A DNA stretch of 64,000 nucleotides, taken from positions 1 to 64,000 of the forward strand of contig NZ_JACRUK010000013.1 of assembly GCF_014305155.1 (NCBI RefSeq), written 5' to 3'. The position numbers and the translations under genes are program-made. The notes beneath the pieces were generated by a model. It was not told the origin of the DNA and searched no databases. It worked only from the letters and a program-made list of their open reading frames with translations. Source of the DNA: Flavobacterium muglaense (GTDB taxonomy: Bacteria; Bacteroidota; Bacteroidia; Flavobacteriales; Flavobacteriaceae). Positions 1 to 64,000 of the stretch are shown here, one piece after another; position 1 is the first letter of the stretch, and each line of letters starts with the position of its first letter.

Positions 1-228
1 TATACAACTTTTCTTCCTTTTATATTATATTATGTGTTATATTTGAAAGAAATAAACGGAAGTTTTTTCACAGACTGACGTTAGCGGTAATGTTACCGTG
101 AAAAGGAGAATTCAATAGTATAATATTGATTGATCAAAATGGAACGATTTGATCAAAAAAACTGCTCATAACGGATAGAAGATCAATAGTTACTGCATGA
201 ATCCAGGCAAACAAAAGCAAAATAAAAC
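1..228. other. Intergenic region with two short palindromes
   Basis: No gene is visible in this left edge of the window. Two palindromic signals stand out. CGGTAA-TG-TTACCG at 85-98 is a perfect inverted repeat. TGATCAAAA occurs twice about 20 bp apart (about 131-139 and 150-158). They lie 70-145 bp upstream of the lipoprotein start at 229 and could be operator half-sites, but no regulator is encoded nearby. Confidence 0.3.
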
Positions 229-825
229 ATGAAAAAGCAATTGGTAATACTACTTATTTCAGCTGTGATCTTGAGTTGTACAGCTACTAAAACAGTTAAA
301 ACAACTGATGAAGCAGTTGGTATCAAGCAAAAAACTTCGAATCCAAATAATCCCTATATTTACAAAAATGGCTATAAAAATTGGAAAATTAAACCCAATC
401 TAATTATCCAAGATGCTGATTCAACTTACTTGAATGAATTGCGGTTCAATGCTGTTTTTTCGGCTATGTACACCCAAAAATTAATGTTTGATAAATACGG
501 AAAATGGGACAAAGAAATTTGGCTTGAAGGAGATAGCACACCAATTCTAATCTGGGAAAACCGACAGTTGATCGATTCTAATCCCGAGTTATTTACTGTT
601 GCTGCTACTGGAACCGAATCCATAACTGAAATGTTTGCCTCGGTCAATGTATTTAATTCTAAAAAGCAGGATTGTTTCAGTCAACAGTATCCTGCAAAAG
701 ATACACTCATTCATTTCTTTGCAACTGCAATTAGAAACTTGAAATCTAACCATACATTTTACACGCAATACTGGAAGTTGAAAACACAACACAGTGAAGA
801 GCAATACCGCACTGTGGCACCTTAG
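229..825 (+). CDS. Hypothetical lipoprotein
   Basis: The 198-residue product starts with a lipoprotein signal peptide: charged MKKQ, a hydrophobic stretch and a lipobox ending at Cys17 (L-S-C). The mature protein should therefore be anchored to a membrane facing the periplasm. The rest is soluble, rich in aromatic and polar residues, with no catalytic motif I recognise. It stands alone, followed by a 318-bp non-coding stretch. Lipoprotein assignment is secure from the N-terminus; the function is unknown and I could not place it in a named domain family. Confidence 0.7.
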   Translation: MKKQLVILLISAVILSCTATKTVKTTDEAVGIKQKTSNPNNPYIYKNGYKNWKIKPNLIIQDADSTYLNELRFNAVFSAMYTQKLMFDKYGKWDKEIWLEGDSTPILIWENRQLIDSNPELFTVAATGTESITEMFASVNVFNSKKQDCFSQQYPAKDTLIHFFATAIRNLKSNHTFYTQYWKLKTQHSEEQYRTVAP

Positions 826-1143
826 TTTAAAGGGTTCATTTATTGCCTATTGCCCTACTGCTAGTTCTTTTGCCCTAGCAAAAAATTTCGTTTTTTTTAA
901 CGATAGTAACAATGGTGCATGATTTGGGTGAGGGATAGCAGCTAGCTACCATAGTAGCGCGTATGAGCCCGACAGCATTGTGGCAAGGGGCTTTATTAAT
1001 GCAAACAAAGATAAGCCTCTTGACGCAATGGTGGCACGCCCCACTACTTAGCATGAAAATCAATGTATTGTGCCCTCTTTATGGAGATAAAAAAGTATAT
1101 TTGAAATCTGTTTTTTTTAAACGTTTCGTACTTAAAGCCCAAT
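826..1143. other. Non-coding region with a structured repeat-like segment
   Basis: This 318-bp gap contains no convincing gene; short open frames such as 963-1172 lack flavobacterial coding character. The segment from about 926 to 978 begins with GTGAGGGATAGCAG, the same head that opens the dispersed hairpin elements at 45653 and 49557. It then has a small inverted repeat (GCTA...TAGC) and a GCCCGACAGC tail, so it may be a diverged relative. The remainder up to the ATG at 1144 shows no clear signal. Confidence 0.35.
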
Positions 1144-2274
1144 ATGATGAAAAAACATTATCTTATTATTAACTTATTTTTAAGTAGCATTATTAGTTTT
1201 GCGCAACAAAATCCGTTTTATGTAGGCCATAGTTTAGTCAATCAAGATATGCCGGCAATGACTCAGGCTTTGGCGGTAAATGCCTCTAAAACTTCGAGTT
1301 TTGGCTACCAAATTATCAATGGTTCTAGCTTGCAATACAATTACAATAATGCGGCGGGTGCACAAGGCACATCCTTTTTTAATGCTTTTCCGGCTGGGAA
1401 TTTTAATAAATTGATTGTTACGGAAGCTGTGCCTTTGCAAAATCATTTGACTTGGAGCGCATCCTATCAATACGCCAACAATTTTTATACCTACGCTAAA
1501 AATAACAATTCTGGCAAACCCCTTAAATTTTATATTTACGAGACTTGGCATTGTATTAATTCGGGGATTTTAGGGACTAATGGCACTACTTACGGCTGTG
1601 CGTATGATGATTCGCAAAACAGTACCTTATTGTGGTACCCTAGATTAAAGGCTGATTTCCCACTGTGGACGGGAATTGTAAATTCGGTTCGCAGTCAAAA
1701 CAATACAGACACACAAATATGGATGGTGCCTGCTGGACAAGCTATGTACAACTTGGCTACCTTAATAAATGCGGGATCTGTGCCCGGAATTTCTAGCATA
1801 CGCGAGTTGTTTAAAGACGATATTCACTTGACAAATAAAGGAAACTATTTTATTGCTTGTGTAATGTTCTCGTGTATTTACGAACAGTCACCACAAGGGC
1901 TGACTAACAGTTTGAATACAATTTATGGCACTGCTTATGATGATATGCCTACCACGGCACAGGCTACTATAATGCAACGAATTGCTTGGGATACCGTAAC
2001 GAGTTTGTCTAGTTGGACTGGCATACAGAGCTTGGATGTAGTGGAGTTTAATAAGGATAAAAAGGCGATTGTATATTATATAAAAAATCATTTACTAACC
2101 CTAGATTTTAAAGCGTTTGACCCTAAAAATATTAATATTTTTAATGCCTTGGGTCAAAAAGTTTTATCGGCAGTTACCAATGAAACCCATGTTGTGATTG
2201 ATGTTTCTGGCCTTGCTACTGGAGTTTATTACATGAAGAATAATCAAACTAATGTGGGTAAATTTAGCCGTTAA
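1144..2274 (+). CDS. Secreted SGNH-hydrolase-like protein with type IX sorting domain
   Basis: The 376-residue protein has an N-terminal signal peptide ending near residue 20 (FAQQ). G28-H29-S30 takes the place of the usual GDS block, and a D-x-x-H arrangement (DDIHLTNKG, about residues 224-232) resembles block V of SGNH/GDSL hydrolases. The last 75 or so residues (NIFNALGQKV ... GVYYMKN) match the type A C-terminal sorting domain of the Bacteroidetes type IX system, so the mature protein is probably exported to the surface or medium. The substrate is unknown. ATGATG gives two possible starts (1144 or 1147). The sorting-domain call is strong, the enzymatic call moderate. Confidence 0.75.
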   Translation: MMKKHYLIINLFLSSIISFAQQNPFYVGHSLVNQDMPAMTQALAVNASKTSSFGYQIINGSSLQYNYNNAAGAQGTSFFNAFPAGNFNKLIVTEAVPLQNHLTWSASYQYANNFYTYAKNNNSGKPLKFYIYETWHCINSGILGTNGTTYGCAYDDSQNSTLLWYPRLKADFPLWTGIVNSVRSQNNTDTQIWMVPAGQAMYNLATLINAGSVPGISSIRELFKDDIHLTNKGNYFIACVMFSCIYEQSPQGLTNSLNTIYGTAYDDMPTTAQATIMQRIAWDTVTSLSSWTGIQSLDVVEFNKDKKAIVYYIKNHLLTLDFKAFDPKNINIFNALGQKVLSAVTNETHVVIDVSGLATGVYYMKNNQTNVGKFSR

Positions 2275-2434
2275 TCCTTATACTTATTTTCAAGACATGC
2301 AGTCCAATGAGTGGTGCAATACGGTGCTATTTAAAAGTATTTAACAATAATTTATCAGCAGTTCTTCGGGTAAATCAAGGCTGTTCCTTTAATAATGTTT
2401 AATTTTACGATAAACATAATTAAATTACAATACA

Positions 2435-3073
2435 ATGAAAAACCTAAAACTGATTGCTGTAGGAATGATTTTGATCACTGCTATAGGCTGTAAGGACGCT
2501 AAAAAAAACACCGAAGAACCTATTACCGAAGTTGCAACAACAACAGGAACTTATACGGTAAATAGTGACTCAACCAAGGTAAGTTTTACGGCCTACAAAA
2601 CTACGGATAAAGTGGCTGTGGGAGGTGTTTTTAAAGAAATCACATTGACAGAGACTCATGAAGGAAAGAGCGGATTAGAAAGCTTAAATGGTACTCAATT
2701 TAACATTCCGGTAAGTAGCTTGTTCACCAATGATGCGACGGGAACAAGAGATCCTAAAATCTTGAAATTCTTTTTTGGCATCATGAAAGATACGGAACTT
2801 ATTAAAGGAACTTTTAAGCTGGCAGCCGATAATAGTTGCGAAATTGAGGTGACTTTAAACGGCAAGACTGCTACAATTCCGTTACAGGTGACAACTAATA
2901 GTGATACAAGCTTGTCATTTGATGGGGTGATGAATCTCGAAAATTGGGATGGCCTAGCAGCTGTTGCTTCGATCAATAAAGCTTGTGAAGCTTTGCATAC
3001 TGGTAAAGATGGTATAAGTAAAACATGGAGCGAAGTGGCCGTACATGCTGATGTTTTGATGAATAAAAACTAA
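2435..3073 (+). CDS. YceI-family lipoprotein
   Basis: The 212-residue protein carries a lipoprotein signal peptide with lipobox Cys19 (A-I-G-C). The mature part begins TYTVNSDSTKVSFTAYKT, the typical first strand of the YceI lipocalin-like barrel, which binds isoprenoid or other long amphiphilic molecules in the periplasm. The segment ETHEGKSGLESLNGTQF and the C-terminal TWSEVAVHADV also fit this family. It is monocistronic, preceded by an AT-rich region and followed by a hairpin at 3157-3190. The ligand cannot be told from sequence. Confidence 0.85.
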   Translation: MKNLKLIAVGMILITAIGCKDAKKNTEEPITEVATTTGTYTVNSDSTKVSFTAYKTTDKVAVGGVFKEITLTETHEGKSGLESLNGTQFNIPVSSLFTNDATGTRDPKILKFFFGIMKDTELIKGTFKLAADNSCEIEVTLNGKTATIPLQVTTNSDTSLSFDGVMNLENWDGLAAVASINKACEALHTGKDGISKTWSEVAVHADVLMNKN

Positions 3074-3156
3074 GAAGTGCACGCCTATTAATCACACAAA
3101 GATTGCTTTAAAATCTTAAATAACAATCCTGATAAAACGATCCGAACGCCATTAAG

Positions 3157-3190
3157 AGCTACTGACAACAAGTTAGTAGCTTTTATTTTG
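3157..3190 (+). terminator. Rho-independent terminator
   Basis: Inverted repeat AGCTACT (3157-3163) / AGTAGCT (3175-3181) followed by a T-rich tract. It lies 84 bp after the YceI gene and before the alpha/beta hydrolase gene. Confidence 0.6.
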
Positions 3191-3226
3191 AGAGATTGTG
3201 GATACGCCAAAATAATATAAATAATT

Positions 3227-4108
3227 ATGAATCCAAAAAACACTCCCTTCCTAGTAGGCAGTACAGTACTAACGATTACTGATCCTAAAAACAATCTTTC
3301 GTTTCCCGTTTTACTGCACTACCCTACTCTAGATGGTAGTAAGCCAACTCCTTTTGGACCATTTATAATGGATGTTGCAGTTGATGGAGTCCTAGCGGAA
3401 GGCAAGTTCCCTTTGGTCCTTATTTCACATGGCAATAGTGGGTCGCAGTATGTGTATCGTACGATTAGTACTTATTTAGCTACTCGCGGTTTTATTGTGG
3501 CGATGCCGGAACATTTTGGTAATAATCGGACGGATAATTCGCTTTCGGATAGTGTGAAAAATTTAGAATATAGACCACAACACATTAGCTTAATTATTGA
3601 TTATCTGTTGGATAAGACTACTTTTAAGCAGCAAATAAATCCTAATACAATAGCCCTAATAGGCCATTCTTTTGGAGGTTATACGGCCCTAGCTGTTGCT
3701 GGAGGGAAACCGTACTCGATGACTGGCGAAGCCATTTCGACTCATAAAGACGAGCGCGTTAAAGCCTTAGTGATAATGGCGCCTGCAGCAGGGTATTTTA
3801 GTCCAAAGAGTGCGCTCGATCAAGTCAATATTCCCATTTTACTATACATTGCGACCGAGGATATTTACACTCCTAAAAAATGGACGGCTGATGTGATTTT
3901 AAAAGGCATTCAAAACCCAGAACAAGTACTCTTACGCGAAATTAAAAACGCAGGGCACTTCTCTTTTATTAGTCCGTTTCCTGATGGAATGAAAAACCCT
4001 AGTTTCCTTCCGGCAAATGATCCCGAAGGTTTTGACAGAGTTGCTTTTCATGAGGAATTGCCTGAGGAAATTTTTCAATATTTAGAAGAAAAACTAACTA
4101 TTGACTAA
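3227..4108 (+). CDS. Alpha/beta hydrolase (dienelactone/PAF-acetylhydrolase type)
   Basis: This 293-residue cytoplasmic protein has no signal peptide. It has the nucleophile elbow G146-H-S148-F-G, an oxyanion-side SHGNSG motif at 68-73, a probable acid in TEDIYTPK, and a late His in NAGHFSF. This is the layout of single-domain alpha/beta hydrolases related to platelet-activating-factor acetylhydrolase and dienelactone hydrolase. The start at 3227 directly precedes the conserved N-terminus. Substrate is unknown; esterase or lipase-like activity is an inference. The next gene, a GNAT enzyme 45 bp downstream on the same strand, may be cotranscribed. Confidence 0.8.
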   Translation: MNPKNTPFLVGSTVLTITDPKNNLSFPVLLHYPTLDGSKPTPFGPFIMDVAVDGVLAEGKFPLVLISHGNSGSQYVYRTISTYLATRGFIVAMPEHFGNNRTDNSLSDSVKNLEYRPQHISLIIDYLLDKTTFKQQINPNTIALIGHSFGGYTALAVAGGKPYSMTGEAISTHKDERVKALVIMAPAAGYFSPKSALDQVNIPILLYIATEDIYTPKKWTADVILKGIQNPEQVLLREIKNAGHFSFISPFPDGMKNPSFLPANDPEGFDRVAFHEELPEEIFQYLEEKLTID

Positions 4109-4153
4109 AATTTAAAATCTATTTTTACCTTTAAGAAACTCTATTAAATTATT

Positions 4154-4660
4154 ATGATTACACCAGCTACACTTGAAGACGTTAGTAGTTTAACGCGCTT
4201 AATTAACTCGGCTTATCGCGGAGAAAGTTCAAAAAAAGGATGGACTACCGAAGCTAATTTATTATCAGGAAGCCGAACGAACGAAGCCGAAATACAGCAA
4301 ATCATAACCAATCCTAAGCATACGATGTTGAAGTTTACCGAAAAAGATAGTATTCTGGCTTGTGTGTTATTGATCGAAAAAGAAACCAAATTGTATTTAG
4401 GGATGTTAACTGTTTCTCCTGAATTGCAAAATAGTGGTATTGGTAAAAAATTATTGGCTGCAGCCGAAATTCATGCTCAAAAACTAGGTCTAAACCGAAT
4501 TGTAATGACCGTGATTTCAATACGAAAAGAGTTAATTGACTGGTACAAACGCCATGGCTACGAAGACACAGGAGCGCGAGAAGCTTTTCCTGTAAGCGAC
4601 ATACATATTCCAATTATTGAAGAGCAATTGGATTTTATGGTGCTAGAGAAAAGACTCTAA
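4154..4660 (+). CDS. GNAT-family N-acetyltransferase
   Basis: The 168-residue protein has the GNAT fold signature: an N-terminal substrate arm (TPATLEDVSSLTRLINSAY), then the acetyl-CoA binding motif A in LGMLTVSPELQNSGIGKKLL (V-x-x-x-x-Q-x-x-G-I-G-x-x-L), and a C-terminal YKRHGYEDTG segment. It should transfer acetyl groups from acetyl-CoA to a small amine or protein; the acceptor is not deducible. It follows the hydrolase by 45 bp and ends at a strong bidirectional hairpin. Confidence 0.85.
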   Translation: MITPATLEDVSSLTRLINSAYRGESSKKGWTTEANLLSGSRTNEAEIQQIITNPKHTMLKFTEKDSILACVLLIEKETKLYLGMLTVSPELQNSGIGKKLLAAAEIHAQKLGLNRIVMTVISIRKELIDWYKRHGYEDTGAREAFPVSDIHIPIIEEQLDFMVLEKRL

Positions 4661-4665
4661 ATAAT

Positions 4666-4700
4666 AAAGGTGATACAAATCAATGTATCACCTTTGATTT
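4666..4700. terminator. Bidirectional terminator
   Basis: Perfect 12-bp inverted repeat AAAGGTGATACA (4666-4677) / TGTATCACCTTT (4684-4695) between the convergent GNAT and DUF3037 genes; it can serve both strands. Confidence 0.8.
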
Positions 4701-5082
4701 ATAGCACCAACTCGGCAAATAAACGTTCTACTGTTTGGTCGAGATCATCGCAGATTCCTGGATGTGGTCTTGAAGTTTGAATTACGGAACTACGCAAAGC
4801 CGTTAACCATCGAAAACGAGACGGAATATCCATCATGGCAATAGGGCCACCATCTTTAGTACCGTGAGCTACTTTTGCGAAAGCTTGAATATTGGCTTGA
4901 ATTTGTTCTACATCCGCCTCTACAGATAAAGCCAGAATTTTTTCAAGAGGAACGATTTGTTTCACTTTTATAAATTTGGCTTTTTTGCAAAAAAGAATAA
5001 TCCCTACATTCAGGAATTCTTCGCGTTCTACCCTAGGCACAACCCGAATTACAGCATACTCATATAAGTTTTTCTCTTGCAT
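4699..5082 (-). CDS. DUF3037 family protein
   Basis: The 127-residue product begins MQEKNLYEYAVIRVVPRVER and continues EEFLNVGIILFCKK, the hallmark of DUF3037. No catalytic residues are known for the family. The gene is downstream of a HipA-like kinase gene and its start overlaps the end of that gene by 23 bp, so the two are translationally coupled and very likely act together. The pairing recurs in other bacteria as far as I recall; its biological role is not established. Confidence 0.85.
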   Translation of the reverse strand: MQEKNLYEYAVIRVVPRVEREEFLNVGIILFCKKAKFIKVKQIVPLEKILALSVEADVEQIQANIQAFAKVAHGTKDGGPIAMMDIPSRFRWLTALRSSVIQTSRPHPGICDDLDQTVERLFAELVL

Positions 5083-5854
5083 TTTGTGCTTCCTTTATAA
5101 AAATTTCTGAATGATTTAATCGGGTGGTTAGGAACTGCAAATAAACCGTTCGTAACTCTTCTGGCGTGGCATCAACATCTTCCCATTGCAACCAATCTGT
5201 TGGAATTAACGCTACTATTGCAGTTAAAACCTCTGGAGTTAGTAGTTTTTTAAATGCCGTATCGATTGCTTCAAGATCTGATGCTTGTGGTAATAAAACA
5301 TGATCTTTAATTAAGGCAAACGGACTCTGGGCATGTTTCTCCCAGGTCGTCCACGAATGATGAAAGTACAAACTTGCACCGTGGTCGATGAGCCATAATT
5401 CTTTGTGCCAAATCAACATATTGGTATTTCGAAACGTTCTATCAACATTTGTAATATAAGCATCTAGCCACACAATTTGTGAAGCTAAAACAGAATCAAC
5501 CGCTGTAACTACGGGATCAAAATTAATAGCTCCTGAAAGAAAATGCAAAGCCAAATTCATGCCTTGGCTTCCTTGCAACAAATCCTGAATTTCCTCATCG
5601 GCCTCGGTTCTACCAAAAGCTTCATCGAGATTTGCAAAAACTAATTCGGGCATTTTCATTCCTAAAGCGCGGGCAATTTCGCCACCAATTAATTCGGCTA
5701 TCAAGGCTTTTACGCCATGACCTGCACCTCTAAACTTAAGGACATATTTAAAATCATCATCGGCTTCCGCCAAAGCAGGCAAAGAACCGCCCTCGCGCAA
5801 AGGCGTGATGTACCGTGTGACATTTACGGTTCGAAGATTGAAGTTGGTTTTCAT
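5060..5854 (-). CDS. HipA-like kinase family protein
   Basis: The 264-residue protein resembles the stand-alone HipA-like kinase fold. It has a beta-rich N-terminus with a probable ATP-lysine in DFKYVLKFRGAG. A catalytic loop in NVDRTFRNTN has the Asp-Arg and Asn pattern of HipA kinases, followed by a metal-binding LIDHGASL. It lacks the HipA N-lobe extension, and no HipB-like antitoxin gene is adjacent. The partner is the overlapping DUF3037 gene. A protein- or small-molecule-kinase role is inferred from fold; the target is unknown. Confidence 0.75.
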   Translation of the reverse strand: MKTNFNLRTVNVTRYITPLREGGSLPALAEADDDFKYVLKFRGAGHGVKALIAELIGGEIARALGMKMPELVFANLDEAFGRTEADEEIQDLLQGSQGMNLALHFLSGAINFDPVVTAVDSVLASQIVWLDAYITNVDRTFRNTNMLIWHKELWLIDHGASLYFHHSWTTWEKHAQSPFALIKDHVLLPQASDLEAIDTAFKKLLTPEVLTAIVALIPTDWLQWEDVDATPEELRTVYLQFLTTRLNHSEIFIKEAQNAREKLI

Positions 5855-5915
5855 ATTCGGGTTTTACTGAGGTACAAACTTACAAATAAGTTGAATGGAT
5901 CCGGTTATTTCAATC

Positions 5916-5931
5916 CGAATTCCTGAATTCG
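5916..5931. promoter_or_regulatory. Palindrome upstream of the HipA-like gene
   Basis: CGAATTC-CT-GAATTCG is a perfect 7-bp inverted repeat 62-77 bp upstream of the HipA-like start. It has no T-tract, so it is not an obvious terminator for the gene ending at 5942. An operator role is possible but unsupported. Confidence 0.25.
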
Positions 5932-5941
5932 AAATCTTGGA

Positions 5942-6793
5942 TTACTTTTCGTTTTCCAATGTCAAAAACGCCTTTCCTAAATAATTAATGATATCTGATG
6001 CGATGAAAGCATGATGACCCGTTTCGGGCAAAGCAACATCAGCAGTCAAACCATGAAGGTAAACACCTAGTATTGATGCGTTTATGGGTTGGTAAGCTTG
6101 CGCTACAAGACTTGTAATAATTCCAGTGAGTACGTCTCCGCTTCCAGCGGTTGCCAATGCCGAATTTCCCGTACTATTTTCGTAAATAACAGCTCCGTCT
6201 ATAATAAAGGTAGGCGCACCTTTCATCACGATAATGACATCGTGTTGTTTTGAAAACGCAATCGTTTTATCGAATTTCTCTTCGTCAGAATTCCATTTTC
6301 CTATTAACCTTTCTAACTCTTTAGGATGTGGGGTGAGGATGGTCTTGGATTGTAACAGTGACAACCATTCTTTTTTACTAGATAATATATTCAAGGCATC
6401 GGCATCTAGAATCAATGGAACTGTATTGTTTTTCAAGAACTGATGCAAAGCGTTTTGGGTTATCATTTCTTGACCTAAACCTGGCCCAATGGCAATAGCT
6501 TGTGGTTTGATATCGAATGTAATATTCGAAATAAACTTTTCCTGTTCATCCGTTATTGTCATGACTTCTGGATTTGAAATTTGCAGGATTTCGTAGCCAC
6601 ATTTTGGAACAAAAGCTGTTACGAGTCCGCAACCAGATTTCAAGCAAGCTTTTGACGATAGCGCCGCTGCTCCCATTTTGCCATAACTTCCAGCTACAAT
6701 TAAAGCATGCCCTTGCGTTCCTTTGTGCGCCTTAGGATCGATGGGGTTGTACCTTTTAACAATTTCGCTTTTAGTACTATACAGTGTATCCAT
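5942..6793 (-). CDS. nnrD: ADP-dependent NAD(P)H-hydrate dehydratase
   Basis: The 283-residue protein matches the YjeF C-terminal (ribokinase-like) domain that repairs hydrated NAD(P)H by ADP- or ATP-dependent dehydration. It shows [19 protein letters not shown] (nucleotide-binding start), [18 protein letters not shown], and N-S-A-L-A-T-A-G217-S-G-D220-V-L-T-G with Asp220 as the probable catalytic base. The epimerase domain (YjeF N-terminal), fused in many bacteria, is absent here and must be encoded elsewhere or be missing. It is monocistronic and the ATG start is unambiguous. Confidence 0.9.
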
Positions 6794-6966
6794 TATTCAA
6801 GTTTCTTTCTTTAAAATTACAACTTTTTAATTAAACTATAGATCAAAAACAAAAGCAAATCAGGTTGTTTTGTACTTAGACAATTGCTAAAACAACCGCC
6901 TTTCTTTTGTCATTCCTTTAAAAAAGAATACTTTAGTAACTTCGAATCTCTATTAAAAACAAAGCC

Positions 6967-8493
6967 ATGAGAAAAACAATATTGCTATTACTACTAGCAG
7001 CACTTAATCTGCCCGTTCAAGCACAGGAAAAAGCTTCAAAAGCAAAAGAAGTTTCAAAAGAAACAGCCTCTGATGCCAATCTCGTTTTTAATCCTGATCA
7101 AAGCACTATTACCAATCACATTACCACTATCAAAGGACAAAAAATTCCTTATAAAGCCACAACAGGGACTATGCCTGTTTGGGATGCAGATGGAAAAGCA
7201 ATAGCGGGACTGTTTTATACCTATTATGAACGCACCGATGTGAAAGATCGCGCTTCTCGCCCACTTGTGATTTCGTTTAATGGTGGCCCTGGATCTGCAT
7301 CGGTTTGGATGCATATTGCTTACACAGGTCCTAAATTGTTGAATATTGACGACGAAGGATATCCAGTACAACCGTACGGAATTAAAGAAAACCCCTATTC
7401 TATTCTAGATGTGGCCGATATCGTTTTTGTTAATCCCGTTAACACCGCTTATTCTAGAGCAACAAGCAAAGACATTCCAAAAGAAAAGTTTTTTGGAGTC
7501 AATGCTGATATCAAATACCTAGCCGATTGGATTGGCGGATTTGTCACTCGATCTGATCGTTGGGCTTCGCCAAAATACCTTATTGGAGAAAGTTACGGAA
7601 CTACTCGTGTTTCTGGGCTTGCACTAGAATTACAAAACAGTCAATGGATGTACTTGAACGGTGTGATATTAGTTTCACCAACTACTCTAGGCATTGATCG
7701 TGGTGTTGCTGCAGATGCAGCTTTGAAATTACCTTATTTTTCAGCTACAGCTTGGTTTCATAAAAAACTTCCTGCCGATCTTCAAGCCAAAGACCTGACT
7801 GCAATGCTACCCGAAGTCGAGGATTTCACCCTAAACGAACTACTACCTGCCATCAGTAAAGGAAGCTCACTAGACAAACAAAAAAAGAAAGAAATAGCGG
7901 GTAAAATTGCGCGCTACTCGGGTATATCCGAAAAAGTGGTTTTGCAAAATAACCTTGATGTCCCTTTTAATTATTTCTGGAAAGAGTTATTACGTGACGA
8001 AGGATTCACCGTAGGAAGACTTGATTCTCGTTACAAAGGAATTGACCGTAAAGACGCTGGAGACAGCCCTGATTTTAATGCGGAACTGACTTCTTGGTTA
8101 CACTCTTTTACACCATCGATCAATATGTACATTCGAAATGAGTTAAACTATAAAACCGATTTTAAATACAATATGTTTGGTCCTGTGCATCCTTGGGACA
8201 GGTCTGGTGATGAAACAGCCGAAAATTTACGCCAAGCCATGGCACAGAACCCGTATTTAAACTTGATGGTACAATCCGGTTATTATGATGGGGCTTGCGA
8301 TTATTTTAATGCCAAATATAATTTATGGCAAATGGATCCTAGCGGTAAACTAAAAGACCGAATGTCTTGGAAAGGCTACCGTAGCGGACATATGATGTAC
8401 TTGAGAAAACAAGATTTAGAAACTGCTAATGAAGACATTAGAACTTTTATAAAAAACTCATTGCCTAAAGCTGGCGCACCAGCCAAATACTAA
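6967..8493 (+). CDS. S10-family serine carboxypeptidase-like peptidase
   Basis: The 508-residue protein has a signal peptide (cleavage after VQAQ, about residue 20), so it is periplasmic or exported. It contains the S10 signatures N105-G-G-P-G-S110 (oxyanion region) and G207-E-S209-Y-G (nucleophile Ser209). A C-terminal SGHMMY supplies the catalytic His (about 475) and GYYDGACDYF the region of the Asp. Bacterial members of this family are annotated as carboxypeptidases, but the substrates are poorly known. A hairpin terminator follows at 8523-8564. Confidence 0.85.
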   Translation: MRKTILLLLLAALNLPVQAQEKASKAKEVSKETASDANLVFNPDQSTITNHITTIKGQKIPYKATTGTMPVWDADGKAIAGLFYTYYERTDVKDRASRPLVISFNGGPGSASVWMHIAYTGPKLLNIDDEGYPVQPYGIKENPYSILDVADIVFVNPVNTAYSRATSKDIPKEKFFGVNADIKYLADWIGGFVTRSDRWASPKYLIGESYGTTRVSGLALELQNSQWMYLNGVILVSPTTLGIDRGVAADAALKLPYFSATAWFHKKLPADLQAKDLTAMLPEVEDFTLNELLPAISKGSSLDKQKKKEIAGKIARYSGISEKVVLQNNLDVPFNYFWKELLRDEGFTVGRLDSRYKGIDRKDAGDSPDFNAELTSWLHSFTPSINMYIRNELNYKTDFKYNMFGPVHPWDRSGDETAENLRQAMAQNPYLNLMVQSGYYDGACDYFNAKYNLWQMDPSGKLKDRMSWKGYRSGHMMYLRKQDLETANEDIRTFIKNSLPKAGAPAKY

Positions 8494-8522
8494 AACAAGT
8501 TTACTTTAAGACAACCCTCTTT

Positions 8523-8564
8523 AAAAAGACAAATCGAAATCGTATTTTGGTTTGTCTTTTTTTT
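8523..8564 (+). terminator. Rho-independent terminator
   Basis: AAAGACAAA ... TTTGTCTTTTTTTT stem-loop with a long T-tract, 30 bp after the S10 peptidase stop codon. Confidence 0.75.
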
Positions 8565-8818
8565 GGATAAATTGAACTTGCTTTAAGCCGTTGTGAGTGA
8601 CACCAACTTTATTGTTTTTTTTAACCACATAGAAGCATAGATTTTAAAAGTCATTTCATTTTATTGTAGAAAGTCATATCCGTTTGAGTCCTTGAATTGA
8701 GCTAACTAACTATGTTACTATCTAGCTAAATTTTGTATTTAATAAATTATTTGACTTTACGGTAAACACGACCAATATCAAGTGCTAATTTAATATGGGA
8801 CAACTTAAAAACACAAAT

Positions 8819-8946
8819 GCCCTAGCCCAGATAGCAGTGGAAATCCTTTTACTTTTTTCTTAAAAAGTAAAAGATTACTTCACTTATACTATTTATTTCG
8901 GTGTTCAGTGAATTACATTTGCAACGGATAGCTGAAAATAGCTCCT
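8819..8946 (+). repeat. Dispersed hairpin element, copy A (with internal insertion)
   Basis: Conserved head GATAGCAGTGGAAATCC (8830-8846) leads into a perfect 12-bp stem, CTTTTACTTTTT (8846-8857) / AAAAAGTAAAAG (8862-8873), and the conserved tail GCAACGGATAGC ends at 8932. Compared with copies at 34402, 45653 and 49557, about 40 bp is inserted between stem and tail; it contains its own TTCACT/AGTGAA inverted repeat. The rest of the 8565-9032 gap holds AT-rich sequence without a gene. Confidence 0.7.
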
Positions 8947-9032
8947 AAATACTATTAAATTTACATATTTGATGCCTTTAATTTGATAATTTTTCAATAA
9001 ATTAGCCACTTCAAATTTTATATACACACACA

Positions 9033-10115
9033 ATGAAAAATACTGCGCTTACGCACATACACGAAAGTTTGGGAGCAAAAATGCTTCCGTTTGCTGGATA
9101 CAATATGCCTATTTTATACGAAGGGGTGAATGCTGAACATGAAACGGTACGTAATGACGTGGGTGTTTTTGATGTTTCGCACATGGGAGAATTTTTACTT
9201 ACGGGTCCAAATGCTTTGGCTTTGATCCAAAAAGTGACTTCAAATGATGCATCCGTTTTAACGGTTGGTAGAGCGCAATATTCTTGTTTACCGAACAGTG
9301 ACGGTGGAGTTGTAGATGATTTGATTATCTATAAAATGAAAGAAGAGCAGTATTTATTAGTAGTAAATGCTTCGAATATTGAAAAGGACTGGAACTGGAT
9401 TTCGTCTCACAATGATTTAGGTGTAGAGATGAAAGACCTTTCGGAAGATTATTCTTTGCTTGCAATTCAAGGTCCAAAAGCGGTTGAAGCAATGCAATCC
9501 TTATCTTCAATTGATTTGGCTGCTATTAAATATTACCATTTTGAAGTAGCTGATTTTGCTGGAATTGACAATGTGATTATCTCGGCTACGGGTTATACGG
9601 GTTCAGGTGGATTTGAGATTTACTGTAAGAACAGTGAAGTAGAACAAATTTGGACTAAAGTTTTTGAGGCTGGAGCAGCTTTCGGAATAAAACCAATTGG
9701 TTTAGCAGCACGCGATACGTTGCGTTTAGAAATGGGTTTCTGTTTGTACGGTAATGACATTAGCGACACAACATCGCCACTTGAAGCAGGTTTGGGATGG
9801 ATTACTAAATTCACGAAAGAATTTACAAATTCTGAAAACTTGAAAAAACAAAAAGAAGAAGGTGTTACTAGAAAATTAGTCGCTTTTGAAATGCAAGAAC
9901 GCGCAGTACCAAGACATGACTACGAAATTGTTGATGGAACGGGTGCTGTAATTGGGATTGTCACTTCGGGAACTATGTCGCCTTCTATGAATAAAGGAAT
10001 TGGATTGGGCTACGTAACTATTGCTAATAGTGCAGTCGATAACGATATCTATATCCGTATACGTAAAAATGATGTTGCTGCTAAGGTCGTGAAATTGCCT
10101 TTTTACAAGAAGTAA
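9033..10115 (+). CDS. gcvT: Aminomethyltransferase (glycine cleavage T protein)
   Basis: The 360-residue protein is full length for GcvT. It transfers the methylene group from aminomethyl-lipoyl-H protein to tetrahydrofolate, releasing ammonia. It shows the family N-terminus ([20 protein letters not shown]), the D-V-S-H-M-G-E motif, [28 protein letters not shown], and the [19 protein letters not shown] folate-binding region. The other glycine cleavage genes are not adjacent, which is common in flavobacteria. The upstream gap of 540 bp holds a terminator and a repeat element. Confidence 0.95.
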
Positions 10116-10238
10116 AAGGAATCAAAACAACTCATTTTAAACTTTTTTACTGGAATTAAATGTATTTTATGACGTGAAAGTTTGCTTATTTATAGTTCCT
10201 TTGTGTAACTTTATCTGATCCAAAAGCAAATTGTTTAT

Positions 10239-12278
10239 ATGTCCAAATTTACATTCGTATTTTTATTGTTGCCGTTTTTAGCCATCGCTCAAAATGATGC
10301 CCAAACATGTGAAATACTTTCTAAAATTAATACCCTAATTGAAAAGTATCATATACAACCTAAACCGATAGACGATAGTTTATCGGTTTTTGTGTTTGAT
10401 AATTTGATTGATAATCTTGATGATGGTCGAACGATTTTCTTAAAATCAGAATACGACCAACTTTCAAAAAAATACCGTCTGCAAATTGACAATTTTATTG
10501 CCAAAAAAAATTGCTATTTCCTGACTGATATTCAAAAAATCTACACCGCTAATTTATTGAGAAACCAAGCTGCTCTTGAAAAAATAAAATTAAGCGAAAT
10601 TGATTACTCCATTATCGATAGTATACGGTTTTACAAGAAAAACTTTCCTGTTTACCTGCAAAAAGAAGAGGTCCAAAAGGTCCTTACTAAAAAGTTACGC
10701 TACGACATCTTAGAAGATATTGCTTCTTCTAGCACCAATAAAGACAGTTTGAATTTGAATTTTAAGACACTCGAACACGAGGCTAAAAACCGAATAATAG
10801 ACAATGAACTTTGTAGAATAAGTGCCGTTTTAGAAAACAAAAACAACTTACAAGAGTTGTTGTACAATATCTTCTGTACCTACTTCGACCCACATACTGC
10901 TTACTTTAGTAATGATTCCAAGTCAAATTTTGTTGCTTCATTGTCCAAAGAGCATTTGTCACTGGGCATGAACGTCAGCCTTAATAAACAAAATGAGATA
11001 ATCATACAAAACATCGATACTAATGGACCGGTATTTAAAACAGGTCTAATAAAAAAAGGAGACCAAATTATATCCATTTCAAACTTAAAAGACACCTTAC
11101 AGGTTTCCTGTGCCGCTTTAGAATCGATTTCGAATATGATATTATCTGATTCGAATAAAAAAATTATTCTGACTTTAAAAAGAAATTCAGGCAAATCATT
11201 TGATGTTTTAGTCGAAAAACAACTAATCAAGGATGAGGAAAACTCTGTCTACAGCTTTGTAATTAAGCAACGTAGTAAAAAATATGGATACCTAAAAATA
11301 CCTAACTTTTATGGAGACCTTGAAGGAAACAATGGAAAAGGCTGTGCCGAAGATACCGCACTAGAAATTCTAAAGTTACAAAAGGAAAAAATCAAAGGCC
11401 TTGTAATTGACCTTACTGATAACGGTGGAGGGTCTATGGAAGAAGCCATAAAACTAGCTGGGATGTTTGTAGACTCTGGCCCTATCTCTATAGTTGTAGA
11501 CAACAGCAAAAAGCAAGAAGTGATCTATGACCCCTACAAAGGAATGATTTTTAAAGATCCTATTGTTGTACTTATTAACGGAAATTCGGCCTCTGCAAGT
11601 GAGTTTTTCTCTTCGATCCTCCAGGATTACAACAGAGCGTTCTTAGTGGGATACCCATCGCTAGGCAAAGCAACTATGCAGTCTATTTTGCCACTGGATA
11701 ATGATGACACTGAGAACTATGCCAAAGTAACCATCAATAAATTTTATCGCATAACAGGCAAAAGCCATCAAGGAATAGGTGTTATCCCTAACATAAAAAT
11801 GCCTACCGTATACGAAACCATTAACGCAAAGGAAAGTGATAGTCCTACTGCGCTAAAAAACGACAGTATTGCGAGTCAATTGCGCTACAGAGTATATATG
11901 ACAGATGACAGCGTATCCAAAATAGTGAACACAAGCACTAATAGAATCGCAGCGACACCATTCTATAATGATGTGATTCAAATGAATATTAAAATTGATG
12001 AATTATTAGAAAATCCCAAAGCAATTGTACCTATAACACTTGATGCTTTATTTGAGCAACAAACAGTTTTAACTCAATTATGGAAGGAAATTAGTATCCT
12101 TGAAAATCAGCCGAGCGATTTAACCATCAGCAACTCGAAAATCAACAACTTCTTACTGACACTCAATCCATCAGACAACGAAAACAACCTTTCTCAAATA
12201 GCCAATTTGAAAAAAAATTACTATTTACTGGAGGCAATATCCATCTTGGAAGATGTGAATACGTTGAAAAGTAACTAA
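10239..12278 (+). CDS. S41-family carboxy-terminal processing peptidase (Prc-like)
   Basis: The 679-residue protein has a signal peptide ending near AIAQ. Next comes the long helical N-terminal domain of Prc/tail-specific proteases (DDGRTIFLKSEYDQL), a PDZ domain around residues 235-325 (LSLGMNVSLNKQNEIIIQNI ... GLIKKGDQII), and the S41 catalytic core. The nucleophile lies in N449-S-A-S452-A-S-E, most likely Ser452, with the general-base Lys in YPSLGKATMQ. It should degrade or trim periplasmic proteins from the C-terminus. At 679 residues it matches the long Prc form. Confidence 0.88.
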   Translation: MSKFTFVFLLLPFLAIAQNDAQTCEILSKINTLIEKYHIQPKPIDDSLSVFVFDNLIDNLDDGRTIFLKSEYDQLSKKYRLQIDNFIAKKNCYFLTDIQKIYTANLLRNQAALEKIKLSEIDYSIIDSIRFYKKNFPVYLQKEEVQKVLTKKLRYDILEDIASSSTNKDSLNLNFKTLEHEAKNRIIDNELCRISAVLENKNNLQELLYNIFCTYFDPHTAYFSNDSKSNFVASLSKEHLSLGMNVSLNKQNEIIIQNIDTNGPVFKTGLIKKGDQIISISNLKDTLQVSCAALESISNMILSDSNKKIILTLKRNSGKSFDVLVEKQLIKDEENSVYSFVIKQRSKKYGYLKIPNFYGDLEGNNGKGCAEDTALEILKLQKEKIKGLVIDLTDNGGGSMEEAIKLAGMFVDSGPISIVVDNSKKQEVIYDPYKGMIFKDPIVVLINGNSASASEFFSSILQDYNRAFLVGYPSLGKATMQSILPLDNDDTENYAKVTINKFYRITGKSHQGIGVIPNIKMPTVYETINAKESDSPTALKNDSIASQLRYRVYMTDDSVSKIVNTSTNRIAATPFYNDVIQMNIKIDELLENPKAIVPITLDALFEQQTVLTQLWKEISILENQPSDLTISNSKINNFLLTLNPSDNENNLSQIANLKKNYYLLEAISILEDVNTLKSN

Positions 12279-12377
12279 AAAGGCGATTATTAACTTAATT
12301 TCTTGAAAAGAAGATACTATGTTTTTGGTAAAATAAGGAATAACTGTATTTTTGCAGTTCAAAATAATAATTTAGAA

Positions 12378-13091
12378 ATGGGAAGAGCGTTTGAATTCAG
12401 AAAAGGTAGAAAAATGAAACGTTGGTCAGCAATGGCTAAAGCATTTACCAGAATTGGAAAAGATATTGTAATGGCCGTTAAGGAAGGTGGACCAAATCCT
12501 GACGCCAATTCAAGATTAAGAGCCGTAATCCAGAATGCGAAGGCTGCAAATATGCCTAAAGATAATGTTGAACGTGCAATTAAAAAAGCAACCGATAAAG
12601 ATACTGCCAACTATAAAGAAGTACTTTTTGAAGGATATGCACCACACGGAATTGCATTATTGATCGAAACAGCTACTGATAATAATAATAGAACAGTTGC
12701 TAATGTTAGAAGTTATTTTAACAAATGTAACGGTACCATGGGAACACAAGGATCAGTTGAATTCATGTTTGACCATACCTGTAACTTCAGGATTCCTGCT
12801 GAAGGATTGGATGCTGAAGAATTAGAATTAGAGTTAATCGATTTTGGAGCCGAAGAAGTTTTTGAAGATGAAGACGGAATCTTAATCTACGCTCCTTTTG
12901 CTAGTTTTGGAACGATCCAAAAAGAATTAGAAAATCGTAATCTTGAAATTTTATCTTCTGGGTTCGAAAGAATTCCTCAAATCACTAAAAAACTATCTGA
13001 AGCTGAAATGGCAGATGTAGAAAAATTGATTGAAAAAATGGAAGAAGATGATGACGTTATGAACGTGTATCATACTATGGAAGAAGCATAA
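12378..13091 (+). CDS. YebC/PmpR-family protein
   Basis: An upstream TTG would extend the frame to 12303. The ATG at 12378 gives MGRAFEFRKGRKMKRWSAMA, the normal flavobacterial YebC N-terminus, and a 237-residue protein of family length. The family includes DNA-binding transcriptional regulators (PmpR) and, by more recent work, ribosome-associated factors that relieve stalling. The conserved FEGYAPHGIALLIE and the acidic stretch LELIDFGAEEVFEDEDG are present. A classic terminator follows 21 bp downstream. Confidence 0.93.
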   Translation: MGRAFEFRKGRKMKRWSAMAKAFTRIGKDIVMAVKEGGPNPDANSRLRAVIQNAKAANMPKDNVERAIKKATDKDTANYKEVLFEGYAPHGIALLIETATDNNNRTVANVRSYFNKCNGTMGTQGSVEFMFDHTCNFRIPAEGLDAEELELELIDFGAEEVFEDEDGILIYAPFASFGTIQKELENRNLEILSSGFERIPQITKKLSEAEMADVEKLIEKMEEDDDVMNVYHTMEEA

Positions 13092-13112
13092 ACTGTACTA
13101 CAATTTTATATG

Positions 13113-13139
13113 AAACTCCAGCTCCGGCTGGAGTTTTTT
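13113..13139 (+). terminator. Rho-independent terminator
   Basis: ACTCCAGC (13115-13122), loop TCCG, GCTGGAGT (13127-13134), then a T-tract: a textbook terminator for the YebC gene. Confidence 0.9.
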
Positions 13140-13170
13140 GTCTTAAAAACATTCCTTAAAAACAATACTC

Positions 13171-14028
13171 ATGTTATTTCTTATTTTAAGTATCCTTTGC
13201 AGTGTTACTGTAGGCGTGATTTTCAAACTAGGTCGCAACTATAGTTTGACCATTAGTCAAGTTGTATCTTGGAACTATGTCATGGCATTACTGCTTTGCT
13301 ACTTCTTTTTTACCCCCGATTTAACAATGATTGATAGCACCGCGCCTTGGGAAATCTACGTTCCGTTAGGGATTTTATTACCCACTGTATTTCTATTCCT
13401 TGCGGCTTCAATCAAGCACATGGGAATCGTAAAAACGGATGCTGCACAGCGCTTATCTTTATTTATTCCCATTCTTGCGGCTTGGTTACTATTTGATGAA
13501 GCATTTAATAGTACCAAGCTCGTTGCCTTCCTAATTGCCCTACCCGCTTTATTGTTGATTTTAAATAAAAAAACCGACAATCATAACAACAATTGGATCT
13601 ATCCTGCAGTGGTTTTAGTAGGTTTTGGAGCAATCGATATTTTGTTCAAACAAATCGCTTTGGCAACAAGCCTACCCTTTACAACTTCTCTATTTATAAC
13701 CTTTGGAATTTCTTTAATTGTTATTCTAGCTGTTGCTATGTATGAACTAATCGCAAAAAAAGCTACACTTAAAAGGAATAATCTCTTTTTTGGAGCTGTT
13801 GTAGGATTGTTTAATTTTGGGAATATCTTGTTTTATCTAAAAGCACATCAGGCTTTCGCCAAAAATCCATCGACGGTATTTGCGGCTATGAATATGGGCG
13901 TTATCATAATAGGAAGCCTCGTAGGTGTGTTATTATTCAAGGAAAAGCTCAACACTAAAAATTATATTGGACTCGCATTTGCGCTGATAGCAATCGTACT
14001 CATAACATTTTCACAGATGGCAAATTAA
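13171..14028 (+). CDS. EamA/DMT-superfamily transporter
   Basis: The 285-residue protein is almost wholly hydrophobic, with about ten predicted membrane segments in two EamA-type halves (roughly 1-135 and 150-285). Drug/metabolite transporters of this type export small molecules by proton exchange. The first half has ITLVGVIFKLGRNYSL-like and GIVKTDAAQRLSLF segments, and the second repeats the fold (SLVGVLLFKEKLNTKNYIGLALALIAIVL-like). The substrate is not predictable. It lies 79 bp after the YebC gene, separated from it by a terminator. Confidence 0.85.
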   Translation: MLFLILSILCSVTVGVIFKLGRNYSLTISQVVSWNYVMALLLCYFFFTPDLTMIDSTAPWEIYVPLGILLPTVFLFLAASIKHMGIVKTDAAQRLSLFIPILAAWLLFDEAFNSTKLVAFLIALPALLLILNKKTDNHNNNWIYPAVVLVGFGAIDILFKQIALATSLPFTTSLFITFGISLIVILAVAMYELIAKKATLKRNNLFFGAVVGLFNFGNILFYLKAHQAFAKNPSTVFAAMNMGVIIIGSLVGVLLFKEKLNTKNYIGLAFALIAIVLITFSQMAN

Positions 14029-14170
14029 TAAAAATTATTAGCTGTAAATACTGTTTATTATTACTATATTACTTCATTATTTAATTGTGAAATACAGCCT
14101 TATGAACTTCAGAACAAGCTAACGGACCACTTTGTTGAACCAGTTTTTTTTTAGATGGTTTCAAGTTCAT

Positions 14171-14178
14171 TATATTTG
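14171..14178 (+). promoter_or_regulatory. Candidate -7 box, long leader to the PLP enzyme gene
   Basis: TATATTTG matches the Bacteroidetes -7 consensus TAnnTTTG. No good -33 TTG lies at the usual spacing. If used, it gives a leader of about 225 nt before the ATG at 14409. The remainder of the 14029-14408 gap is AT-rich and holds only short frames. Confidence 0.4.
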
Positions 14179-14343
14179 CTTCATTTTGAAAATTAAAAAA
14201 ATAAGTAAATGAAACTTTTTTAGCGTTTAATAACCAACAAAGTGCTAAAAATCAGTTATTTAAAACCAAAAAATAGAATATTAAAGAACGAAATCAATAA
14301 TAGGTTACGAATACCATTAGGATAAAAATGCCGATTGAAGCAA

Positions 14344-14412
14344 ATGAAACTGACAATTATTCCTACTAAAGAATACCGTTCGCAAGAACATTATAAAATA
14401 TCACACTTATGA
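14344..14412 (+). other. 22-codon upstream ORF with ATGA overlap
   Basis: ATG at 14344 opens a 22-residue frame (MKLTIIPTKE...KISHL). Its TGA stop (14410-14412) overlaps the start codon of the downstream PLP-enzyme gene as ATGA. Such overlap is the usual geometry for translational coupling. It could be a leader peptide or chance; it has no recognisable domain. Confidence 0.3.
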
Positions 14413-16481
14413 CAAACAACATTTTAATTGAAAATCAATATAATAGAACAAGTTTATTCGAAAAAGAAAATGTCAACTACCTGGTTCGCATTTTAAAGAG
14501 ATTCAACACCGTACCGAAGGTAAATAACATCAATATTATTACCTCGACTACTCAACCTGATGTATTTAAAATAGTCCCTAATAAATCTATTATTATAGGT
14601 ACTGCTTTTTTAGACAAACCTATCTTAGCGTTGCTGTATTTACGTTACGGAATCGAATGGCAACTATGGTACAAAGCATTGAATAATGAAAGTAAAGATG
14701 CATTGCTATGCGATATTGCAGCGCTTGAAGTGATCAAAATATTTTATAATTTACTACCAAAAGACGATAAAGAAAAACTAGAAGATCTAGACTATTTATT
14801 GATCAATTTAATTAAAGAAGATAATAATTTACAAAAAGAATGTCCATCAAAAAATGAAGAGCTACAGGCTTTTCATGGTATTCATAATGCAAACACACAG
14901 CTTAACAAGTCTTGGAAAGCTGTAGTTGAAAATCTAGCCAAACCTACAGAATATCTATTGATGTCTGGAGGTGATCTTAGATTGAATATTGACGAAATTG
15001 AGTTATTAAACAAATACGGTTGCCGCCCGTTCCCGAGACCTGATGCTTTTACATTTGCTTCTTCTACGGCTTCAAGCGTGTCAAATTTTGCTTTTGATAA
15101 AACAGATAAAGTACGAAGTATTCTAATTAGAAATAGCTTAAAAAACGGATTTAAAGAAACGACTATCGCATTTTCGGAATTATTAAAAACAAACCTTCGA
15201 AAAATATTCAAATTAAATGAAGAGTGCGAAATCATTTTCTCCCCTTCAGGAACAGACTCTGCATTGCAAATTGCCGCAATAACTCAAATTATTTCTGACA
15301 AAGAAATTACACATATCCTTGTAGCCTCTGACGAAACGGGAAGCGGTGTTGCTGCTGCCTTGAAAGGATGTCATTTTGAAAATACAACAGCATTGAATCA
15401 TCCTATTAAAAAAGGAGATCAAATCGAAGGATTTAGAGATGTTGATGTGATTAAAATCCCTTTTAGAGATGAAAATGGCGACCTTAAATCGGCTCAACAA
15501 TTAGACGATGAAGTATTTAACGCTGTTTCTAAAACCAAAGAATTAGGAAGACATGTGGTGCTACATACCATGGATCAATCTAAATTAGGGTATCAAGCAC
15601 CTACTGATGAATTTATCAAAAAACTGAATGACTTGAAAGATTTATCAATGCAGATTATCGTTGATGGATCACAGTTAAGACTCGATCCTAAAGACATTCA
15701 GCATTATTTAAACAAAGGCTATATTGTTACTATTACAGGAAGTAAGTTTTTTACAGGACCTCCTTATTGTGGCGCTTTGATACTACCAAAAACGGTTAGT
15801 AAACTCATCAACTCTTCTAAAAACATTTTGCCGAAAGGCTTAACCCAATATTACAACCATTCTGATTGGCCTACTACATGGGCATGTGCCAATCAATTAT
15901 CCGAAGGATACAATTACGGTTCATACATGCGCTGGAATGCAGCCGTTGTTGAAATGGATCGCTATTATAAAACACCTATTTTATATAGGAATATGGGTAT
16001 TGAAATGTTTTGTGGCTTTGTTGACGACTCTATAAAAGAAGCTGCTTTTTTACAGCCTATTTATGGTGACGAGACTAACACGAAACGGTACAGCAGCAAA
16101 GAATTTGGAATTAGAAACATACGTACAATTTTCCCTTTCTTTATTTTTAAAGACAACGAAGTCCTCTCTGTTGAAAAAGTAAAAAAACTATACAGCTTGT
16201 TAAATTCTGATTTGTCTGACTCTTTTAAAGATTCATCTCTAGAAATCATTCGTCTTGCAGCACAAAAATGTCATATTGGTCAAGCCGTAAATGTAAAATA
16301 CTCGAATGAAATTGAAAGTGCCATTTTACGTATTAGTTTGGGTTCACGTGTTATCTCTGAAAGCTGGGTAAATAGAGACATCAGTTTGTTTTTTAGAAAC
16401 ATAGAATTACAAATGAGCCAAATAACAATTACAATTAAAAAGATTGAATTGATTCTTGATCACCCAGATTTATTAAATTAA
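14409..16481 (+). CDS. Large fold-type-I PLP-dependent enzyme, function unknown
   Basis: The 690-residue protein has an N-terminal region of about 200 residues without a recognised domain. A class-V-aminotransferase-like core follows: SPSGTDSALQIAA (phosphate-binding turn), VVLHTMDQSKLGY, I-V-D419-G-S-Q422-L-R-L-D (PLP pyridine Asp and the following Gln), and T-G-S-K446-F-F-T-G-P-P-Y (Schiff-base Lys446). These features predict a PLP enzyme acting on an amino acid or related amine; decarboxylase, desulfurase or transaminase cannot be separated by eye. It is convergent with a PLP-dependent cysteine-synthase-family gene and preceded by an overlapping 22-codon ORF. Confidence 0.65.
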   Translation: MTNNILIENQYNRTSLFEKENVNYLVRILKRFNTVPKVNNINIITSTTQPDVFKIVPNKSIIIGTAFLDKPILALLYLRYGIEWQLWYKALNNESKDALLCDIAALEVIKIFYNLLPKDDKEKLEDLDYLLINLIKEDNNLQKECPSKNEELQAFHGIHNANTQLNKSWKAVVENLAKPTEYLLMSGGDLRLNIDEIELLNKYGCRPFPRPDAFTFASSTASSVSNFAFDKTDKVRSILIRNSLKNGFKETTIAFSELLKTNLRKIFKLNEECEIIFSPSGTDSALQIAAITQIISDKEITHILVASDETGSGVAAALKGCHFENTTALNHPIKKGDQIEGFRDVDVIKIPFRDENGDLKSAQQLDDEVFNAVSKTKELGRHVVLHTMDQSKLGYQAPTDEFIKKLNDLKDLSMQIIVDGSQLRLDPKDIQHYLNKGYIVTITGSKFFTGPPYCGALILPKTVSKLINSSKNILPKGLTQYYNHSDWPTTWACANQLSEGYNYGSYMRWNAAVVEMDRYYKTPILYRNMGIEMFCGFVDDSIKEAAFLQPIYGDETNTKRYSSKEFGIRNIRTIFPFFIFKDNEVLSVEKVKKLYSLLNSDLSDSFKDSSLEIIRLAAQKCHIGQAVNVKYSNEIESAILRISLGSRVISESWVNRDISLFFRNIELQMSQITITIKKIELILDHPDLLN

Positions 16482-16511
16482 ATATACGCTATAACCATAT
16501 TTAGTGGTCTA

Positions 16512-16550
16512 AAAAAAGTCCCATTTGTAATTGCAAATGGGACTTTTTTA
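16512..16550. terminator. Bidirectional terminator
   Basis: AAAAAGTCCCATTTG ... CAAATGGGACTTTTTT, a long perfect stem with A/T runs on both sides, between the convergent PLP-enzyme and cysteine-synthase-family genes. Confidence 0.9.
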
Positions 16551-16569
16551 AATTAAATAAACTTGAACT

Positions 16570-17610
16570 TTATTTTATCATTTCGATTTTTTGAGCTTCT
16601 TCTTCGTTTACACTATCAAAGAACCCTTGTTCGTTCATCCAGTCATCACTAAATACTTTACTCATGTAACGTGAACCATGATCTGGAAAAATAGCAATTA
16701 CATTACTGCTCGCGTCAAATTCTCCTTCCTCTGCATATTGCTTGATGGCTTGCATAACTGCTCCAGAAGTGTACCCAACAAATAATCCTTCTTTACGAGT
16801 GATTTCTCTTGCCGTATGTGCACTTTCTTCATCGGTTACTTTCATGAATTTATCAATCACATCAAAATCAGTTGCAGATGGAATCAAGTTTTTCCCTAAC
16901 CCTTCAATTCTATACGGATAGATTTCGTCATTATCAAATTCTCTTGTTTCATGGTATTTTTTTAATACTGAACCAAAAGCATCTACTCCAAGTATTTTGA
17001 TATTTGGGTTTTGTTCCTTCAAGTATTTTGCGGTTCCTGAAATTGTTCCTCCAGTTCCGCTACAAGCTACAAGGTGTGTAATCTTACCATTCGTTTGTTT
17101 CCAAATTTCAGGACCCGTTGATTTATAATGTGCATCAATATTCAACTGATTGAAATACTGATTAATATACACCGATCCTTTCGTTTCTTCATGTAATCTT
17201 TTGGCAACATTATAATAAGAACGTTCATCATCTGCAGATACGTGTGCAGGGCACACATAAACCTTAGCGCCTAAACTACGTAACATATCAATTTTGTCCT
17301 TAGACGATTTTGAACTTACGGCAAGAATGCAATTGTATCCCTTGATGATACTTACCATTGCTAAACTAAATCCAGTATTCCCAGATGTTGTTTCAATAAT
17401 AGTATCACCCGGAGATAAAATTCCTTTTTTCTCGGCTTCTTCTATAATATATAATGCAATTCTGTCTTTCGAGGAATGACCTGGATTAAAAGCTTCTACT
17501 TTAGCATAAAAATTACCTTCTAATTTTTCGGTCACTTTGTTTAGCTTGATAAGAGGCGTATTGCCTATTAGCTCTAAAACGTTATTATAAGCATTTATTT
17601 CTTCTTTCAT
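16570..17610 (-). CDS. PLP-dependent cysteine synthase family protein
   Basis: I start it at 17610 ([20 protein letters not shown]); an in-frame ATG at 17634 adds eight residues. The 346-residue fold-type-II enzyme has the PLP lysine in H-S-S-K48-D-R, the SGNTG substrate loop, and SGTGGTISG binding the cofactor phosphate. It should catalyse beta-replacement on O-acetylserine, O-phosphoserine or a similar substrate. The C-terminus ([10 protein letters not shown] ... [15 protein letters not shown]) matches the cystathionine-beta-synthase-like branch lacking the CBS domains. Cysteate synthase, used for sulfonolipids in some Bacteroidetes, is an alternative that sequence alone does not exclude. 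Confidence 0.85.
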
Positions 17611-17680
17611 AAAAAAATAGTTAATCGAGCTCATTTTTATTCAAACACGATAGGTTGCAAATTTAACTAAAAATTCCTAA

Positions 17681-19741
17681 TTACTTTTTAATTTTCTCTA
17701 AATCCAATAAAAAGCTGAATTCTTTGGCCAATTCTTTCAATGCTTCAAACCTTCCAGAAGCACCGCCATGCCCCGCATCCATATTGGTATCAAGGTACAA
17801 GACGGTATTATCATTTTTTAGCGCTCGCATTTTGGCAACCCATTTAGCTGGCTCCCAATACTGAACTTGCGAATCATGAAGCCCTGTAGAAACATAAATA
17901 TTAGGATATTTCTTCGCTTTTACATTGTCATAAGGCGAGTATGACTTCATGTATTTGTAATATTTCTTTACATTAGGATTCCCCCATTCGTCATATTCAC
18001 CTGTCGTTAACGGAATAGAATCATCTAGCATTGTTGTAACTACATCTACAAAAGGCACTTGTGCAATAATCCCTTTGTACAATTGTGGCGCCATATTGAT
18101 AATTGCTCCCATTAACAAACCTCCAGCTGAACCTCCTTCGGCATACAAATGCTTTGCCGAAGTGTATTGATGTTGGATTACATATTTTGAGCAATCAATA
18201 AAATCAGTAAAAGTATTTTTCTTTTTGGCCAATTTTCCTCCTTCATACCACGGTCTTCCTAAATCCTCTCCTCCTCTAACATGCGCAATGGCATATATAA
18301 AACCTCTATCTAAAAGAGACAATCGTGTTGACGAAAAATAAGCATCCATTGAATGTCCGTAGGAACCGTAAGCATACAATAACAACGGATTTTTACCATC
18401 CTTTTTCAAGTCTTTTTTGTAGACCATTGAGATTGGTATTTTGGTTCCGTCTTTGGCTGTAGCCCAAACTCGTTCTTCGTGATAATTATTTTTATCGAAA
18501 TTTCCTCCTAGTACTTCTTGTTCCTTCTTAACTTCTTTTTCCTTAGTCTTCATATTGAAATCAATCACAGACGAAGGAGTTGCCATCGATTGGTATCCAT
18601 AACGAAGAATATCAGTGTCAAAGTCAATGTTTGCGGTTGTATAGGCAGTGTAAGTTTCGCTTTCGAAAGGCAAAAAATACTCCGCATCACCATTCCAAGG
18701 CATAATTCGGATGCGATTCAAACCATTGCTACGTTCTGAAACTACTAGAAAATCTCTAAAAATATCAATATCTTCTAGCAGTACATCTTCGCGGTGCATG
18801 ATTACTTCTTCCCAATTTTTTCTATTGGTTGCCTTTTCGGGCGTTTTCATTAGTTTAAAATTGGTTGCTTTGTCTTTATTGGTAACAATATAAAAACTAT
18901 CTCCATAAAAGGAAATACTATATTCTAAACCGCGGACTCTTTTTTGAAAAACCTTAAATTTTCCATTAGGATTATCGGCTAATAAGGTTCTAAACTCTGT
19001 TGTTAAAGTACTTGACGAACTAATCAAAATGTATTTTTTTGACTTTTCTTTCCCTACTGCTACATCAAATGTATCGTCTTCTTCAAAGTAAACCAATTCA
19101 TCAGTAGCGGTATCTGTACCTAATTTGTGCTTCAACACTTTATCTGAACGTAAGGTTTTAGGATCTTGATTGGTATAAAACATTGTTTTATTATCATTCG
19201 CCCAAGTCGAATTCCCAGTTGTGTTTTCGATCTTATCGGTTAGAATCTCACCTGTAGTAAGATTTTTAACTTGTAAGGTATAAATGCGTCTTCCAACGGT
19301 ATCAACCGCATAAGCAGCTAGTTGATTGTCAATACTAATACTTAGCCCGCTTAACTGAAAATACTTATGGTCTTTGGCCAATTCATTACAGTCAAACATG
19401 ATTTCTTCATTTGCCGAAAGGCTTCCTTTTTTTCGAGAATAAATAGGATAATCTCTTCCTTTTTCAAATCGGGTGATGTAGTAATAGCCATTGTATAAAT
19501 AAGGTACAGATTCATCATCCTCCTTGATACGGGCTTTCATTTCTTCAAATAAATCTTTTTGAAAATCTTTAGTATGAGCAGTCATGGCCTCATAATATTC
19601 ATTTTCTTTATTGAGGTAATCTATGACTTCTGGATTTTCCCTGTCTTTCAACCAAAAATAATCATCGGTTCGAACGTCGTCAAACTTTTCTAATTGAGTA
19701 GGAATCTTCTTTGCAACGGGTGCTTGTATATTTTCTGTCAT
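17681..19741 (-). CDS. Oligopeptidase B / prolyl oligopeptidase family (S9A)
   Basis: The ATG at 19741 (MTENIQAPVAKKIPTQLEKF) gives 686 residues, the usual length of oligopeptidase B; an upstream in-frame start would add 18 unusual residues. There is no signal peptide. The N-terminal half is a seven-bladed propeller. The C-terminal half is an alpha/beta hydrolase with nucleophile motif AEGGSAGGLLMG, the region VPFVDVVTTMLDDSIPLT, the acid region YVSTGLHDSQV and the His in DAGHGG. It cleaves short peptides, in oligopeptidase B after basic residues. Confidence 0.9.
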   Translation of the reverse strand: MTENIQAPVAKKIPTQLEKFDDVRTDDYFWLKDRENPEVIDYLNKENEYYEAMTAHTKDFQKDLFEEMKARIKEDDESVPYLYNGYYYITRFEKGRDYPIYSRKKGSLSANEEIMFDCNELAKDHKYFQLSGLSISIDNQLAAYAVDTVGRRIYTLQVKNLTTGEILTDKIENTTGNSTWANDNKTMFYTNQDPKTLRSDKVLKHKLGTDTATDELVYFEEDDTFDVAVGKEKSKKYILISSSSTLTTEFRTLLADNPNGKFKVFQKRVRGLEYSISFYGDSFYIVTNKDKATNFKLMKTPEKATNRKNWEEVIMHREDVLLEDIDIFRDFLVVSERSNGLNRIRIMPWNGDAEYFLPFESETYTAYTTANIDFDTDILRYGYQSMATPSSVIDFNMKTKEKEVKKEQEVLGGNFDKNNYHEERVWATAKDGTKIPISMVYKKDLKKDGKNPLLLYAYGSYGHSMDAYFSSTRLSLLDRGFIYAIAHVRGGEDLGRPWYEGGKLAKKKNTFTDFIDCSKYVIQHQYTSAKHLYAEGGSAGGLLMGAIINMAPQLYKGIIAQVPFVDVVTTMLDDSIPLTTGEYDEWGNPNVKKYYKYMKSYSPYDNVKAKKYPNIYVSTGLHDSQVQYWEPAKWVAKMRALKNDNTVLYLDTNMDAGHGGASGRFEALKELAKEFSFLLDLEKIKK

Positions 19742-19874
19742 TTTTTGAGGATACATATTTTTACAAAAATAACACAAACGGGATTTAGAATACAACGTCT
19801 TTTCATGTTATTTAACATTGGTTATTGATTCAAAAATAGTAATTTCGTACGTAATAACTTTAAAAAGTACAAAA

Positions 19875-20195
19875 ATGGATTTAATGGGAATGATGGGAAA
19901 ATTAAAAGAAACCCAAAATAAAATTGAAGAAACTAAAAAACGTTTAGATACTGTTCTTGTAGACGAACAAAGTACAGATGGTTTATTAAAAGTAACCATG
20001 ACTGCCAATAGAAAAATAAAATCATTGAGTATTGATGATACCTTGCTAGAAGACAAAGAGCAACTGGAAGATTATATGATTTTAGTACTAAACAAAGCCA
20101 TCGAAAAAGCAACTAGAGTCAATGAAACGGAACTTGACGCTGTTGCAAAAATGGACATGCCTATGATTCCTGGTATGGACAATTTGTTTAAATAG
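19875..20195 (+). CDS. YbaB/EbfC-family nucleoid-associated protein
   Basis: The ATG at 19875 gives [20 protein letters not shown] and 106 residues, the normal size; the frame stays open upstream from a TTG at 19818, which I reject. The product is a small dimeric DNA-binding protein with a charged amphipathic N-terminal helix and the [20 protein letters not shown] core. It lacks recR and dnaX neighbours. It sits divergent from oligopeptidase B (133 bp between the two starts) and convergent with threonine aldolase. Confidence 0.85.
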
Positions 20196-20202
20196 TCCGA
20201 AA

Positions 20203-20256
20203 AAAAAAGGTGAATTAGGAAATTCAATTTTAAATTGTGCCTAATTCACCTTTTAA
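20203..20256. terminator. Bidirectional terminator
   Basis: AAAAGGTGAATTAGG (20205-20219) pairs with CCTAATTCACCTTTT (20240-20254), flanked by an A-run and a T-run, between the convergent ybaB-like and threonine aldolase genes. Confidence 0.9.
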
Positions 20257-20258
20257 AT

Positions 20259-21278
20259 TTACATTTTAGACAAGGTTTCCAGTACATAAGTATGCATCAC
20301 TTCTCTATAATCAAGGTGCGTAACCATTCTTAATTTTCCCTGTCCCATAGAACTAATTGAGATGTTTTTTTGTTTCAAATTTTCAACTAAATCTTTCTCT
20401 TTATAATTAGTTTTTAAAGTAAAAATCAAAATATTTGTCTCTACAGGCTCTACCTTGGCAACCCATTCTCTAGTACTTAAGATCGATGCCAATTCCTTAG
20501 CCCTTCTATGATCTTCGGCAAGGCGGCTGATGTTGTGGTCTAAGGCATATAATCCGGCTGCCGCCAAATAACCTACTTGACGCATTCCGCCACCCAATAT
20601 TTTACGAATACGCAAAGCACGATGAATTGTGGCTTTATCACCTAAAAGTACCGAACCTATTGGCGCACCTAACCCTTTAGAAAGACAAACTGAAATGGTA
20701 TCAAAAATTTGCCCGAAGGATTTTGGATTTTGCTTCTTTGCAATCAATGCATTCCAAATTCGAGCTCCATCAAGATGAAATTTCAAATTATTAGCGTCGC
20801 AAACGGCTTTTATTTTTTGTAAATCTTCAATTTCATAACAAGCACCACCCCCTTTGTTAGTCGTGTTCTCAACACATACTAAACTCGTTAATGGACTGTG
20901 GTAAAACTCAGGATCGTTGATTGCGCCCGCTACTTGCTCAGCCGTAATCATACCGCGATCACCATCTAATAACGAAAAAGAAACACCGCTATTAAAGGAT
21001 GCCCCCCCGCCTTCATACAGGTAAACATGTGCATATTTATCGGCAATAATTTGCTCGCCTGGTTGTGTATGTAACTTCAATGCGGCTTGATTTGCCATGG
21101 TTCCTGACGGAAAAAACAATCCCGCTTCCATTCCAAAAAGATCGGCAATAGTACTCTCTAACTCAATAACTGTGGGGTCTTGCTTGTACACATCATCACC
21201 AACTTCGGCATTGAACATGTACTGTAACATTTCATATGTGGGCTTAGTAATTGTATCGCTAACTAAATTTATTTCCAT
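20259..21278 (-). CDS. ltaE: Low-specificity L-threonine aldolase
   Basis: The 339-residue PLP enzyme cleaves L-threonine or L-allo-threonine to glycine and acetaldehyde. The N-terminus NLVSDTITKPT is the family signature. Other signatures are G-D-D-V-Y-K-Q-D-P-T, FPSGTMANQAAL, HLDGARIWNA with the PLP Asp, and C-L-S-K201-G-L-G-A-P with the Schiff-base Lys201. Length and motifs are complete. It is a single-gene unit divergent from prfB. I use ltaE as the conventional symbol; the stereospecificity is not determined. Confidence 0.9.
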   Translation of the reverse strand: MEINLVSDTITKPTYEMLQYMFNAEVGDDVYKQDPTVIELESTIADLFGMEAGLFFPSGTMANQAALKLHTQPGEQIIADKYAHVYLYEGGGASFNSGVSFSLLDGDRGMITAEQVAGAINDPEFYHSPLTSLVCVENTTNKGGGACYEIEDLQKIKAVCDANNLKFHLDGARIWNALIAKKQNPKSFGQIFDTISVCLSKGLGAPIGSVLLGDKATIHRALRIRKILGGGMRQVGYLAAAGLYALDHNISRLAEDHRRAKELASILSTREWVAKVEPVETNILIFTLKTNYKEKDLVENLKQKNISISSMGQGKLRMVTHLDYREVMHTYVLETLSKM

Positions 21279-21317
21279 ATAGCACTTTTATATTTATTTA
21301 AAAAGACAAGTCAATAC

Positions 21318-21346
21318 TTGCCTCTTCTTAAATTTTCTTATTTTTG
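21318..21346 (+). promoter_or_regulatory. Promoter of prfB
   Basis: TTG (21318-21320), an 18-bp spacer and TATTTTTG (21339-21346) match the Bacteroidetes sigma-ABfr consensus TTG-N17-23-TAnnTTTG. The prfB ATG is 22 bp downstream. Confidence 0.75.
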
Positions 21347-21367
21347 TCCAACAAAATTACACAATTT

Positions 21368-22466
21368 ATGACAACTACCGAACAAATTAAAGGTATTGTA
21401 GAGCGCCTTGGTGCGTTGAGGAGGTATCTTTGACGTTGATGCCAAACTTATTGAAATTTCTAACGAAGAAGAAAAGACATTTGCTCCCGATTTTTGGAAT
21501 AACGCCAAGGAAGCCGAGCTTATTGTAAAGAACCTTCGAAACAAGAAAAAATGGATCGAAGACTACGACAAAGCTGTTGAAATCACAGACGAATTGCAGC
21601 TGGCTTACGAGTTTTATCGCGAAGGCGAATTGACCGCTGAGGAGCTCGATGAACAATATGCTCTTGTTGAAAAACACATTGATGCCATTGAATTCAAAAA
21701 TATGCTTTCGGACGAAGGCGATACTTTGAGTGCCGTGGTACAAATTACAGCTGGTGCCGGTGGTACCGAAAGTTGTGATTGGGCTTCCATGTTGATGCGC
21801 ATGTACATGATGTGGGGTGAAAAATATGGCTATAAAATAAAAGAATTAAACTTTCAAAAAGGAGATGCTGCGGGTATAAAAACCGTAACACTTGAATTTG
21901 AAGGCGATTATTCTTTTGGTTACTTAAAAGGTGAAAACGGTGTGCATCGATTGGTGCGTATTTCTCCTTTTGATAGTAATGCCAAACGCCATACTTCATT
22001 TGCCTCTGTTTATGTATATCCATTAGTGGATGATAGTATCGAGATTGACATTAATCCGGCTGATATCGAAATTACAACTTCGAGATCAAGTGGTGCTGGA
22101 GGACAGAATGTAAATAAGGTAGAGACTAAAGTGCAGCTTTTTCATAAGCCTACAGGAATTCAGATTCAATGTTCGGAAACACGTTCACAACAAGACAACA
22201 GACAACGCGCCATGCAAATGTTACGTTCTCAATTGTACGAAATTGAATTAAAAAAACAACTTGCACAACGTGCCGATATTGAAGCCGGAAAAATGAAAAT
22301 TGAATGGGGTTCACAAATCAGAAACTACGTAATGCAACCTTACAAATTAGTAAAGGATGTGCGCACTGGCTATGAAAGCAGCAATGTAGATGGCGTCATG
22401 AATGGTGAAATAGACGAGTTTTTAAAAGCCTATTTGATGATGATGGGACAAAGAGACGAAGAATAA
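21368..22466 (+). CDS. prfB: Peptide chain release factor 2 with programmed +1 frameshift
   Basis: The gene is split between two frames. Codons 1-21 run from ATG 21368 to CTT 21428-21430, followed by an in-frame TGA at 21431-21433. Skipping the T at 21431 continues in the +1 frame from GAC 21432 to the stop at 22466, giving 365 residues. The site is preceded by AGGAGG (21419-21424) three bases before CTT, the E. coli-type stimulator. The product reads UGA and UAA stop codons: it has the R-I-S-P-F stop-recognition tripeptide and the GAGGQ hydrolysis motif. Frameshifting autoregulates RF2 level. Confidence 0.97.
21419..21434 (+). promoter_or_regulatory. RF2 programmed frameshift site
   Basis: AGGAGG-TAT-CTT-TGA-C: an internal Shine-Dalgarno-like element, the slippery CTT and the poor-context TGA stop. 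It is directly visible and matches the classic prfB recoding site. Confidence 0.96.
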
Positions 22467-22501
22467 AACAGCTTGTCCGTGACACTTAAAACATACAAAA
22501 A

Positions 22502-22538
22502 TCGCTCTATTTTGATCTAAAATAGAGCGGTTTTTTTT
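22502..22538. terminator. Terminator after prfB
   Basis: CGCTCTATTTT / AAAATAGAGCG stem followed by eight Ts. It lies between the convergent prfB and L,D-transpeptidase genes. Confidence 0.85.
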
Positions 22539-22557
22539 ATTTTTATCGAAAGTAAAT

Positions 22558-23277
22558 CTACAAACCGTTTTTCAAAACGCCATAATTCCCCATAAGAATC
22601 ATTGGGTTTTGTTGCGGATCTAGCCAATTTACCATGAGTTTCATATTTGTTTCATCAATAGCCACGCAACCAGCAGTAAAAACAGGCTTTTTTACAGCCA
22701 AGTGGAAGAAAATGGCACTACCCGCTCCTTTTATAATTGGGTTTGTATTGTACTCTATAACCATACAATATTTATAAGCATCGTTTTTTAATACTAAATT
22801 CTCATAGGACTTGGCATCCGTAGCGCCTTGCACATACCTGTTATACTGATCTGAATTGGGATCATCAATCCATTTATCATCGGCAGTAGTTTGCTGGTTT
22901 TCAAGTAAGGTATTTTGTTGCTTCTCGTACGAAAATAATTTTCCCAATCGAAAAACTCCCGTTGGCGACTTGCCATCGCCTTCACGTTTTTCTAGTGGCA
23001 AAGCAAAACCGTTTTTACCAATACCCACATCCACAGGTCCCTCTTTAACAATCCAATTAGATCCTTTTCGCTCGAAGGCAACAAAAACAGCTGCATAACT
23101 TTCCGCTACATCATTATATACTACCAATAATTGATTGCTGTTTTCCAACAATTTTTCATTTCGAGTCACTATTTGTTCCGCTTTTTTCATAACAATTTCA
23201 TCCGATTGGGCTTGTACCTGCATTCCTCCAAAAAACAGGCTCATCAAAAATATTTTTCCATAAAGTATTCGTCCCAT
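22558..23277 (-). CDS. L,D-transpeptidase (YkuD-domain) family protein
   Basis: The 239-residue protein has a signal peptide (cleavage near VQAQ, residue 24), so it acts in the periplasm. The catalytic region has F-H192-L and the T-A-G-C204-V-A-I nucleophile, the pattern of the divergent L,D-transpeptidase/murein-peptide family. These enzymes cross-link or edit peptidoglycan stem peptides. VYNDVAESYAAVFVAFERKGSNW and GDGKSPTGVFRLGKLF also fit. Convergent with prfB. Confidence 0.82.
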   Translation of the reverse strand: MGRILYGKIFLMSLFFGGMQVQAQSDEIVMKKAEQIVTRNEKLLENSNQLLVVYNDVAESYAAVFVAFERKGSNWIVKEGPVDVGIGKNGFALPLEKREGDGKSPTGVFRLGKLFSYEKQQNTLLENQQTTADDKWIDDPNSDQYNRYVQGATDAKSYENLVLKNDAYKYCMVIEYNTNPIIKGAGSAIFFHLAVKKPVFTAGCVAIDETNMKLMVNWLDPQQNPMILMGNYGVLKNGL

Positions 23278-23451
23278 TTTACATCCTGTTTTAATCCCAT
23301 TAGAAACAAAAATACAAATTTATTCATGACTCCAGTTTGACTAAACTAAAATAAACAGCTTATCAGTATACTGTTTCTTTAATTGTAAAAACAAACCCTA
23401 AAATTTAATTTTGTTCAATCAATAAAATCTTTATTTGTAAGAAATAAATCC

Positions 23452-23459
23452 TATTTTTG
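23452..23459 (+). promoter_or_regulatory. Candidate -7 box
   Basis: TATTTTTG, an exact TAnnTTTG match, 25 bp upstream of the ATG at 23484; a TTG lies 14 bp further upstream, slightly short of the usual spacing. Confidence 0.5.
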
Positions 23460-23483
23460 CTCCGAAAATTCAATAGCAACATC

Positions 23484-24182
23484 ATGAAAAAATTACTACT
23501 CCTATTTATTTTAATAGCAACCGTTACATTATACGGGCAAAAAAAGACATACTATACCGAAGATTTTAAAGAAGTCCCTACAGCCGAAGGTGCTACTTAT
23601 TACAGTACCTACGAAGATTTTGAAGGCGGAACCCAAAGAAAAACTTATTACCTAGACGGGAACATTAGAAATGCGGACCAATTTTCGAATATGAAAAGAA
23701 AAATACGCAATGGATTAGCTGAGACTTGGTACAAAAGCGGCGCTAAAGAAACGACCGCAACTTATAGTAAAGACAAACTAGAAGGGGCTCAAACACGGTA
23801 TTATGAAAATGGAGCAGTAAAACGAATAGAAAATTATAAAAATAACGAATTCGTTGATGGAAAATGCTTTGATGAAAATGGAGCCGAAATCGCTTTCTTT
23901 CCCTATGTTGTAAAACCAGAGTTTCCTGGCGGAATTAAAGAATTCTACAAATACGTTGCAAAGAATTTCAAAAGACCTAATAATTCAAAAGGCGAAATTA
24001 AAGTTTCATTCTTTGTTGAAGTTGACGGTACTTTAAGAGATTACAAAATACTGGAAGGATTTAATTACGATATGAATGTTGAGACCTTAAGAGTATTATT
24101 CAACAGTCCGCTATGGATTCCTGGCAAACTAGACGGAAAGATAACGCGAACACGCTACAATATGCCGTTAACATTTAAATAA
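23484..24182 (+). CDS. TonB-like C-terminal domain protein with MORN-type repeats
   Basis: The ATG at 23484 gives a signal peptide (MKKLLLLFILIATVTLYGQ) and 232 residues. The middle has MORN-variant repeats (RNGLAETWYKSGAKE, GAQTRYYENGAVKR). The C-terminus (VKPEFPGGIKEFYKYVAKNF ... GEIKVSFFVEVDGTLRDYKIL) resembles the TonB C-terminal domain found in many Bacteroidetes exported proteins. Unlike a true TonB it has a cleavable signal rather than a proline-rich spacer and membrane anchor, so energy transduction is doubtful; a periplasmic binding role is more likely. Confidence 0.75.
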   Translation: MKKLLLLFILIATVTLYGQKKTYYTEDFKEVPTAEGATYYSTYEDFEGGTQRKTYYLDGNIRNADQFSNMKRKIRNGLAETWYKSGAKETTATYSKDKLEGAQTRYYENGAVKRIENYKNNEFVDGKCFDENGAEIAFFPYVVKPEFPGGIKEFYKYVAKNFKRPNNSKGEIKVSFFVEVDGTLRDYKILEGFNYDMNVETLRVLFNSPLWIPGKLDGKITRTRYNMPLTFK

Positions 24183-24326
24183 TGGTATCAATAAAGTGTG
24201 TGCAACTCATCGTGTGTCTATGACGATTCGTTTTCAAACCCATTAAAGAGTTTCGAAATATTAGGAAATCCAAAGTCAATTTGTTTTATTTGGTGTCTAT
24301 TACAAACCAAACACATTCCAGACTAC

Positions 24327-25325
24327 ATGAAAACGTATTCAATCGAAGAAATTAATGACATTTTAAATGGTACTATTGTGGGACAAGTACTTCACAAAAT
24401 TACTGCTCCCGAACAACTTGAAGTGGCAACCGAACATGAAATTTCATTTATTGGCAACAAAAAATATGAGAAACTATGGTTGACGTCAAAAGCTGGTGTA
24501 GCAGTCGTTAATGAAGACATTTCGATTGAACCGGGTGAAAACAGAGCTTTTATAAAAGTAAAAAATGCCGATTTGGCGATGTCACAAATCTTAACACTTT
24601 TTGCACCTCCTACTCCTGTTTTTCAAGTCGATATTCATCCTACTGCTGTTATTGATGCCACTGCTACAGTTTGCAATGGTGCTAGAATTGGAGCTAGCTG
24701 CTACTTGGGTCCCAATGTAATAATAGGCGACAACAGTACTATTTATCCTAATGTGACCATTCTAGACGAAAGTACCGTAGGGAAAAACACTGTAATCTGG
24801 TCAGTAACTGTCGTTAGAGAACGTTGTCATATTGGGAATGATTGTATTATTCATCCTAATGCAACTATTGGAGCAGATGGATTTGGATTCCGTCCTGATC
24901 CACAAAGAGGATTAGTAAAAATACCACAAATAGGAAACGTAATCATAGGAAACAGTGTCGAAATTGGCGCAAATTCATGCGTTGATAGAGGTAAATTTAG
25001 CTCGACTGTTCTAGGTGACGGATGTAAAATTGATAATCTAGTACAAATAGGTCACAACAGTAAATTAGGTCGTTTTTGTATCATGGCTGGTAACAGTGGA
25101 TTAGCCGGATCAGTTACTTTGGGTGATGGAGTTATCATTGGCGGAAGCGCTTCTATAAAAGACCATACTACCATAGGTAGTGGTGCAATTGTAGGTGCCG
25201 GATCTGGTGTAACTGGTGATATTGCTGCTGGAAAAACCATGCTTGGTTACCCTGCAGTTGAAGCACGAGATGCTTTAAAACAATGGGCCATTTTAAAAAG
25301 ACTGGTTAACGAGTCTAAAAAATAA
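24327..25325 (+). CDS. lpxD: UDP-3-O-acylglucosamine N-acyltransferase
   Basis: The ATG at 24327 gives MKTYSIEEINDILNGTIVGQ, the usual LpxD N-terminus, and 332 residues; the 43 upstream in-frame residues look non-coding. The N-terminal uridine-binding domain is followed by left-handed beta-helix hexapeptide repeats (IGASCYLGPNVIIGDNSTIYP, HIGNDCIIHPNATIGADGFG). NLVQIGHNSKLGRF carries the likely catalytic His. It adds the second acyl chain in lipid A synthesis. No other lpx gene is adjacent, so a paralogue with another role cannot be excluded. Confidence 0.88.
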   Translation: MKTYSIEEINDILNGTIVGQVLHKITAPEQLEVATEHEISFIGNKKYEKLWLTSKAGVAVVNEDISIEPGENRAFIKVKNADLAMSQILTLFAPPTPVFQVDIHPTAVIDATATVCNGARIGASCYLGPNVIIGDNSTIYPNVTILDESTVGKNTVIWSVTVVRERCHIGNDCIIHPNATIGADGFGFRPDPQRGLVKIPQIGNVIIGNSVEIGANSCVDRGKFSSTVLGDGCKIDNLVQIGHNSKLGRFCIMAGNSGLAGSVTLGDGVIIGGSASIKDHTTIGSGAIVGAGSGVTGDIAAGKTMLGYPAVEARDALKQWAILKRLVNESKK

Positions 25326-25349
25326 AGACATAAATTTTATTATATTCAT

Positions 25350-25379
25350 AAAAAAACAGAAGTTCGCTTCTGTTTTTTT
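25350..25379 (+). terminator. Rho-independent terminator
   Basis: ACAGAAG-TTCG-CTTCTGT with flanking A- and T-runs, 25 bp after lpxD. Confidence 0.9.
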
Positions 25380-25490
25380 GGTTATAATACCTAAATTATT
25401 TCCTTTTTAAAAGATAATCCCATTCAAATACTAATTTTATTTGATGGGATTTTGTACTTTAGCACAAACTATTATAACCTTATTTTACTT

Positions 25491-27119
25491 ATGGATTTGA
25501 ACTTCAACAAAAACGAAGACCACAATAAACTTTTATTAAGTCAGTTAAAACAAAATTTCTCTAAAGTAAAACTAGGCGGTGGAGAAAAACGCATTCAAAA
25601 GCTTCATGCCGAAGGCAAAATGACAGCTAGAGAACGTATTGACTACTTACTAGATCCTAAGGCTAAAAGTATTGAAATTGGTGCTTTTGTAGGAGAAGGA
25701 ATGTATGCTGCTTACGGTGGTTGTCCATCAGGTGGTGTTGTTGTGAAAATTGGGTACATCCGAGGCAAACAATGTATTGTGGTTGCTAATGATGCTACCG
25801 TAAAAGCTGGCGCTTGGTTCCCAATTACCGCTAAGAAAAATTTAAGAGCGCAAGAAATTGCCATGGAAAATAAGTTGCCTATCATTTATTTAGTAGACAG
25901 CGCGGGTGTGTTTTTGCCTTTACAGGATGAAATTTTCCCTGATAAAGAACATTTTGGACGCATCTTTAGAAACAATGCTCAAATGAGTAGTATGGGTATC
26001 ACCCAAATTTCGGCAATTATGGGAAGCTGTGTTGCTGGTGGTGCGTACTTACCTATCATGAGTGATGAGGCAATCATAGTGGAAGGAACGGGAAGTATTT
26101 TCCTTGCAGGAAGTTATTTAGTAAAAGCGGCCATTGGCGAAAGCATCGATAATGAAACACTGGGCGGCGCAACTACACACTGCGAAATCTCGGGCGTGAC
26201 AGATTATAAAGCGACAGACGATAAAGATGCCTTAGATAAAATAAAAAATATCGTTGATAAAATAGGCGATTTTAACAAAGCAGGATACAGCCGCATTGCA
26301 CCGGCAAAACCAGCCTTGGATGAAACCGAATTGTATGGTGTGTTACCCAAAGCGCGTAATGAACAGTACGATATGATGGAAATCATCAACCGTTTAGTCG
26401 ATAATTCAGAATTTGAAGCATACAAAGACGGTTACGGACAAACCATTATCACGGGTTATGCACGTATTGATGGATGGGCTGTAGGTATTGTTGCCAATCA
26501 AAGAAAAGTGGTAAAAACTAAAAAAGGCGAAATGCAATTTGGAGGTGTGATCTATTCTGATAGTGCTGATAAAGCCACTCGTTTTATAGCCAATTGCAAC
26601 CAAAAGAAAATCCCGTTAGTATTCGTTCAAGATGTAACTGGCTTTATGGTTGGTTCAAAATCTGAACAAGGCGGAATCATAAAAGATGGGGCTAAAATGG
26701 TAAACGCAGTAAGTAACTCTGTAGTTCCAAAATTTACAGTAATTGTAGGGAACTCCTACGGAGCTGGAAATTATGCCATGTGTGGAAAAGCATATGATCC
26801 AAGATTAATTTTTGCTTGGCCAAGTGCCGAGCTAGCTGTAATGGGCGGAACGCAAGCGGCAAAAGTATTGGCACAAATTGAAGCTTCTTCGCTTAAAGCA
26901 AAAGGAGAAAAAGTGGATGAAGCTAAAGAAGCTGAATTATTTGCTAAAATTAAAGCTAGATATGACGAACAAGTTTCACCATATTACGCTGCTTCTCGTT
27001 TGTGGACTGATGCTATTATTGACCCGCTAGATACTAGAACATGGATATCTATGGGAATTGAAGCCGCTAACCACGCTCCTATTGAAAAACAATTTAACTT
27101 AGGAGTAATTCAAGTTTAA
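25491..27119 (+). CDS. Acyl-CoA carboxylase beta subunit (methylcrotonyl-CoA type)
   Basis: The ATG at 25491 gives 542 residues; an upstream in-frame start is rejected because it adds promoter-like sequence. The protein is a biotin-dependent carboxyltransferase. Two crotonase-fold halves carry acyl-CoA binding (GVFLPLQDEIFPDKEHFGRIFRNNAQMSS) and biotin binding (QDVTGFMVGSKSEQGGIIKDGAKM, GNSYGAGNYAMCGKAY). Length and motifs best match methylcrotonyl-CoA carboxylase beta (leucine breakdown), but propionyl- or geranyl-CoA substrates are possible. The biotin-carrying alpha subunit is not in this window. Confidence 0.88.
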   Translation: MDLNFNKNEDHNKLLLSQLKQNFSKVKLGGGEKRIQKLHAEGKMTARERIDYLLDPKAKSIEIGAFVGEGMYAAYGGCPSGGVVVKIGYIRGKQCIVVANDATVKAGAWFPITAKKNLRAQEIAMENKLPIIYLVDSAGVFLPLQDEIFPDKEHFGRIFRNNAQMSSMGITQISAIMGSCVAGGAYLPIMSDEAIIVEGTGSIFLAGSYLVKAAIGESIDNETLGGATTHCEISGVTDYKATDDKDALDKIKNIVDKIGDFNKAGYSRIAPAKPALDETELYGVLPKARNEQYDMMEIINRLVDNSEFEAYKDGYGQTIITGYARIDGWAVGIVANQRKVVKTKKGEMQFGGVIYSDSADKATRFIANCNQKKIPLVFVQDVTGFMVGSKSEQGGIIKDGAKMVNAVSNSVVPKFTVIVGNSYGAGNYAMCGKAYDPRLIFAWPSAELAVMGGTQAAKVLAQIEASSLKAKGEKVDEAKEAELFAKIKARYDEQVSPYYAASRLWTDAIIDPLDTRTWISMGIEAANHAPIEKQFNLGVIQV

Positions 27120-27164
27120 TTTAAATATAAATGAATTAGTAGTCTGATAGACTAAAACTCTTTG

Positions 27165-27235
27165 AGCAATACTAAGAAGTACACTATTAACTTCATTGTG
27201 AAGAAAATAGTTACAATTTAGTATTGCTTTTTTTA
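27165..27235 (+). terminator. Probable terminator
   Basis: AGCAATACTAA (27165-27175) and TTAGTATTGCT (27218-27228) form a long-loop stem followed by a T-tract, after the acyl-CoA carboxylase gene. Confidence 0.6.
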
Positions 27236-27295
27236 TTTAATTATCTAAATTCGTCGTAGGATGCTTTTTTACTGAACATCCTTTAAAACTAACTA

Positions 27296-28861
27296 ATGAA
27301 AAAAGCAACACTATTTGTTTTAACTACAATCCTAATTTTAGGTTGTTCAGCGGCTAAAATCAGAAAAAACAATACTCAGCTCGAGCAACTAATCGCTATA
27401 AATGATCTAAAAGCAGATGTAGATTATATGCATAAAAACATCCTGCAATTGCATCCGGACTTGTACCGCTATATCGACAAAGCGGCATTCGATTATAAAT
27501 TTGATAGTATAAAAAACACTATTCATAGTCCGATGAACAATGTAGCTTTTTATAAAAAAATAAGTCCGCTTGTCGCTTCCATACGCCAAGGCCACAGCTT
27601 TATTTATGCTCCAGCAAAACAGTTGGATAAAAAAGAAAGTAAAGCCATGACTAAAAAAGGAACTGGACCTTTTTCTCAGTTTGATTTTGCTTCATTCAAC
27701 GATAAACTATATGTAATTAAGAATAAATCCTACAATCCAGCGATGAAAGTAGGTAGCGAAGTTGTTGCTGTCAATGGTATAAAGCCAATTGATGTCATCA
27801 ATGAACACAATCATTATTACAGCTCCGATGGATACAACACCACTTTCAAAACCAACACCTATAGCAGACGGTTTTCTAATTATTTCACGGACGATTACGG
27901 CTATAAAGACAGCTTAAAGTATGATTATAAAATAAACGATAGCATCAAAACCGTAACTATTTTAAGACGCAACAAAGACACCGCAAAAACTAGCGTACAG
28001 AAACTAGTATCAAAAAAAATAGTGGTAGACAAAGCACAACAAAAAGCATTAAAAAGAAGAAGAAAAATTGCTGGCTTTGATAAAGCAAACAATCGATACA
28101 ATCGTAATTTACGTTTTGTAGAAAAAGACAGCAGTGTAGCAATCCTGAAGATCAATAGTTTTTCTCTGGGGAAATACAAAAAATTCTATAAAGAAACTTT
28201 TACTGCAATAAACCGCCACCATACCAAAACGCTTATCATCGATTTAAGAGACAATGGAGGTGGTGATTTGAGCGAAATTGTAAACTTATATTCCTACTTA
28301 TCCCATGATGACTTTATTTTTCTAGACGAATCTGAAGTTGTTTCTAAAGCAAGTCTATTTCGAGGGGCTTATTTTAACGAAGGCTCAATACTTAAAAAAT
28401 CAATTAAAGCGTTATTCTCCCCGCTCGTTTATGGGTATTTGCTTTTTAGCGTTCATAAAAAAGATGACGGTAAAAACTATATTGTCAACAACTCAAAAAT
28501 TCGTAAAATAGATGAGAAAACCTTCAAAGGAAAGTTGTACGTACTAATTAATGGAGGTAGTTTTTCGGCTTCTAGTATTATTTCTTCCAATTTAAAAGGA
28601 TCGAAAAGAGCCACTTTTGTAGGTGAAGAAACGGGAGGTGCTTATAATGGGACAGTTGCCGGATTCATGCCTATTGTAAAACTACCCAACTCTAAACTAA
28701 AAATGCGAATTGGAACTTTATTGATTGCACCTCATTATAAAACGGATATTGAAGGCCACGGAATCTATCCCGATGTTGCCATTAAACCCACTTTACAAGA
28801 TGTTATTTCTGGTAATGATCCAGAACTCAACTGGATTTTAAAAGACCTCCAGAATAACTAA
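27296..28861 (+). CDS. S41-family peptidase lipoprotein
   Basis: The 521-residue protein has a lipobox ending at Cys17 (I-L-G-C) and so is membrane-anchored in the periplasm. It contains a PDZ-like region (MKVGSEVVAVNGIKPIDVI) and the tail-specific-protease core (TLIIDLRDNGGGDLSEI, INGGSFSASSIISSNLKG, VGEETGG). The nucleophile is a Ser in GGSFSASS. The Lys of the classic Ser/Lys dyad is not obvious where Prc has it, which places it with the S41-related tricorn/CtpA-like group. Physiological substrate unknown. Confidence 0.82.
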   Translation: MKKATLFVLTTILILGCSAAKIRKNNTQLEQLIAINDLKADVDYMHKNILQLHPDLYRYIDKAAFDYKFDSIKNTIHSPMNNVAFYKKISPLVASIRQGHSFIYAPAKQLDKKESKAMTKKGTGPFSQFDFASFNDKLYVIKNKSYNPAMKVGSEVVAVNGIKPIDVINEHNHYYSSDGYNTTFKTNTYSRRFSNYFTDDYGYKDSLKYDYKINDSIKTVTILRRNKDTAKTSVQKLVSKKIVVDKAQQKALKRRRKIAGFDKANNRYNRNLRFVEKDSSVAILKINSFSLGKYKKFYKETFTAINRHHTKTLIIDLRDNGGGDLSEIVNLYSYLSHDDFIFLDESEVVSKASLFRGAYFNEGSILKKSIKALFSPLVYGYLLFSVHKKDDGKNYIVNNSKIRKIDEKTFKGKLYVLINGGSFSASSIISSNLKGSKRATFVGEETGGAYNGTVAGFMPIVKLPNSKLKMRIGTLLIAPHYKTDIEGHGIYPDVAIKPTLQDVISGNDPELNWILKDLQNN

Positions 28862-28882
28862 TCCGATGTTTTAACTACATAA

Positions 28883-28936
28883 AAAAATCCCGATTAAATT
28901 CCAAACGTCCATCGTTTGGGGTTTAATCGGGATTTA
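28883..28936. terminator. Bidirectional terminator
   Basis: AAATCCCGATTAAA pairs with TTTAATCGGGATTT, with an inner CCAAACG/CGTTTGG stem, between the convergent S41 lipoprotein and menE genes. Confidence 0.9.
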
Positions 28937-28950
28937 ATATTTTAAGAAAA

Positions 28951-30000
28951 CTATTTTAATGTACGCAGCATTTCTTTCCTTTTTATTTTTCCGGTAGCTG
29001 TTTCTAGAAAATCGGCTTTATAAAACACCTTTTTTGGTTTTTCATATTTATCTAAATTTTCTAAAAGACTTTCGTCAAAAGATCCTTTTTTGCCTTCAAC
29101 AACTAAAACTAATTTTTCTCCTAAAGTTGGATCAGCTATACCACCTACAAAAAAGCGATTGTTAATAATGGAAGCTAATTTTTCTTCAATTTGTTCGGGC
29201 ATTAATTTTATGCCGCCACTATTCACCACATTATCAATACGACCTAAAAACACAAATTGATTGTCATTTTTAATTTCGACCAAATCATTTGTTACAATCA
29301 AATCACTTGAAATCCTTGGCGCATCAATTACTAAACAGTTAGTCTCGTTTTGCGAAATTTTGATATTAGGCAAAATAGAGAAAGCGCTTTCACCAATTTT
29401 TTTTGCCGCAATATGTGTAATGGTTTCCGTCATACCGTAAGTTTCATACACTTCAGTCTTTCCTTTTAAAAGACTTTTCTCTAATTCCTTACTCATTCTA
29501 GCACCACCTACAATCATCTTCTTTACGTTTTTTAGACCTTCCAAAGAGTTTTGTGCTTGTAAAGGAACCATGGCAACAAAATCATACTTGGTTTCATTTT
29601 TAGCCAAGGGATGCGAGCTTGGCTCAACAAAATCAATATCTAAACCTAAAATAAAACTTCGAACCAGCATCATTTTTCCTGCTATAAACTTCGTTGGCAA
29701 GCAATACAATGCTTTATCCCCAGGACTTAATTCGAAAAAATCACCTGTAGCCAAAGCCGAGTTCACCATAGCTTGCTTATTAGTCCTGATCAACTTTGGT
29801 TCTCCAGTAGTTCCTGAAGTTTGCAAATCGATGTACGACTTATTATCAAACCAGTCTAGTAAAAAATCTCCAATCGATTTTTCGAACTCATCGCCTTCCT
29901 TAATTAAACAATAAGAAACCCGACACAAATCGTCTTTAGTTAAATGAAAACCATTTAACTTGAATTGATTGTGCACGTTTTTGTACGTTACTTTTTCCAT
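28951..30000 (-). CDS. menE: o-Succinylbenzoate-CoA ligase-type AMP-binding enzyme
   Basis: The 349-residue protein belongs to the adenylate-forming family. L-Q-T-S-G-T-T-G-E-P-K is the P-loop, VYETYGMTETITHIA the A5 region, FLGRIDNVVNSGGIKLMPEQIEE the hinge and C-terminal subdomain, and TGKIKRKEM holds the late catalytic Lys. It is short, like flavobacterial MenE, which activates o-succinylbenzoate for menaquinone synthesis. It sits 14 bp downstream of the CPBP gene and is probably cotranscribed. Other men genes are outside the window, so the assignment rests on size and motifs. Confidence 0.8.
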   Translation of the reverse strand: MEKVTYKNVHNQFKLNGFHLTKDDLCRVSYCLIKEGDEFEKSIGDFLLDWFDNKSYIDLQTSGTTGEPKLIRTNKQAMVNSALATGDFFELSPGDKALYCLPTKFIAGKMMLVRSFILGLDIDFVEPSSHPLAKNETKYDFVAMVPLQAQNSLEGLKNVKKMIVGGARMSKELEKSLLKGKTEVYETYGMTETITHIAAKKIGESAFSILPNIKISQNETNCLVIDAPRISSDLIVTNDLVEIKNDNQFVFLGRIDNVVNSGGIKLMPEQIEEKLASIINNRFFVGGIADPTLGEKLVLVVEGKKGSFDESLLENLDKYEKPKKVFYKADFLETATGKIKRKEMLRTLK

Positions 30001-30014
30001 GGGTAGTGTGTTGT

Positions 30015-30953
30015 TTATAAAACGGTTGTTTCTTGATTTAACTCTATCTTCCCGGTTAGTTTTTCCTTCCAGTTAGACCAGTTGTATTTTCTACTAAAGA
30101 TATACAAAACAATTGGGTAAATAACCACAACAGGAAAGATAACATCTAAGCCTGCTTGAGGTTCTGATATATCTTTAAAAATAGAATGCGTTTGAAATGC
30201 CGACCAATCCGATGTGACTAACAAAGCTCCTATTAAATTATTAGCAGCATGGAATCCTAGTGCGAGCTCCATACCTTCATCCATCAAGGTTAAAATTCCT
30301 AAAAAGAAACCTGTACCTATATAATAAACCATAATGATATTACCCATTTTAGTCACTTCGGGATTAAAAAAATGCATCCCTCCAAAGATTAAAGAGGTCA
30401 TCAGCAAAGGAAACCATTTATTTTTGGCCAAATTACCAAAACCTTGCATTAAATAGCCACGAAAAACATACTCTTCTGTACTAGTTTGAAACGGAATTAA
30501 AACAGTCGCTATCACCACTAAAATAGCAAAAGGAATGGGTTTAAAATTGATTACAAAACCTTCCGGATTTATAAAATAATATGCTAAAGCAGACACAACG
30601 CTAAAAACAGCCCAAATAGAAAAGGAAAAGAAAATGCGATTCCAGTCTATTTTTTTTCTCGAAGTTGTAACTGATAATAGGGTTTGATGATGCAAGTAAC
30701 GCACCACTATAAAAATACCAACTATAGCAAATACAAAAGAAATCAGTATTAGAAACAAAGTCAGATTAGGTTCAAAAAAACGCATCATATCTCTTTCGTT
30801 CACTGGATAAGTTTTGCCATTTACAGCTACTTCGTAAACAAAACCAAGAATTAACGGTATTTGTCCAACAAACGACGCTATAATAATAATAAACGAACCT
30901 ACTATATAGGTCCAAAATGAATTATTCGGTTTTATGCCTTGTTCGATAAACAT
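30015..30953 (-). CDS. CPBP-family intramembrane glutamic protease
   Basis: The 312-residue membrane protein has about eight predicted helices. It carries the three CPBP (Rce1/Abi) motifs: E-E-Y-V-F-R-G-Y (Glu pair and Arg), F-G-G-M-H-F-F and G-F-H-A-A-N-N. These form the glutamate-based active site of intramembrane CAAX-type proteases. It precedes menE in the same transcription unit. Bacterial members act in protein processing or bacteriocin immunity; the substrate here is unknown. Confidence 0.88.
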   Translation of the reverse strand: MFIEQGIKPNNSFWTYIVGSFIIIIASFVGQIPLILGFVYEVAVNGKTYPVNERDMMRFFEPNLTLFLILISFVFAIVGIFIVVRYLHHQTLLSVTTSRKKIDWNRIFFSFSIWAVFSVVSALAYYFINPEGFVINFKPIPFAILVVIATVLIPFQTSTEEYVFRGYLMQGFGNLAKNKWFPLLMTSLIFGGMHFFNPEVTKMGNIIMVYYIGTGFFLGILTLMDEGMELALGFHAANNLIGALLVTSDWSAFQTHSIFKDISEPQAGLDVIFPVVVIYPIVLYIFSRKYNWSNWKEKLTGKIELNQETTVL

Positions 30954-30996
30954 TAATTTTTAATTTAATTGGTAAATAAATAGCCATTCAAAAGCC

Positions 30997-31004
30997 TATT
31001 TTTG
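30997..31004 (+). promoter_or_regulatory. Candidate -7 box for the ArsC-family gene
   Basis: TATTTTTG matches TAnnTTTG, 50 bp upstream of the ATG at 31055; the nearest TTG upstream is 25 bp away, a little long. Confidence 0.45.
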
Positions 31005-31054
31005 TCATTCGAAAATACCTTTTTTATTTCAATAATCCCTAAAAAACGATACAA

Positions 31055-31399
31055 ATGATAGAAATATATCACAACCCACGTTGCGGAAAATCAAGAACAG
31101 CACTAGCGGCGGTAGAAGAAAAAACAACCGATTATAAAATCACTAAATATTTAGAAGAAATACCTACTTATGATTCCCTTAAAACGCTCTTAAAAAAACT
31201 AGATTTTAAACCCTTGGAATTAGTGCGCCAAAAAGAAAAAGTTTGGGTCGAAAATTATAAAAACAATCCAATGTCCGATGACGAAATCATAAAAGCCATG
31301 ATTTTAAACCCAATTCTTATTGAAAGACCTATTCTTATAAAAGAAGATAAAGCAATAATAGCCAGAGACTTAGGTTCTTTAAATGATTTCCTTTCGTAG
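31055..31399 (+). CDS. ArsC/Spx-family reductase
   Basis: The 114-residue thioredoxin-fold protein begins MIEIYHNPRCGKSRTAL, the ArsC catalytic motif with the nucleophilic Cys (H-N-P-x-C). The second family signature ILIERPILI contains the Arg that contacts arsenate. It would use glutaredoxin/glutathione to reduce arsenate, although many family members have no proven arsenate activity. No arsR, arsB or acr3 gene is nearby, so a general oxidoreductase role remains possible. Confidence 0.85.
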   Translation: MIEIYHNPRCGKSRTALAAVEEKTTDYKITKYLEEIPTYDSLKTLLKKLDFKPLELVRQKEKVWVENYKNNPMSDDEIIKAMILNPILIERPILIKEDKAIIARDLGSLNDFLS

Positions 31400-31491
31400 C
31401 TTATTTTTTATTTAACTTTTTTTTATGATTTATAAATTAAACAAAAAGCACTTTTTGTAGTCCTATAAGCCATAACTCAAATAAAAAAATA

Positions 31492-33999
31492 ATGCATTAT
31501 CAATTAAAGAACATCTTAAGTCTGACTTTATTCTTTGCTTTCTTGTTCAGTTTTGCACAACAAAGACCTAACCAAGGACCCGCTTCTGGACCTGCTGTTG
31601 AGAGAATAAAAATTACTGGAACTGTTATAGAAAAAATCAGTAAACAACCTCTTGAATATGCAACTGTTACTTTTATAAATTCTAAAAGTGCTAAAGTTGT
31701 CGCCGGAGGAATTACAAACCCAAAGGGAGAATTCAATATCGATATCAACCCTGGTATGTATACTATTAAAATTGAATTCATTTCGTTTAAGTCTGTCGAA
31801 TTAAAAGATAAGGCGTTAAAAACAAGTACCGACTTAGGTACAATTGCGCTAAGTGAAGATGCTGCTCAATTGAACGAAGTTGTGATACGTGCAGAAAAAT
31901 CGACAGTCGAGATCAAACTAGACAAAAAAGTCTACAATGTAGGACAAGACATGCTTGTAAAAGGAGGAACTGTAAGTGATGTTCTTGAAAACGTGCCTTC
32001 GGTATCTGTTGATGTTGAAGGAAACGTGAGTTTAAGAGGTAGCGACAACGTACGTATCTTTATTGACGGTCGCCCTTCTAATGCATTAAACATGGCAGAG
32101 GCTTTACGCCAAATTCCTGCTGATGCGATTGATAAAGTCGAAGTTATTACAAATCCATCGGCTCGTTACGATGCCGAAGGTGGAGCAGGTATCTTGAACA
32201 TCATCCTTAAAAAAGGTAAAAATCAAGGCCTTAATGGTACTTTCATTGCCTCTACAGGAATTCCTGAAACTTATGGTTTAAGTGGTAACTTAAATTATAA
32301 AACAGAGAAAATGAACTACTTCACGACCACTGGATACAATTACAGAACCAATCAAGGAGCTGGAAAAACAGATTCTCAATATTTTAACGCTGATGGAACT
32401 ACAAATAAATTCATCAATGAATCTCGCGATACAGAAAGAGTCCGTAAAGGAATTACCACTAAAACTGGTGTAGAATGGTCTATTACTCCTAATACTTTTT
32501 GGACCAATTCTATAAGCTACCAAAACAATGGTGGTAGCACTAAAGACTTAGTAGACTATAACAACTTTGACGCAAGTAAAAACTTTACTTCAAGCAACTA
32601 CCGTCTAAACCAAGGAGAAACGAGCGGAGACGATATTGAATTTGCATCTAACTTCTTAAAGAACTTTAACGATAAAGGGCATAAACTAACCGTTGACGGA
32701 ACTTACTCTAGAGAAAACGACATTGACAACTCGGTAATTACGGGAATCAATGCAACATTCCCTACTCAAAATACTTATGGCACCACAAACAATGATGCGG
32801 TACAAAAACAATTTCAAATTCAAGCAGATTATGTTTTACCAATCGGTGAAGGAAGTCAGTTTGAAGCGGGTTACAAGGGAAACTTTAACAGCCTAAACAA
32901 AGCATACGATATTTTCTCAAGCACAAACAATGATCTCGGTTCTTTATTGTCTAACAATTTAGAATACAAAGAAAAAATAAATGCTATCTACACACAATAT
33001 GGTTTCAAAGTAAACAAGTTTTCATACCTTTTTGGACTGCGTTGGGAGGACACTAATATCGATGTAAACTTGCTAGACAATAAAAAATACAATAATTTAT
33101 TCCCAAGTGCTTTCATTAACTATGAAATCTCGGATAAAAGCGGCATGTCTTTGAGTTATAGCAAGCGTTTATCACGACCTAGAGGTAGATTCTTAGACCC
33201 TACTCCAAACGTATCAAGTAACATTAATATCTTTAAAGGAAATCCAGACTTAGATCCTTCTCTTACTGATAAATTTGACTTTGGTTACATCAACCGTTGG
33301 GAAAAAGTTACGTTTAACACCTCTGTCTATTTCGAAAATACTAAAAATGTTTTCTCATTTGTACGTTATGAAAGCGGTGATTATGTAGGTGGAACAACAG
33401 ATGTAAACGGAAATAATGTAGGTGGAACTCCAGTAATTTTAAGTACTCCTATTAATATTGGAAAAGAACAAAAATTTGGTTTCGAATTCACATTGAATTA
33501 CAACCCAATTAAAAAATGGAAAATAAACAGTAGTTTCAACCTATTCAATGCTACTACAACAGGTGATTTTAGCGATGTTAATTCAAATAAGATTGTTGTA
33601 GTTCAAAACCTGGACAACCAAGCTACATCATGGTTTGCAAGAGTAAATTCTCGTCTTACTTTGCCATACAAAATAGATTGGCAGTTGAGCGGAATGTACT
33701 TTGGACCAAGTAGAACAGCTCAAGGAAGAAGTTTAGGACAATACATGATTAATACCTCTTTGAGTAAAGATGTATTAAAAGACAAAGGTACTATTGCTTT
33801 TAACATTAGTGATATTTTCAATAGCCGAAAAATGAGATCCGAAGTCAACTTAGCAAGCGTAAGCTCTAACAGTGAATTTCAATGGAGAAAAAGACAATTC
33901 AACCTTTCTTTTACCTACCGTATCAATAAAAAGAAAACGGATAAAGATAAAAATGCTCCAAAAGGCAACGAAGAAGAAGGTGGCGGATTTCCTGGATAA
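31492..33999 (+). CDS. Outer membrane beta-barrel receptor (TonB-dependent-receptor-like)
   Basis: The 835-residue protein has a signal peptide (ending near SFAQQ). A carboxypeptidase-regulatory-like beta-sandwich (about residues 35-125: KITGTVIEKISKQPLEYATV) is followed by a plug-like region (KPVYNVGQDMLVKGGTVSDVLENVPSV-like, RGSDNVRIFIDGRPSN) and a long outer-membrane barrel. It belongs to the outer membrane beta-barrel group common in Bacteroidetes. A short Gly/Glu-rich C-tail ends the protein. No SusD partner is present, so the substrate is open. A strong terminator follows. Confidence 0.85.
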   Translation: MHYQLKNILSLTLFFAFLFSFAQQRPNQGPASGPAVERIKITGTVIEKISKQPLEYATVTFINSKSAKVVAGGITNPKGEFNIDINPGMYTIKIEFISFKSVELKDKALKTSTDLGTIALSEDAAQLNEVVIRAEKSTVEIKLDKKVYNVGQDMLVKGGTVSDVLENVPSVSVDVEGNVSLRGSDNVRIFIDGRPSNALNMAEALRQIPADAIDKVEVITNPSARYDAEGGAGILNIILKKGKNQGLNGTFIASTGIPETYGLSGNLNYKTEKMNYFTTTGYNYRTNQGAGKTDSQYFNADGTTNKFINESRDTERVRKGITTKTGVEWSITPNTFWTNSISYQNNGGSTKDLVDYNNFDASKNFTSSNYRLNQGETSGDDIEFASNFLKNFNDKGHKLTVDGTYSRENDIDNSVITGINATFPTQNTYGTTNNDAVQKQFQIQADYVLPIGEGSQFEAGYKGNFNSLNKAYDIFSSTNNDLGSLLSNNLEYKEKINAIYTQYGFKVNKFSYLFGLRWEDTNIDVNLLDNKKYNNLFPSAFINYEISDKSGMSLSYSKRLSRPRGRFLDPTPNVSSNINIFKGNPDLDPSLTDKFDFGYINRWEKVTFNTSVYFENTKNVFSFVRYESGDYVGGTTDVNGNNVGGTPVILSTPINIGKEQKFGFEFTLNYNPIKKWKINSSFNLFNATTTGDFSDVNSNKIVVVQNLDNQATSWFARVNSRLTLPYKIDWQLSGMYFGPSRTAQGRSLGQYMINTSLSKDVLKDKGTIAFNISDIFNSRKMRSEVNLASVSSNSEFQWRKRQFNLSFTYRINKKKTDKDKNAPKGNEEEGGGFPG

Positions 34000-34010
34000 T
34001 CAACATCATA

Positions 34011-34043
34011 AAAACGGACTCATGAAAATGAGTCCGTTTTTTT
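34011..34043 (+). terminator. Rho-independent terminator
   Basis: AAACGGACTCAT-GAAA-ATGAGTCCGTTT plus a T-run, 12 bp after the outer membrane receptor stop. Confidence 0.92.
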
Positions 34044-34079
34044 ATACAATACTTTCCTTGTTTTTAAATGTAAGGCATA

Positions 34080-34112
34080 AAAAAAAGGACTCGCATCACG
34101 AGTCCTTTTTCT
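34080..34112. terminator. Second hairpin, bidirectional terminator
   Basis: AAAAAGGACTCG-CATCA-CGAGTCCTTTTT. It shares the GGACTC core with the preceding hairpin but is a separate stem. It lies 3' of both the receptor gene and the small membrane protein gene on the opposite strand. Confidence 0.85.
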
Positions 34113-34126
34113 ATCTGGCAATCAAA

Positions 34127-34294
34127 CTAAACTGATTGCTCTTTCTTTGCTTTTCTTTTCTCTTTATATGCTTCCCAAGATGCTCCTCCTACCCAATACG
34201 ATACGAAACCAACTAAAAAAAACATTAACCAAAACCCTAATGTAAGGATTGATAAAAAAAGTAAAAAGCCTAAATACTGTGAAAATTCAAACAT
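34127..34294 (-). CDS. Small membrane protein, hypothetical
   Basis: I start it at 34294 (MFEFSQYLGFLLFLSILTLG), giving 55 residues; the frame extends upstream to 34324. It has one long hydrophobic helix, perhaps two short ones, ending in VSYWVGGASWEAYKEKRKAKKE, and a basic C-terminus that should face the cytoplasm. No known domain. It stands alone between the receptor gene and fumC, on the opposite strand to both. Confidence 0.6.
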   Translation of the reverse strand: MFEFSQYLGFLLFLSILTLGFWLMFFLVGFVSYWVGGASWEAYKEKRKAKKEQSV

Positions 34295-34401
34295 GTTTTC
34301 CGGAATTTTTGAATGTAAGTACAAATGTATGTTTATTATTTTTTCTTAGCAATAAAAAACAGAATCAATTTTAATAAAAAAGTAATTTTATGTATTTTTA
34401 T

Positions 34402-34480
34402 GGAGCTGTTCTCGCTATCCGTTACAATCTTATATGCCAAACACTGGCATATAAGGATTTTCACTTCTATCAAGGCTAGC
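34402..34480 (-). repeat. Dispersed hairpin element, copy B
   Basis: Read on the minus strand it has the conserved head GATAGAAGTGAAAATCC, then an 11-bp perfect stem (plus-strand coordinates 34429-34439 CTTATATGCCA and 34445-34455 TGGCATATAAG, 5-nt loop), then ATTGTAACGGATAGC and GAGCTCC-like tail sequence. The stem sequence differs completely from the other copies while the flanks are kept. It lies in the 240-bp gap upstream of fumC. Confidence 0.75.
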
Positions 34481-34535
34481 ATTTAGTACACAGTAAAACA
34501 TTTCTCTTTTCAATAACCTCGAAAAAAAACATCAA

Positions 34536-35921
34536 ATGAAATTCAGAATCGAAAAAGATACCATGGGCGAAGTGCAAGTTCCCGCCGATAAATATTGGGG
34601 TGCACAAACAGAACGTTCCAGAAATAATTTTAAAATAGGCCCTTCAGCCTCTATGCCCAAAGAAATTATCTATGGTTTTGCTTATTTAAAAAAAGCGGCC
34701 GCTTATACCAATTGTGATCTTGGTACACTTACTACAGCCAAACGAGATGCTATAGCTGCCGTTTGTGACGAAATATTGGACGGAAAACTAGACGATCAGT
34801 TTCCGTTAGTAATCTGGCAAACAGGTTCCGGCACACAAAGCAATATGAACGTAAATGAGGTAATTGCTCATAGAGCTCAACTGCTAAAAGGATTTACTAT
34901 TGGCGAAAGCGAACCCTTTATTAAAGCCAATGACGATGTCAATAAATCACAATCATCCAATGATACTTTTCCTACAGCTATGCATATTGCAGCTTACAAA
35001 CTAGTTGTTGAACATACCATTCCTGCCATTGAAAAACTTAGAGACACATTAGATACTAAAGCCATTCAATTTAAAAATGTGGTAAAAATAGGCCGTACAC
35101 ATCTTATGGACGCAACGCCACTTACGCTTGGTCAAGAAATTTCCGGTTATGTAGCACAGCTCAATTATGGTGTAAAGGCGCTAAAAAACACTTTAGCCCA
35201 TTTGTCTGAAATTGCTTTGGGAGGGACAGCAGTAGGCACAGGATTAAACACACCTGTAGGATATGACATAAAAGTTGCTCAGTATATCGCTGCGTTTACA
35301 GGCCATCCATTTGTAACCGCCGAAAATAAATTTGAAGCATTGGCCGCACACGACGCTATTGTTGAATCGCACGGTGCCTTGAAACAACTAGCCGTTTCAT
35401 TAAATAAAATTGCCAATGACATCAGGATGTTAGCCTCTGGTCCACGATCTGGAATTGGTGAGCTACTACTGCCCGAAAATGAACCTGGCTCATCCATCAT
35501 GCCCGGAAAAGTAAACCCTACTCAATGCGAAGCATTAACTATGGTTTGCGCTCAAGTAATAGGCAATGATGTTGCGATCACCGTGGGCGGCATGCAAGGA
35601 CAATACGAGCTCAATGTTTTTAAACCACTTATGGCGGCTAACTTTTTACAATCGGCACGCTTACTCGCAGACGCATGCTCATCATTTGATACCCATTGCG
35701 CTCAAGGCATTGAACCCAATTACAAACGCATCACAGAACTAGTTGACAATTCACTAATGCTAGTCACTGCTTTAAATACAAAAATAGGCTACTACAAAGC
35801 CGCCGAAATTGCTCAAACAGCACATAAAAACGGTACTAGTTTAAAAGAAGAAGCCATCCGACTTGGCTACGTGACTGCAACCAACTTTGATGCTTGGGTT
35901 AAACCCGAAGACATGGTGTAA
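34536..35921 (+). CDS. fumC: Class II fumarate hydratase
   Basis: The 461-residue protein hydrates fumarate to L-malate in the TCA cycle. It opens [25 protein letters not shown] and has [24 protein letters not shown]-like and [16 protein letters not shown] (catalytic His). The superfamily signature [15 protein letters not shown] carries the mobile-loop Ser. Length and motifs are those of fumarase C rather than aspartase. It is monocistronic; the element at 34402-34480 lies upstream. Confidence 0.95.
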
Positions 35922-35960
35922 TTACAGGTAGAAATAATAAAAAAGCTAACCCTAAAAAAA

Positions 35961-36000
35961 AAACGCCTAATTTACAAACAGTGTAAACTAGGCGCTTCTA
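35961..36000 (-). terminator. Terminator for the saccharopine/alanine dehydrogenase-type gene
   Basis: CGCCTAATTTACA (35964-35976) / TGTAAACTAGGCG (35982-35994), one mismatch, followed on the minus strand by a run of ten Ts. It may also slow fumC transcripts. Confidence 0.8.
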
Positions 36001-36015
36001 TCTCAATATTCAGCC

Positions 36016-37218
36016 TTATTTATTATCTACATAATCTTGTAAATAACTAAATTTAGAAGTAAGTTTTCCTTTTTCGGTCATTTTACCTCTTGCTAAAATT
36101 CCTTCTTGGTCTTCATTAAAAAAGGCCGGAATCACATGTTCCATGAACATAGCTCCAAATCCTTCACTAGCATCCTTTGGCAACTCACAAGGCAAGTTAT
36201 CCACCGCCATAACAACAATTGCAGCTGGATGAAAAACTTCTACCTCCTTATGTTCTGATGGTAAATAACCATATAATGGACTCTCAATTGTAGAAGCTCT
36301 TACTGTTGATGCTATCGGTCCATTAATATCGCATGAAACATCTCCTATGATTTTTATTTGGCAATCCTTAGCCTGTAGCATCGCTCTAGTTAAAATATCT
36401 GGCGCATTATTTCCATGAAAATGTCCTGTAATCAAAACATCGGCTACTTTAGTAAAACGCTCAAAATCGCCTACATAGTCGGTTGGATTTTCATAGAAAT
36501 CTTTACAATTAATCACTTGCCCATCAATGCGCTTGTTATAATCCAACACATCAATTTGAGTATAAACCGCTTGTGCGTATTTTTTAGATAAGAAATTATC
36601 AACTGAAGCTTCGGTAATTTTTATAGCATCTAGAATTTCTTTGATCCCACCTCCTACTTTACCACCTCCAGTAACAACAAACTTAATGGGTGGAAAAACA
36701 ATGCGTTTCAACTGTCTGATTAACTCCTCCTTACCCGAAAGGGTTTCTGCTTTTGGTAATTTAAACAATTCAAACTTGATCCCAAACGCACGAATAGTGT
36801 TGTATGCACCCACGATACCTGCGTAACGACCAAAACCAATTAATCGGCGATTATCAGCATCTACAATCGTTTCATGATCATATAAATCTATGTTATTTGC
36901 TAATACAGCTTGCAATAATTTTTTATTGTAGGGCTGTTTTTTGATCGTATGTGAAAAAAAGAAATAAGACTTATTAGCAATCAAAGCTTCAACAGGAACT
37001 TCTTTAACACCAAATAAAACATCACAATCACTCACGTCATCCGTAACTTCTATCCCCAAACTTCTATAAGCATCATCTGAAAATATTCTAATATCTGAGC
37101 TTTCTACTTTTACAACAGCATCAGGAAAAAGTGTTTTCAATTGTACGAGTGCAGCAGGAGAAAAAACGACTCTACGATCTGGCGGGTTTTTTCTTTCTTT
37201 TAAAATTCCGAATTTCAT
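36016..37218 (-). CDS. NAD(P)-dependent oxidoreductase, saccharopine/alanine dehydrogenase family
   Basis: The 400-residue protein has the AlaDH/PNT N-terminal fold (MKFGILKERKNPPDRRVVFSPAALVQL). A central Rossmann stretch with FVVTGGGKVGGGIKEIL follows, and a C-terminal region has PIASTVRASTIESPLYGY and HPAAIVVMAVDNLPCELP, which resembles LYS1-type saccharopine dehydrogenase (L-lysine forming). The reaction would be reversible oxidation of saccharopine or a related opine. The enzyme partner is not adjacent. Family is firm, substrate inferred. Confidence 0.78.
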   Translation of the reverse strand: MKFGILKERKNPPDRRVVFSPAALVQLKTLFPDAVVKVESSDIRIFSDDAYRSLGIEVTDDVSDCDVLFGVKEVPVEALIANKSYFFFSHTIKKQPYNKKLLQAVLANNIDLYDHETIVDADNRRLIGFGRYAGIVGAYNTIRAFGIKFELFKLPKAETLSGKEELIRQLKRIVFPPIKFVVTGGGKVGGGIKEILDAIKITEASVDNFLSKKYAQAVYTQIDVLDYNKRIDGQVINCKDFYENPTDYVGDFERFTKVADVLITGHFHGNNAPDILTRAMLQAKDCQIKIIGDVSCDINGPIASTVRASTIESPLYGYLPSEHKEVEVFHPAAIVVMAVDNLPCELPKDASEGFGAMFMEHVIPAFFNEDQEGILARGKMTEKGKLTSKFSYLQDYVDNK

Positions 37219-37430
37219 ATTTATATGGTGCTTTGTATTAATATAACTTTAATCACTTGTATTGTTACAAATATAACATTTTAAACAATAATATCTTTGT
37301 TAATCTAAAATTTTTTAAATCTTATAAAACATTAAAACCTGAGCTACAAAACAATAGAATACTCCTTTTAATAAATACAAAAAAGACACTACAACCCTAT
37401 AAAATAAATGCATCAAAGAAATTGATTCCT

Positions 37431-37438
37431 TATATTTG
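37431..37438 (+). promoter_or_regulatory. Candidate -7 box
   Basis: TATATTTG, an exact TAnnTTTG match, 14 bp before the ATG at 37452; it argues for that start rather than the distant upstream ones. Confidence 0.55.
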
Positions 37439-37451
37439 CATTTCAAGCACG

Positions 37452-38654
37452 ATGACAATGATTTTTATAAAAAAAGCAAATATACTACAAATACTCCTGC
37501 TCCTATTGGTTTTAAGCGGATGTAAAGAAAAGAAAAAACCAACCACCGATCCAATTGAGATCATAAAAGAGAAAATAACCGAAGAAGTAAAAGCTGAGCC
37601 GAAACTTACGGAAGAGTATATCGCAGCCAAAACAAAAAGTATAGATCATTTTTATCAAAAAAACTGGCCTAATAATTCCTTAAACGGTGAATTTCTTGTG
37701 GCAAAAAATGGTCAAATCATATACGAAAAATACAACGGCTACGCTGATTATAAAGCCAAAACTCCAATGACCAGTAGTACTCCTCTGCATATTGCATCCG
37801 TGAGTAAAGTGATTACAGCAACTGCTATACTTAAATTAATAAGTGCAAACAAATTACAATTGGACCAAAAAGTAAGCACCATCCTCAAAGAGTTTCCGTA
37901 CCCTAATGTTACAGTAAAACATTTACTTAATCATCGTTCTGGTATTCGCAGCTATGCCTACTTTACTGATAAAAGAGGACTTTGGGACAAGCATAAAATG
38001 TTAAGTAATCAGGACGTTTTAACCTTACTTGCTACAAAAGGTCTTGATCTAGAATACAAAACCAATACCCGATTTGCGTATTGCAATACTAATTATGCCA
38101 TGTTGGCATTAATTATCGAAAAGCTAACAGGCAAAGCATACAAAGATGCGATGCAAGACCTTATTTTCAAACCATTGGATATGAAAGATAGCTTTGTATT
38201 TGATTATGAAAAGGATAAACTTAAAGCAACCCCTTCATACCGTGGCAATTTCTCTAAATTCAACTTGGATTTCTTAGACGCTATTTATGGAGATAAAAAC
38301 ATCTTTTCGACTGCACGCGATTTATTAAAATTCGATATCGGTCGTAACTCTCCTAGCTTTTTAGACCCTAAACTTTTAGAAGAAGCCTATACACCCTACA
38401 GTAACGAACATCCAGGTAAAAAAAATTACGGTCTTGGGATGCGAATGATCAACTGGCCTACAGGTCAAAACTTTTATTTTCATAATGGTTGGTGGCACGG
38501 AAGCACTTCATCCTATGTAACTTTACCCGAAGAAAAAGTAACGATCATAGCTATATCAAATAAATTTAGTAGAATGCCGTATCGCGTACGTAAATTATCA
38601 GTTTTATTTGGCGATTATCCCTTTAAGTTAGATGATGACGAAAAAGAGGAATAG
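37452..38654 (+). CDS. Serine beta-lactamase-fold hydrolase, lipoprotein
   Basis: The open frame extends 65 codons further upstream, but the ATG at 37452 (or 37458) gives a lipoprotein signal with lipobox L-S-G-C and is preceded by a -7 box. The product has 400 residues. It has the class C beta-lactamase/DD-peptidase motifs S-x-x-K in IASVSKVITA and Y-x-N in FAYCNTNYAM, plus a late HNGWWHGSTSS in place of the KTG box. It is probably a peptidase or esterase facing the periplasm rather than an antibiotic resistance enzyme. Confidence 0.8.
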   Translation: MTMIFIKKANILQILLLLLVLSGCKEKKKPTTDPIEIIKEKITEEVKAEPKLTEEYIAAKTKSIDHFYQKNWPNNSLNGEFLVAKNGQIIYEKYNGYADYKAKTPMTSSTPLHIASVSKVITATAILKLISANKLQLDQKVSTILKEFPYPNVTVKHLLNHRSGIRSYAYFTDKRGLWDKHKMLSNQDVLTLLATKGLDLEYKTNTRFAYCNTNYAMLALIIEKLTGKAYKDAMQDLIFKPLDMKDSFVFDYEKDKLKATPSYRGNFSKFNLDFLDAIYGDKNIFSTARDLLKFDIGRNSPSFLDPKLLEEAYTPYSNEHPGKKNYGLGMRMINWPTGQNFYFHNGWWHGSTSSYVTLPEEKVTIIAISNKFSRMPYRVRKLSVLFGDYPFKLDDDEKEE

Positions 38655-38708
38655 TATTTGCTTTATAATAATAGTAGTGCAAAATGATGGTTTTTGATTC
38701 AAAAACAA

Positions 38709-38716
38709 TACATTTG
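38709..38716 (+). promoter_or_regulatory. Candidate -7 box of ssrA
   Basis: TACATTTG matches TAnnTTTG, 28 bp before the mature tmRNA 5' end, consistent with a short precursor leader removed by RNase P. Confidence 0.5.
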
Positions 38717-38743
38717 CACTCTCAAAAATTTTTGAATAAAAAT

Positions 38744-39137
38744 GGGGTCGACTGGTTTTGACAGCAAGTCGAATTGAAAAGTAAGCAGGCCGAGCATTGA
38801 GACCTTGCTCGTAAATATAAGATCTTACAATTTTACACGGCGAAAATAACTACGCTTTAGCTGCATAATCCGAATTATAGTACGATTACGCCACGTTCCT
38901 ATCAGATAGGAAAGCTGGATTCTCCTTGAAAGCCTTGGTTTGTGGCGTTCTATTCAGGAGAACCGTAAAAATAGACCTAGATTTCCATAAGCTTCGGGTG
39001 GATTTCAAAATTAAGAAGATAAGTAATAAGTGGCTGTTTCTGGCCTAGCTTGTTATCGAAAATCTAATCAGGAAATAAGCCCGTAGAAAGCCTTTTAGTT
39101 GCTTGTTTGGACCCGGGTTCGATTCCCGGCGACTCCA
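38744..39137 (+). ncRNA. ssrA: tmRNA
   Basis: The 5' end GGGGTCGACTGGTTTTGACA and the 3' end GGGTTCGATTCCCGGCGACTCCA pair as a tRNA-like acceptor (7 bp, with one G-U) and T-arm. The resume frame begins at 38839 with GGC and reads G-E-N-N-Y-A-L-A-A-stop (TAA at 38866-38868), the expected tag type for flavobacteria. The 3' CCA is not encoded: the sequence after the discriminator A is CAA. tmRNA rescues stalled ribosomes with SmpB. A strong terminator follows immediately. The genes downstream look like an accessory island. Confidence 0.97.
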
Positions 39138-39138
39138 C

Positions 39139-39176
39139 AAAAAAGCCTGTAAACATCTTGTTTACAGGCTTTTTTA
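39139..39176 (+). terminator. Terminator of ssrA
   Basis: AAAAAGCCTGTAAAC-ATCTT-GTTTACAGGCTTTTTT, a strong stem with T-run right after the tmRNA. Confidence 0.93.
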
Positions 39177-39245
39177 TTTTTAGTTGACAATTTGGTTGAC
39201 AATAATTTCAATTATTCAGGACTAATACCAAACACTAATATAATA

Positions 39246-39328
39246 TAGTCCAATAAATTTTTGTCACATCGAGCGAAGTCGAGATGCTATAAAGGTTCTC
39301 GACTTCGCTCGAACTGACAATTGGACTA
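39246..39328. repeat. Palindromic repeat element with GAGCGAAGTCGA core
   Basis: TCGAGCGAAGTCGAGA (39269-39284) and its exact complement (39297-39312) form a 16-bp stem with a 12-nt loop. An outer arm TAGTCCAAT (39246-39254) / ATTGGACTA (39320-39328) lengthens the structure. The core recurs, altered, inside hsdS (44961-44983) and hsdM (46093-46114). It lies in the 220-bp gap between the ssrA terminator and the Fic gene. Confidence 0.8.
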
Positions 39329-39396
39329 TTTTATAATTATGAATGGTATAATCTAATAGTACAAATTGTCTTTTTTTGTACTAAAATATACTCATT

Positions 39397-40497
39397 TTAA
39401 AAATTATCATTTAAAAAATAGTGCGTACTTCTACCACCTGAATTTGCTTTGATCAAAATACCTTTGTTAACCAAATCAGTGATATCTCTTAATGCGGTGT
39501 CTGGAGAAGTCTTAGTCATTTTAGCCCACTTGCTTGTATTTAAATTACCTTCAAAATTGTCCATGAGCTTGTTAAGCATCACTTGTTGACGGTCATTACT
39601 AATCTTAGTAGCATACTTCATCCAAAAATTGTGCTTTGCTACGACTTTATCAACTATAACACTCGAATGGATTATACTGTTTTTAAGACGTCCTAAAAAC
39701 CAGATAATCCATTCTGTGATATTAAGGTCGTCCTTTTGAGTGCGTTCTAGGATGCTATAATAGCTTTTCTTTTGTTTGTTTATTTCTGTAGACATACTAT
39801 AGAATCTTTGGTTTACACCGTCTGATTTTGAGAGTTGCATATCTGTTATTGCTCTGGCTATTCTTCCGTTACCATCATCAAACGGATGTATCGTTATAAA
39901 CCATAAATGGGCAACGGCTGCTTTAAGTAATGATTCTAATCCTTGCTCGTTATTATACCACTCTATAAAATGTTTCATTTCGTTATTCAGCAGTTCAGCT
40001 TTTGGAGCTTCGTAATGAACTACCTCTCTTCCCATTCCACCGGAAACAACTTGCATAGCGCCTGAGCGCCATTTAGCTACTTCGATTTTATGCATACCAC
40101 TTCTACCTGTTGGAAATAGTGCTGCATGCCAACCAAACAAACGATCTTCAGTAAGTACCTTATCATCGTTTTGGGTTGCATCAATCATCAATTCTACAAT
40201 CCCATCCACATTCCCATCTGAGTTTTCCAGTCCAGAATATTCTAAACCTAGCCTAGTTGCAATTGACGAACGAACCAATTCCGGATTTAGAATCTCCCCT
40301 TCTATTTCAGAAGTTTGCAAGACGTCTTGAATTAAAGTTTCTAAATTGGCCTTCCCTTTTAGTTCAAATCCCAATAATTCTACTTTGCCCATAAGTTTGC
40401 CTTGCAAGTGACGCACTTCGCTTAATAGCGAAATAAAATCCTGCTCGTTCCAGTTAAATTGAGGCCATTTTATAAGTTGATGAATATAGATTGCCAT
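39397..40497 (-). CDS. Fic-domain protein with DUF4172-type N-terminus and C-terminal winged helix
   Basis: The 366-residue protein has an N-terminal DUF4172-like region. The inhibitory-helix motif T62-S-E-I-E66-G67 ([ST]xxxE[GN]) marks it as self-inhibited class II. The Fic core has H204-P-F-D-D-G-N-G-R212 and would transfer AMP or another nucleotide moiety to protein hydroxyls. The last 70 residues (LMDNFEGNLNTSKWAKMTKTSPDTALRDITDLVNKGIL) form a winged helix, so the protein may bind DNA. Four repeats of TGCGGTGAATAA lie directly upstream of its start. It is next to the type I restriction operon. Confidence 0.92.
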   Translation of the reverse strand: MAIYIHQLIKWPQFNWNEQDFISLLSEVRHLQGKLMGKVELLGFELKGKANLETLIQDVLQTSEIEGEILNPELVRSSIATRLGLEYSGLENSDGNVDGIVELMIDATQNDDKVLTEDRLFGWHAALFPTGRSGMHKIEVAKWRSGAMQVVSGGMGREVVHYEAPKAELLNNEMKHFIEWYNNEQGLESLLKAAVAHLWFITIHPFDDGNGRIARAITDMQLSKSDGVNQRFYSMSTEINKQKKSYYSILERTQKDDLNITEWIIWFLGRLKNSIIHSSVIVDKVVAKHNFWMKYATKISNDRQQVMLNKLMDNFEGNLNTSKWAKMTKTSPDTALRDITDLVNKGILIKANSGGRSTHYFLNDNF

Positions 40498-40512
40498 AGC
40501 GCTTTTAGTTTA

Positions 40513-40575
40513 TGCGGTAAATATAGCGATTATTCACCGCAAAAAATGCGGTGAATAAATTGATTAATCACCGCA
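40513..40575. promoter_or_regulatory. Four-site operator-like cluster upstream of the Fic gene
   Basis: Four 12-bp sites start at 40513 (TGCGGTAAATAT, +), 40530 (TTATTCACCGCA, -), 40547 (TGCGGTGAATAA, +) and 40564 (TTAATCACCGCA, -). The step is exactly 17 bp each time and the strand alternates. They fill the space between the Fic start (40497) and the hsdR stop. This is the layout of a cooperative binding array; the Fic protein's own winged helix is the obvious candidate binder. Confidence 0.7.
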
Positions 40576-40603
40576 TTTTTTATATTTCTCTTTCATTTCT
40601 CTT

Positions 40604-43483
40604 TTAAGCCATCATCCCCTTAACAAATACCTCCACAAACTCTTTCATCTTTCCGATGATTCGATCTCCAATAGTTCTGGCTTGTAGCACGCTTGGTCTA
40701 TTATCCAAACATTGAAAAACTTCATCCTTTATAGGTTCTCTACCGCTGTAGATGTAGGCATCGATTAAGGCTTTGAATTGTGCTTTGTCTAGGTTTTCGT
40801 CTTCACAGAGCTTACCTAATGCTAGTACTTTTTGGTCTTGCCAGAATTTCTCAAATTCATCGTCAATATTGTCGCTATCCTTGATGTGAGGCATGTTCTC
40901 GTCTATGAATTTCTCGATTAATTCTCGTTTGCTTCTTAATTGTATATCACCTCCCAATAAATCAACAATCGCTTTCTTTTGAGCCGCTGCTGCAGATGGT
41001 GTTTTTTCTCCTTTTAGCTGTGCAATTAATTTTAGGATATAGGCAACATTGATCTGATCTCGATGAATTAATTCTAATTCAAAATCAATATCGTCGAGTA
41101 TTGATGTTTTTTGTTTTTCAGTGTCTCGTTTTACCTTTTCGTATAAATCCAGATACTTGCTTTTGTAATCTTCAAATTCCTGCTCGTCAATAGGTAAATC
41201 TTCCCAATCAAAATCAGTGTAAGACTGCAAGACATTCATAGCACGCATTAATTTTCTAAAAGCTTGTACAAACTCTGCTTCATCTTGCTCGCTTTCCAAA
41301 TCATTTACACTTTGATGCGTAGGTGTGATTTCTCTTAATAGTTTCAAAGCCTCATCAAACTTCTCGGCTATTTTTTCATAATCAGGCATGGTAACTACTT
41401 CGATGGCGTCTTTGTTCGAAAACAACGTAATGGCTTCGTCTGTAGCTTTTTTTAGGTTTCTAAAGGACAGAATGTTCCCTTGTGACTTCTGTTCTCCCAA
41501 TATCCTGTTGGTTCTTGAATACGCCTGAATTAAGCCGTGTTGTTTCAGGTTTTTATCAACGTAAAGGGTATTTACTTTTTTAGCATCAAAACCAGTTAGC
41601 ATCATATTAACCACAATGACAATATCCAAACGGTCTTTGTCATTATTGAAACTTTCTTTTTCGCGATCTTTTAAACGTTTGCTTATATTTTTGAAATAAT
41701 TTTCAAATTGCTGGCTGTCTTTGGTCGAAAAGCTTGTACCGTACATTTTATTATAGTCAGCTATATAACTTTCTAATTTATCTCTGGTGTGCTTGGATTG
41801 ATAAGGTGTTGGGGCTTCCGCCAAAACATCAAAATCGACTTCATCACTGGGTAAAAAATCCTGTGCTTCGTCTGAATCCTCATTAGTGCCGTAAGTGAAA
41901 ATCGTAGCGATACGCAAATCGTGTTCACCTGCTAGCTTCTTTTCCTGAAATAAATCGTAATATTTGATCACGTTATCAATGCTGCTAACCGCTAACAAGG
42001 CCGAATAATCTTTATTGAAAGTCTTTTGATTGTGATGCGCAATGATGTAATCTACGATCTTAGAGATTCGTTTTTCAGAATTCAATACTTCTTGTTTGTC
42101 AATATCTTCGACTTCAATATCGATAAAAGTCTTGCTCTTATTTTTATATTTCCCAATGTATTCTATCCCAAAACGCAATACGTTTTGATCTTTAATTGCA
42201 TCTGTAATTACATATTTATGCAGGCAGTTGCCAAACAAATCTTTGGTAGTTCGTTTTCCGTAATCGTTCTTAGAAGCATTTTCGGCAAAAATGGGCGTTC
42301 CTGTAAAACCGATTAACTGACTTTTCTCAAAGAATTTGGTAATACGGTCGTGCGTATCACCAAATTGCGAGCGGTGGCACTCATCAAATATAAAAACTAT
42401 TTTCTGGTGGCGTAAAGCTTCATTTTTACCCGCAAATCGTTCTGAAATGGCATTGTTTAGTTTTTGTATTGTGGTTAAAACCAATTTGGTATTATCCGTC
42501 AATTGGTTTACTAAGGATTGCGTATTATTGGTAACATCTACACTGTCTTTCTTGAACGCATTGAACTCGTTCATGGTTTGGTAATCCAAATCTTTTCTAT
42601 CCACCACAAAAACTACTTTGTGTACTTCGGGCAAGTCCATCAATATTTGACTGGCTTTGAAAGAGGTTAGTGTTTTTCCCGAACCTGTCGTGTGCCAAAT
42701 GTAAGCGTTGTCATTTGAGTTTTTAACCTGATGAATAATAGCTTCAGTAGCAAAATATTGATACGGACGCAAAACCATCATTACCTTATGTGTTTCATTG
42801 ATCACAATATAATGCGCAATCATCTTACCCAAATGCGCTGGGTTTAAGAATGAAGCTGCAAACTCTGGTAACGCTGTTATATTTTTATTTTTGGCATCCG
42901 CCCAAAAGAAGGTTTGTTTAACCGATTGCAATTTATTATTTGCCAAATATTTGGTATTGACTCCATTGCTGATCACAAACAATTGCACGTACTGAAATAA
43001 GGCGTAGGTGCTCCAAAAAGAATGTTTTTGATAGCGATTGATTTGGTTGAATGCTTCTTTGATTTCGATTCCTGAACGTTTTAATTCTATTTGTACCAAA
43101 GGCAAACCATTGACCAAAAGCGTTACGTCAAAACGGTTTTTGTAGCTTCCTTCTAAGGATATTTGGTTGGTAACTTGGTATAGATTCTGGCTTGTATCTT
43201 CGGTATTAAAGAAACGTACGTAAAAGGAAGTCCCATCTTCTTTGGTTAATTGAAAACGATCCCGCAAGGTTTTAGCTTTTTCGAATACATTTCCTTTGGA
43301 TAAATGATTCAAAATCGCATCAAACTCCTTAGCTGTAAAAGTGGTTTGGTTGAAAACTTGCAACTGCCTTTTTAGATTAGAAACTAAAGCGTCTCCATCT
43401 TGAATTTGTACAGATGCATAGTTTAAACCAATCAATTGCTTGATTAATTTGTTTTCTAATTGTAATTCGGATTGATGGCTCAT
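40604..43483 (-). CDS. hsdR: Type I restriction enzyme, R subunit
   Basis: The 959-residue protein is full length. Its N-terminal nuclease domain shows D119 and E133-x-K135 (PD-ExK). Motor domain 1 has W-H-T-T-G-S-G-K270-T (Walker A) and D367-E-C-H370 (Walker B), then FTGTP. Domain 2 has the VVNMMLTGFDAKKVNTLYVDK and QAYSRTNR helicase motifs. A C-terminal helical region contacts HsdM. It translocates and cuts unmodified DNA when complexed with HsdM and HsdS. It begins only 3 bp after the KilA-N gene, in the same operon. Confidence 0.96.
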   Translation of the reverse strand: MSHQSELQLENKLIKQLIGLNYASVQIQDGDALVSNLKRQLQVFNQTTFTAKEFDAILNHLSKGNVFEKAKTLRDRFQLTKEDGTSFYVRFFNTEDTSQNLYQVTNQISLEGSYKNRFDVTLLVNGLPLVQIELKRSGIEIKEAFNQINRYQKHSFWSTYALFQYVQLFVISNGVNTKYLANNKLQSVKQTFFWADAKNKNITALPEFAASFLNPAHLGKMIAHYIVINETHKVMMVLRPYQYFATEAIIHQVKNSNDNAYIWHTTGSGKTLTSFKASQILMDLPEVHKVVFVVDRKDLDYQTMNEFNAFKKDSVDVTNNTQSLVNQLTDNTKLVLTTIQKLNNAISERFAGKNEALRHQKIVFIFDECHRSQFGDTHDRITKFFEKSQLIGFTGTPIFAENASKNDYGKRTTKDLFGNCLHKYVITDAIKDQNVLRFGIEYIGKYKNKSKTFIDIEVEDIDKQEVLNSEKRISKIVDYIIAHHNQKTFNKDYSALLAVSSIDNVIKYYDLFQEKKLAGEHDLRIATIFTYGTNEDSDEAQDFLPSDEVDFDVLAEAPTPYQSKHTRDKLESYIADYNKMYGTSFSTKDSQQFENYFKNISKRLKDREKESFNNDKDRLDIVIVVNMMLTGFDAKKVNTLYVDKNLKQHGLIQAYSRTNRILGEQKSQGNILSFRNLKKATDEAITLFSNKDAIEVVTMPDYEKIAEKFDEALKLLREITPTHQSVNDLESEQDEAEFVQAFRKLMRAMNVLQSYTDFDWEDLPIDEQEFEDYKSKYLDLYEKVKRDTEKQKTSILDDIDFELELIHRDQINVAYILKLIAQLKGEKTPSAAAAQKKAIVDLLGGDIQLRSKRELIEKFIDENMPHIKDSDNIDDEFEKFWQDQKVLALGKLCEDENLDKAQFKALIDAYIYSGREPIKDEVFQCLDNRPSVLQARTIGDRIIGKMKEFVEVFVKGMMA

Positions 43484-43486
43484 TTA

Positions 43487-44365
43487 TTAATTTTCTAATT
43501 TCTTTTGTTCGTCAATAAACGTACTATCTGATAATTTTTGTAAAGATTTCATCGCATTAGAATTATCTAATATAGCTAACTGTTGTAAAGCTATTCTATG
43601 CAGGTATTGAAATCTTTGAGTTTTAGAAAGTTTGTTTTTAACCAGCTCAGAGTTCATAACTTCTAAATTTGATAGTACCGTTAATTGATTTATACTTGCC
43701 ATATCTCTCATGTTTTTTCCTTCAAGAGCTAATTGTGCATTGGATTGCCTCCATATTTTTGCAGTGCAACCAAACAAAGCTACATTTAATACATCTGCTT
43801 CGTCCGCATAGGTTATCCATTCTTTGTCTTTAGCTATATTTAAACTTGGTATGACATGATTTTTTATGGCGTCCGTATGTATGCTATAATTTGCTTTTGA
43901 TACTATTCTTTTCACATCCCATTCTAAATTGAATTGGTTGCTTTCAATTTCTTTTAGTCGCTGAAATTCTTTGATTAATAAAAGTTTGAACATTGGACTT
44001 ATCCACGCTCCAAATTCAAATGCTAAATCTTTATGAGCGTAAGTACCACCTTGTCTACCACTTTTGGAAATAATTCCAATAGCTCCAGTCGTTTCAACCC
44101 ATTTTTTTGGAGTTAAATTAAAAGAGTTTAATCCTGCTTCTTTTTTTAAGGTGTCGAATTCGACACTTTTAAAATTGGAATTGTATAATTGTTCCCAAAG
44201 TCCTAGAAATTCAATTGTATTTCTGTTACGCATCCAGTTTCTAATATGATCGTTACCTTCCTCTCCACGAACCATATCAGTCAAACAAATATAGTCATCC
44301 TCATTGAATGAAGTAATAGCAATAATTTTATTTTCAACTTCAATTTGTTTTAATTTTGCGTTCAT
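43487..44365 (-). CDS. KilA-N domain protein within the type I R-M operon
   Basis: I start at ATG 44365 (MNAKLKQIEV), giving 292 residues; a TTG two codons earlier is less likely. The N-terminal 110 or so residues match the KilA-N DNA-binding domain of phage and mobile-element proteins (NEDDYICLTDMVRGEEGNDHIRNWMRN ... TGAIGIISKSGRQGGTYAHKDLAFEFGAWISP). The C-terminal half is mostly helical and unassigned. The gene sits between hsdS and hsdR, so its product is made with the restriction system. A palindrome occurs inside the gene at codons 67-72 (44151-44166) and again upstream at 44393-44416. Confidence 0.88.
   Translation of the reverse strand: MNAKLKQIEVENKIIAITSFNEDDYICLTDMVRGEEGNDHIRNWMRNRNTIEFLGLWEQLYNSNFKSVEFDTLKKEAGLNSFNLTPKKWVETTGAIGIISKSGRQGGTYAHKDLAFEFGAWISPMFKLLLIKEFQRLKEIESNQFNLEWDVKRIVSKANYSIHTDAIKNHVIPSLNIAKDKEWITYADEADVLNVALFGCTAKIWRQSNAQLALEGKNMRDMASINQLTVLSNLEVMNSELVKNKLSKTQRFQYLHRIALQQLAILDNSNAMKSLQKLSDSTFIDEQKKLEN
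44151..44166. repeat. Palindrome inside the KilA-N gene
   Basis: GTGTCGAATTCGACAC, a perfect 16-bp palindrome encoding S-V-E-F-D-T on the minus strand; identical to the core of the palindrome upstream of the gene. Confidence 0.85.
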
Positions 44366-44392
44366 AATCAATAAATTACATTATACTTTTAT

Positions 44393-44416
44393 AAAGGTGT
44401 CGAATTCGACACCTTT
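44393..44416. promoter_or_regulatory. Palindrome between hsdS and the KilA-N gene
   Basis: A perfect 24-bp palindrome, AAAGGTGTCGAA and its complement TTCGACACCTTT, 28 bp upstream of the KilA-N start in the 70-bp gap after hsdS. It has no T-run, so it is a better operator or RNA hairpin candidate than a terminator. Confidence 0.7.
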
Positions 44417-44435
44417 ACCTTTTCACTATTTTTTT

Positions 44436-45635
44436 TCACACAAACATTTGTTGCAACAACCCCTTTTTGAATCCTTGCATGTTATTTATTTCTTGATGCG
44501 TATTTTCTATTTTATCATCGATGCCCGATAAAAAATTGGCGATTTTTTGTTGTTCGGGAAGGGAGGGAATACCACAAATTTCATTGGAATAATCTTTAAA
44601 ATAGATATGAGGAATTGTGCTACCTGTCACATATTTAACAAAATCAATATTAGAAAGTAAGCAATATAAAAAATAGGTATCAATATTTTGTTTTGGGCTT
44701 ATTAACTCCATTGTTCCTAATACAGAAGATTTTCCTTTACAGAAAAATAATCGACCAACTCCAGCTCCGTCCTTTACGATACTTATATAATCATTTTCCT
44801 CTTTGTAAAAATCAACTTTCTTTAATATTCCTGATGCTCCATAAATGATAAAGTCTCCAAAATTATCTTCAATTTTATTTGCCGAAATATTAGAAGATTT
44901 TTTAGTAGCAACCTCCCCCAAATTCTTCTCCTCCCAATCCGCATAATCTTCCCCATTCATCCCTTCGACTTCGCTCTGGGCAGGCTTAAACCGCAATTTA
45001 CCCGAGAACAATTGTTGCATTACGCCTTTTTTGTATTGTTCTAATAGTTCCTTTTTGCGGGACAATTGCTGTATTTTGTCATCTACCGAACTTAAAAATG
45101 AGGCTATTTTTTGTTGTTCGGGGAGGGATGGAAGTGTAATTGCTAAGGTCTTTAAATCAGAATTATAGACATTACTAATACTTGAGCCTTTAGCTAACTT
45201 TGAAATTTTCTTTCTTAATTTTTCGTTGATATAATATGAAACATAAATCTGCGAATAAACATTTTCTTTAATTGGGCTTAAAATATTTATTGTTCTTCCA
45301 ATTGCAATATTTTCAATTGTTAATGCTGATGCTGAACCAATATCTAAAGGATCTTCGCCAGCAGAAGGCAATAAAATTTCATTTCCTTTGCTAAAAACTA
45401 GTTCTGATTTATCAAGGTTGGTTTTATTTATTACTTTATGAATTACTTCATTATACATATGGTACAATTCTCCATACCTGACACAAGGTGTTTCAAAATC
45501 AGGAGAAGCTTCATTTTGCTTAATATTTTTCCCTGTTGAAAACAGAAACATATCTTTAAATGAATATTTTTCATACGTATTATTCTCCCCCTCAAACCCA
45601 CAAAATCGTAATTTTGGAATACATACTTTATTCAT
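44436..45635 (-). CDS. hsdS: Type I restriction enzyme, specificity subunit
   Basis: The 399-residue protein has two target-recognition domains, each followed by the conserved coiled-coil entry (LPSLPEQQKIASFLSSVDDKIQQL and IPSLPEQQKIANFLSGIDDKIEN). It sets the DNA target of the HsdM/HsdR complex. After the first spacer, LFSGKLRFK is followed by PAQSEVEGM before NGEDYADWEEK; this peptide looks like an insertion and its DNA is a copy of the GAGCGAAGTCGA repeat. Start ATG at 45633-45635. A 135-bp gap holding hairpin element C separates it from hsdM. Confidence 0.94.
   Translation of the reverse strand: MNKVCIPKLRFCGFEGENNTYEKYSFKDMFLFSTGKNIKQNEASPDFETPCVRYGELYHMYNEVIHKVINKTNLDKSELVFSKGNEILLPSAGEDPLDIGSASALTIENIAIGRTINILSPIKENVYSQIYVSYYINEKLRKKISKLAKGSSISNVYNSDLKTLAITLPSLPEQQKIASFLSSVDDKIQQLSRKKELLEQYKKGVMQQLFSGKLRFKPAQSEVEGMNGEDYADWEEKNLGEVATKKSSNISANKIEDNFGDFIIYGASGILKKVDFYKEENDYISIVKDGAGVGRLFFCKGKSSVLGTMELISPKQNIDTYFLYCLLSNIDFVKYVTGSTIPHIYFKDYSNEICGIPSLPEQQKIANFLSGIDDKIENTHQEINNMQGFKKGLLQQMFV
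44961..44983 (-). repeat. GAGCGAAGTCGA-type repeat inside hsdS
   Basis: On the coding strand the sequence reads CTGCCCAGAGCGAAGTCGAA, translated P-A-Q-S-E-V-E-G. It shares the core of the palindromic element at 39246-39328 and is in frame, lengthening the linker between the two halves of HsdS. Confidence 0.7.
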
Positions 45636-45652
45636 GGCAGGGATTTTTTTGC

Positions 45653-45745
45653 GTTAGGGATAGAAGTGGAAATCCTTTTTTGCCCTTTTTTGGGCAAAAA
45701 AGATTGAAACGGATAGCCCGACCCGATAGGGAAACGCCCAAATCA
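45653..45745 (+). repeat. Dispersed hairpin element, copy C
   Basis: Head GTTAGGGATAGAAGTGGAAATCC, an 11-bp perfect stem CTTTTTTGCCC (45675-45685) / GGGCAAAAAAG (45692-45702), then ATTGAAACGGATAGCCCGAC and a tail ACCCGATAGGGAAACGCCCA shared almost base for base with copy D at 49557-49645. It sits inside the hsdM-hsdS gap, antisense to the operon. Confidence 0.8.
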
Positions 45746-45770
45746 TTGGTGTCTAAATTGTTTTTCATGA

Positions 45771-47345
45771 TTAAAATGGGGTTTCGATTCCTAATTCGGT
45801 GCAAAATCCTGCGATGGTGGCATCGGTGGTTTTGGCTTGGGTGGCTAATGCTCTTAATTCGGTTGTTATGGCGGTTAGGTCTATGGCATCTTCTTCTTCG
45901 AAGGTGTCTACGTAGCGCGGGATATTTAAATTATAATCATTTTCGGCAATTGACGCGGCAACGGCAATATGAGAATATTTATCTTCGGCGGTGCGGTTTT
46001 TATAGGTATCGATTATTTTGTCGATATCCTGGGTACGCAATACGTTTTGGGTTTTTACTTTCTCGTAATGCTGGCTGGCATCGATAAAGAGAATACTTCG
46101 ACTCCGCTCAGTATCCTTGTTTCGGTCTTTCTTTAAAACCAAAATACAGGTTGGGATGCTGGTTCCGTAAAAAATATTGCCGGGTAGGCCTATTACGGCA
46201 TCGAGGTAATTTTTCTCTTTGATTAGGTATTGGCGTATGTGACCTTCGGCACCGCCACGAAACAAAACGCCGTGAGGTAATACGATTGCCATGGTTCCGT
46301 TGTCATCCAGTTGGTGCACCATGTGTTGTACAAAGGCAAAATCGGCTTTGCTGGATGGGGCTAGTTTTCCGTAGGCCGAGAAACGCTCATCGGTCATGTG
46401 TAGCGGGCTGGCACTCCAATTGGCCGAGAATGGCGGATTGGCCACTATGGCTTCAAAACGCATATCATAATGTTGTGGACGTTCGAGGGTGTCTTCGTTC
46501 TTGATGTCGAACCGCTTGTAGTGTACGTCGTGCATGATCATGTTCATGCGACAGAGGTTGTAAGTGGTAGGGTTCATTTCTTGTCCGTAAAAGGCGCTGA
46601 CATCTTTGACTTCTTTGGCTACTCGCAATAATAACGAGCCGGATCCACAGGTGGGATCATAAACGCTTTTTAGCTTGTCTTTGCCCACGGTTACTAGTTG
46701 TGCCAAGATGCTGCTGACTTGTTGCGGGGTATAAAACTCCCCTGCTTTCTTGCCTGCGCCACTGGCAAACTGCCCGATTAGGTATTCGTAAGCATCGCCT
46801 AGAACATCGCTGTCGGTATTCTCTAGGTCAAAGTCGATTTCGTCCAGATGTATGAGGACTTTTACGATGAGTTCGTTTTTATCGGCTTCGGATTTCCCTA
46901 GTTTGTGGGAGGTAAGGTCAAGATCAGAAAATAAGTTTCCAAAGTCGTCTTCGCTCTCCGATCCCATGGTGCTTTGCTCGATGTGGGTGAGTACTTTGGC
47001 GAGATCGCCCAAAATAAAATTGTTTTTTCCGCCTGCGTTGCCTCTTCTTGCCAACTCTGAAAACAATTCAGAAGGCAATAAAAAGTAGCCTAGTTTGTCT
47101 AAAGCGAGTTGTTTTATTTCTTCCAGAAGGGCGGTTTCTTCTTGATGTCCTTCGACTTCTTGGAAGGTCAATCCGTCTGGTTTTAGGATGGTATTGGCAT
47201 ACAAATCCATCTTGGTGCTCAGGTATTTATAAAAAATAAAACCTAATATGTAATCACGGAAATCATCGGCGTCCATCTTCCCACGTAGGGTGTTTGCAAT
47301 GTTCCAGAGTTGTTGTTCTAATTTTTGTTTTTGTTCGGCTGCCAT
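45771..47345 (-). CDS. hsdM: Type I restriction enzyme, DNA methyltransferase subunit
   Basis: The 524-residue protein has the N-terminal HsdM helical domain (LWNIANTLRGKMDADDFRDYILGFIFYKYLS) and an adenine-N6 methyltransferase core with DPTCGSGSLLLRVAK (SAM binding) and ANPPFSANW (the NPPF catalytic motif). It modifies the host target with HsdS. In the C-terminal part KKDRNKDTERSRSILFIDAS has an extra DTERSRS stretch compared with typical HsdM, encoded by a repeat core (46093-46114). It is the first gene of the operon. Confidence 0.95.
   Translation of the reverse strand: MAAEQKQKLEQQLWNIANTLRGKMDADDFRDYILGFIFYKYLSTKMDLYANTILKPDGLTFQEVEGHQEETALLEEIKQLALDKLGYFLLPSELFSELARRGNAGGKNNFILGDLAKVLTHIEQSTMGSESEDDFGNLFSDLDLTSHKLGKSEADKNELIVKVLIHLDEIDFDLENTDSDVLGDAYEYLIGQFASGAGKKAGEFYTPQQVSSILAQLVTVGKDKLKSVYDPTCGSGSLLLRVAKEVKDVSAFYGQEMNPTTYNLCRMNMIMHDVHYKRFDIKNEDTLERPQHYDMRFEAIVANPPFSANWSASPLHMTDERFSAYGKLAPSSKADFAFVQHMVHQLDDNGTMAIVLPHGVLFRGGAEGHIRQYLIKEKNYLDAVIGLPGNIFYGTSIPTCILVLKKDRNKDTERSRSILFIDASQHYEKVKTQNVLRTQDIDKIIDTYKNRTAEDKYSHIAVAASIAENDYNLNIPRYVDTFEEEDAIDLTAITTELRALATQAKTTDATIAGFCTELGIETPF
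46093..46114 (-). repeat. GAGCGGAGTCGA-type repeat inside hsdM
   Basis: ATACT-TCGACTCCGCTC-AGTAT: a hairpin-capable segment whose minus strand encodes D-T-E-R-S-R-S-I. Its core differs by one base from the repeat in hsdS and the intergenic element at 39246-39328. Confidence 0.65.
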
Positions 47346-47440
47346 TATTTAGTGTTCATTTAATTCCAATCGCTAAGGTATTGAAAATAAATTCATACAT
47401 ATTACGGTTTACCGCAAAAGGAGTTTATTTTTTATTTTCC

Positions 47441-47493
47441 ACCATTAAGAAATTAAGGTTGGTTAAGCTCCAAAACTTAATTTTCTTAATGGT
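47441..47493. repeat. Inverted repeat upstream of hsdM
   Basis: ACCATTAAGAAATTAAG (47441-47457) and CTTAATTTTCTTAATGGT (47476-47493) form an AT-rich imperfect hairpin in the 255-bp gap between moaA and hsdM. It resembles ATTAAG-rich intergenic repeats of flavobacterial genomes. No gene is visible in this gap. Confidence 0.55.
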
Positions 47494-47600
47494 GTATAAA
47501 AGGCATTTTTTTTTTGGTATGAATTGCGGACATTCATAAAAAAAAACAAAATCAGGAATCACATAATCCTTTTCTTTTGAACCCTTTTATTAAACTAAAA

Positions 47601-48605
47601 CTATCCCCCAATTTTTATCATACTTCTGTTTTGAGAAAAGAGTTTCGGATTTTGAAATTTAGCATCGTCATCCATGCCGCCACGCATGGCGTGTTTTGAT
47701 TTTATATTCTGAAAAATAAGTGGTTCAATAGCTCCTCCAGAACGCAGCGTTTGTAATAAATCAGTTTCAGAATTCGAAAAAAGACAGTTTTTAAGTTTAC
47801 CGTCGGCGGTTAATCGGATGCGGTTACAGCTACTGCAAAAAGGATTTGTAACGGAACTAATCACCGAAAAACGCCCTTTGTAGGATGCTATTTTATGATT
47901 TTTGGCAGTGTCATGTGGTTTATCGATCAAGCGTTCTACTTTTTCAACACTGTATTTATCATTGACTTGTGAAAGGATTTCGGCATAAGAAACCAACTTT
48001 TCTTTGTTCCATTGATTGCCATCAAAAGGCATAAATTCGATAAACCGAATTTGGATATTACGGTTTTTGGTCAATTCGATAAAATCGATGATTTCATTGT
48101 CATTAAAGCCTTTCATAACTACCACATTCAGTTTCAACTGGAAACCATTGGCGTCAAGCAACTCCAAGTTTTCATTGAATTTATCGAAATAATTCCTGCG
48201 GGTAATCTGGTTGAACTTCTCTTTTTGCAAACTATCAATACTTAGGTTTAGTGTATGAACACCCGCTTCCTTAAAAGTATCTATAAAATCATGAACCAAG
48301 ATTCCATTTGTAGTCAGTGTGAGTTCTACTCCTAATTTCCCAAGACGCAGCATAATATCTTTGGCATCTTTTCGAACCAAAGGCTCTCCCCCTGTCAACC
48401 TGATTTTGTTTACACCTTGATTTACAAAAGTTTGTGCTATAGTAACAATTTCATCTGCAGTCATCAGATGGGCTTTTGGCGTAAGCGAAATCCCTTCGGC
48501 CGGCATGCAATACGTACATCTCAAATTACAATTCTCAGTAATTGAAATGCGCAAATAGCTGTGTCCGCGACCGTGAGTATCCTGCATTTGAATGTTATTT
48601 TCCAT
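47601..48605 (-). CDS. moaA: GTP 3',8-cyclase
   Basis: The 334-residue radical-SAM enzyme carries out the first step of molybdenum cofactor synthesis, GTP to 3',8-cyclo-GTP. The N-terminal cluster motif is C26-N-L-R-C30-T-Y-C33, and the C-terminal cluster is in CSSCNRIRLTADGKLKNCLF. The expected C-terminal Gly-Gly is present (SMIKIGG). Its start overlaps the end of the moaC-moaB gene by 11 bp. It is the last gene of the nine-function Moco operon. Confidence 0.97.
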   Translation of the reverse strand: MENNIQMQDTHGRGHSYLRISITENCNLRCTYCMPAEGISLTPKAHLMTADEIVTIAQTFVNQGVNKIRLTGGEPLVRKDAKDIMLRLGKLGVELTLTTNGILVHDFIDTFKEAGVHTLNLSIDSLQKEKFNQITRRNYFDKFNENLELLDANGFQLKLNVVVMKGFNDNEIIDFIELTKNRNIQIRFIEFMPFDGNQWNKEKLVSYAEILSQVNDKYSVEKVERLIDKPHDTAKNHKIASYKGRFSVISSVTNPFCSSCNRIRLTADGKLKNCLFSNSETDLLQTLRSGGAIEPLIFQNIKSKHAMRGGMDDDAKFQNPKLFSQNRSMIKIGG

Positions 48606-49509
48606 GGTTGAACCCTTTTAAAATTTTAAACAAATGCAAAACCGAAGGAAAAACGGCATCCATTGATTCCCCCGCTCCTGCGGTAGATCCGGGCAAGGCC
48701 ATAATTAACGTATCGCCTTTAAAACCTACAACACTTCTCGATAACATCGCATAAGGCGTGCGATCCTGACCGTAAGCGCGAATCGCTTCCTCGATACCGG
48801 GAATGCGACGGTCAAGCAACGGAATCACCGCCTCAGGAGTGACATCTCTGTCAGACAATCCTGTTCCTCCAGTCAAAATAACCAAGTCCATATTCTTAGC
48901 ACATAATTTATTAATGGTGTCCTGAATGTCTAAAACCTCATCCGGAATAACGATATAATTAGAAACACTTAATCCTAAATTTTTGATTTTATCCGAGATT
49001 ACTTTTCCTGCTCTATCTTCTTTCTTTCCGCTTGAAACACTATCCGAACAGACCATTACCGCTACTGATAAATCTTGTACTTCTTTGTTGCCATAATCTG
49101 ATTTTCCGCCTTTTTTATGCAATAATTTAATGGTCGAAATTTCCACTTGTTTGTCAATAGGTTTCAGCATGTCGTACATCGTTAATGCCACAATCGAAGC
49201 ACCGTGCATGGCCTCGACCTCAACACCTGTTCTATAAATTGCTTTTACGGTAACCTTAATTAAAACCGAATCTTCCAAAAATTCATAGTCGATTCCAGTA
49301 TATTCAATTGGCATGGGGTGGCAATCCGGAATAGAATTAGAAGTATTTTTCACTGCAAAAAGCCCAGCGGTTCTTGCTACTTCTAGCACATCGCCTTTAG
49401 GAACTGTTTTATCCAATATCGCTTTCATCGTGTCAGGCGAGCCTACTTTTACGATGGCCTGTGCCGTTGCAGTGCGAAGCGTAATTATTTTATGTGTAAT
49501 GTCTACCAT
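48595..49509 (-). CDS. moaCB: Bifunctional MoaC-MoaB (cyclic pyranopterin monophosphate synthase / molybdopterin adenylyltransferase-type)
   Basis: The ATG at 49509 gives MVDITHKIITLRTATAQAIVKV and 304 residues. Residues about 1-150 are MoaC (NSIPDCHPMPIEYTG, VEVEAMHGASIVALTMYDM) and make cyclic pyranopterin monophosphate from the MoaA product. Residues about 155-304 are MoaB/MogA-like (VMVCSDSVSSGKKEDRAGKVI, ILTGGTGLSDRDVTPEAV, ALPGSTAG) and probably adenylylate molybdopterin. The fusion is known in Bacteroidetes. A repeat element (copy D) lies between it and moaE. Confidence 0.94.
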   Translation of the reverse strand: MVDITHKIITLRTATAQAIVKVGSPDTMKAILDKTVPKGDVLEVARTAGLFAVKNTSNSIPDCHPMPIEYTGIDYEFLEDSVLIKVTVKAIYRTGVEVEAMHGASIVALTMYDMLKPIDKQVEISTIKLLHKKGGKSDYGNKEVQDLSVAVMVCSDSVSSGKKEDRAGKVISDKIKNLGLSVSNYIVIPDEVLDIQDTINKLCAKNMDLVILTGGTGLSDRDVTPEAVIPLLDRRIPGIEEAIRAYGQDRTPYAMLSRSVVGFKGDTLIMALPGSTAGAGESMDAVFPSVLHLFKILKGFNHGK

Positions 49510-49556
49510 TTTATTGCTTTTGGCTATTGGCACTTGGCTTTTAGCTTCGTTTATAT

Positions 49557-49645
49557 TATTTGGGCGTGTCCCTACGGGTCGGGCTTTCCGTTACAATCTT
49601 TTTGGTGGCGGAAAAAGCCACAAAAAAGGATTTACACTTCAATCC
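49557..49645 (-). repeat. Dispersed hairpin element, copy D
   Basis: Read on the minus strand: head GTGAGGGATTGAAGTGTAAATCC, stem (plus-strand 49598-49609 and 49617-49628, one mismatch), ATTGTAACGGAAAGCCCGAC and the tail ACCCGTAGGGACACGCCCA shared with copy C. It occupies most of the 313-bp gap between moaCB and moaE inside the Moco operon. The rest of the gap shows no gene. Confidence 0.78.
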
Positions 49646-49822
49646 CTCACGCAAAACCACGTTATTGAATCAAATTCTAGTTCATCTATTGTTACTAAAA
49701 ACCAAAGATTTAAACCTCTTTAACAGTCCTTTAGACAAAATATTAGGAATCAATCGTAATCTATCTAAAACCCTTTTGTTTACTCTAACCTCTTGTTTCT
49801 TAACTCTTGTTTCTTTCCTCTC

Positions 49823-50269
49823 TCAAGAATTCTCTTTCCAACTATAACTCTCGTCATCCATTATTTCTTTACCAAAAACAGCGGTCTTTTCTTTTATTTC
49901 TTCGACCAAAAATTCTAAAGCTTCATACACCACTTTTCGTCTTGATGCCGACACAAAAACAAAAAGACAAATCTCCCCTGTTTTTACCGTTCCTAGACTG
50001 TGATAAATATGTAAACATGACAATTCATACTTGGCGAAAGCCGCTTCTCGAATTTCATGAAAAGTTTGTTCGGCCATTTCCTCGTAAGCCGAATATTCGA
50101 TAGCTACAACTGTTTTCCCATCAATAACGTCGGCACGAACTTGCCCTAAAAAAATATTATGAGCGCCAATAGTGGTCTTACTCTGATGCTTTGCAATAGC
50201 ATTTCCAATGAAATCTGAGGATATTGCTCCTTGAATGAAAGAGTTTTTTTTAGGTTTTGTTGTTGCCAT
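49823..50269 (-). CDS. moaE: Molybdopterin synthase catalytic subunit
   Basis: The 148-residue protein transfers sulfur from the MoaD thiocarboxylate to the pterin precursor. Recognisable blocks are GAHNIFLGQVRAD, AIEYSAYEEMAEQTFHEI, the HIYHSLGTVKTGEICLFVFVSASRRKVVYEALEFLVEEIKEK stretch and the late K-E-I-M-D-D-E-S-Y-S-W-K. Length is normal. It follows moeB by 13 bp in the operon, with moaD encoded just upstream of moeB. Confidence 0.95.
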   Translation of the reverse strand: MATTKPKKNSFIQGAISSDFIGNAIAKHQSKTTIGAHNIFLGQVRADVIDGKTVVAIEYSAYEEMAEQTFHEIREAAFAKYELSCLHIYHSLGTVKTGEICLFVFVSASRRKVVYEALEFLVEEIKEKTAVFGKEIMDDESYSWKENS

Positions 50270-50282
50270 TATATTGGTATTA

Positions 50283-51362
50283 TTATTTTGTTTCTAAATG
50301 TATTTTTATAGATTCAATTCCTTTTTCAAGATGAGAAAGCTTCGTAAATCCTTCTTTTTTTAAATAGGCCAAAGCAAGTTCACTGCGTTGTCCACTTTGA
50401 CAGAACAAAACAATCTCTTGCGATTTATCAAGCGTACCGCAATAGTTTTCCAAGTCAGCAAGTGGTACGTTGACCACATTAAGCTCGTTGAATTTCGGTT
50501 CTTCGTAGGCCTCTCTAATGTCGATGACTACGCAATGGTCTTGACGACACTTTTCTAAAAAAGTTTCTTGAGTTAGAGTTGCGCCTACTTTATCAGAATC
50601 TTGATTTCGGATTAAAAAACCGTTTTTAAGTCCGTTTTCAATTTCTCTAGGATTTTTACTGAAATCAATTATTTGTGTTTGATACTGTAATGCATCATAA
50701 AGTAATAATTTACCTGACAGTACACTTCCTATTTCAAGAATAATCTTTAATACTTCGGTAGCTTGGAGTGCACCAAGTGTATTGGGCAAAACGCCCAAAA
50801 CTCCCGAACTAACGCAATTTGGAACGGCATTCAACCCCTCCTTTTGAGGAAATAAGCAACGGTAACTTGGTCCATTTTTATAATTAAAAACTGAAACCTG
50901 CCCTTCAAATTTGTAAATTGATGCGTACACAACAGGAACTTTTTTGACTAGTGAAACATCATTAATCAAATAACGAGCACTAATCGTGTCTGTACAATCT
51001 ACGATAATCTGATAATTGCTTACAATTTCAAAGGCATTTTGAGTATTAAAAAACTCAGGAAACACCTTAACTTCAACATTAGGATTCAGTTCTTTAATCA
51101 CGTTAGCAGCCGTTATTGCTTTACTTTTTCCGCAATCTTTTAAAGTATACAACAATTGTCGATGCAAATTGGTTTCTTCGACGATATCACCATCTACAAT
51201 TCCGATACACCCCACTCCTGCAGCTGCTAAATTTTGCAAAACAGGACAACCCAAACCACCCGCGCCAATTACTAGAACACGAGCGTTCTGTAATTTTTGC
51301 TGTCCTAACGCTCCTATTTCTGGTAGCGCTATTTGTCTGGTATATCGTGTTGAATTTTTCAT
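50283..51362 (-). CDS. moeB: MoeB/ThiF-type adenylyltransferase fused to a rhodanese domain
   Basis: The 359-residue protein has an E1-like domain (about 1-240): RQIALPEIGALGQQKL, V-L-V-I-G-A-G-G-L-G-C for ATP binding, and DCTDTISARYLINDV. It adenylates the C-terminal Gly-Gly of MoaD. Residues about 265-359 are a rhodanese with active Cys in LFCQSGQRSELA, which could supply the sulfur. CxxC zinc ligands usual in MoeB appear only weakly. It lies between moaD and moaE, fitting a MoaD-activating role; dual use for thiamine sulfur transfer is possible. Confidence 0.9.
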   Translation of the reverse strand: MKNSTRYTRQIALPEIGALGQQKLQNARVLVIGAGGLGCPVLQNLAAAGVGCIGIVDGDIVEETNLHRQLLYTLKDCGKSKAITAANVIKELNPNVEVKVFPEFFNTQNAFEIVSNYQIIVDCTDTISARYLINDVSLVKKVPVVYASIYKFEGQVSVFNYKNGPSYRCLFPQKEGLNAVPNCVSSGVLGVLPNTLGALQATEVLKIILEIGSVLSGKLLLYDALQYQTQIIDFSKNPREIENGLKNGFLIRNQDSDKVGATLTQETFLEKCRQDHCVVIDIREAYEEPKFNELNVVNVPLADLENYCGTLDKSQEIVLFCQSGQRSELALAYLKKEGFTKLSHLEKGIESIKIHLETK

Positions 51363-51396
51363 TAAAGAATTTTATTCCCTTTCAGGGGTTAGGTGA

Positions 51397-51639
51397 TTAT
51401 CCTCCCGCAAATGGCGGTAGAAATGCAATTATGTCTTGGTCTTTTATATTGGTATCCATGCCCGCCATTGCCTGATTTACAGCAACTGAATAATTGGTGT
51501 TTTGTAATTCTTGATACGCTGATTCCATTTTAGATTTTAAAAAACCAACAGAAAAACTGGATTCATCCAACACCATTTGCTCTTCTTTCTTCTTAGTGAT
51601 ATCAGCCAGTAAACCAAAATATTTGATATTTATAATCAT
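51397..51639 (-). CDS. moaD: Molybdopterin synthase sulfur carrier subunit
   Basis: The ATG at 51639 gives MIINIKYFGLLADITKKKEE and an 80-residue ubiquitin-fold protein ending P-P-F-A-G-G. The terminal Gly-Gly is the site of adenylation and thiocarboxylation. The start overlaps the mobA stop by 4 bp (ATGA), so translation is coupled. A longer frame upstream is part of mobA. Confidence 0.93.
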   Translation of the reverse strand: MIINIKYFGLLADITKKKEEQMVLDESSFSVGFLKSKMESAYQELQNTNYSVAVNQAMAGMDTNIKDQDIIAFLPPFAGG

Positions 51640-52205
51640 GATATTATTTTTTGATATTCTTCTTGTGTGTTTATATTTTGCACTTGATCGTTCCATTTCT
51701 CCGGAACTATAATCGTTTGATGCGCAATCTCATCTCGTACACGTCGCAATCTTAATTGGTCTCGCTTTAGATTATCCTCAAAAACAGTTACTACCGATTG
51801 GTCATAAATCGCAATCAAAGGATAGCTTTTATCATTGGCCTTCACCTGAGTCATTAAAAAGGAGTCCGCGTGATTTTTGAAAATCCAAAGTAACAATTCG
51901 GTTGTAACCAAAGGCGCATCCACGCTTAGGACAAAGTTTAATTTTGTTTTGGTCTGTTGCAAAGCAGTATAAATTCCGCCCACAGGCCCTTTGTCTTCTA
52001 TTATATCTTCAATTCGGGTATAACCCAAAAAATCATAGTCGGTACTCGACGAAACAATAACAATATTCTCGCCCACAATAGGGCTTACAGCTTCACAAAT
52101 ATGACTCACAAATGGTTTTCCGTTCAAAAGCAACAAGCCTTTATCGGTTCCCATGCGCTGGCTTTTTCCGCCTGCCAATATAAATGCGGTTACATTATTT
52201 TTCAT
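51636..52205 (-). CDS. mobA: Molybdenum cofactor guanylyltransferase
   Basis: The 189-residue nucleotidyltransferase has the signature F-I-L-A-G-G-K-S-Q-R-M-G-T-D-K-G near the N-terminus, EDIIEDKGPVGGIYTALQQT and VLSVDAPLVTTELL. It adds GMP to molybdopterin to form the MGD cofactor used by the DMSO-reductase enzyme family, which implies such a molybdoenzyme elsewhere in the genome. It overlaps both the TauE/SafE gene upstream and moaD downstream by 4 bp. Confidence 0.93.
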   Translation of the reverse strand: MKNNVTAFILAGGKSQRMGTDKGLLLLNGKPFVSHICEAVSPIVGENIVIVSSSTDYDFLGYTRIEDIIEDKGPVGGIYTALQQTKTKLNFVLSVDAPLVTTELLLWIFKNHADSFLMTQVKANDKSYPLIAIYDQSVVTVFEDNLKRDQLRLRRVRDEIAHQTIIVPEKWNDQVQNINTQEEYQKIIS

Positions 52206-52951
52206 GCGGTTACATATAATTTATAAATTGCTATGCTGAGTACTACCGCCAATACATTTCGTAAAACCAGTGTATTGAATTTCTTGCTCCCGTAATAAGC
52301 GCCAAAAAAACCACCTATAAAAACAATTCCAATCAATGGCAACGACGATTCTGGAAGCAAGCCACCTTTAAGCAAGAAACCAGAAATTCCGGATATTGAG
52401 TTGACAAGTATAAACAAGGCCGAAACTGCTGCCGTTTCTTTCATTGTCCCCCAACCTAAAAGAAGGATTACAGGACTTAATATTATACCACCACCAATAC
52501 CTATCAAACCAGACAAAAGCCCGATAACAGCTCCCACAAATAAGGCTAGGTATATATTTACGGGCGTTATCTCCTCTTTCGTTTTTCCCAAGAAACCCAA
52601 CAACCTCATCACCGCAAAAATTAAGGCTGTCGCCAAAATTATTTTATAATAAAAAGTGGGAACCGTAAGATATCCTCCCAAAAATGAAAAAGGAACCGAG
52701 GTTATTGCAAAAGGATAAAATAAGTTCCACTTGAATTTTTTCTCTCTATAATAAAAATAGAATGAAATTCCCGAAACCAAAATATTAAGCACTAAAGCCG
52801 TTGGTTTCATAAACGTTACCGGAAAAGCAAAAGCACTCATTAATGCCAAATACCCGCTTGCGCCTCCATGTCCCACGCTAGCATACAAAAAAGCAACGAT
52901 AGCTAACAAAATGAATAACAAAGGGATATCAAATAAATCTACGGCAGTCAT
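52202..52951 (-). CDS. TauE/SafE-family membrane transporter in the Moco operon
   Basis: The 249-residue protein has seven to eight membrane helices and the TauE/SafE duplicated motif (VGHGGASGYLALMSAF; GLLSGLIGIGGGIILSPVILLLGWGTMKETAAVSALF). Family members move sulfite, sulfonates or other small anions. Here the gene overlaps the ModE-like gene and mobA by 4 bp each, so it is tightly bound into the Moco operon, and no ModABC transporter is present in the window. Moving molybdate, or an anion tied to sulfuration, is therefore a reasonable but unproven idea. Confidence 0.85.
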   Translation of the reverse strand: MTAVDLFDIPLLFILLAIVAFLYASVGHGGASGYLALMSAFAFPVTFMKPTALVLNILVSGISFYFYYREKKFKWNLFYPFAITSVPFSFLGGYLTVPTFYYKIILATALIFAVMRLLGFLGKTKEEITPVNIYLALFVGAVIGLLSGLIGIGGGIILSPVILLLGWGTMKETAAVSALFILVNSISGISGFLLKGGLLPESSLPLIGIVFIGGFFGAYYGSKKFNTLVLRNVLAVVLSIAIYKLYVTA

Positions 52952-53277
52952 AGCGAATGTTTTTTGAGCTGTTCGTCAAGAAACTCCCAACAAGCTGCAT
53001 TAATAGATTCGAAAGAGGTTATGAGTGATTCGCCATAGGGAGTTAATATCGTACCGCCGCCTTTGCTTCCACCCACTTGGGTTGCTATCAAAGGACTGCT
53101 TGCCGCTTTATTGGACACGTCTACTAATTTCCAAGCTTTTTGGTAGGATAGATTCATGGCTTTGGCTGCTTTATTCAGCGAGCCGGTTTCGGCAATCAAT
53201 TTCAATAATTGAACACGGCCTTCACTAATGAGAATGCCCTCCTCTGTTTCTATCCAAATTTTACTCTTTATCTTCAA
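52948..53277 (-). CDS. ModE-like winged-helix regulator (DNA-binding domain only)
   Basis: The 109-residue protein matches the ModE N-terminal domain (IWIETEEGILISEGRVQLLKLIAETGSLNKAAKAMNLSYQKAWKLVD ... VGGSKGGGTILTPYGESLI). The molybdate-binding MOP/TOBE domains of E. coli ModE are absent. It is the first gene of the Moco operon. A palindrome of ModE type lies 13 bp upstream, overlapping the -7 box, so it probably represses its own operon. How it senses metal or cofactor is not evident. Confidence 0.9.
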   Translation of the reverse strand: MKIKSKIWIETEEGILISEGRVQLLKLIAETGSLNKAAKAMNLSYQKAWKLVDVSNKAASSPLIATQVGGSKGGGTILTPYGESLITSFESINAACWEFLDEQLKKHSL

Positions 53278-53289
53278 AACTAAAATACG

Positions 53290-53317
53290 TTCGTTATACT
53301 TTTACAAATATAACGAA
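53290..53317 (-). promoter_or_regulatory. ModE-type operator overlapping the -7 box of the Moco operon
   Basis: TTCGTTATA (53290-53298) and TATAACGAA (53309-53317) are perfect 9-bp arms separated by 10 bp, close to the known ModE site core (CGnTATA ... TATAnCG). On the minus strand the -7 box TATATTTG (53305-53312) lies inside the palindrome. The remaining 250 bp of this gap, up to the osmC-like gene, shows no gene. Confidence 0.8.
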
Positions 53318-53568
53318 AAGAAGTATCACTTATATATGATAAATGTCAACTTATGAACCTTTCTACATATAATGCGCTCAAAAACACAGATAAAGCAATG
53401 TATTAGCAAGCAAAAAAACTCATAGTGTTTACTAAAGCGTTACCATTGTTAGGATACGAAGAACTTTTATTCCTTTTTCATTCTATCTAACAAAATGTCT
53501 TTTTTATTCTCAATTGGGAACTTAGTCAAAACCATACTCCAATTTATCTAGTTCGGGATTTATTCCCC

Positions 53569-54039
53569 TTAAATGGTCTCACAACTAGGAAAATGCACAA
53601 TAGGAAAATTGCACGAATTAGCAATAAAACAAAGTTCGTTTGCTTTTTTATGTAAATCAATGGCGAGATCTATTTTTTCGGATTGGGTTATTTTTACCTG
53701 TGGATACAGACGCACTTCTGTAAAACGACCGCTACCATTGTCTAGTACTTCCAGAGTTGCTTCGGCTTCGTCTGTATAAGTCACCACTTCAATGTCGTTT
53801 TGACTACAAACATACAAATAGGACATCATATGGCACGAAACAATGCTACTGAGCAATAAATCTTCGGGATTGTACAATTGCGGATCTCCTTTGAAAGCCT
53901 TAGCCGCCGAGACATTCAAATCGGGCTTTTCTGCGAAGGAAACGGTATGATTTTTTGTGTGAATTTTAGCAGTTGTCTGTTGTTGCTTTCCTTTTGAAAA
54001 CCAATTCAATCGCGCTTTGAATATATGCTTAAAACTCAT
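53569..54039 (-). CDS. OsmC-family peroxiredoxin
   Basis: The 156-residue protein is a full-length OsmC/Ohr-type thiol peroxidase: NPEDLLLSSIVSCHMMSYLY carries the first active Cys, and ANSCNFPIVH the second. It would reduce organic hydroperoxides in the cytoplasm. An exact -7 box on the minus strand (TATTTTTG, 54056-54063) sits 17-24 bp upstream of the start. It is not part of the Moco operon. Confidence 0.9.
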   Translation of the reverse strand: MSFKHIFKARLNWFSKGKQQQTTAKIHTKNHTVSFAEKPDLNVSAAKAFKGDPQLYNPEDLLLSSIVSCHMMSYLYVCSQNDIEVVTYTDEAEATLEVLDNGSGRFTEVRLYPQVKITQSEKIDLAIDLHKKANELCFIANSCNFPIVHFPSCETI

Positions 54040-54133
54040 CTTTTATATTTTATTTCAAAAATAAGCCAAAACTACAAAAGGTTGCTGATTATAATACAAT
54101 ACTCCTTACTAACTTTACGAATTTTCTACCGCT

Positions 54134-54141
54134 TATTTTTG
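54134..54141 (+). promoter_or_regulatory. Candidate -7 box of the EamA/RhtA gene
   Basis: TATTTTTG, exact TAnnTTTG, 32 bp upstream of the GTG start at 54173. Confidence 0.55.
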
Positions 54142-54172
54142 TAGTTTTACCGCCCAACAACGCAAGTTCAAA

Positions 54173-55028
54173 GTGAAAAATAAGTTTTATAACATTCCGC
54201 CAATACCCGCCGTTTTATTTGCCATTATCAGTGTACAATCAGGTGCTGCAATTGCTAAAACCTTGTTCCCAGCTCTTGGAGCTGCTTCCACTGCATCGAT
54301 AAGAATCGGGTTATCAGCCATTATTTTACTCGCAGTTTACCGACCTAATTTATCAAAAATAACCAAACCACAATGGACAATTGTCATTCCGTATGGCCTG
54401 TCACTTGGTGCTATGAATTTGATTTTTTATATGGCTATTGAAAGAATTCCCATTGGACTAGCAGTTACTCTGGAGTTCATAGGTCCTCTGGTAGTAGCTG
54501 TTTTAGGATCAAAAAGATGGCTGGATTATTTATGGGTTGTACTAGCTGCCTCTGGAATTGTATTGATTGCCCCTTGGGCAGATAATGGCGTAGATTTAGT
54601 TGGTGTTTTGTACGCTTTAACCGCTGGAGCGCTTTGGGCGGCCTACATAGTACTAGGTGGTAAAGTATCTAAAATCATGAAAGGAGGCGAAGCTGTTGCT
54701 ACAGGAATGCTTTTTGCGACACTGTTGATCCTTCCCTTTGGAATTATGAGTCATGGTTTTGAGAATATGACTCCTTCATTTCTTGGACTAGGACTGGCTC
54801 TCGCATTGTTATCCAGTGCGATTCCATTTACTTTAGAAATGCAAGCACTTGGACAATTACCTGCCCGAACCTTTAGTATTTTAATGAGCTTAGAACCTGC
54901 CGCAGCTTCTATTTGTGGGTTGTTGTTTTTGCAAGAATACCTTACCTTAAATGAACTTATTGCTGTTTTTTTGCGTAGTCATTGCCTCTGTCGGATCAAC
55001 GCTTAGTTCTAAAAAAAGAAAGCATTAA
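54173..55028 (+). CDS. EamA/RhtA-family exporter, frameshifted near the C-terminus
   Basis: The GTG at 54173 is the best start; no ATG precedes the conserved KFYNIPPIPAVLFAIISVQSG. Ten membrane helices in two EamA halves and the SVQSGAAIAKTLFP start resemble RhtA-type threonine/homoserine exporters. The frame as given stops at 55006 with an odd tail (FLRSHCLCRINA). Removing one T from the seven-T run at 54966-54972 restores the last helix (CVVIASVGSTLSS) and a Lys-rich end stopping at 55026-55028. So either a sequencing error or a real slippage mutation is present. The export substrate is inferred from family only. Confidence 0.75.
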
Positions 55029-55066
55029 TCTAGCTACAAAAGATAATTAATCCAATTTTACACAAA

Positions 55067-55105
55067 GAAAAAACCCATCGCAAATTGATTACAATGGGTT
55101 TCTCT
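55067..55105. terminator. Bidirectional terminator
   Basis: AAAACCCAT ... ATGGGTTT stem with flanking A/T runs between the convergent EamA/RhtA gene and the small secreted protein gene. Confidence 0.6.
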
Positions 55106-55128
55106 TATTTTTAATTCTTTCTAGAAAA

Positions 55129-55470
55129 TTAATCCTGATCAATCATTTTATCCATAAAAGCCTGAACTTCTTTAGCACTCTTACCTGTTATTTTTGAAAA
55201 AGCATCTATAAACTCTTTCGTTTTTTTGGCCGATTGCTCTTTTTTAACTCCTATTCCATTTGATGCAGAACTTTTTCCATTACTATCATCATCTTCTGCC
55301 ATATATGCTTGTCGCGCTTCCAGCACTTGAAATGTTTTTTCGTTATCCAGTTGGAATTCTTTGATCGCTGCTTCTAAAAAGTTATTGATTTTTACCTCTT
55401 TTTCAGAACTTTGCGCTTTTACGCCTGTGAAAGACAAACCTACAAATAGTAGTATTAAAATATTTTTCAT
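55129..55470 (-). CDS. Small secreted protein, hypothetical
   Basis: The ATG at 55470 gives MKNILILLFVGLSFTGVKAQ, a clean signal peptide, and 113 residues; a longer upstream start is rejected. The mature part is charged and helical, with a low-complexity acidic/serine segment (AEDDDSNGKSSASNG) in the middle. No known domain. A -7 box on the minus strand (TAGCTTTG, 55568-55575) gives a leader of about 95 nt. Confidence 0.65.
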   Translation of the reverse strand: MKNILILLFVGLSFTGVKAQSSEKEVKINNFLEAAIKEFQLDNEKTFQVLEARQAYMAEDDDSNGKSSASNGIGVKKEQSAKKTKEFIDAFSKITGKSAKEVQAFMDKMIDQD

Positions 55471-55709
55471 GCTTTTTTTATTTAATTGGATGTAAATTTT
55501 TAGGGTGTCATTCAACCAAACTGTAATACACTACTTTGAATTGAATAAACTAATTCGTACGAAAACACAAAGCTACAAGAAAAACAGGAAACTAGTGATA
55601 ATAAAATCTATTTTTAATGTTTTTTATATCGTTTTGTCGAAAAAACAACTTACGCTGGACCATAATTTTAATTAACTAAAGAAAGAAAAAGCAAAAAACA
55701 TACCAATTA

Positions 55710-56059
55710 TTAATTAGCCGATTTTAACACAAAATCCAATCCTTCGACAATAGCACCATCTACCAACGTTTTAATCATGAAACTTTTACAATCAATGTCC
55801 AACATTAAATTCAAATTAGACAATTATTCTATACCTAAACATGTGTTAAATTCTCCCGGCTGAAGACCTAATAAATACATATACCCATCGAATGCATGGG
55901 CAGATTTACACGCTTAAATTGATTGGGGTCGGCCATGGCTTGGTAAATTTTGTCTTTGAATCTCCCTGCAATATTTGACAAATCAGAATCACTTAAGGTC
56001 AAATTATAATTATTACCTCCTCCAAAAGCGAAACAGATTGGCAAACATTTGGTTCACCT
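55710..56059 (-). pseudogene. Degraded gene, conserved hypothetical
   Basis: Coding sequence is visible on the minus strand but spread over several frames: GEPNVCQSVS, then FAFGGGNNYNLTLSDSDLSN and RFKDKIYQAMADPNQFKRVN, then AFDGYMYLLGLQPGEFNTCL. An in-frame stop follows, then MLDIDCKSFMIKTLVDGAIV to the stop at 55710. At least two frameshifts and one stop codon interrupt it. No start is recognisable. I do not recognise the family. The surrounding 55516-55709 sequence is non-coding. Confidence 0.6.
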
Positions 56060-56065
56060 GATTAA

Positions 56066-56287
56066 TTAATAAAAATTATAAAATCGATTGGCTAAAAAAT
56101 GAATCAGCTGATAAGCAATGAAGGCAATGATTGCAAAAGCAATTGCAAAGGTGATCGTGTTAACCACAATATTAGGAATAAACTTTAGTTTTGGGTGACT
56201 GTAGTAAGGCGCACGATGCAATCTACCGTGGATTTTTTCTTTTACTATTTTAATTTTCTTTTTGATAGCTCCGTTTTTTAAATTAGT
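56066..56287 (-). pseudogene. Startless small membrane-protein ORF
   Basis: The minus strand has an open frame of about 70 codons with no ATG, GTG or TTG: a basic N-terminus (KKKIKIVKEKIHGRLHRAPYYSHP) and a hydrophobic helix (NTITFAIAFAIIAFIAYQLIHFL). It is preceded by an in-frame TAA. It could start at a rare codon or be a remnant that lost its start. It lies directly upstream of the degraded gene at 55710-56059, with the stop 7 bp from the start of that reading. Confidence 0.4.
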
Positions 56288-56340
56288 AGCTTAGTAAATA
56301 TAATAATAAAATATTTTTTACTACTATTCTAAGTAGATTA

Positions 56341-56385
56341 TATAAAAAAGCCTTCTCGTTTTTTCAAATCGAGAAGGCTTAATTG
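56341..56385 (-). terminator. Terminator of the gapN-like gene
   Basis: AAGCCTTCTCG (56348-56358) / CGAGAAGGCTT (56370-56380); on the minus strand it is followed by a T-run. Confidence 0.88.
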
Positions 56386-56401
56386 TTTATTGCTGATTTA
56401 T

Positions 56402-57982
56402 TTACAGAATATAATCGGTAGTGATAAAATTAGATTGATCACTATTTAATAATGCTTGTAAAATTTCATTGTTGTATTCATTGTCTTTTGCCGCTACAAA
56501 GGTTCTAATAGAAAAAGAACGCAAGGCATCATGAATACTTAAAGTTCCCACAGCCGAATCTTTACGACCTGTAAACGGATAAATATCGGGACCTCTCTGG
56601 CATGAACTGTTTAAGTTTACACGACATACTAGGTTTACTAATGTATCAATAAGCGGTGCTATTGTTTTGATGTCTTGACCAAATAAACTCACCTGTTGTC
56701 CGTAATTTGATTCGGCCATGTCGTTTAAAGGTTCTTGAATATCATTAAAAGTCAAGATAGGCACCACTGGTCCAAATTGCTCTTCATGATACACTCTCAT
56801 CTCTTTATTTATAGGGAACAAAACGGCTGGAAAAATATAATTAGAAGAATGCTGTCCTCCTTTTTCATTGATCACTTTTGCTCCTTTGCTTGTAGCATCA
56901 TCAATTAGTTCCTGAATATAAGCTGGTTTTTCCTTTTCTGGAAGTGGTGTCAATGACACGCCTTTTTCCCATGGATTTCCAAACTTCAATTCATCAACCT
57001 TGGCTGCAAATCGTTTGTTAAACTCCACTGCAATATTTTCATGTACGTAAAGTACTTTCAAAGCAGTACAACGTTGTCCATTGAATGACAAACTTCCCGC
57101 AATACATTCTTGTATCGCTAGATCTAAGTCGGCATCCGGAAGGATTATCGCTGGGTTTTTGGCTTCAAGCCCTAAAATTAAACGCAGTCTGTTTTTATTA
57201 GGATGTTGATCTTGCAATGCAATAGCCGACTTACTGTTTCCAATCAAAGCCAAAACGGTTACTTTTCCCGAAGCCATGATCGGTGACGCTACTTCGCGAC
57301 CACGTCCATAAACCACATTTATTACACCCGCTGGAAAACTATTTCTAAAAGCTTCTAATAAAGGTGACAACAATAAAACCCCGTGCTTCGCTGGTTTAAA
57401 AACCACTGTATTCCCCATAATTAATGCAGGAATAAGTAATGAAAAAGTTTCGTTTAAAGGATAGTTATAAGGCCCTAGACACAATACAACTCCTAGTGGT
57501 CCACGGCGTACCATAGCATTAACCCCTTGGCTTTTTGTAAAACGAGCACTGTTACGGTCTAATTGTTTGTAATCTTCAATAGTGTCATAGATGTATTCTA
57601 CCGTTCTATCAAACTCTTTTTGAGAATCACCAAGCGTTTTCCCTATTTCCCACATCAAGTATTTTACTACTTCGTCACGTGTGGCTTCCATTTGCACCAC
57701 AAATCGAGTCATGCATTTAATACGGTCTTTTACCTTCATAGTAGGCCATAATCCTTGCCCATTATTATAGGCAACGTCAGCAGCATTTACAGCTTCTAAT
57801 CCTTCTTGCTCTCCCATAAACGGAATAGACCCTAAAATAGTAGGAACATAATCCGCAGTAGATGAAATTGTAGAAAAAACAGGAGACGTTTGTCCTTCCC
57901 ATTTTTTCAATTCTCCATTTACTAAATAGGTATCTTGATTGAGTAACTCTTTAATTTGAAATTCTTCCGGTATTGTATTCAT
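56402..57982 (-). CDS. gapN: NADP-dependent glyceraldehyde-3-phosphate dehydrogenase (non-phosphorylating)
   Basis: The 526-residue protein belongs to the aldehyde dehydrogenase superfamily: P-Y-N173-Y-P, G-L-E273-A-K, N-G-Q-R-C305-T (catalytic Asn, Glu and Cys). The C-terminal [24 protein letters not shown] is the segment typical of GapN. It oxidises glyceraldehyde 3-phosphate straight to 3-phosphoglycerate with NADP+, supplying NADPH and bypassing ATP formation. The rhodanese gene lies 59 bp upstream on the same strand and may share its transcript. Confidence 0.88.
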
Positions 57983-58041
57983 ATTCTAGTTTTTAGTTCT
58001 TAGTTTTTAATAAAAAAAAGAGGCCAAAAGCCTCTCTCTGT

Positions 58042-58353
58042 TTAGGGTGAAACGATATCTCCATTCCATGCCAGTATACCTCCTGTCAAATTATAGGCAT
58101 GAGCTATACCTAACTCATTCATAATCTCACATGCCTTGGCGCTTCTAGCCCCAGAACGACAGTATACATAATAGTTCTTTGTTTTATCTAATGCCTCAAT
58201 GTCATTAATAAAAACTTGTCCTTGATGAATATCTATATTGATTGCGTGCTCTATTATACCGTCATTGCATTCGTCCTCTGTTCTTACGTCTAATATTACT
58301 GCATTCTCATCAGCTTCAAGCTGAGAAATCCAATCTTCTTGTGTTAAGTTCAT
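58042..58353 (-). CDS. Rhodanese-like domain protein
   Basis: The 103-residue single-domain rhodanese has the substrate loop Y-C65-R-S-G-A-R-S with Cys65 as the sulfur-carrying residue, and AVILDVRTEDECNDGIIEHAINIDI at the N-terminus. It is cytoplasmic. It can carry persulfide sulfur between thiosulfate or persulfides and acceptors. It faces the Crp/Fnr gene across a 293-bp divergent gap containing a weak TAAC...GTGA motif, and precedes gapN. Confidence 0.9.
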   Translation of the reverse strand: MNLTQEDWISQLEADENAVILDVRTEDECNDGIIEHAINIDIHQGQVFINDIEALDKTKNYYVYCRSGARSAKACEIMNELGIAHAYNLTGGILAWNGDIVSP

Positions 58354-58646
58354 CTTATTGTTTTTTGTAAAAATACGATGTTTTTTGCGAACTAAAAACT
58401 AACAAAATGTGATTTAAATATTAATTCAAGGAAAACGATTTCGAGACTATTTAATAATCAATTAATTGCATTTTTCCTTGCTAATTCTTAAAAATACTCT
58501 ACAAAATCGATAGGTTAGTTGTTATAAATGTATTTTCATTTTATATAAAAAAAGACAAAATAGACCTCTCATAATACTACTCAAATCTCCATTAATTATG
58601 TACTTTTACATAAGTACAACCAAAATTGAATACTAAAAAGCCACCA
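58354..58646. other. Divergent regulatory gap between rhodanese and Crp/Fnr genes
   Basis: No gene. TAACAAAATGTGAT at 58400-58413 is a weak relative of the Crp-like sites found upstream of the TauE/SafE and MBL-rhodanese genes. A TATTTTTA box on the minus strand (58368-58375) may be the rhodanese -7 element. Confidence 0.3.
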
Positions 58647-59273
58647 ATGCAAGATTCTCTAAAAGCTAATTTCCCTACATTTTCGACCGAATTGATTCAA
58701 GAAATTGAAAGTAACGCCATCCATCAATCCTACAAAGCTGGAGATGTAATAATGCGCACTGGACAATACATTAATAACACAATGCTGCTGACTAAAGGTC
58801 AAATTAAAATTTACCGCGAAGGCGAAAATGGCGGTGAGTTTTTTATGTATTATTTGCAACCCGGCCAAGCTTGTGCCGTATCGATGATTTGCGCTACTAA
58901 AAGCCAAACGAGTCAAATCATGGCCAAAGCTACCGAAGATGTTGAACTCATTATGATTCCGCTTACGCTAATGGAAAAATGGATGATGCAACACCGCAGC
59001 TGGTATGAATTTGTGATTTTTACCTACCGCACACGTTTTGAAGAAGTACTAGAAGTGGTAGACAGTATCGCGTTTAGAGCAATGGATGAGCGACTGGAAT
59101 TTTACTTAAAAAGATATGCCGAAGCAAGCGGTTCCAAAGATTTAAAAGTATCCCATCAAGAAATCGCAACCGAACTAAACACCTCCAGAGAAGTAATTTC
59201 CCGACTACTTAAAAAAATGGAGCAGCGCGGTTTGGTCAGTTTGCATCGCAATCAAATCGAACTTTTGCAATAA
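58647..59273 (+). CDS. Crp/Fnr-family transcriptional regulator
   Basis: The ATG at 58647 gives MQDSLKANFPTFSTELIQEI and 208 residues; a TTG seven codons earlier is rejected. The N-terminal cyclic-nucleotide-binding-like jelly roll (SYKAGDVIMRTGQYINNTMLLTKGQIKIYRE) lacks the Cys cluster of FNR. The C-terminal Crp-type helix-turn-helix (VSHQEIATELNTSREVISRLLKKMEQRGLV) is complete. It is the first gene of the downstream sulfur-type cluster and the likely binder of the two matched sites at 59288 and 60236. Confidence 0.92.
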   Translation: MQDSLKANFPTFSTELIQEIESNAIHQSYKAGDVIMRTGQYINNTMLLTKGQIKIYREGENGGEFFMYYLQPGQACAVSMICATKSQTSQIMAKATEDVELIMIPLTLMEKWMMQHRSWYEFVIFTYRTRFEEVLEVVDSIAFRAMDERLEFYLKRYAEASGSKDLKVSHQEIATELNTSREVISRLLKKMEQRGLVSLHRNQIELLQ

Positions 59274-59287
59274 AAAAATCACCCAAT

Positions 59288-59301
59288 GTGATAAATGTTA
59301 C
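59288..59301 (+). promoter_or_regulatory. Crp-like site upstream of the TauE/SafE gene
   Basis: GTGAT-AAAT-GTTAC, centre 59294.5, exactly 29.5 bp from the first base of the -7-like box CATCTTTG (59324-59331). The same motif and spacing occur at 60236. Confidence 0.6.
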
Positions 59302-59347
59302 TGTAGCTAATAAAAATACAAATCATCTTTGCCAGAAAATATAATAC

Positions 59348-60136
59348 ATGGAAATAGTAGGATACTTAGCTTCAATTATAATTGGACTTTCACTTGGCTT
59401 AATAGGTGGCGGTGGCTCCATACTTGCTGTACCTATTTTAGTCTATTTATTTCATGTACATCCAGAGCAGGCTACCAGCTACTCGCTTTTTATTGTTGGA
59501 ATGACTTCTATGATTGGTTCCTATAGCCACTACCGTTTAGGAAATTTAAAAATTAAATCGGCTTTAGTATTTGCCATTCCATCCATTCTTTCGTTGCTTT
59601 TTATTCGAAAAATGGTATTGCATTTAATTCCCGATTCTTTATTTTACATTCAAACTTTTGAGGTGACAAAAAACCTCGTTATCATGGTTGTTTTTGCCTT
59701 ATTGATGATCGCAACCTCCATTTCGATGATTAGAAAATCAAAAAGACAAGAAGAGCAAGTGGTTGTTAATTTTAAAATGCTGGCTATTATTGGTTTTTTG
59801 GTGGGATTGATAATTGGTTTCCTAGGTGCTGGAGGCGGATTTTTAATTATTCCTGCCTTATTATTCTTTGCCAACTTACCTATTAAACAAGCCGTAGGAA
59901 CCTCTCTTTTTATCATATTTATCAATTCATTAATTGGTTTTGGTGGTGATTTAATAGGCGGTGTACATCTTGACTTTAAACTGCTATTTCTGATCTCTTT
60001 TATGGCTATCATTGGTCTCTTTATAGGAACTCAGCTATCTAAAAAAATTGATGGAGCCAAATTAAAACCGGCTTTTGGTTGGTTTGTTTTGGTTATGGGG
60101 ATTTATATTATTGCCAAAGAAATTATATTCAAATAA
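59348..60136 (+). CDS. TauE/SafE-family membrane transporter in the sulfur-type cluster
   Basis: The 262-residue integral membrane protein has two TauE/SafE halves: SIIIGLSLGLIGGGGSILAVPILVYLF near the N-terminus and GLIIGFLGAGGGFLIIPALLFFANLPIKQAVGTSLF in the second half. In this context, with rhodanese and MBL neighbours, it probably exports or imports a sulfur anion such as sulfite or thiosulfate. It is preceded by a Crp-like site and a -7-like box and separated from the MBL-rhodanese gene by 168 bp with its own promoter. Confidence 0.88.
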   Translation: MEIVGYLASIIIGLSLGLIGGGGSILAVPILVYLFHVHPEQATSYSLFIVGMTSMIGSYSHYRLGNLKIKSALVFAIPSILSLLFIRKMVLHLIPDSLFYIQTFEVTKNLVIMVVFALLMIATSISMIRKSKRQEEQVVVNFKMLAIIGFLVGLIIGFLGAGGGFLIIPALLFFANLPIKQAVGTSLFIIFINSLIGFGGDLIGGVHLDFKLLFLISFMAIIGLFIGTQLSKKIDGAKLKPAFGWFVLVMGIYIIAKEIIFK

Positions 60137-60235
60137 GAACATCGGTGCTGCTGTACTGATAAATATCATACCACATACGAATCTATTTCAGTACCTTTGT
60201 TTTAAAGGAATTTCACTTGAAAAAAAGCTGTTTAT

Positions 60236-60249
60236 GTAACATTAGTCAC
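60236..60249 (+). promoter_or_regulatory. Crp-like site upstream of the MBL-rhodanese gene
   Basis: GTAAC-ATTA-GTCAC, centre 60242.5, 29.5 bp before the first base of the exact -7 box TACCTTTG (60272-60279). The implied position is near -40, class-II activator geometry. Confidence 0.65.
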
Positions 60250-60271
60250 GTTCTATTACAAACACAACAAT

Positions 60272-60279
60272 TACCTTTG
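60272..60279 (+). promoter_or_regulatory. -7 box of the MBL-rhodanese gene
   Basis: TACCTTTG, exact TAnnTTTG, 25 bp upstream of the ATG at 60305; no good -33 TTG at the normal distance, consistent with activator dependence. Confidence 0.65.
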
Positions 60280-60304
60280 CAATACAATAATTAAAAATAC
60301 TATC

Positions 60305-61717
60305 ATGACAATAGAACAAATATATACAGGATGTTTAGCACAAGGTGCTTACTATATCACTTCAAATGGAGAAGCTGCAATTATAGATCCACTTCGTGAG
60401 GTGCAACCTTATCTTGAAAGATTAGAAAGAGACAAAGTCAAATTAAAATATATTTTTGAAACCCATTTTCATGCTGACTTCGTTTCGGGACATGTGGATT
60501 TGAGTAAAGAAACTGGAGCACCAATTGTTTACGGACCAACAGCAAGTCCAGAATTTGAAGCTATTATCGCTACAGACGGACAAGAATTTACTATTGGAAA
60601 CATCACAATAAAAGCATTGCATACTCCTGGTCATACCATGGAAAGCACCACTTATTTACTAATTGATGAAAACGAAAAAAATCATGCTATCTTTTCTGGA
60701 GACACTTTATTTATAGGTGATGTAGGAAGACCTGACTTAGCTCAAAAAGCAGAACACATGACTCAAGAACAGTTGGCAGCTACATTATTTCATTCTTTAA
60801 GAGATAAAGTAATGACGCTGGCTGATGATGTGATCGTTTACCCTGCGCATGGTGCTGGTAGTGCTTGCGGAAAAAATATGAGTAAAGAAACGGTAGGAAC
60901 TATTGGGAACCAAAAAGAAACCAATTATGCTTTAAGAGCTAATATGACCGAAGCTGAATTCATCAAAGAAGTAACCGATGGCTTATTGCCTCCTCCTGCT
61001 TATTTTGGAATGAATGTAGCCATGAATAAACAAGGATACGAAAGCTTTGAAACGGTATTAAACAATGGTATGAGAGCCATTGCTGTCAATGATTTTGAGG
61101 CTGTTGCCGAAGATACTGGTGCACTAATTCTCGATACTCGTAAAAATGGCGTTTTTGCCAAAGGATTTATTCCGCAATCGATCAATATAGGTATCGACGG
61201 TGATTTTGCGCCTTGGGTAGGTGCCTTGATTGCCGATGTAAAACAACCTATTATACTTGTAACCGAAATAGGTCAAGAAGAAGAGTCAGTAACTCGATTG
61301 AGCCGCGTAGGTTTTGATCATTTAATTGGTCACCTTGACGGCGGATTTGAGGCTTGGGCCAAAGCAAAAAAAGAAATCGATACCGTAAATAGAATTACAG
61401 CTGATCAATTTAATACCGAAGTAAAAATTGGCGAAAGCAAAGTAATTGACATTCGTAAAGAAACAGAATATGCTGCTGAACATGTTGACGAAGCGTACAG
61501 TAAGCCATTGTCAAATATTAATGACTGGGTTAAGGACATTGACCCTAAAGAGCCTTTCTTTTTGCATTGTGCCGGCGGATACCGTAGCATGATTGCAGCT
61601 TCTATTTTGCAAGCTAGAGGTTTTAGAAACTTTAAAGAAATTGAAGGCGGTTTTAATGCTATTGCAAAAACAACAATACCAAAAACTGATTTTGTTTGTC
61701 AGAGTAAAACACTCTAA
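60305..61717 (+). CDS. MBL-fold hydrolase / persulfide dioxygenase-like protein with two rhodanese domains
   Basis: The 470-residue protein has a metallo-beta-lactamase domain (about 1-250) with T-H54-F-H56-A-D58, FSGDTLFIGDVGRPDL and YPAHGAGSACG. This is the ETHE1-like layout of persulfide dioxygenases, though Phe59 replaces the usual His after the Asp. A first rhodanese (about 260-355) lacks the catalytic Cys (VTEIGQEEES). The second (about 365-460) has it in L-H-C-A-G-G-Y-R-S. It probably oxidises glutathione- or protein-persulfides, with sulfur passing through the rhodanese. Confidence 0.88.
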   Translation: MTIEQIYTGCLAQGAYYITSNGEAAIIDPLREVQPYLERLERDKVKLKYIFETHFHADFVSGHVDLSKETGAPIVYGPTASPEFEAIIATDGQEFTIGNITIKALHTPGHTMESTTYLLIDENEKNHAIFSGDTLFIGDVGRPDLAQKAEHMTQEQLAATLFHSLRDKVMTLADDVIVYPAHGAGSACGKNMSKETVGTIGNQKETNYALRANMTEAEFIKEVTDGLLPPPAYFGMNVAMNKQGYESFETVLNNGMRAIAVNDFEAVAEDTGALILDTRKNGVFAKGFIPQSINIGIDGDFAPWVGALIADVKQPIILVTEIGQEEESVTRLSRVGFDHLIGHLDGGFEAWAKAKKEIDTVNRITADQFNTEVKIGESKVIDIRKETEYAAEHVDEAYSKPLSNINDWVKDIDPKEPFFLHCAGGYRSMIAASILQARGFRNFKEIEGGFNAIAKTTIPKTDFVCQSKTL

Positions 61718-61762
61718 TACACTACCAAAAACAAATTAATATCCACTTATAAAATTTATATT

Positions 61763-61972
61763 ATGAAAAAAAATATGGGTCTAGCCGATAAATCAATCCG
61801 AGTAATTATTGCTTTTGTAATTGCAGTTTTGTACTTTACAGATACAATTAGCGGAACAATAGCTTTAGTTCTTGGTGCTTTCGCAGCCATTTTTATAATT
61901 ACTAGCTTTATAAGTTTTTGCCCGTTATATGCTCCTTTCGGAATCAGTACGTGCAAGAAAGAAACCAAATAA
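61763..61972 (+). CDS. DUF2892 (YgaP-like) membrane protein
   Basis: The 69-residue protein has two membrane helices (KSIRVIIAFVIAVLYFTD and GTIALVLGAFAAIFIITSF) and a C-terminal C-P-L-Y-x-P-F-G-I-S-T-C. This is the YgaP membrane-domain pattern with two cysteines. In E. coli YgaP this domain follows a rhodanese in one chain; here it is a separate gene directly after the MBL-rhodanese gene, a split version of the same pairing. It probably takes part in membrane-side thiol or sulfide handling. Confidence 0.85.
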   Translation: MKKNMGLADKSIRVIIAFVIAVLYFTDTISGTIALVLGAFAAIFIITSFISFCPLYAPFGISTCKKETK

Positions 61973-61986
61973 TATCAAACTCAAAT

Positions 61987-62286
61987 ATGACTGAACCAAT
62001 CGATAAAAAATTAATTTTAAGAGAAAGCCTGGCTTTACAAAGAACCACTTTGGCAAATCAAACCACACTTTTAGCTTTTTTACGTACCGCAATGTACTTT
62101 GCAGTAGCTGGATTAAGTACTCGAAATGTATTGCAAATTGAAAATAGTTTTTTAATCGAATTGGCTTTTTATAGCATTTCATTCGTCATTTTAGTCTTAG
62201 GAATTTTGAATTTCTTTAAACATAAAAAAATGATTTCTGAGAACAGAAAACATGTAGGTGACTACAAATTACAATATTATGAGTAA
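61987..62286 (+). CDS. DUF202-family membrane protein
   Basis: The ATG at 61987 gives MTEPIDKKLILRESLALQRT and 99 residues. RTTLANQTTLLAFLRTAMYFAVAGLSTR is the DUF202 signature, with Arg and Asn before a membrane helix; a second helix follows (IELAFYSISFVILVLGILNFF). Function is unknown for the family. Its stop overlaps the next gene's start by 8 bp, so translation is coupled, and it begins 14 bp after the DUF2892 gene. Confidence 0.82.
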   Translation: MTEPIDKKLILRESLALQRTTLANQTTLLAFLRTAMYFAVAGLSTRNVLQIENSFLIELAFYSISFVILVLGILNFFKHKKMISENRKHVGDYKLQYYE

Positions 62287-63109
62287 TGACCTCCCAAATA
62301 ATGCAGAACAGCAACTTGATCAAAACTATTGGGATGCTAAATACCAAACTAAAGCAACGGGTTGGGACTTAGGACTTGTTTCTCCGCCTATCAAAGCCTA
62401 TATCGATACTTTACAAGATAAAAATATCGCTATTTTGATACCGGGTTGCGGCAACACCTATGAAGCATCGTACTTGCTAGAGCAAGGTTTTACTAATATA
62501 ACCGTAATTGATATTGCGCCAACCTTAGTAAAAATAATTGAAGAAAAGTTCATTACCAATACGCATATCCAAGTTCTTTTAGGCGATTACTTTCAGCATC
62601 AAGGTCGTTATGATTTGATTATTGAACAAACGTTTTTTTGTGCCTTACCTCCTAGTATGCGTCAAAAATATGTTTGGAAAACACACGATCTTCTTGCCGA
62701 AAACGGCATTCTAGCTGGATTGCTATTTAATCGAATTTTTAACTTAGGACCTCCTTTTGGCGGAAGCCAAAAAGAATACGAACCGCTTTTTTACAGTGCG
62801 TTTCATTTCTTGAATATGGATGTAGCATACAATTCAATTGCGCCAAGAGCCAACTCGGAATTGTTTATCGAATTGCAAAAAAACAAGAATGTTACAGTCG
62901 TGCTGTATGCTTTAAACGGAATAAAAACAGCTGCTGTAGCTCAAGAAATCAGTTCGGAAATAGCAAAAATGCCTGCTGTATTAAATACATCGATTAATAT
63001 TGATTTTACTGAAATAGTTATAGTAAGTGAAACCGTACTAGATCTAAAAGAATTACAAAAAACAATAGCAACCGATGGTGCATATACCATCACAACAATA
63101 GCATTATGA
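62279..63109 (+). CDS. TPMT-like methyltransferase with HMA-like C-terminal domain
   Basis: The ATG at 62279 gives 276 residues. Residues 1-200 match the thiopurine S-methyltransferase type (YWDAKYQTKATGWDLGLVSPP, L-I-P-G-C-G-N-T SAM loop, VIDIAPTLV, EQTFFCALPPSMR), which methylates small thiols or other soft nucleophiles, including sulfide or selenide in some relatives. Residues about 203-276 form an extra domain with the beta-alpha-beta-beta-alpha-beta rhythm of heavy-metal-associated domains (ending DGAYTI) but without the CxxC. That fusion is unusual. It overlaps the DUF202 gene and the next gene. Confidence 0.82.
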   Translation: MSNDLPNNAEQQLDQNYWDAKYQTKATGWDLGLVSPPIKAYIDTLQDKNIAILIPGCGNTYEASYLLEQGFTNITVIDIAPTLVKIIEEKFITNTHIQVLLGDYFQHQGRYDLIIEQTFFCALPPSMRQKYVWKTHDLLAENGILAGLLFNRIFNLGPPFGGSQKEYEPLFYSAFHFLNMDVAYNSIAPRANSELFIELQKNKNVTVVLYALNGIKTAAVAQEISSEIAKMPAVLNTSINIDFTEIVIVSETVLDLKELQKTIATDGAYTITTIAL

Positions 63110-63312
63110 AACAAATACTTTTTACAAACTGGCATCCCATGCGCTGGATTCGTCTAGCAATAGGTATCTTTTTTATTCAGCAAGCTTTTCAGTACGAATT
63201 GTTTCTACTGGGTTTTGTTGCTGCATTTTTCTTATTTCAAGCCGTTTTTAACACTGGATGTCATTTAAACGGATGCGAAGTTCCATCCTATAAAAACAAT
63301 AAAGATGAGTAG
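63106..63312 (+). CDS. YgaP-like small membrane protein
   Basis: The 68-residue protein begins MKQILFTNWHPMRWIRLAIG, has two hydrophobic helices and ends FQAVFNTGCHLNGCEVPSYK. The two Cys near the C-terminus parallel the DUF2892 protein encoded at 61763. It starts 4 bp inside the methyltransferase gene and overlaps the thioredoxin start by 8 bp, so it belongs to the same operon. Probable role in membrane-linked thiol chemistry; not firmly assigned. Confidence 0.75.
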   Translation: MKQILFTNWHPMRWIRLAIGIFFIQQAFQYELFLLGFVAAFFLFQAVFNTGCHLNGCEVPSYKNNKDE

Positions 63313-63607
63313 TTTTAATACCCTAATAAATACTGACAAACCAGTCTTAGTAGACTTTTTTGCCACTTGGTGTGGCCCTTGCAAAGTCCTTGGTCCTATT
63401 TTAAAAGAGGTCAAAGATCAACTAGCTGATGGGATTTCAATTATCAAAATTGACGTTGACAAAAACCAACAACTAGCTGCTCAATACCAAGTACGTGGCG
63501 TTCCTACCATGATTTTATTCCAAAACGGAAAACAATTATGGAGACAATCTGGGGTTGTTCAAAAAAGCGACATCCTAAAAATTATTTTAGAAAAAAGTAA
63601 TTCATGA
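63305..63607 (+). CDS. trxA: Thioredoxin
   Basis: The 100-residue protein has the active site W-C23-G-P-C26 (FFATWCGPCKVLGP), VDKNQQLAAQYQVRGVPTMILFQNG with the cis-Pro, and normal thioredoxin length. It reduces disulfides and could reduce persulfides released by its operon partners. Start overlaps the preceding gene by 8 bp and its end overlaps the next gene by 4 bp. Confidence 0.92.
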   Translation: MSSFNTLINTDKPVLVDFFATWCGPCKVLGPILKEVKDQLADGISIIKIDVDKNQQLAAQYQVRGVPTMILFQNGKQLWRQSGVVQKSDILKIILEKSNS

Positions 63608-63798
63608 CCAGAAAAGCAATGATCATTACTGGAGCTGGTATAGCAGTTGGAGCCATTGCAGGATACGCATACTACCATTTTGTAGGCTGTGTATCTGGAA
63701 CTTGCGCCATTACCTCCAAACCCCTAAACTCCACATTATATGGAAGTTTAATGGGGGGATTAATTTTCAATATATTTGTAAAATCAGAAAAAAAGTAA
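63604..63798 (+). CDS. DUF6132-like small membrane protein
   Basis: The 64-residue protein has an N-terminal hydrophobic helix (MIITGAGIAVGAIAGYAYYHF), a central C-V-S-G-T-C-A-I-T-S, and a short second hydrophobic segment (LYGSLMGGLIFNIF). This pattern recalls the DUF6132 family; I am not certain of the family number. The Cys pair again points to thiol chemistry. It overlaps trxA by 4 bp and is the last gene of the operon. Confidence 0.75.
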   Translation: MTRKAMIITGAGIAVGAIAGYAYYHFVGCVSGTCAITSKPLNSTLYGSLMGGLIFNIFVKSEKK

Positions 63799-63817
63799 TT
63801 CAATTGCTTTTTTTTTC

Positions 63818-63841
63818 TATCTTTGTTAACCAAACGGTTAA
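63818..63841 (+). promoter_or_regulatory. Promoter and TetR-type operator
   Basis: TATCTTTG (63818-63825) is an exact -7 box; it is followed at once by TTAACC-AAAC-GGTTAA (63826-63841), a perfect inverted repeat ending 19 bp before the TetR ATG. The layout suits self-repression. Confidence 0.75.
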
Positions 63842-63860
63842 ACTAAAAAGTTAATATAAA

Positions 63861-64000
63861 ATGACCACCGAAGAAAAAATATTTAACGCGGCTCGAATTG
63901 TTTTCCAAAAGAAAGGATTTGCTGGTGCACGCATGCAAGAAATTGCAGATGAAGCGGGCATCAATAAAGCCATGCTGCATTATTGTTTTAAAAACAAGCA
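63861..64000 (+). CDS. TetR/AcrR-family regulator (truncated by window end)
   Basis: ATG at 63861 opens MTTEEKIFNAARIVFQKKGF, then GARMQEIADEAGINKAMLHYCFKNK, the classic TetR helix-turn-helix. The frame is open to the last base, so only the DNA-binding domain is visible. The palindrome just upstream is its probable operator. Genes it controls (often an efflux system) would lie beyond the window. Confidence 0.9.
   Translation, partial: MTTEEKIFNAARIVFQKKGFAGARMQEIADEAGINKAMLHYCFKNK

Follow-up and report, generated by a model that had tools for sequence, protein, structure and literature searches.

The Flavo-1 family is already known. Its row in the table of Weinberg 2010 reads y, n, n, Bacteroidetes (PMC2864571), and in the part of the F. 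psychrophilum transcriptome study that deals with it, Flavo-1 matches were indistinctly sense or antisense and many lay outside transcribed regions (PMC9723704). Rfam classes the family, under RF01705, as an sRNA gene. The letters y, n and n presumably stand under the column heads RNA, cis-regulatory and switch, and both this row and the F. psychrophilum transcriptome are compatible with reading Flavo-1 as a DNA repeat. In the open-licence literature that we searched, no description of Flavo-1 as a DNA repeat was found. The distinction matters because Rfam-based pipelines label more than 100 "sRNA genes" in a genome such as the one studied here, which is misleading if they are DNA repeats, and because covariation is widely taken as proof of functional RNA, a point that Flavo-1 puts to the test.

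Among DNA elements, the closest described systems are REP/BIME repeats with their transposase TnpA-REP (RAYT), which are, like Flavo-1, short imperfect palindromes, intergenic, high in copy number, patchy in occurrence and often near stop codons. Flavo-1 differs from them in having no conserved GT[AG]G foot, no RAYT flanking above background, and an apical stem that varies freely. By eye, GT[AG]G was not conserved at the hairpin foot of the 98 F. muglaense copies described below, whose ends are of the YTAGCCC or GCGTGAGG type. According to the passages on subclass 2.6 in PMC6006769, RAYTs of this subclass in Bacteroidetes are flanked by atypical structures, and their REPs likewise lack GT[AG]G. 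With MITEs, Flavo-1 shares dispersal and, in one of its two structural types, a short outer inverted repeat. Integron attC sites put structure over sequence, carry unpaired bases and vary in length, and Flavo-1 resembles them in these three respects, as an analogy only. We read Flavo-1 as a REP-like interspersed DNA hairpin repeat rather than a small-RNA gene, with a probability of roughly 0.6; DNA is favoured over RNA because of the copy number, the free orientation, the patchy presence, the near-identical cores in unrelated flanks and one inverted apex.

The DNA analysed was a 64,000-nt stretch of Flavobacterium muglaense (contig NZ_JACRUK010000013.1, positions 1 to 64,000), hereafter the window. 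A first-pass annotation of its letters had placed there, in both orientations, four copies of a hairpin element that was possibly Flavo-1, and all four copies were confirmed, two on each strand (Table 1). The scan with Rfam 15 cmscan (RF01705, gathering cut-off 42 bits) upheld the name for three of the four; the fourth, at 8820-8942, scored 38.8 bits and stayed under the cut-off, and a 44-nt insert (8876-8919) splits its 3' arm. With the outer stem included, the two Y-shaped copies extend over 45651-45739 and 49562-49652. All four copies are intergenic between genes read on one strand, and small ORFs overlap the window copies at 45651 and 49579. Chance similarity is ruled out by the Rfam scores, at least 117 copies in the genome, shuffle controls (0/500) and 78 Watson-Crick pairs among 79 matches free at one pair. 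The window also holds an ordinary tmRNA gene (38744-39140, tag GENNYALAA).

Table 1 Flavo-1 copies and their parts in the window
Feature	Position	Strand	Details
Flavo-1 copy, A-type, with module nested in 3' arm	8820..8946	+	38.8 bits over 8820-8942
Nested module TACTTCACTT..GGTGTTCAGTGAA	8876..8919	+	splits the Flavo-1 3' arm at GAT^TG
Flavo-1 copy, A-type ends	34402..34481	-	Rfam match 34404-34481, 73.0 bits; model R1 77.3 bits
Flavo-1 copy, B-type (Y-shaped)	45646..45739	+	Rfam match 45646-45727, 72.8 bits; single-strand fold
Parts of the 45646..45739 copy	outer stem 45651-45655/45733-45737		outer stem, hairpin, small second arm, CC, AAA
Flavo-1 copy, B-type (Y-shaped)	49562..49657	-	Rfam match 49573-49657, 63.1 bits; outer stem GCGTG/CACGC; fold

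Flavo-1 copies are imperfect palindromes about 80-110 nt long. The base hairpin consists of three helices with two symmetric internal loops between them (GNA opposite GNA), followed by a bulged C and then by an apical stem whose sequence is freely variable between copies. The RF01705 model has the same base hairpin and loops; the outer stem, the second arm and the 3' end GCnCC-WAA lie outside it, and the outer stem of the B-type copies is thus missed by Rfam's model. A regular expression found 59 clear copies in F. muglaense loci, 58 of them of usable length, and 42 were aligned after 16 of the 58 had been excluded by hand (near-duplicates, several with unusual apices). Model R1, built from the 42-copy alignment, gave 100 matches, 98 of them distinct, in 91 F. 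muglaense sources, and a script classed 71 of these 98 copies as A-type and 22 as B-type, leaving 5 unsorted. The A-type ends are YTAGCCC ... GGGAAATAGCTCC, the 3' module being longer in some copies, and the B-type pattern is GCGTGAGG ... CCCGACCCG ... CACGCCC. In B-type copies an outer stem and a second arm give the element a Y shape, which folding of the lone strand reproduced for the two B-type copies of the window. The 5 bp of the outer stem were exactly complementary in 21 of the 22 B-type copies, both window copies included, with seven 5-mers besides GCGTG, in a count that takes the best place within a 56-base stretch and would succeed by chance in about 5% per copy. For 95 copies a regular expression assigned a right end, in some cases misplaced; after this end, 92 copies have T or A at the first position, 64 have A at the second and 77 have A at the third.

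The F. muglaense genome (4.15 Mb, 117 contigs) holds at least 117 Flavo-1 matches, 109 of them over the cut-off; the figure is a lower bound, as 150 of 1,096 candidates were scored. Within the genus, Flavo-1 was found in 58 of 61 genomes including F. muglaense, with none in three genomes, one copy in three and at least 64 in several, and across the phylum there were matches in 44 of 296 genomes, scored up to a ceiling of 15. In named genome contigs, 77 loci matched a strict 49-nt pattern (70 titled Flavobacterium, some from one genome), and they fell into 43 clusters by shared flank. Carriage by phage was rejected, one strict pattern giving 0 exact matches in viral contigs, and so was carriage by plasmids, for which the hits, 4 Paraclostridium records with 79-81% identity, covered 60-61% of an A/T-rich query and were attributed to chance.

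The orientation of the 98 F. muglaense copies relative to genes follows no rule: both neighbours were antisense for 37, both sense for 24, divergent for 17 and convergent for 15, and 5 copies lay at a locus end. By crude ORF calling, 12 of the 98 lay within an ORF (73-241 aa) and 5 extended 4-61 bp into a neighbour. The median distance was 53.5 bp to stop codons (94 sides) and 94 bp to start codons (97 sides). The flank beyond the 3' end is rich in A (at least three A in five bases in 70 of 95 copies, compared with 213 of 980 controls), and a separate terminator-like hairpin was present within 90 bp of 7 (right) and 8 (left) of the 95 copies, compared with 20 of 980 random positions, mostly coding. 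A role as intrinsic terminator (GC hairpin plus T run) was not supported, given the A-rich flank and the many copies with no terminator-like hairpin nearby. A gene carried beside Flavo-1 was also rejected, since no gene family recurred beside the F. muglaense copies at more than 4 loci. In genome G562 there was no replication-strand (lagging) bias under all origin and terminus placements tried (24/38, a value as high in 169 of 200 shuffles).

These placements bear on the idea that Flavo-1 is a cis-acting mRNA leader or 3'-end element (regulator, stabiliser or terminator) selected near particular genes. The shorter distance to stop codons, the terminator-like hairpins above the random level and an antisense copy kept upstream of fumC, beside a sequence like a -7 box, all fit it; we nevertheless consider it improbable for the family, because there is no orientation rule, for most copies the neighbouring 90 bp contain no terminator-like hairpin, and no gene family adjoins the F. 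muglaense copies at more than 4 loci.

The fumC case was followed across the genus. The A-type copy at 34402..34481 lies upstream of, and antisense to, a fumC-like ORF (34536-35921, +), and relatives have an element in the same place and orientation. With a 2.2-kb query, matches were obtained in 390 of 398 genus genomes, and in the best 30 loci, F. muglaense included, the element was upstream of fumC in 28 and antisense in 28/28. This first set is slightly biased because the query contained the element, so 20 more genomes were added, picked by hand as those whose printed match began only at the gene. Among these, 13 had a match and 12 of the 13 had it in the leader, all antisense; of the 20, by eye, one (L288) was a short piece and one (L299) had another neighbour. 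Combined, 40 of 50 loci carry an antisense copy upstream of fumC. The apical stem at this site differs wholesale between groups with pairing kept, and leaders with no element look shorter. TAnnTTTG is the consensus of the Bacteroidetes -7 box, and since a TAnnTTTG-like box adjoins the element, the fumC copy is probably part of the fumC leader. Its retention indicates that some copies may be useful, and the copy upstream of fumC makes the case of co-option directly testable. In three genomes a palindrome like TCCCGAA-n-TTCGGGA was nested in the fumC-upstream Flavo-1 (at the apex in L105 and L118, at the head in L124).

The first-pass annotation had also described a stem that varies and yet stays paired, and the alignment bore this out. 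In a 21-pair hand-drawn structure of the 42 copies, 98.1% of 877 cells pair, a figure that is flattered because 16 copies were left out by hand, and 211 cells are changed on both sides; either value was reached in 0 of 500 shuffles, and only 42-54% of cells pair when the structure is slid by 1-3 columns. The covariation score of the 42 copies was 0.627, compared with 0.139 for shuffles. An exact-pattern scan with everything fixed except one apical pair gave 79 matches, related loci included, with A-T 43, G-C 31, C-G 4, C-T 1 and no G-T, so 78 of the 79 are Watson-Crick. In one locus cluster of 18 records the pair was G-C in 13 and A-T in 5 with no intermediate. A tree of the 16 records with enough flank required at least 2 changes between G-C and A-T, and 53 of 500 shuffles were as low, which means that the clustering was not beyond chance.

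To count pairs with no alignment, the arms were paired from the outside in for 185 rows (98 from F. muglaense, 28 from fumC and 59 from other loci), which are distinct within each set, count the F. muglaense fumC copy in two sets and include two weak partial matches. The apical arms had 1,874 Watson-Crick, 14 G-T, 2 A-C and 20 other pairs in a strict count, and 1,903 Watson-Crick, 48 G-U and 27 mismatches in a loose one. The tmRNA of the same window, with 91 scored pairs, had 63 Watson-Crick, 14 G-U and 14 mismatches. The G-U share of the apical pairs is therefore 0.7% (strict) to 2.4% (loose) compared with 15% in tmRNA, the single RNA control. The ratio of G-U to other departures was 14:22 (strict) or 48:27 (loose) in Flavo-1 and 14:14 in tmRNA; G-U is thus no scarcer than mismatches, so its scarcity marks a very clean stem and, as weak evidence, only hints at DNA. 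Strong selection on RNA could also make any non-Watson-Crick pair scarce. The base helices had G-T 41 and A-C 16 in the same 185 rows. A better argument than the overall scarcity is a contrast between helices: one helix of two base pairs tolerates G-T (pair 17/69 in 9 of 98 F. muglaense copies), whereas G-U is infrequent in the long apical stem, the place where an RNA would accommodate it most easily. Over apical and base pairs together, G-T exceeded A-C by 55 to 18, which seems to point to folding of one of the two strands; pure double-strand correction would predict equality. This asymmetry suggests that the strand of the Rfam model folds, if only at times, and either single-stranded DNA or RNA would be compatible with that.

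A rival reading is a genuine structured RNA (an sRNA or a trans-acting element) whose compensatory changes reflect selection on the transcript. Such an RNA would account for the strong covariation in the 42 copies, the conserved internal loops, the G-T over A-C asymmetry and a G-U to mismatch ratio like that of tmRNA, and the position kept at fumC in 40 of 50 loci speaks for function there. We still hold it to be unlikely, in view of more than 100 freely oriented copies in F. muglaense, the low share of G-U in the apical pairs compared with tmRNA, the F. psychrophilum matches in sense, antisense and untranscribed positions reported in that part of the transcriptome study (PMC9723704), and an apex inversion between two genomes.

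That inversion came from a comparison of genomes G277 and G314, which have 37 and 39 Flavo-1 copies. Fifteen copies were fetched from each, and 9 pairs could be made by flank with 80-93% identity, two of the 9 by one side only. One pair only, L180/L175, shows an apex inversion between the arms: once one of the two 25-nt apices is reversed they agree at 22 of 25 positions, with a score of 19 compared with 2 in the same sense. L161 and L165 are told apart by 1-bp insertions that match between the two arms, L171 and L174 by a T-A versus A-T swap. Among the 12 unpaired copies, L182 stands opposite an empty but rearranged site and L181 opposite an ambiguous one, L158 was badly cut, five (L155, L163, L169, L176 and L178) face a listed copy, and two (L156 and L167) face altered ones. 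The sole clean empty site, L166/L238, with flanks 78% alike, shows no target duplication; a survey of flanks for such duplications had been proposed in the first-pass annotation. This one site does not fit a classical MITE, and Flavo-1 differs from MITEs also in its folding as a Y. In seven of the fetched copies (L155, L161, L165, L171, L174, L175 and L180) the apex carries a GAGCGnAGTCGA-like or related palindrome, which is perhaps another dispersed repeat.

Within F. muglaense, the 15 most alike core pairs (92-99%) have unrelated flanks in 14, diverging at the TAGCC foot. L053 and L062 have 20 bp of left flank in common beyond the usual end and then diverge rightward. The cores of L001 and L003 are 99% alike and carry different 3' modules, with L024 likewise involved, so cores may be exchanged between copies besides moving.

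Taken as observed, Flavo-1 copies are intergenic in any orientation, have like cores in unrelated flanks, number from 0 to more than 100 per genome, and are kept at some sites across species. The first-pass annotation had left the choice between a structured RNA and REP/MITE-like mobile DNA; that pair of options is supported, and the evidence between the two leans to DNA. On the DNA-repeat reading, the arms are probably kept complementary at the DNA level. The conserved loops would be the putative recognition site of a protein that acts on the folded DNA and that may once have spread Flavo-1. The apical complementarity would be due mainly to arm-to-arm copying by template switching at the palindrome, to an occasional apex inversion and to core exchange between copies, and less to selection acting on a transcript. 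A few old copies, for example the one upstream of fumC, may have been kept as they are now part of a gene's leader.

One candidate for the spreading protein is a RAYT or other Y1 (HUH) transposase, with Flavo-1 as its REP. The REP-like habit fits this, as do the atypical structures that flank Bacteroidetes subclass 2.6 RAYTs in the passages cited above (PMC6006769). Genomes with a 2.6-like protein, a label given by our own reading of the motifs of that study, have more Flavo-1 (mean 46.3 compared with 31.6, p 0.009; kinship ignored, and per-genome counts at 64 being minimum values). The loci themselves speak against it. Of 30 loci of the 2.6-like protein, a Flavo-1 match at E ≤ 0.01 is present in 4, and in two of these it is short and weak; about 2.7 would be expected at the density of the F. 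muglaense genome, and by eye the flanks of 17 printed RAYT loci mostly have other palindromes. The F. muglaense genome has four Y1 transposase matches; Flavo-1 was found at none of their loci (L031-L034), and the flanks printed for two of these and part of a third have other palindromes. The 1.2-like protein is not associated with Flavo-1 number (39.0 compared with 38.3, p 0.91, kinship ignored), and neither protein is present in at least 15 of the genomes that have 30 or more copies. Membership of the REP/RAYT system is therefore improbable as well, and the 2.6-like and 1.2-like Y1 proteins, the two classes tested as mobiliser, fit poorly; no mobiliser was found. At four Flavobacterium RAYT genes (L192, L193, L195 and L197) the flanks carry GATAGCGCGGATTTGCAATCCGTGCCC-like palindromes, which seem to form a REP family of their own.

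The insert in the window copy at 8820 is one instance of a small module nested in Flavo-1. The exact pattern TACTTCACTT-N-GGTGTTCAGTGAA gave 6 matches in 5 of 150 genomes and 0 for the reversed-pattern control, and a looser scan of 1.03 Mb of DNA added one more instance (L087). Each of the 7 distinct instances reads as lying at GAT^T of a Flavo-1; the window instance is in the 3' arm and the other six are in the 5' arm. The host was shown by model R1 in 4 (L087, L307, L309 and L311) and by eye in 3 (L306, L308 and L310). GATTG is common, with 166 occurrences in the window, so the target of the module seems to be Flavo-1 and not the pentamer.

The DNA-repeat reading can be carried further, to a tentative proposal that we put below even odds: the Rfam RNA family would be a self-correcting DNA palindrome, its covariation coming from arm copying, apex inversion and exchange, and it would host a second module that enters only at GAT^TG. 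If this is true, strong covariation alone is no proof of RNA, since a self-correcting palindrome would give covariation too, and symmetric indels, apex inversions and missing intermediates would be a way to separate a DNA palindrome from an RNA. One loose match of the module (L209) lies outside Flavo-1 and looks like chance. The module is itself a hairpin of some 44-50 nt, and its 3' end, read by eye, shows partial complementarity to the Flavo-1 sequence after it.
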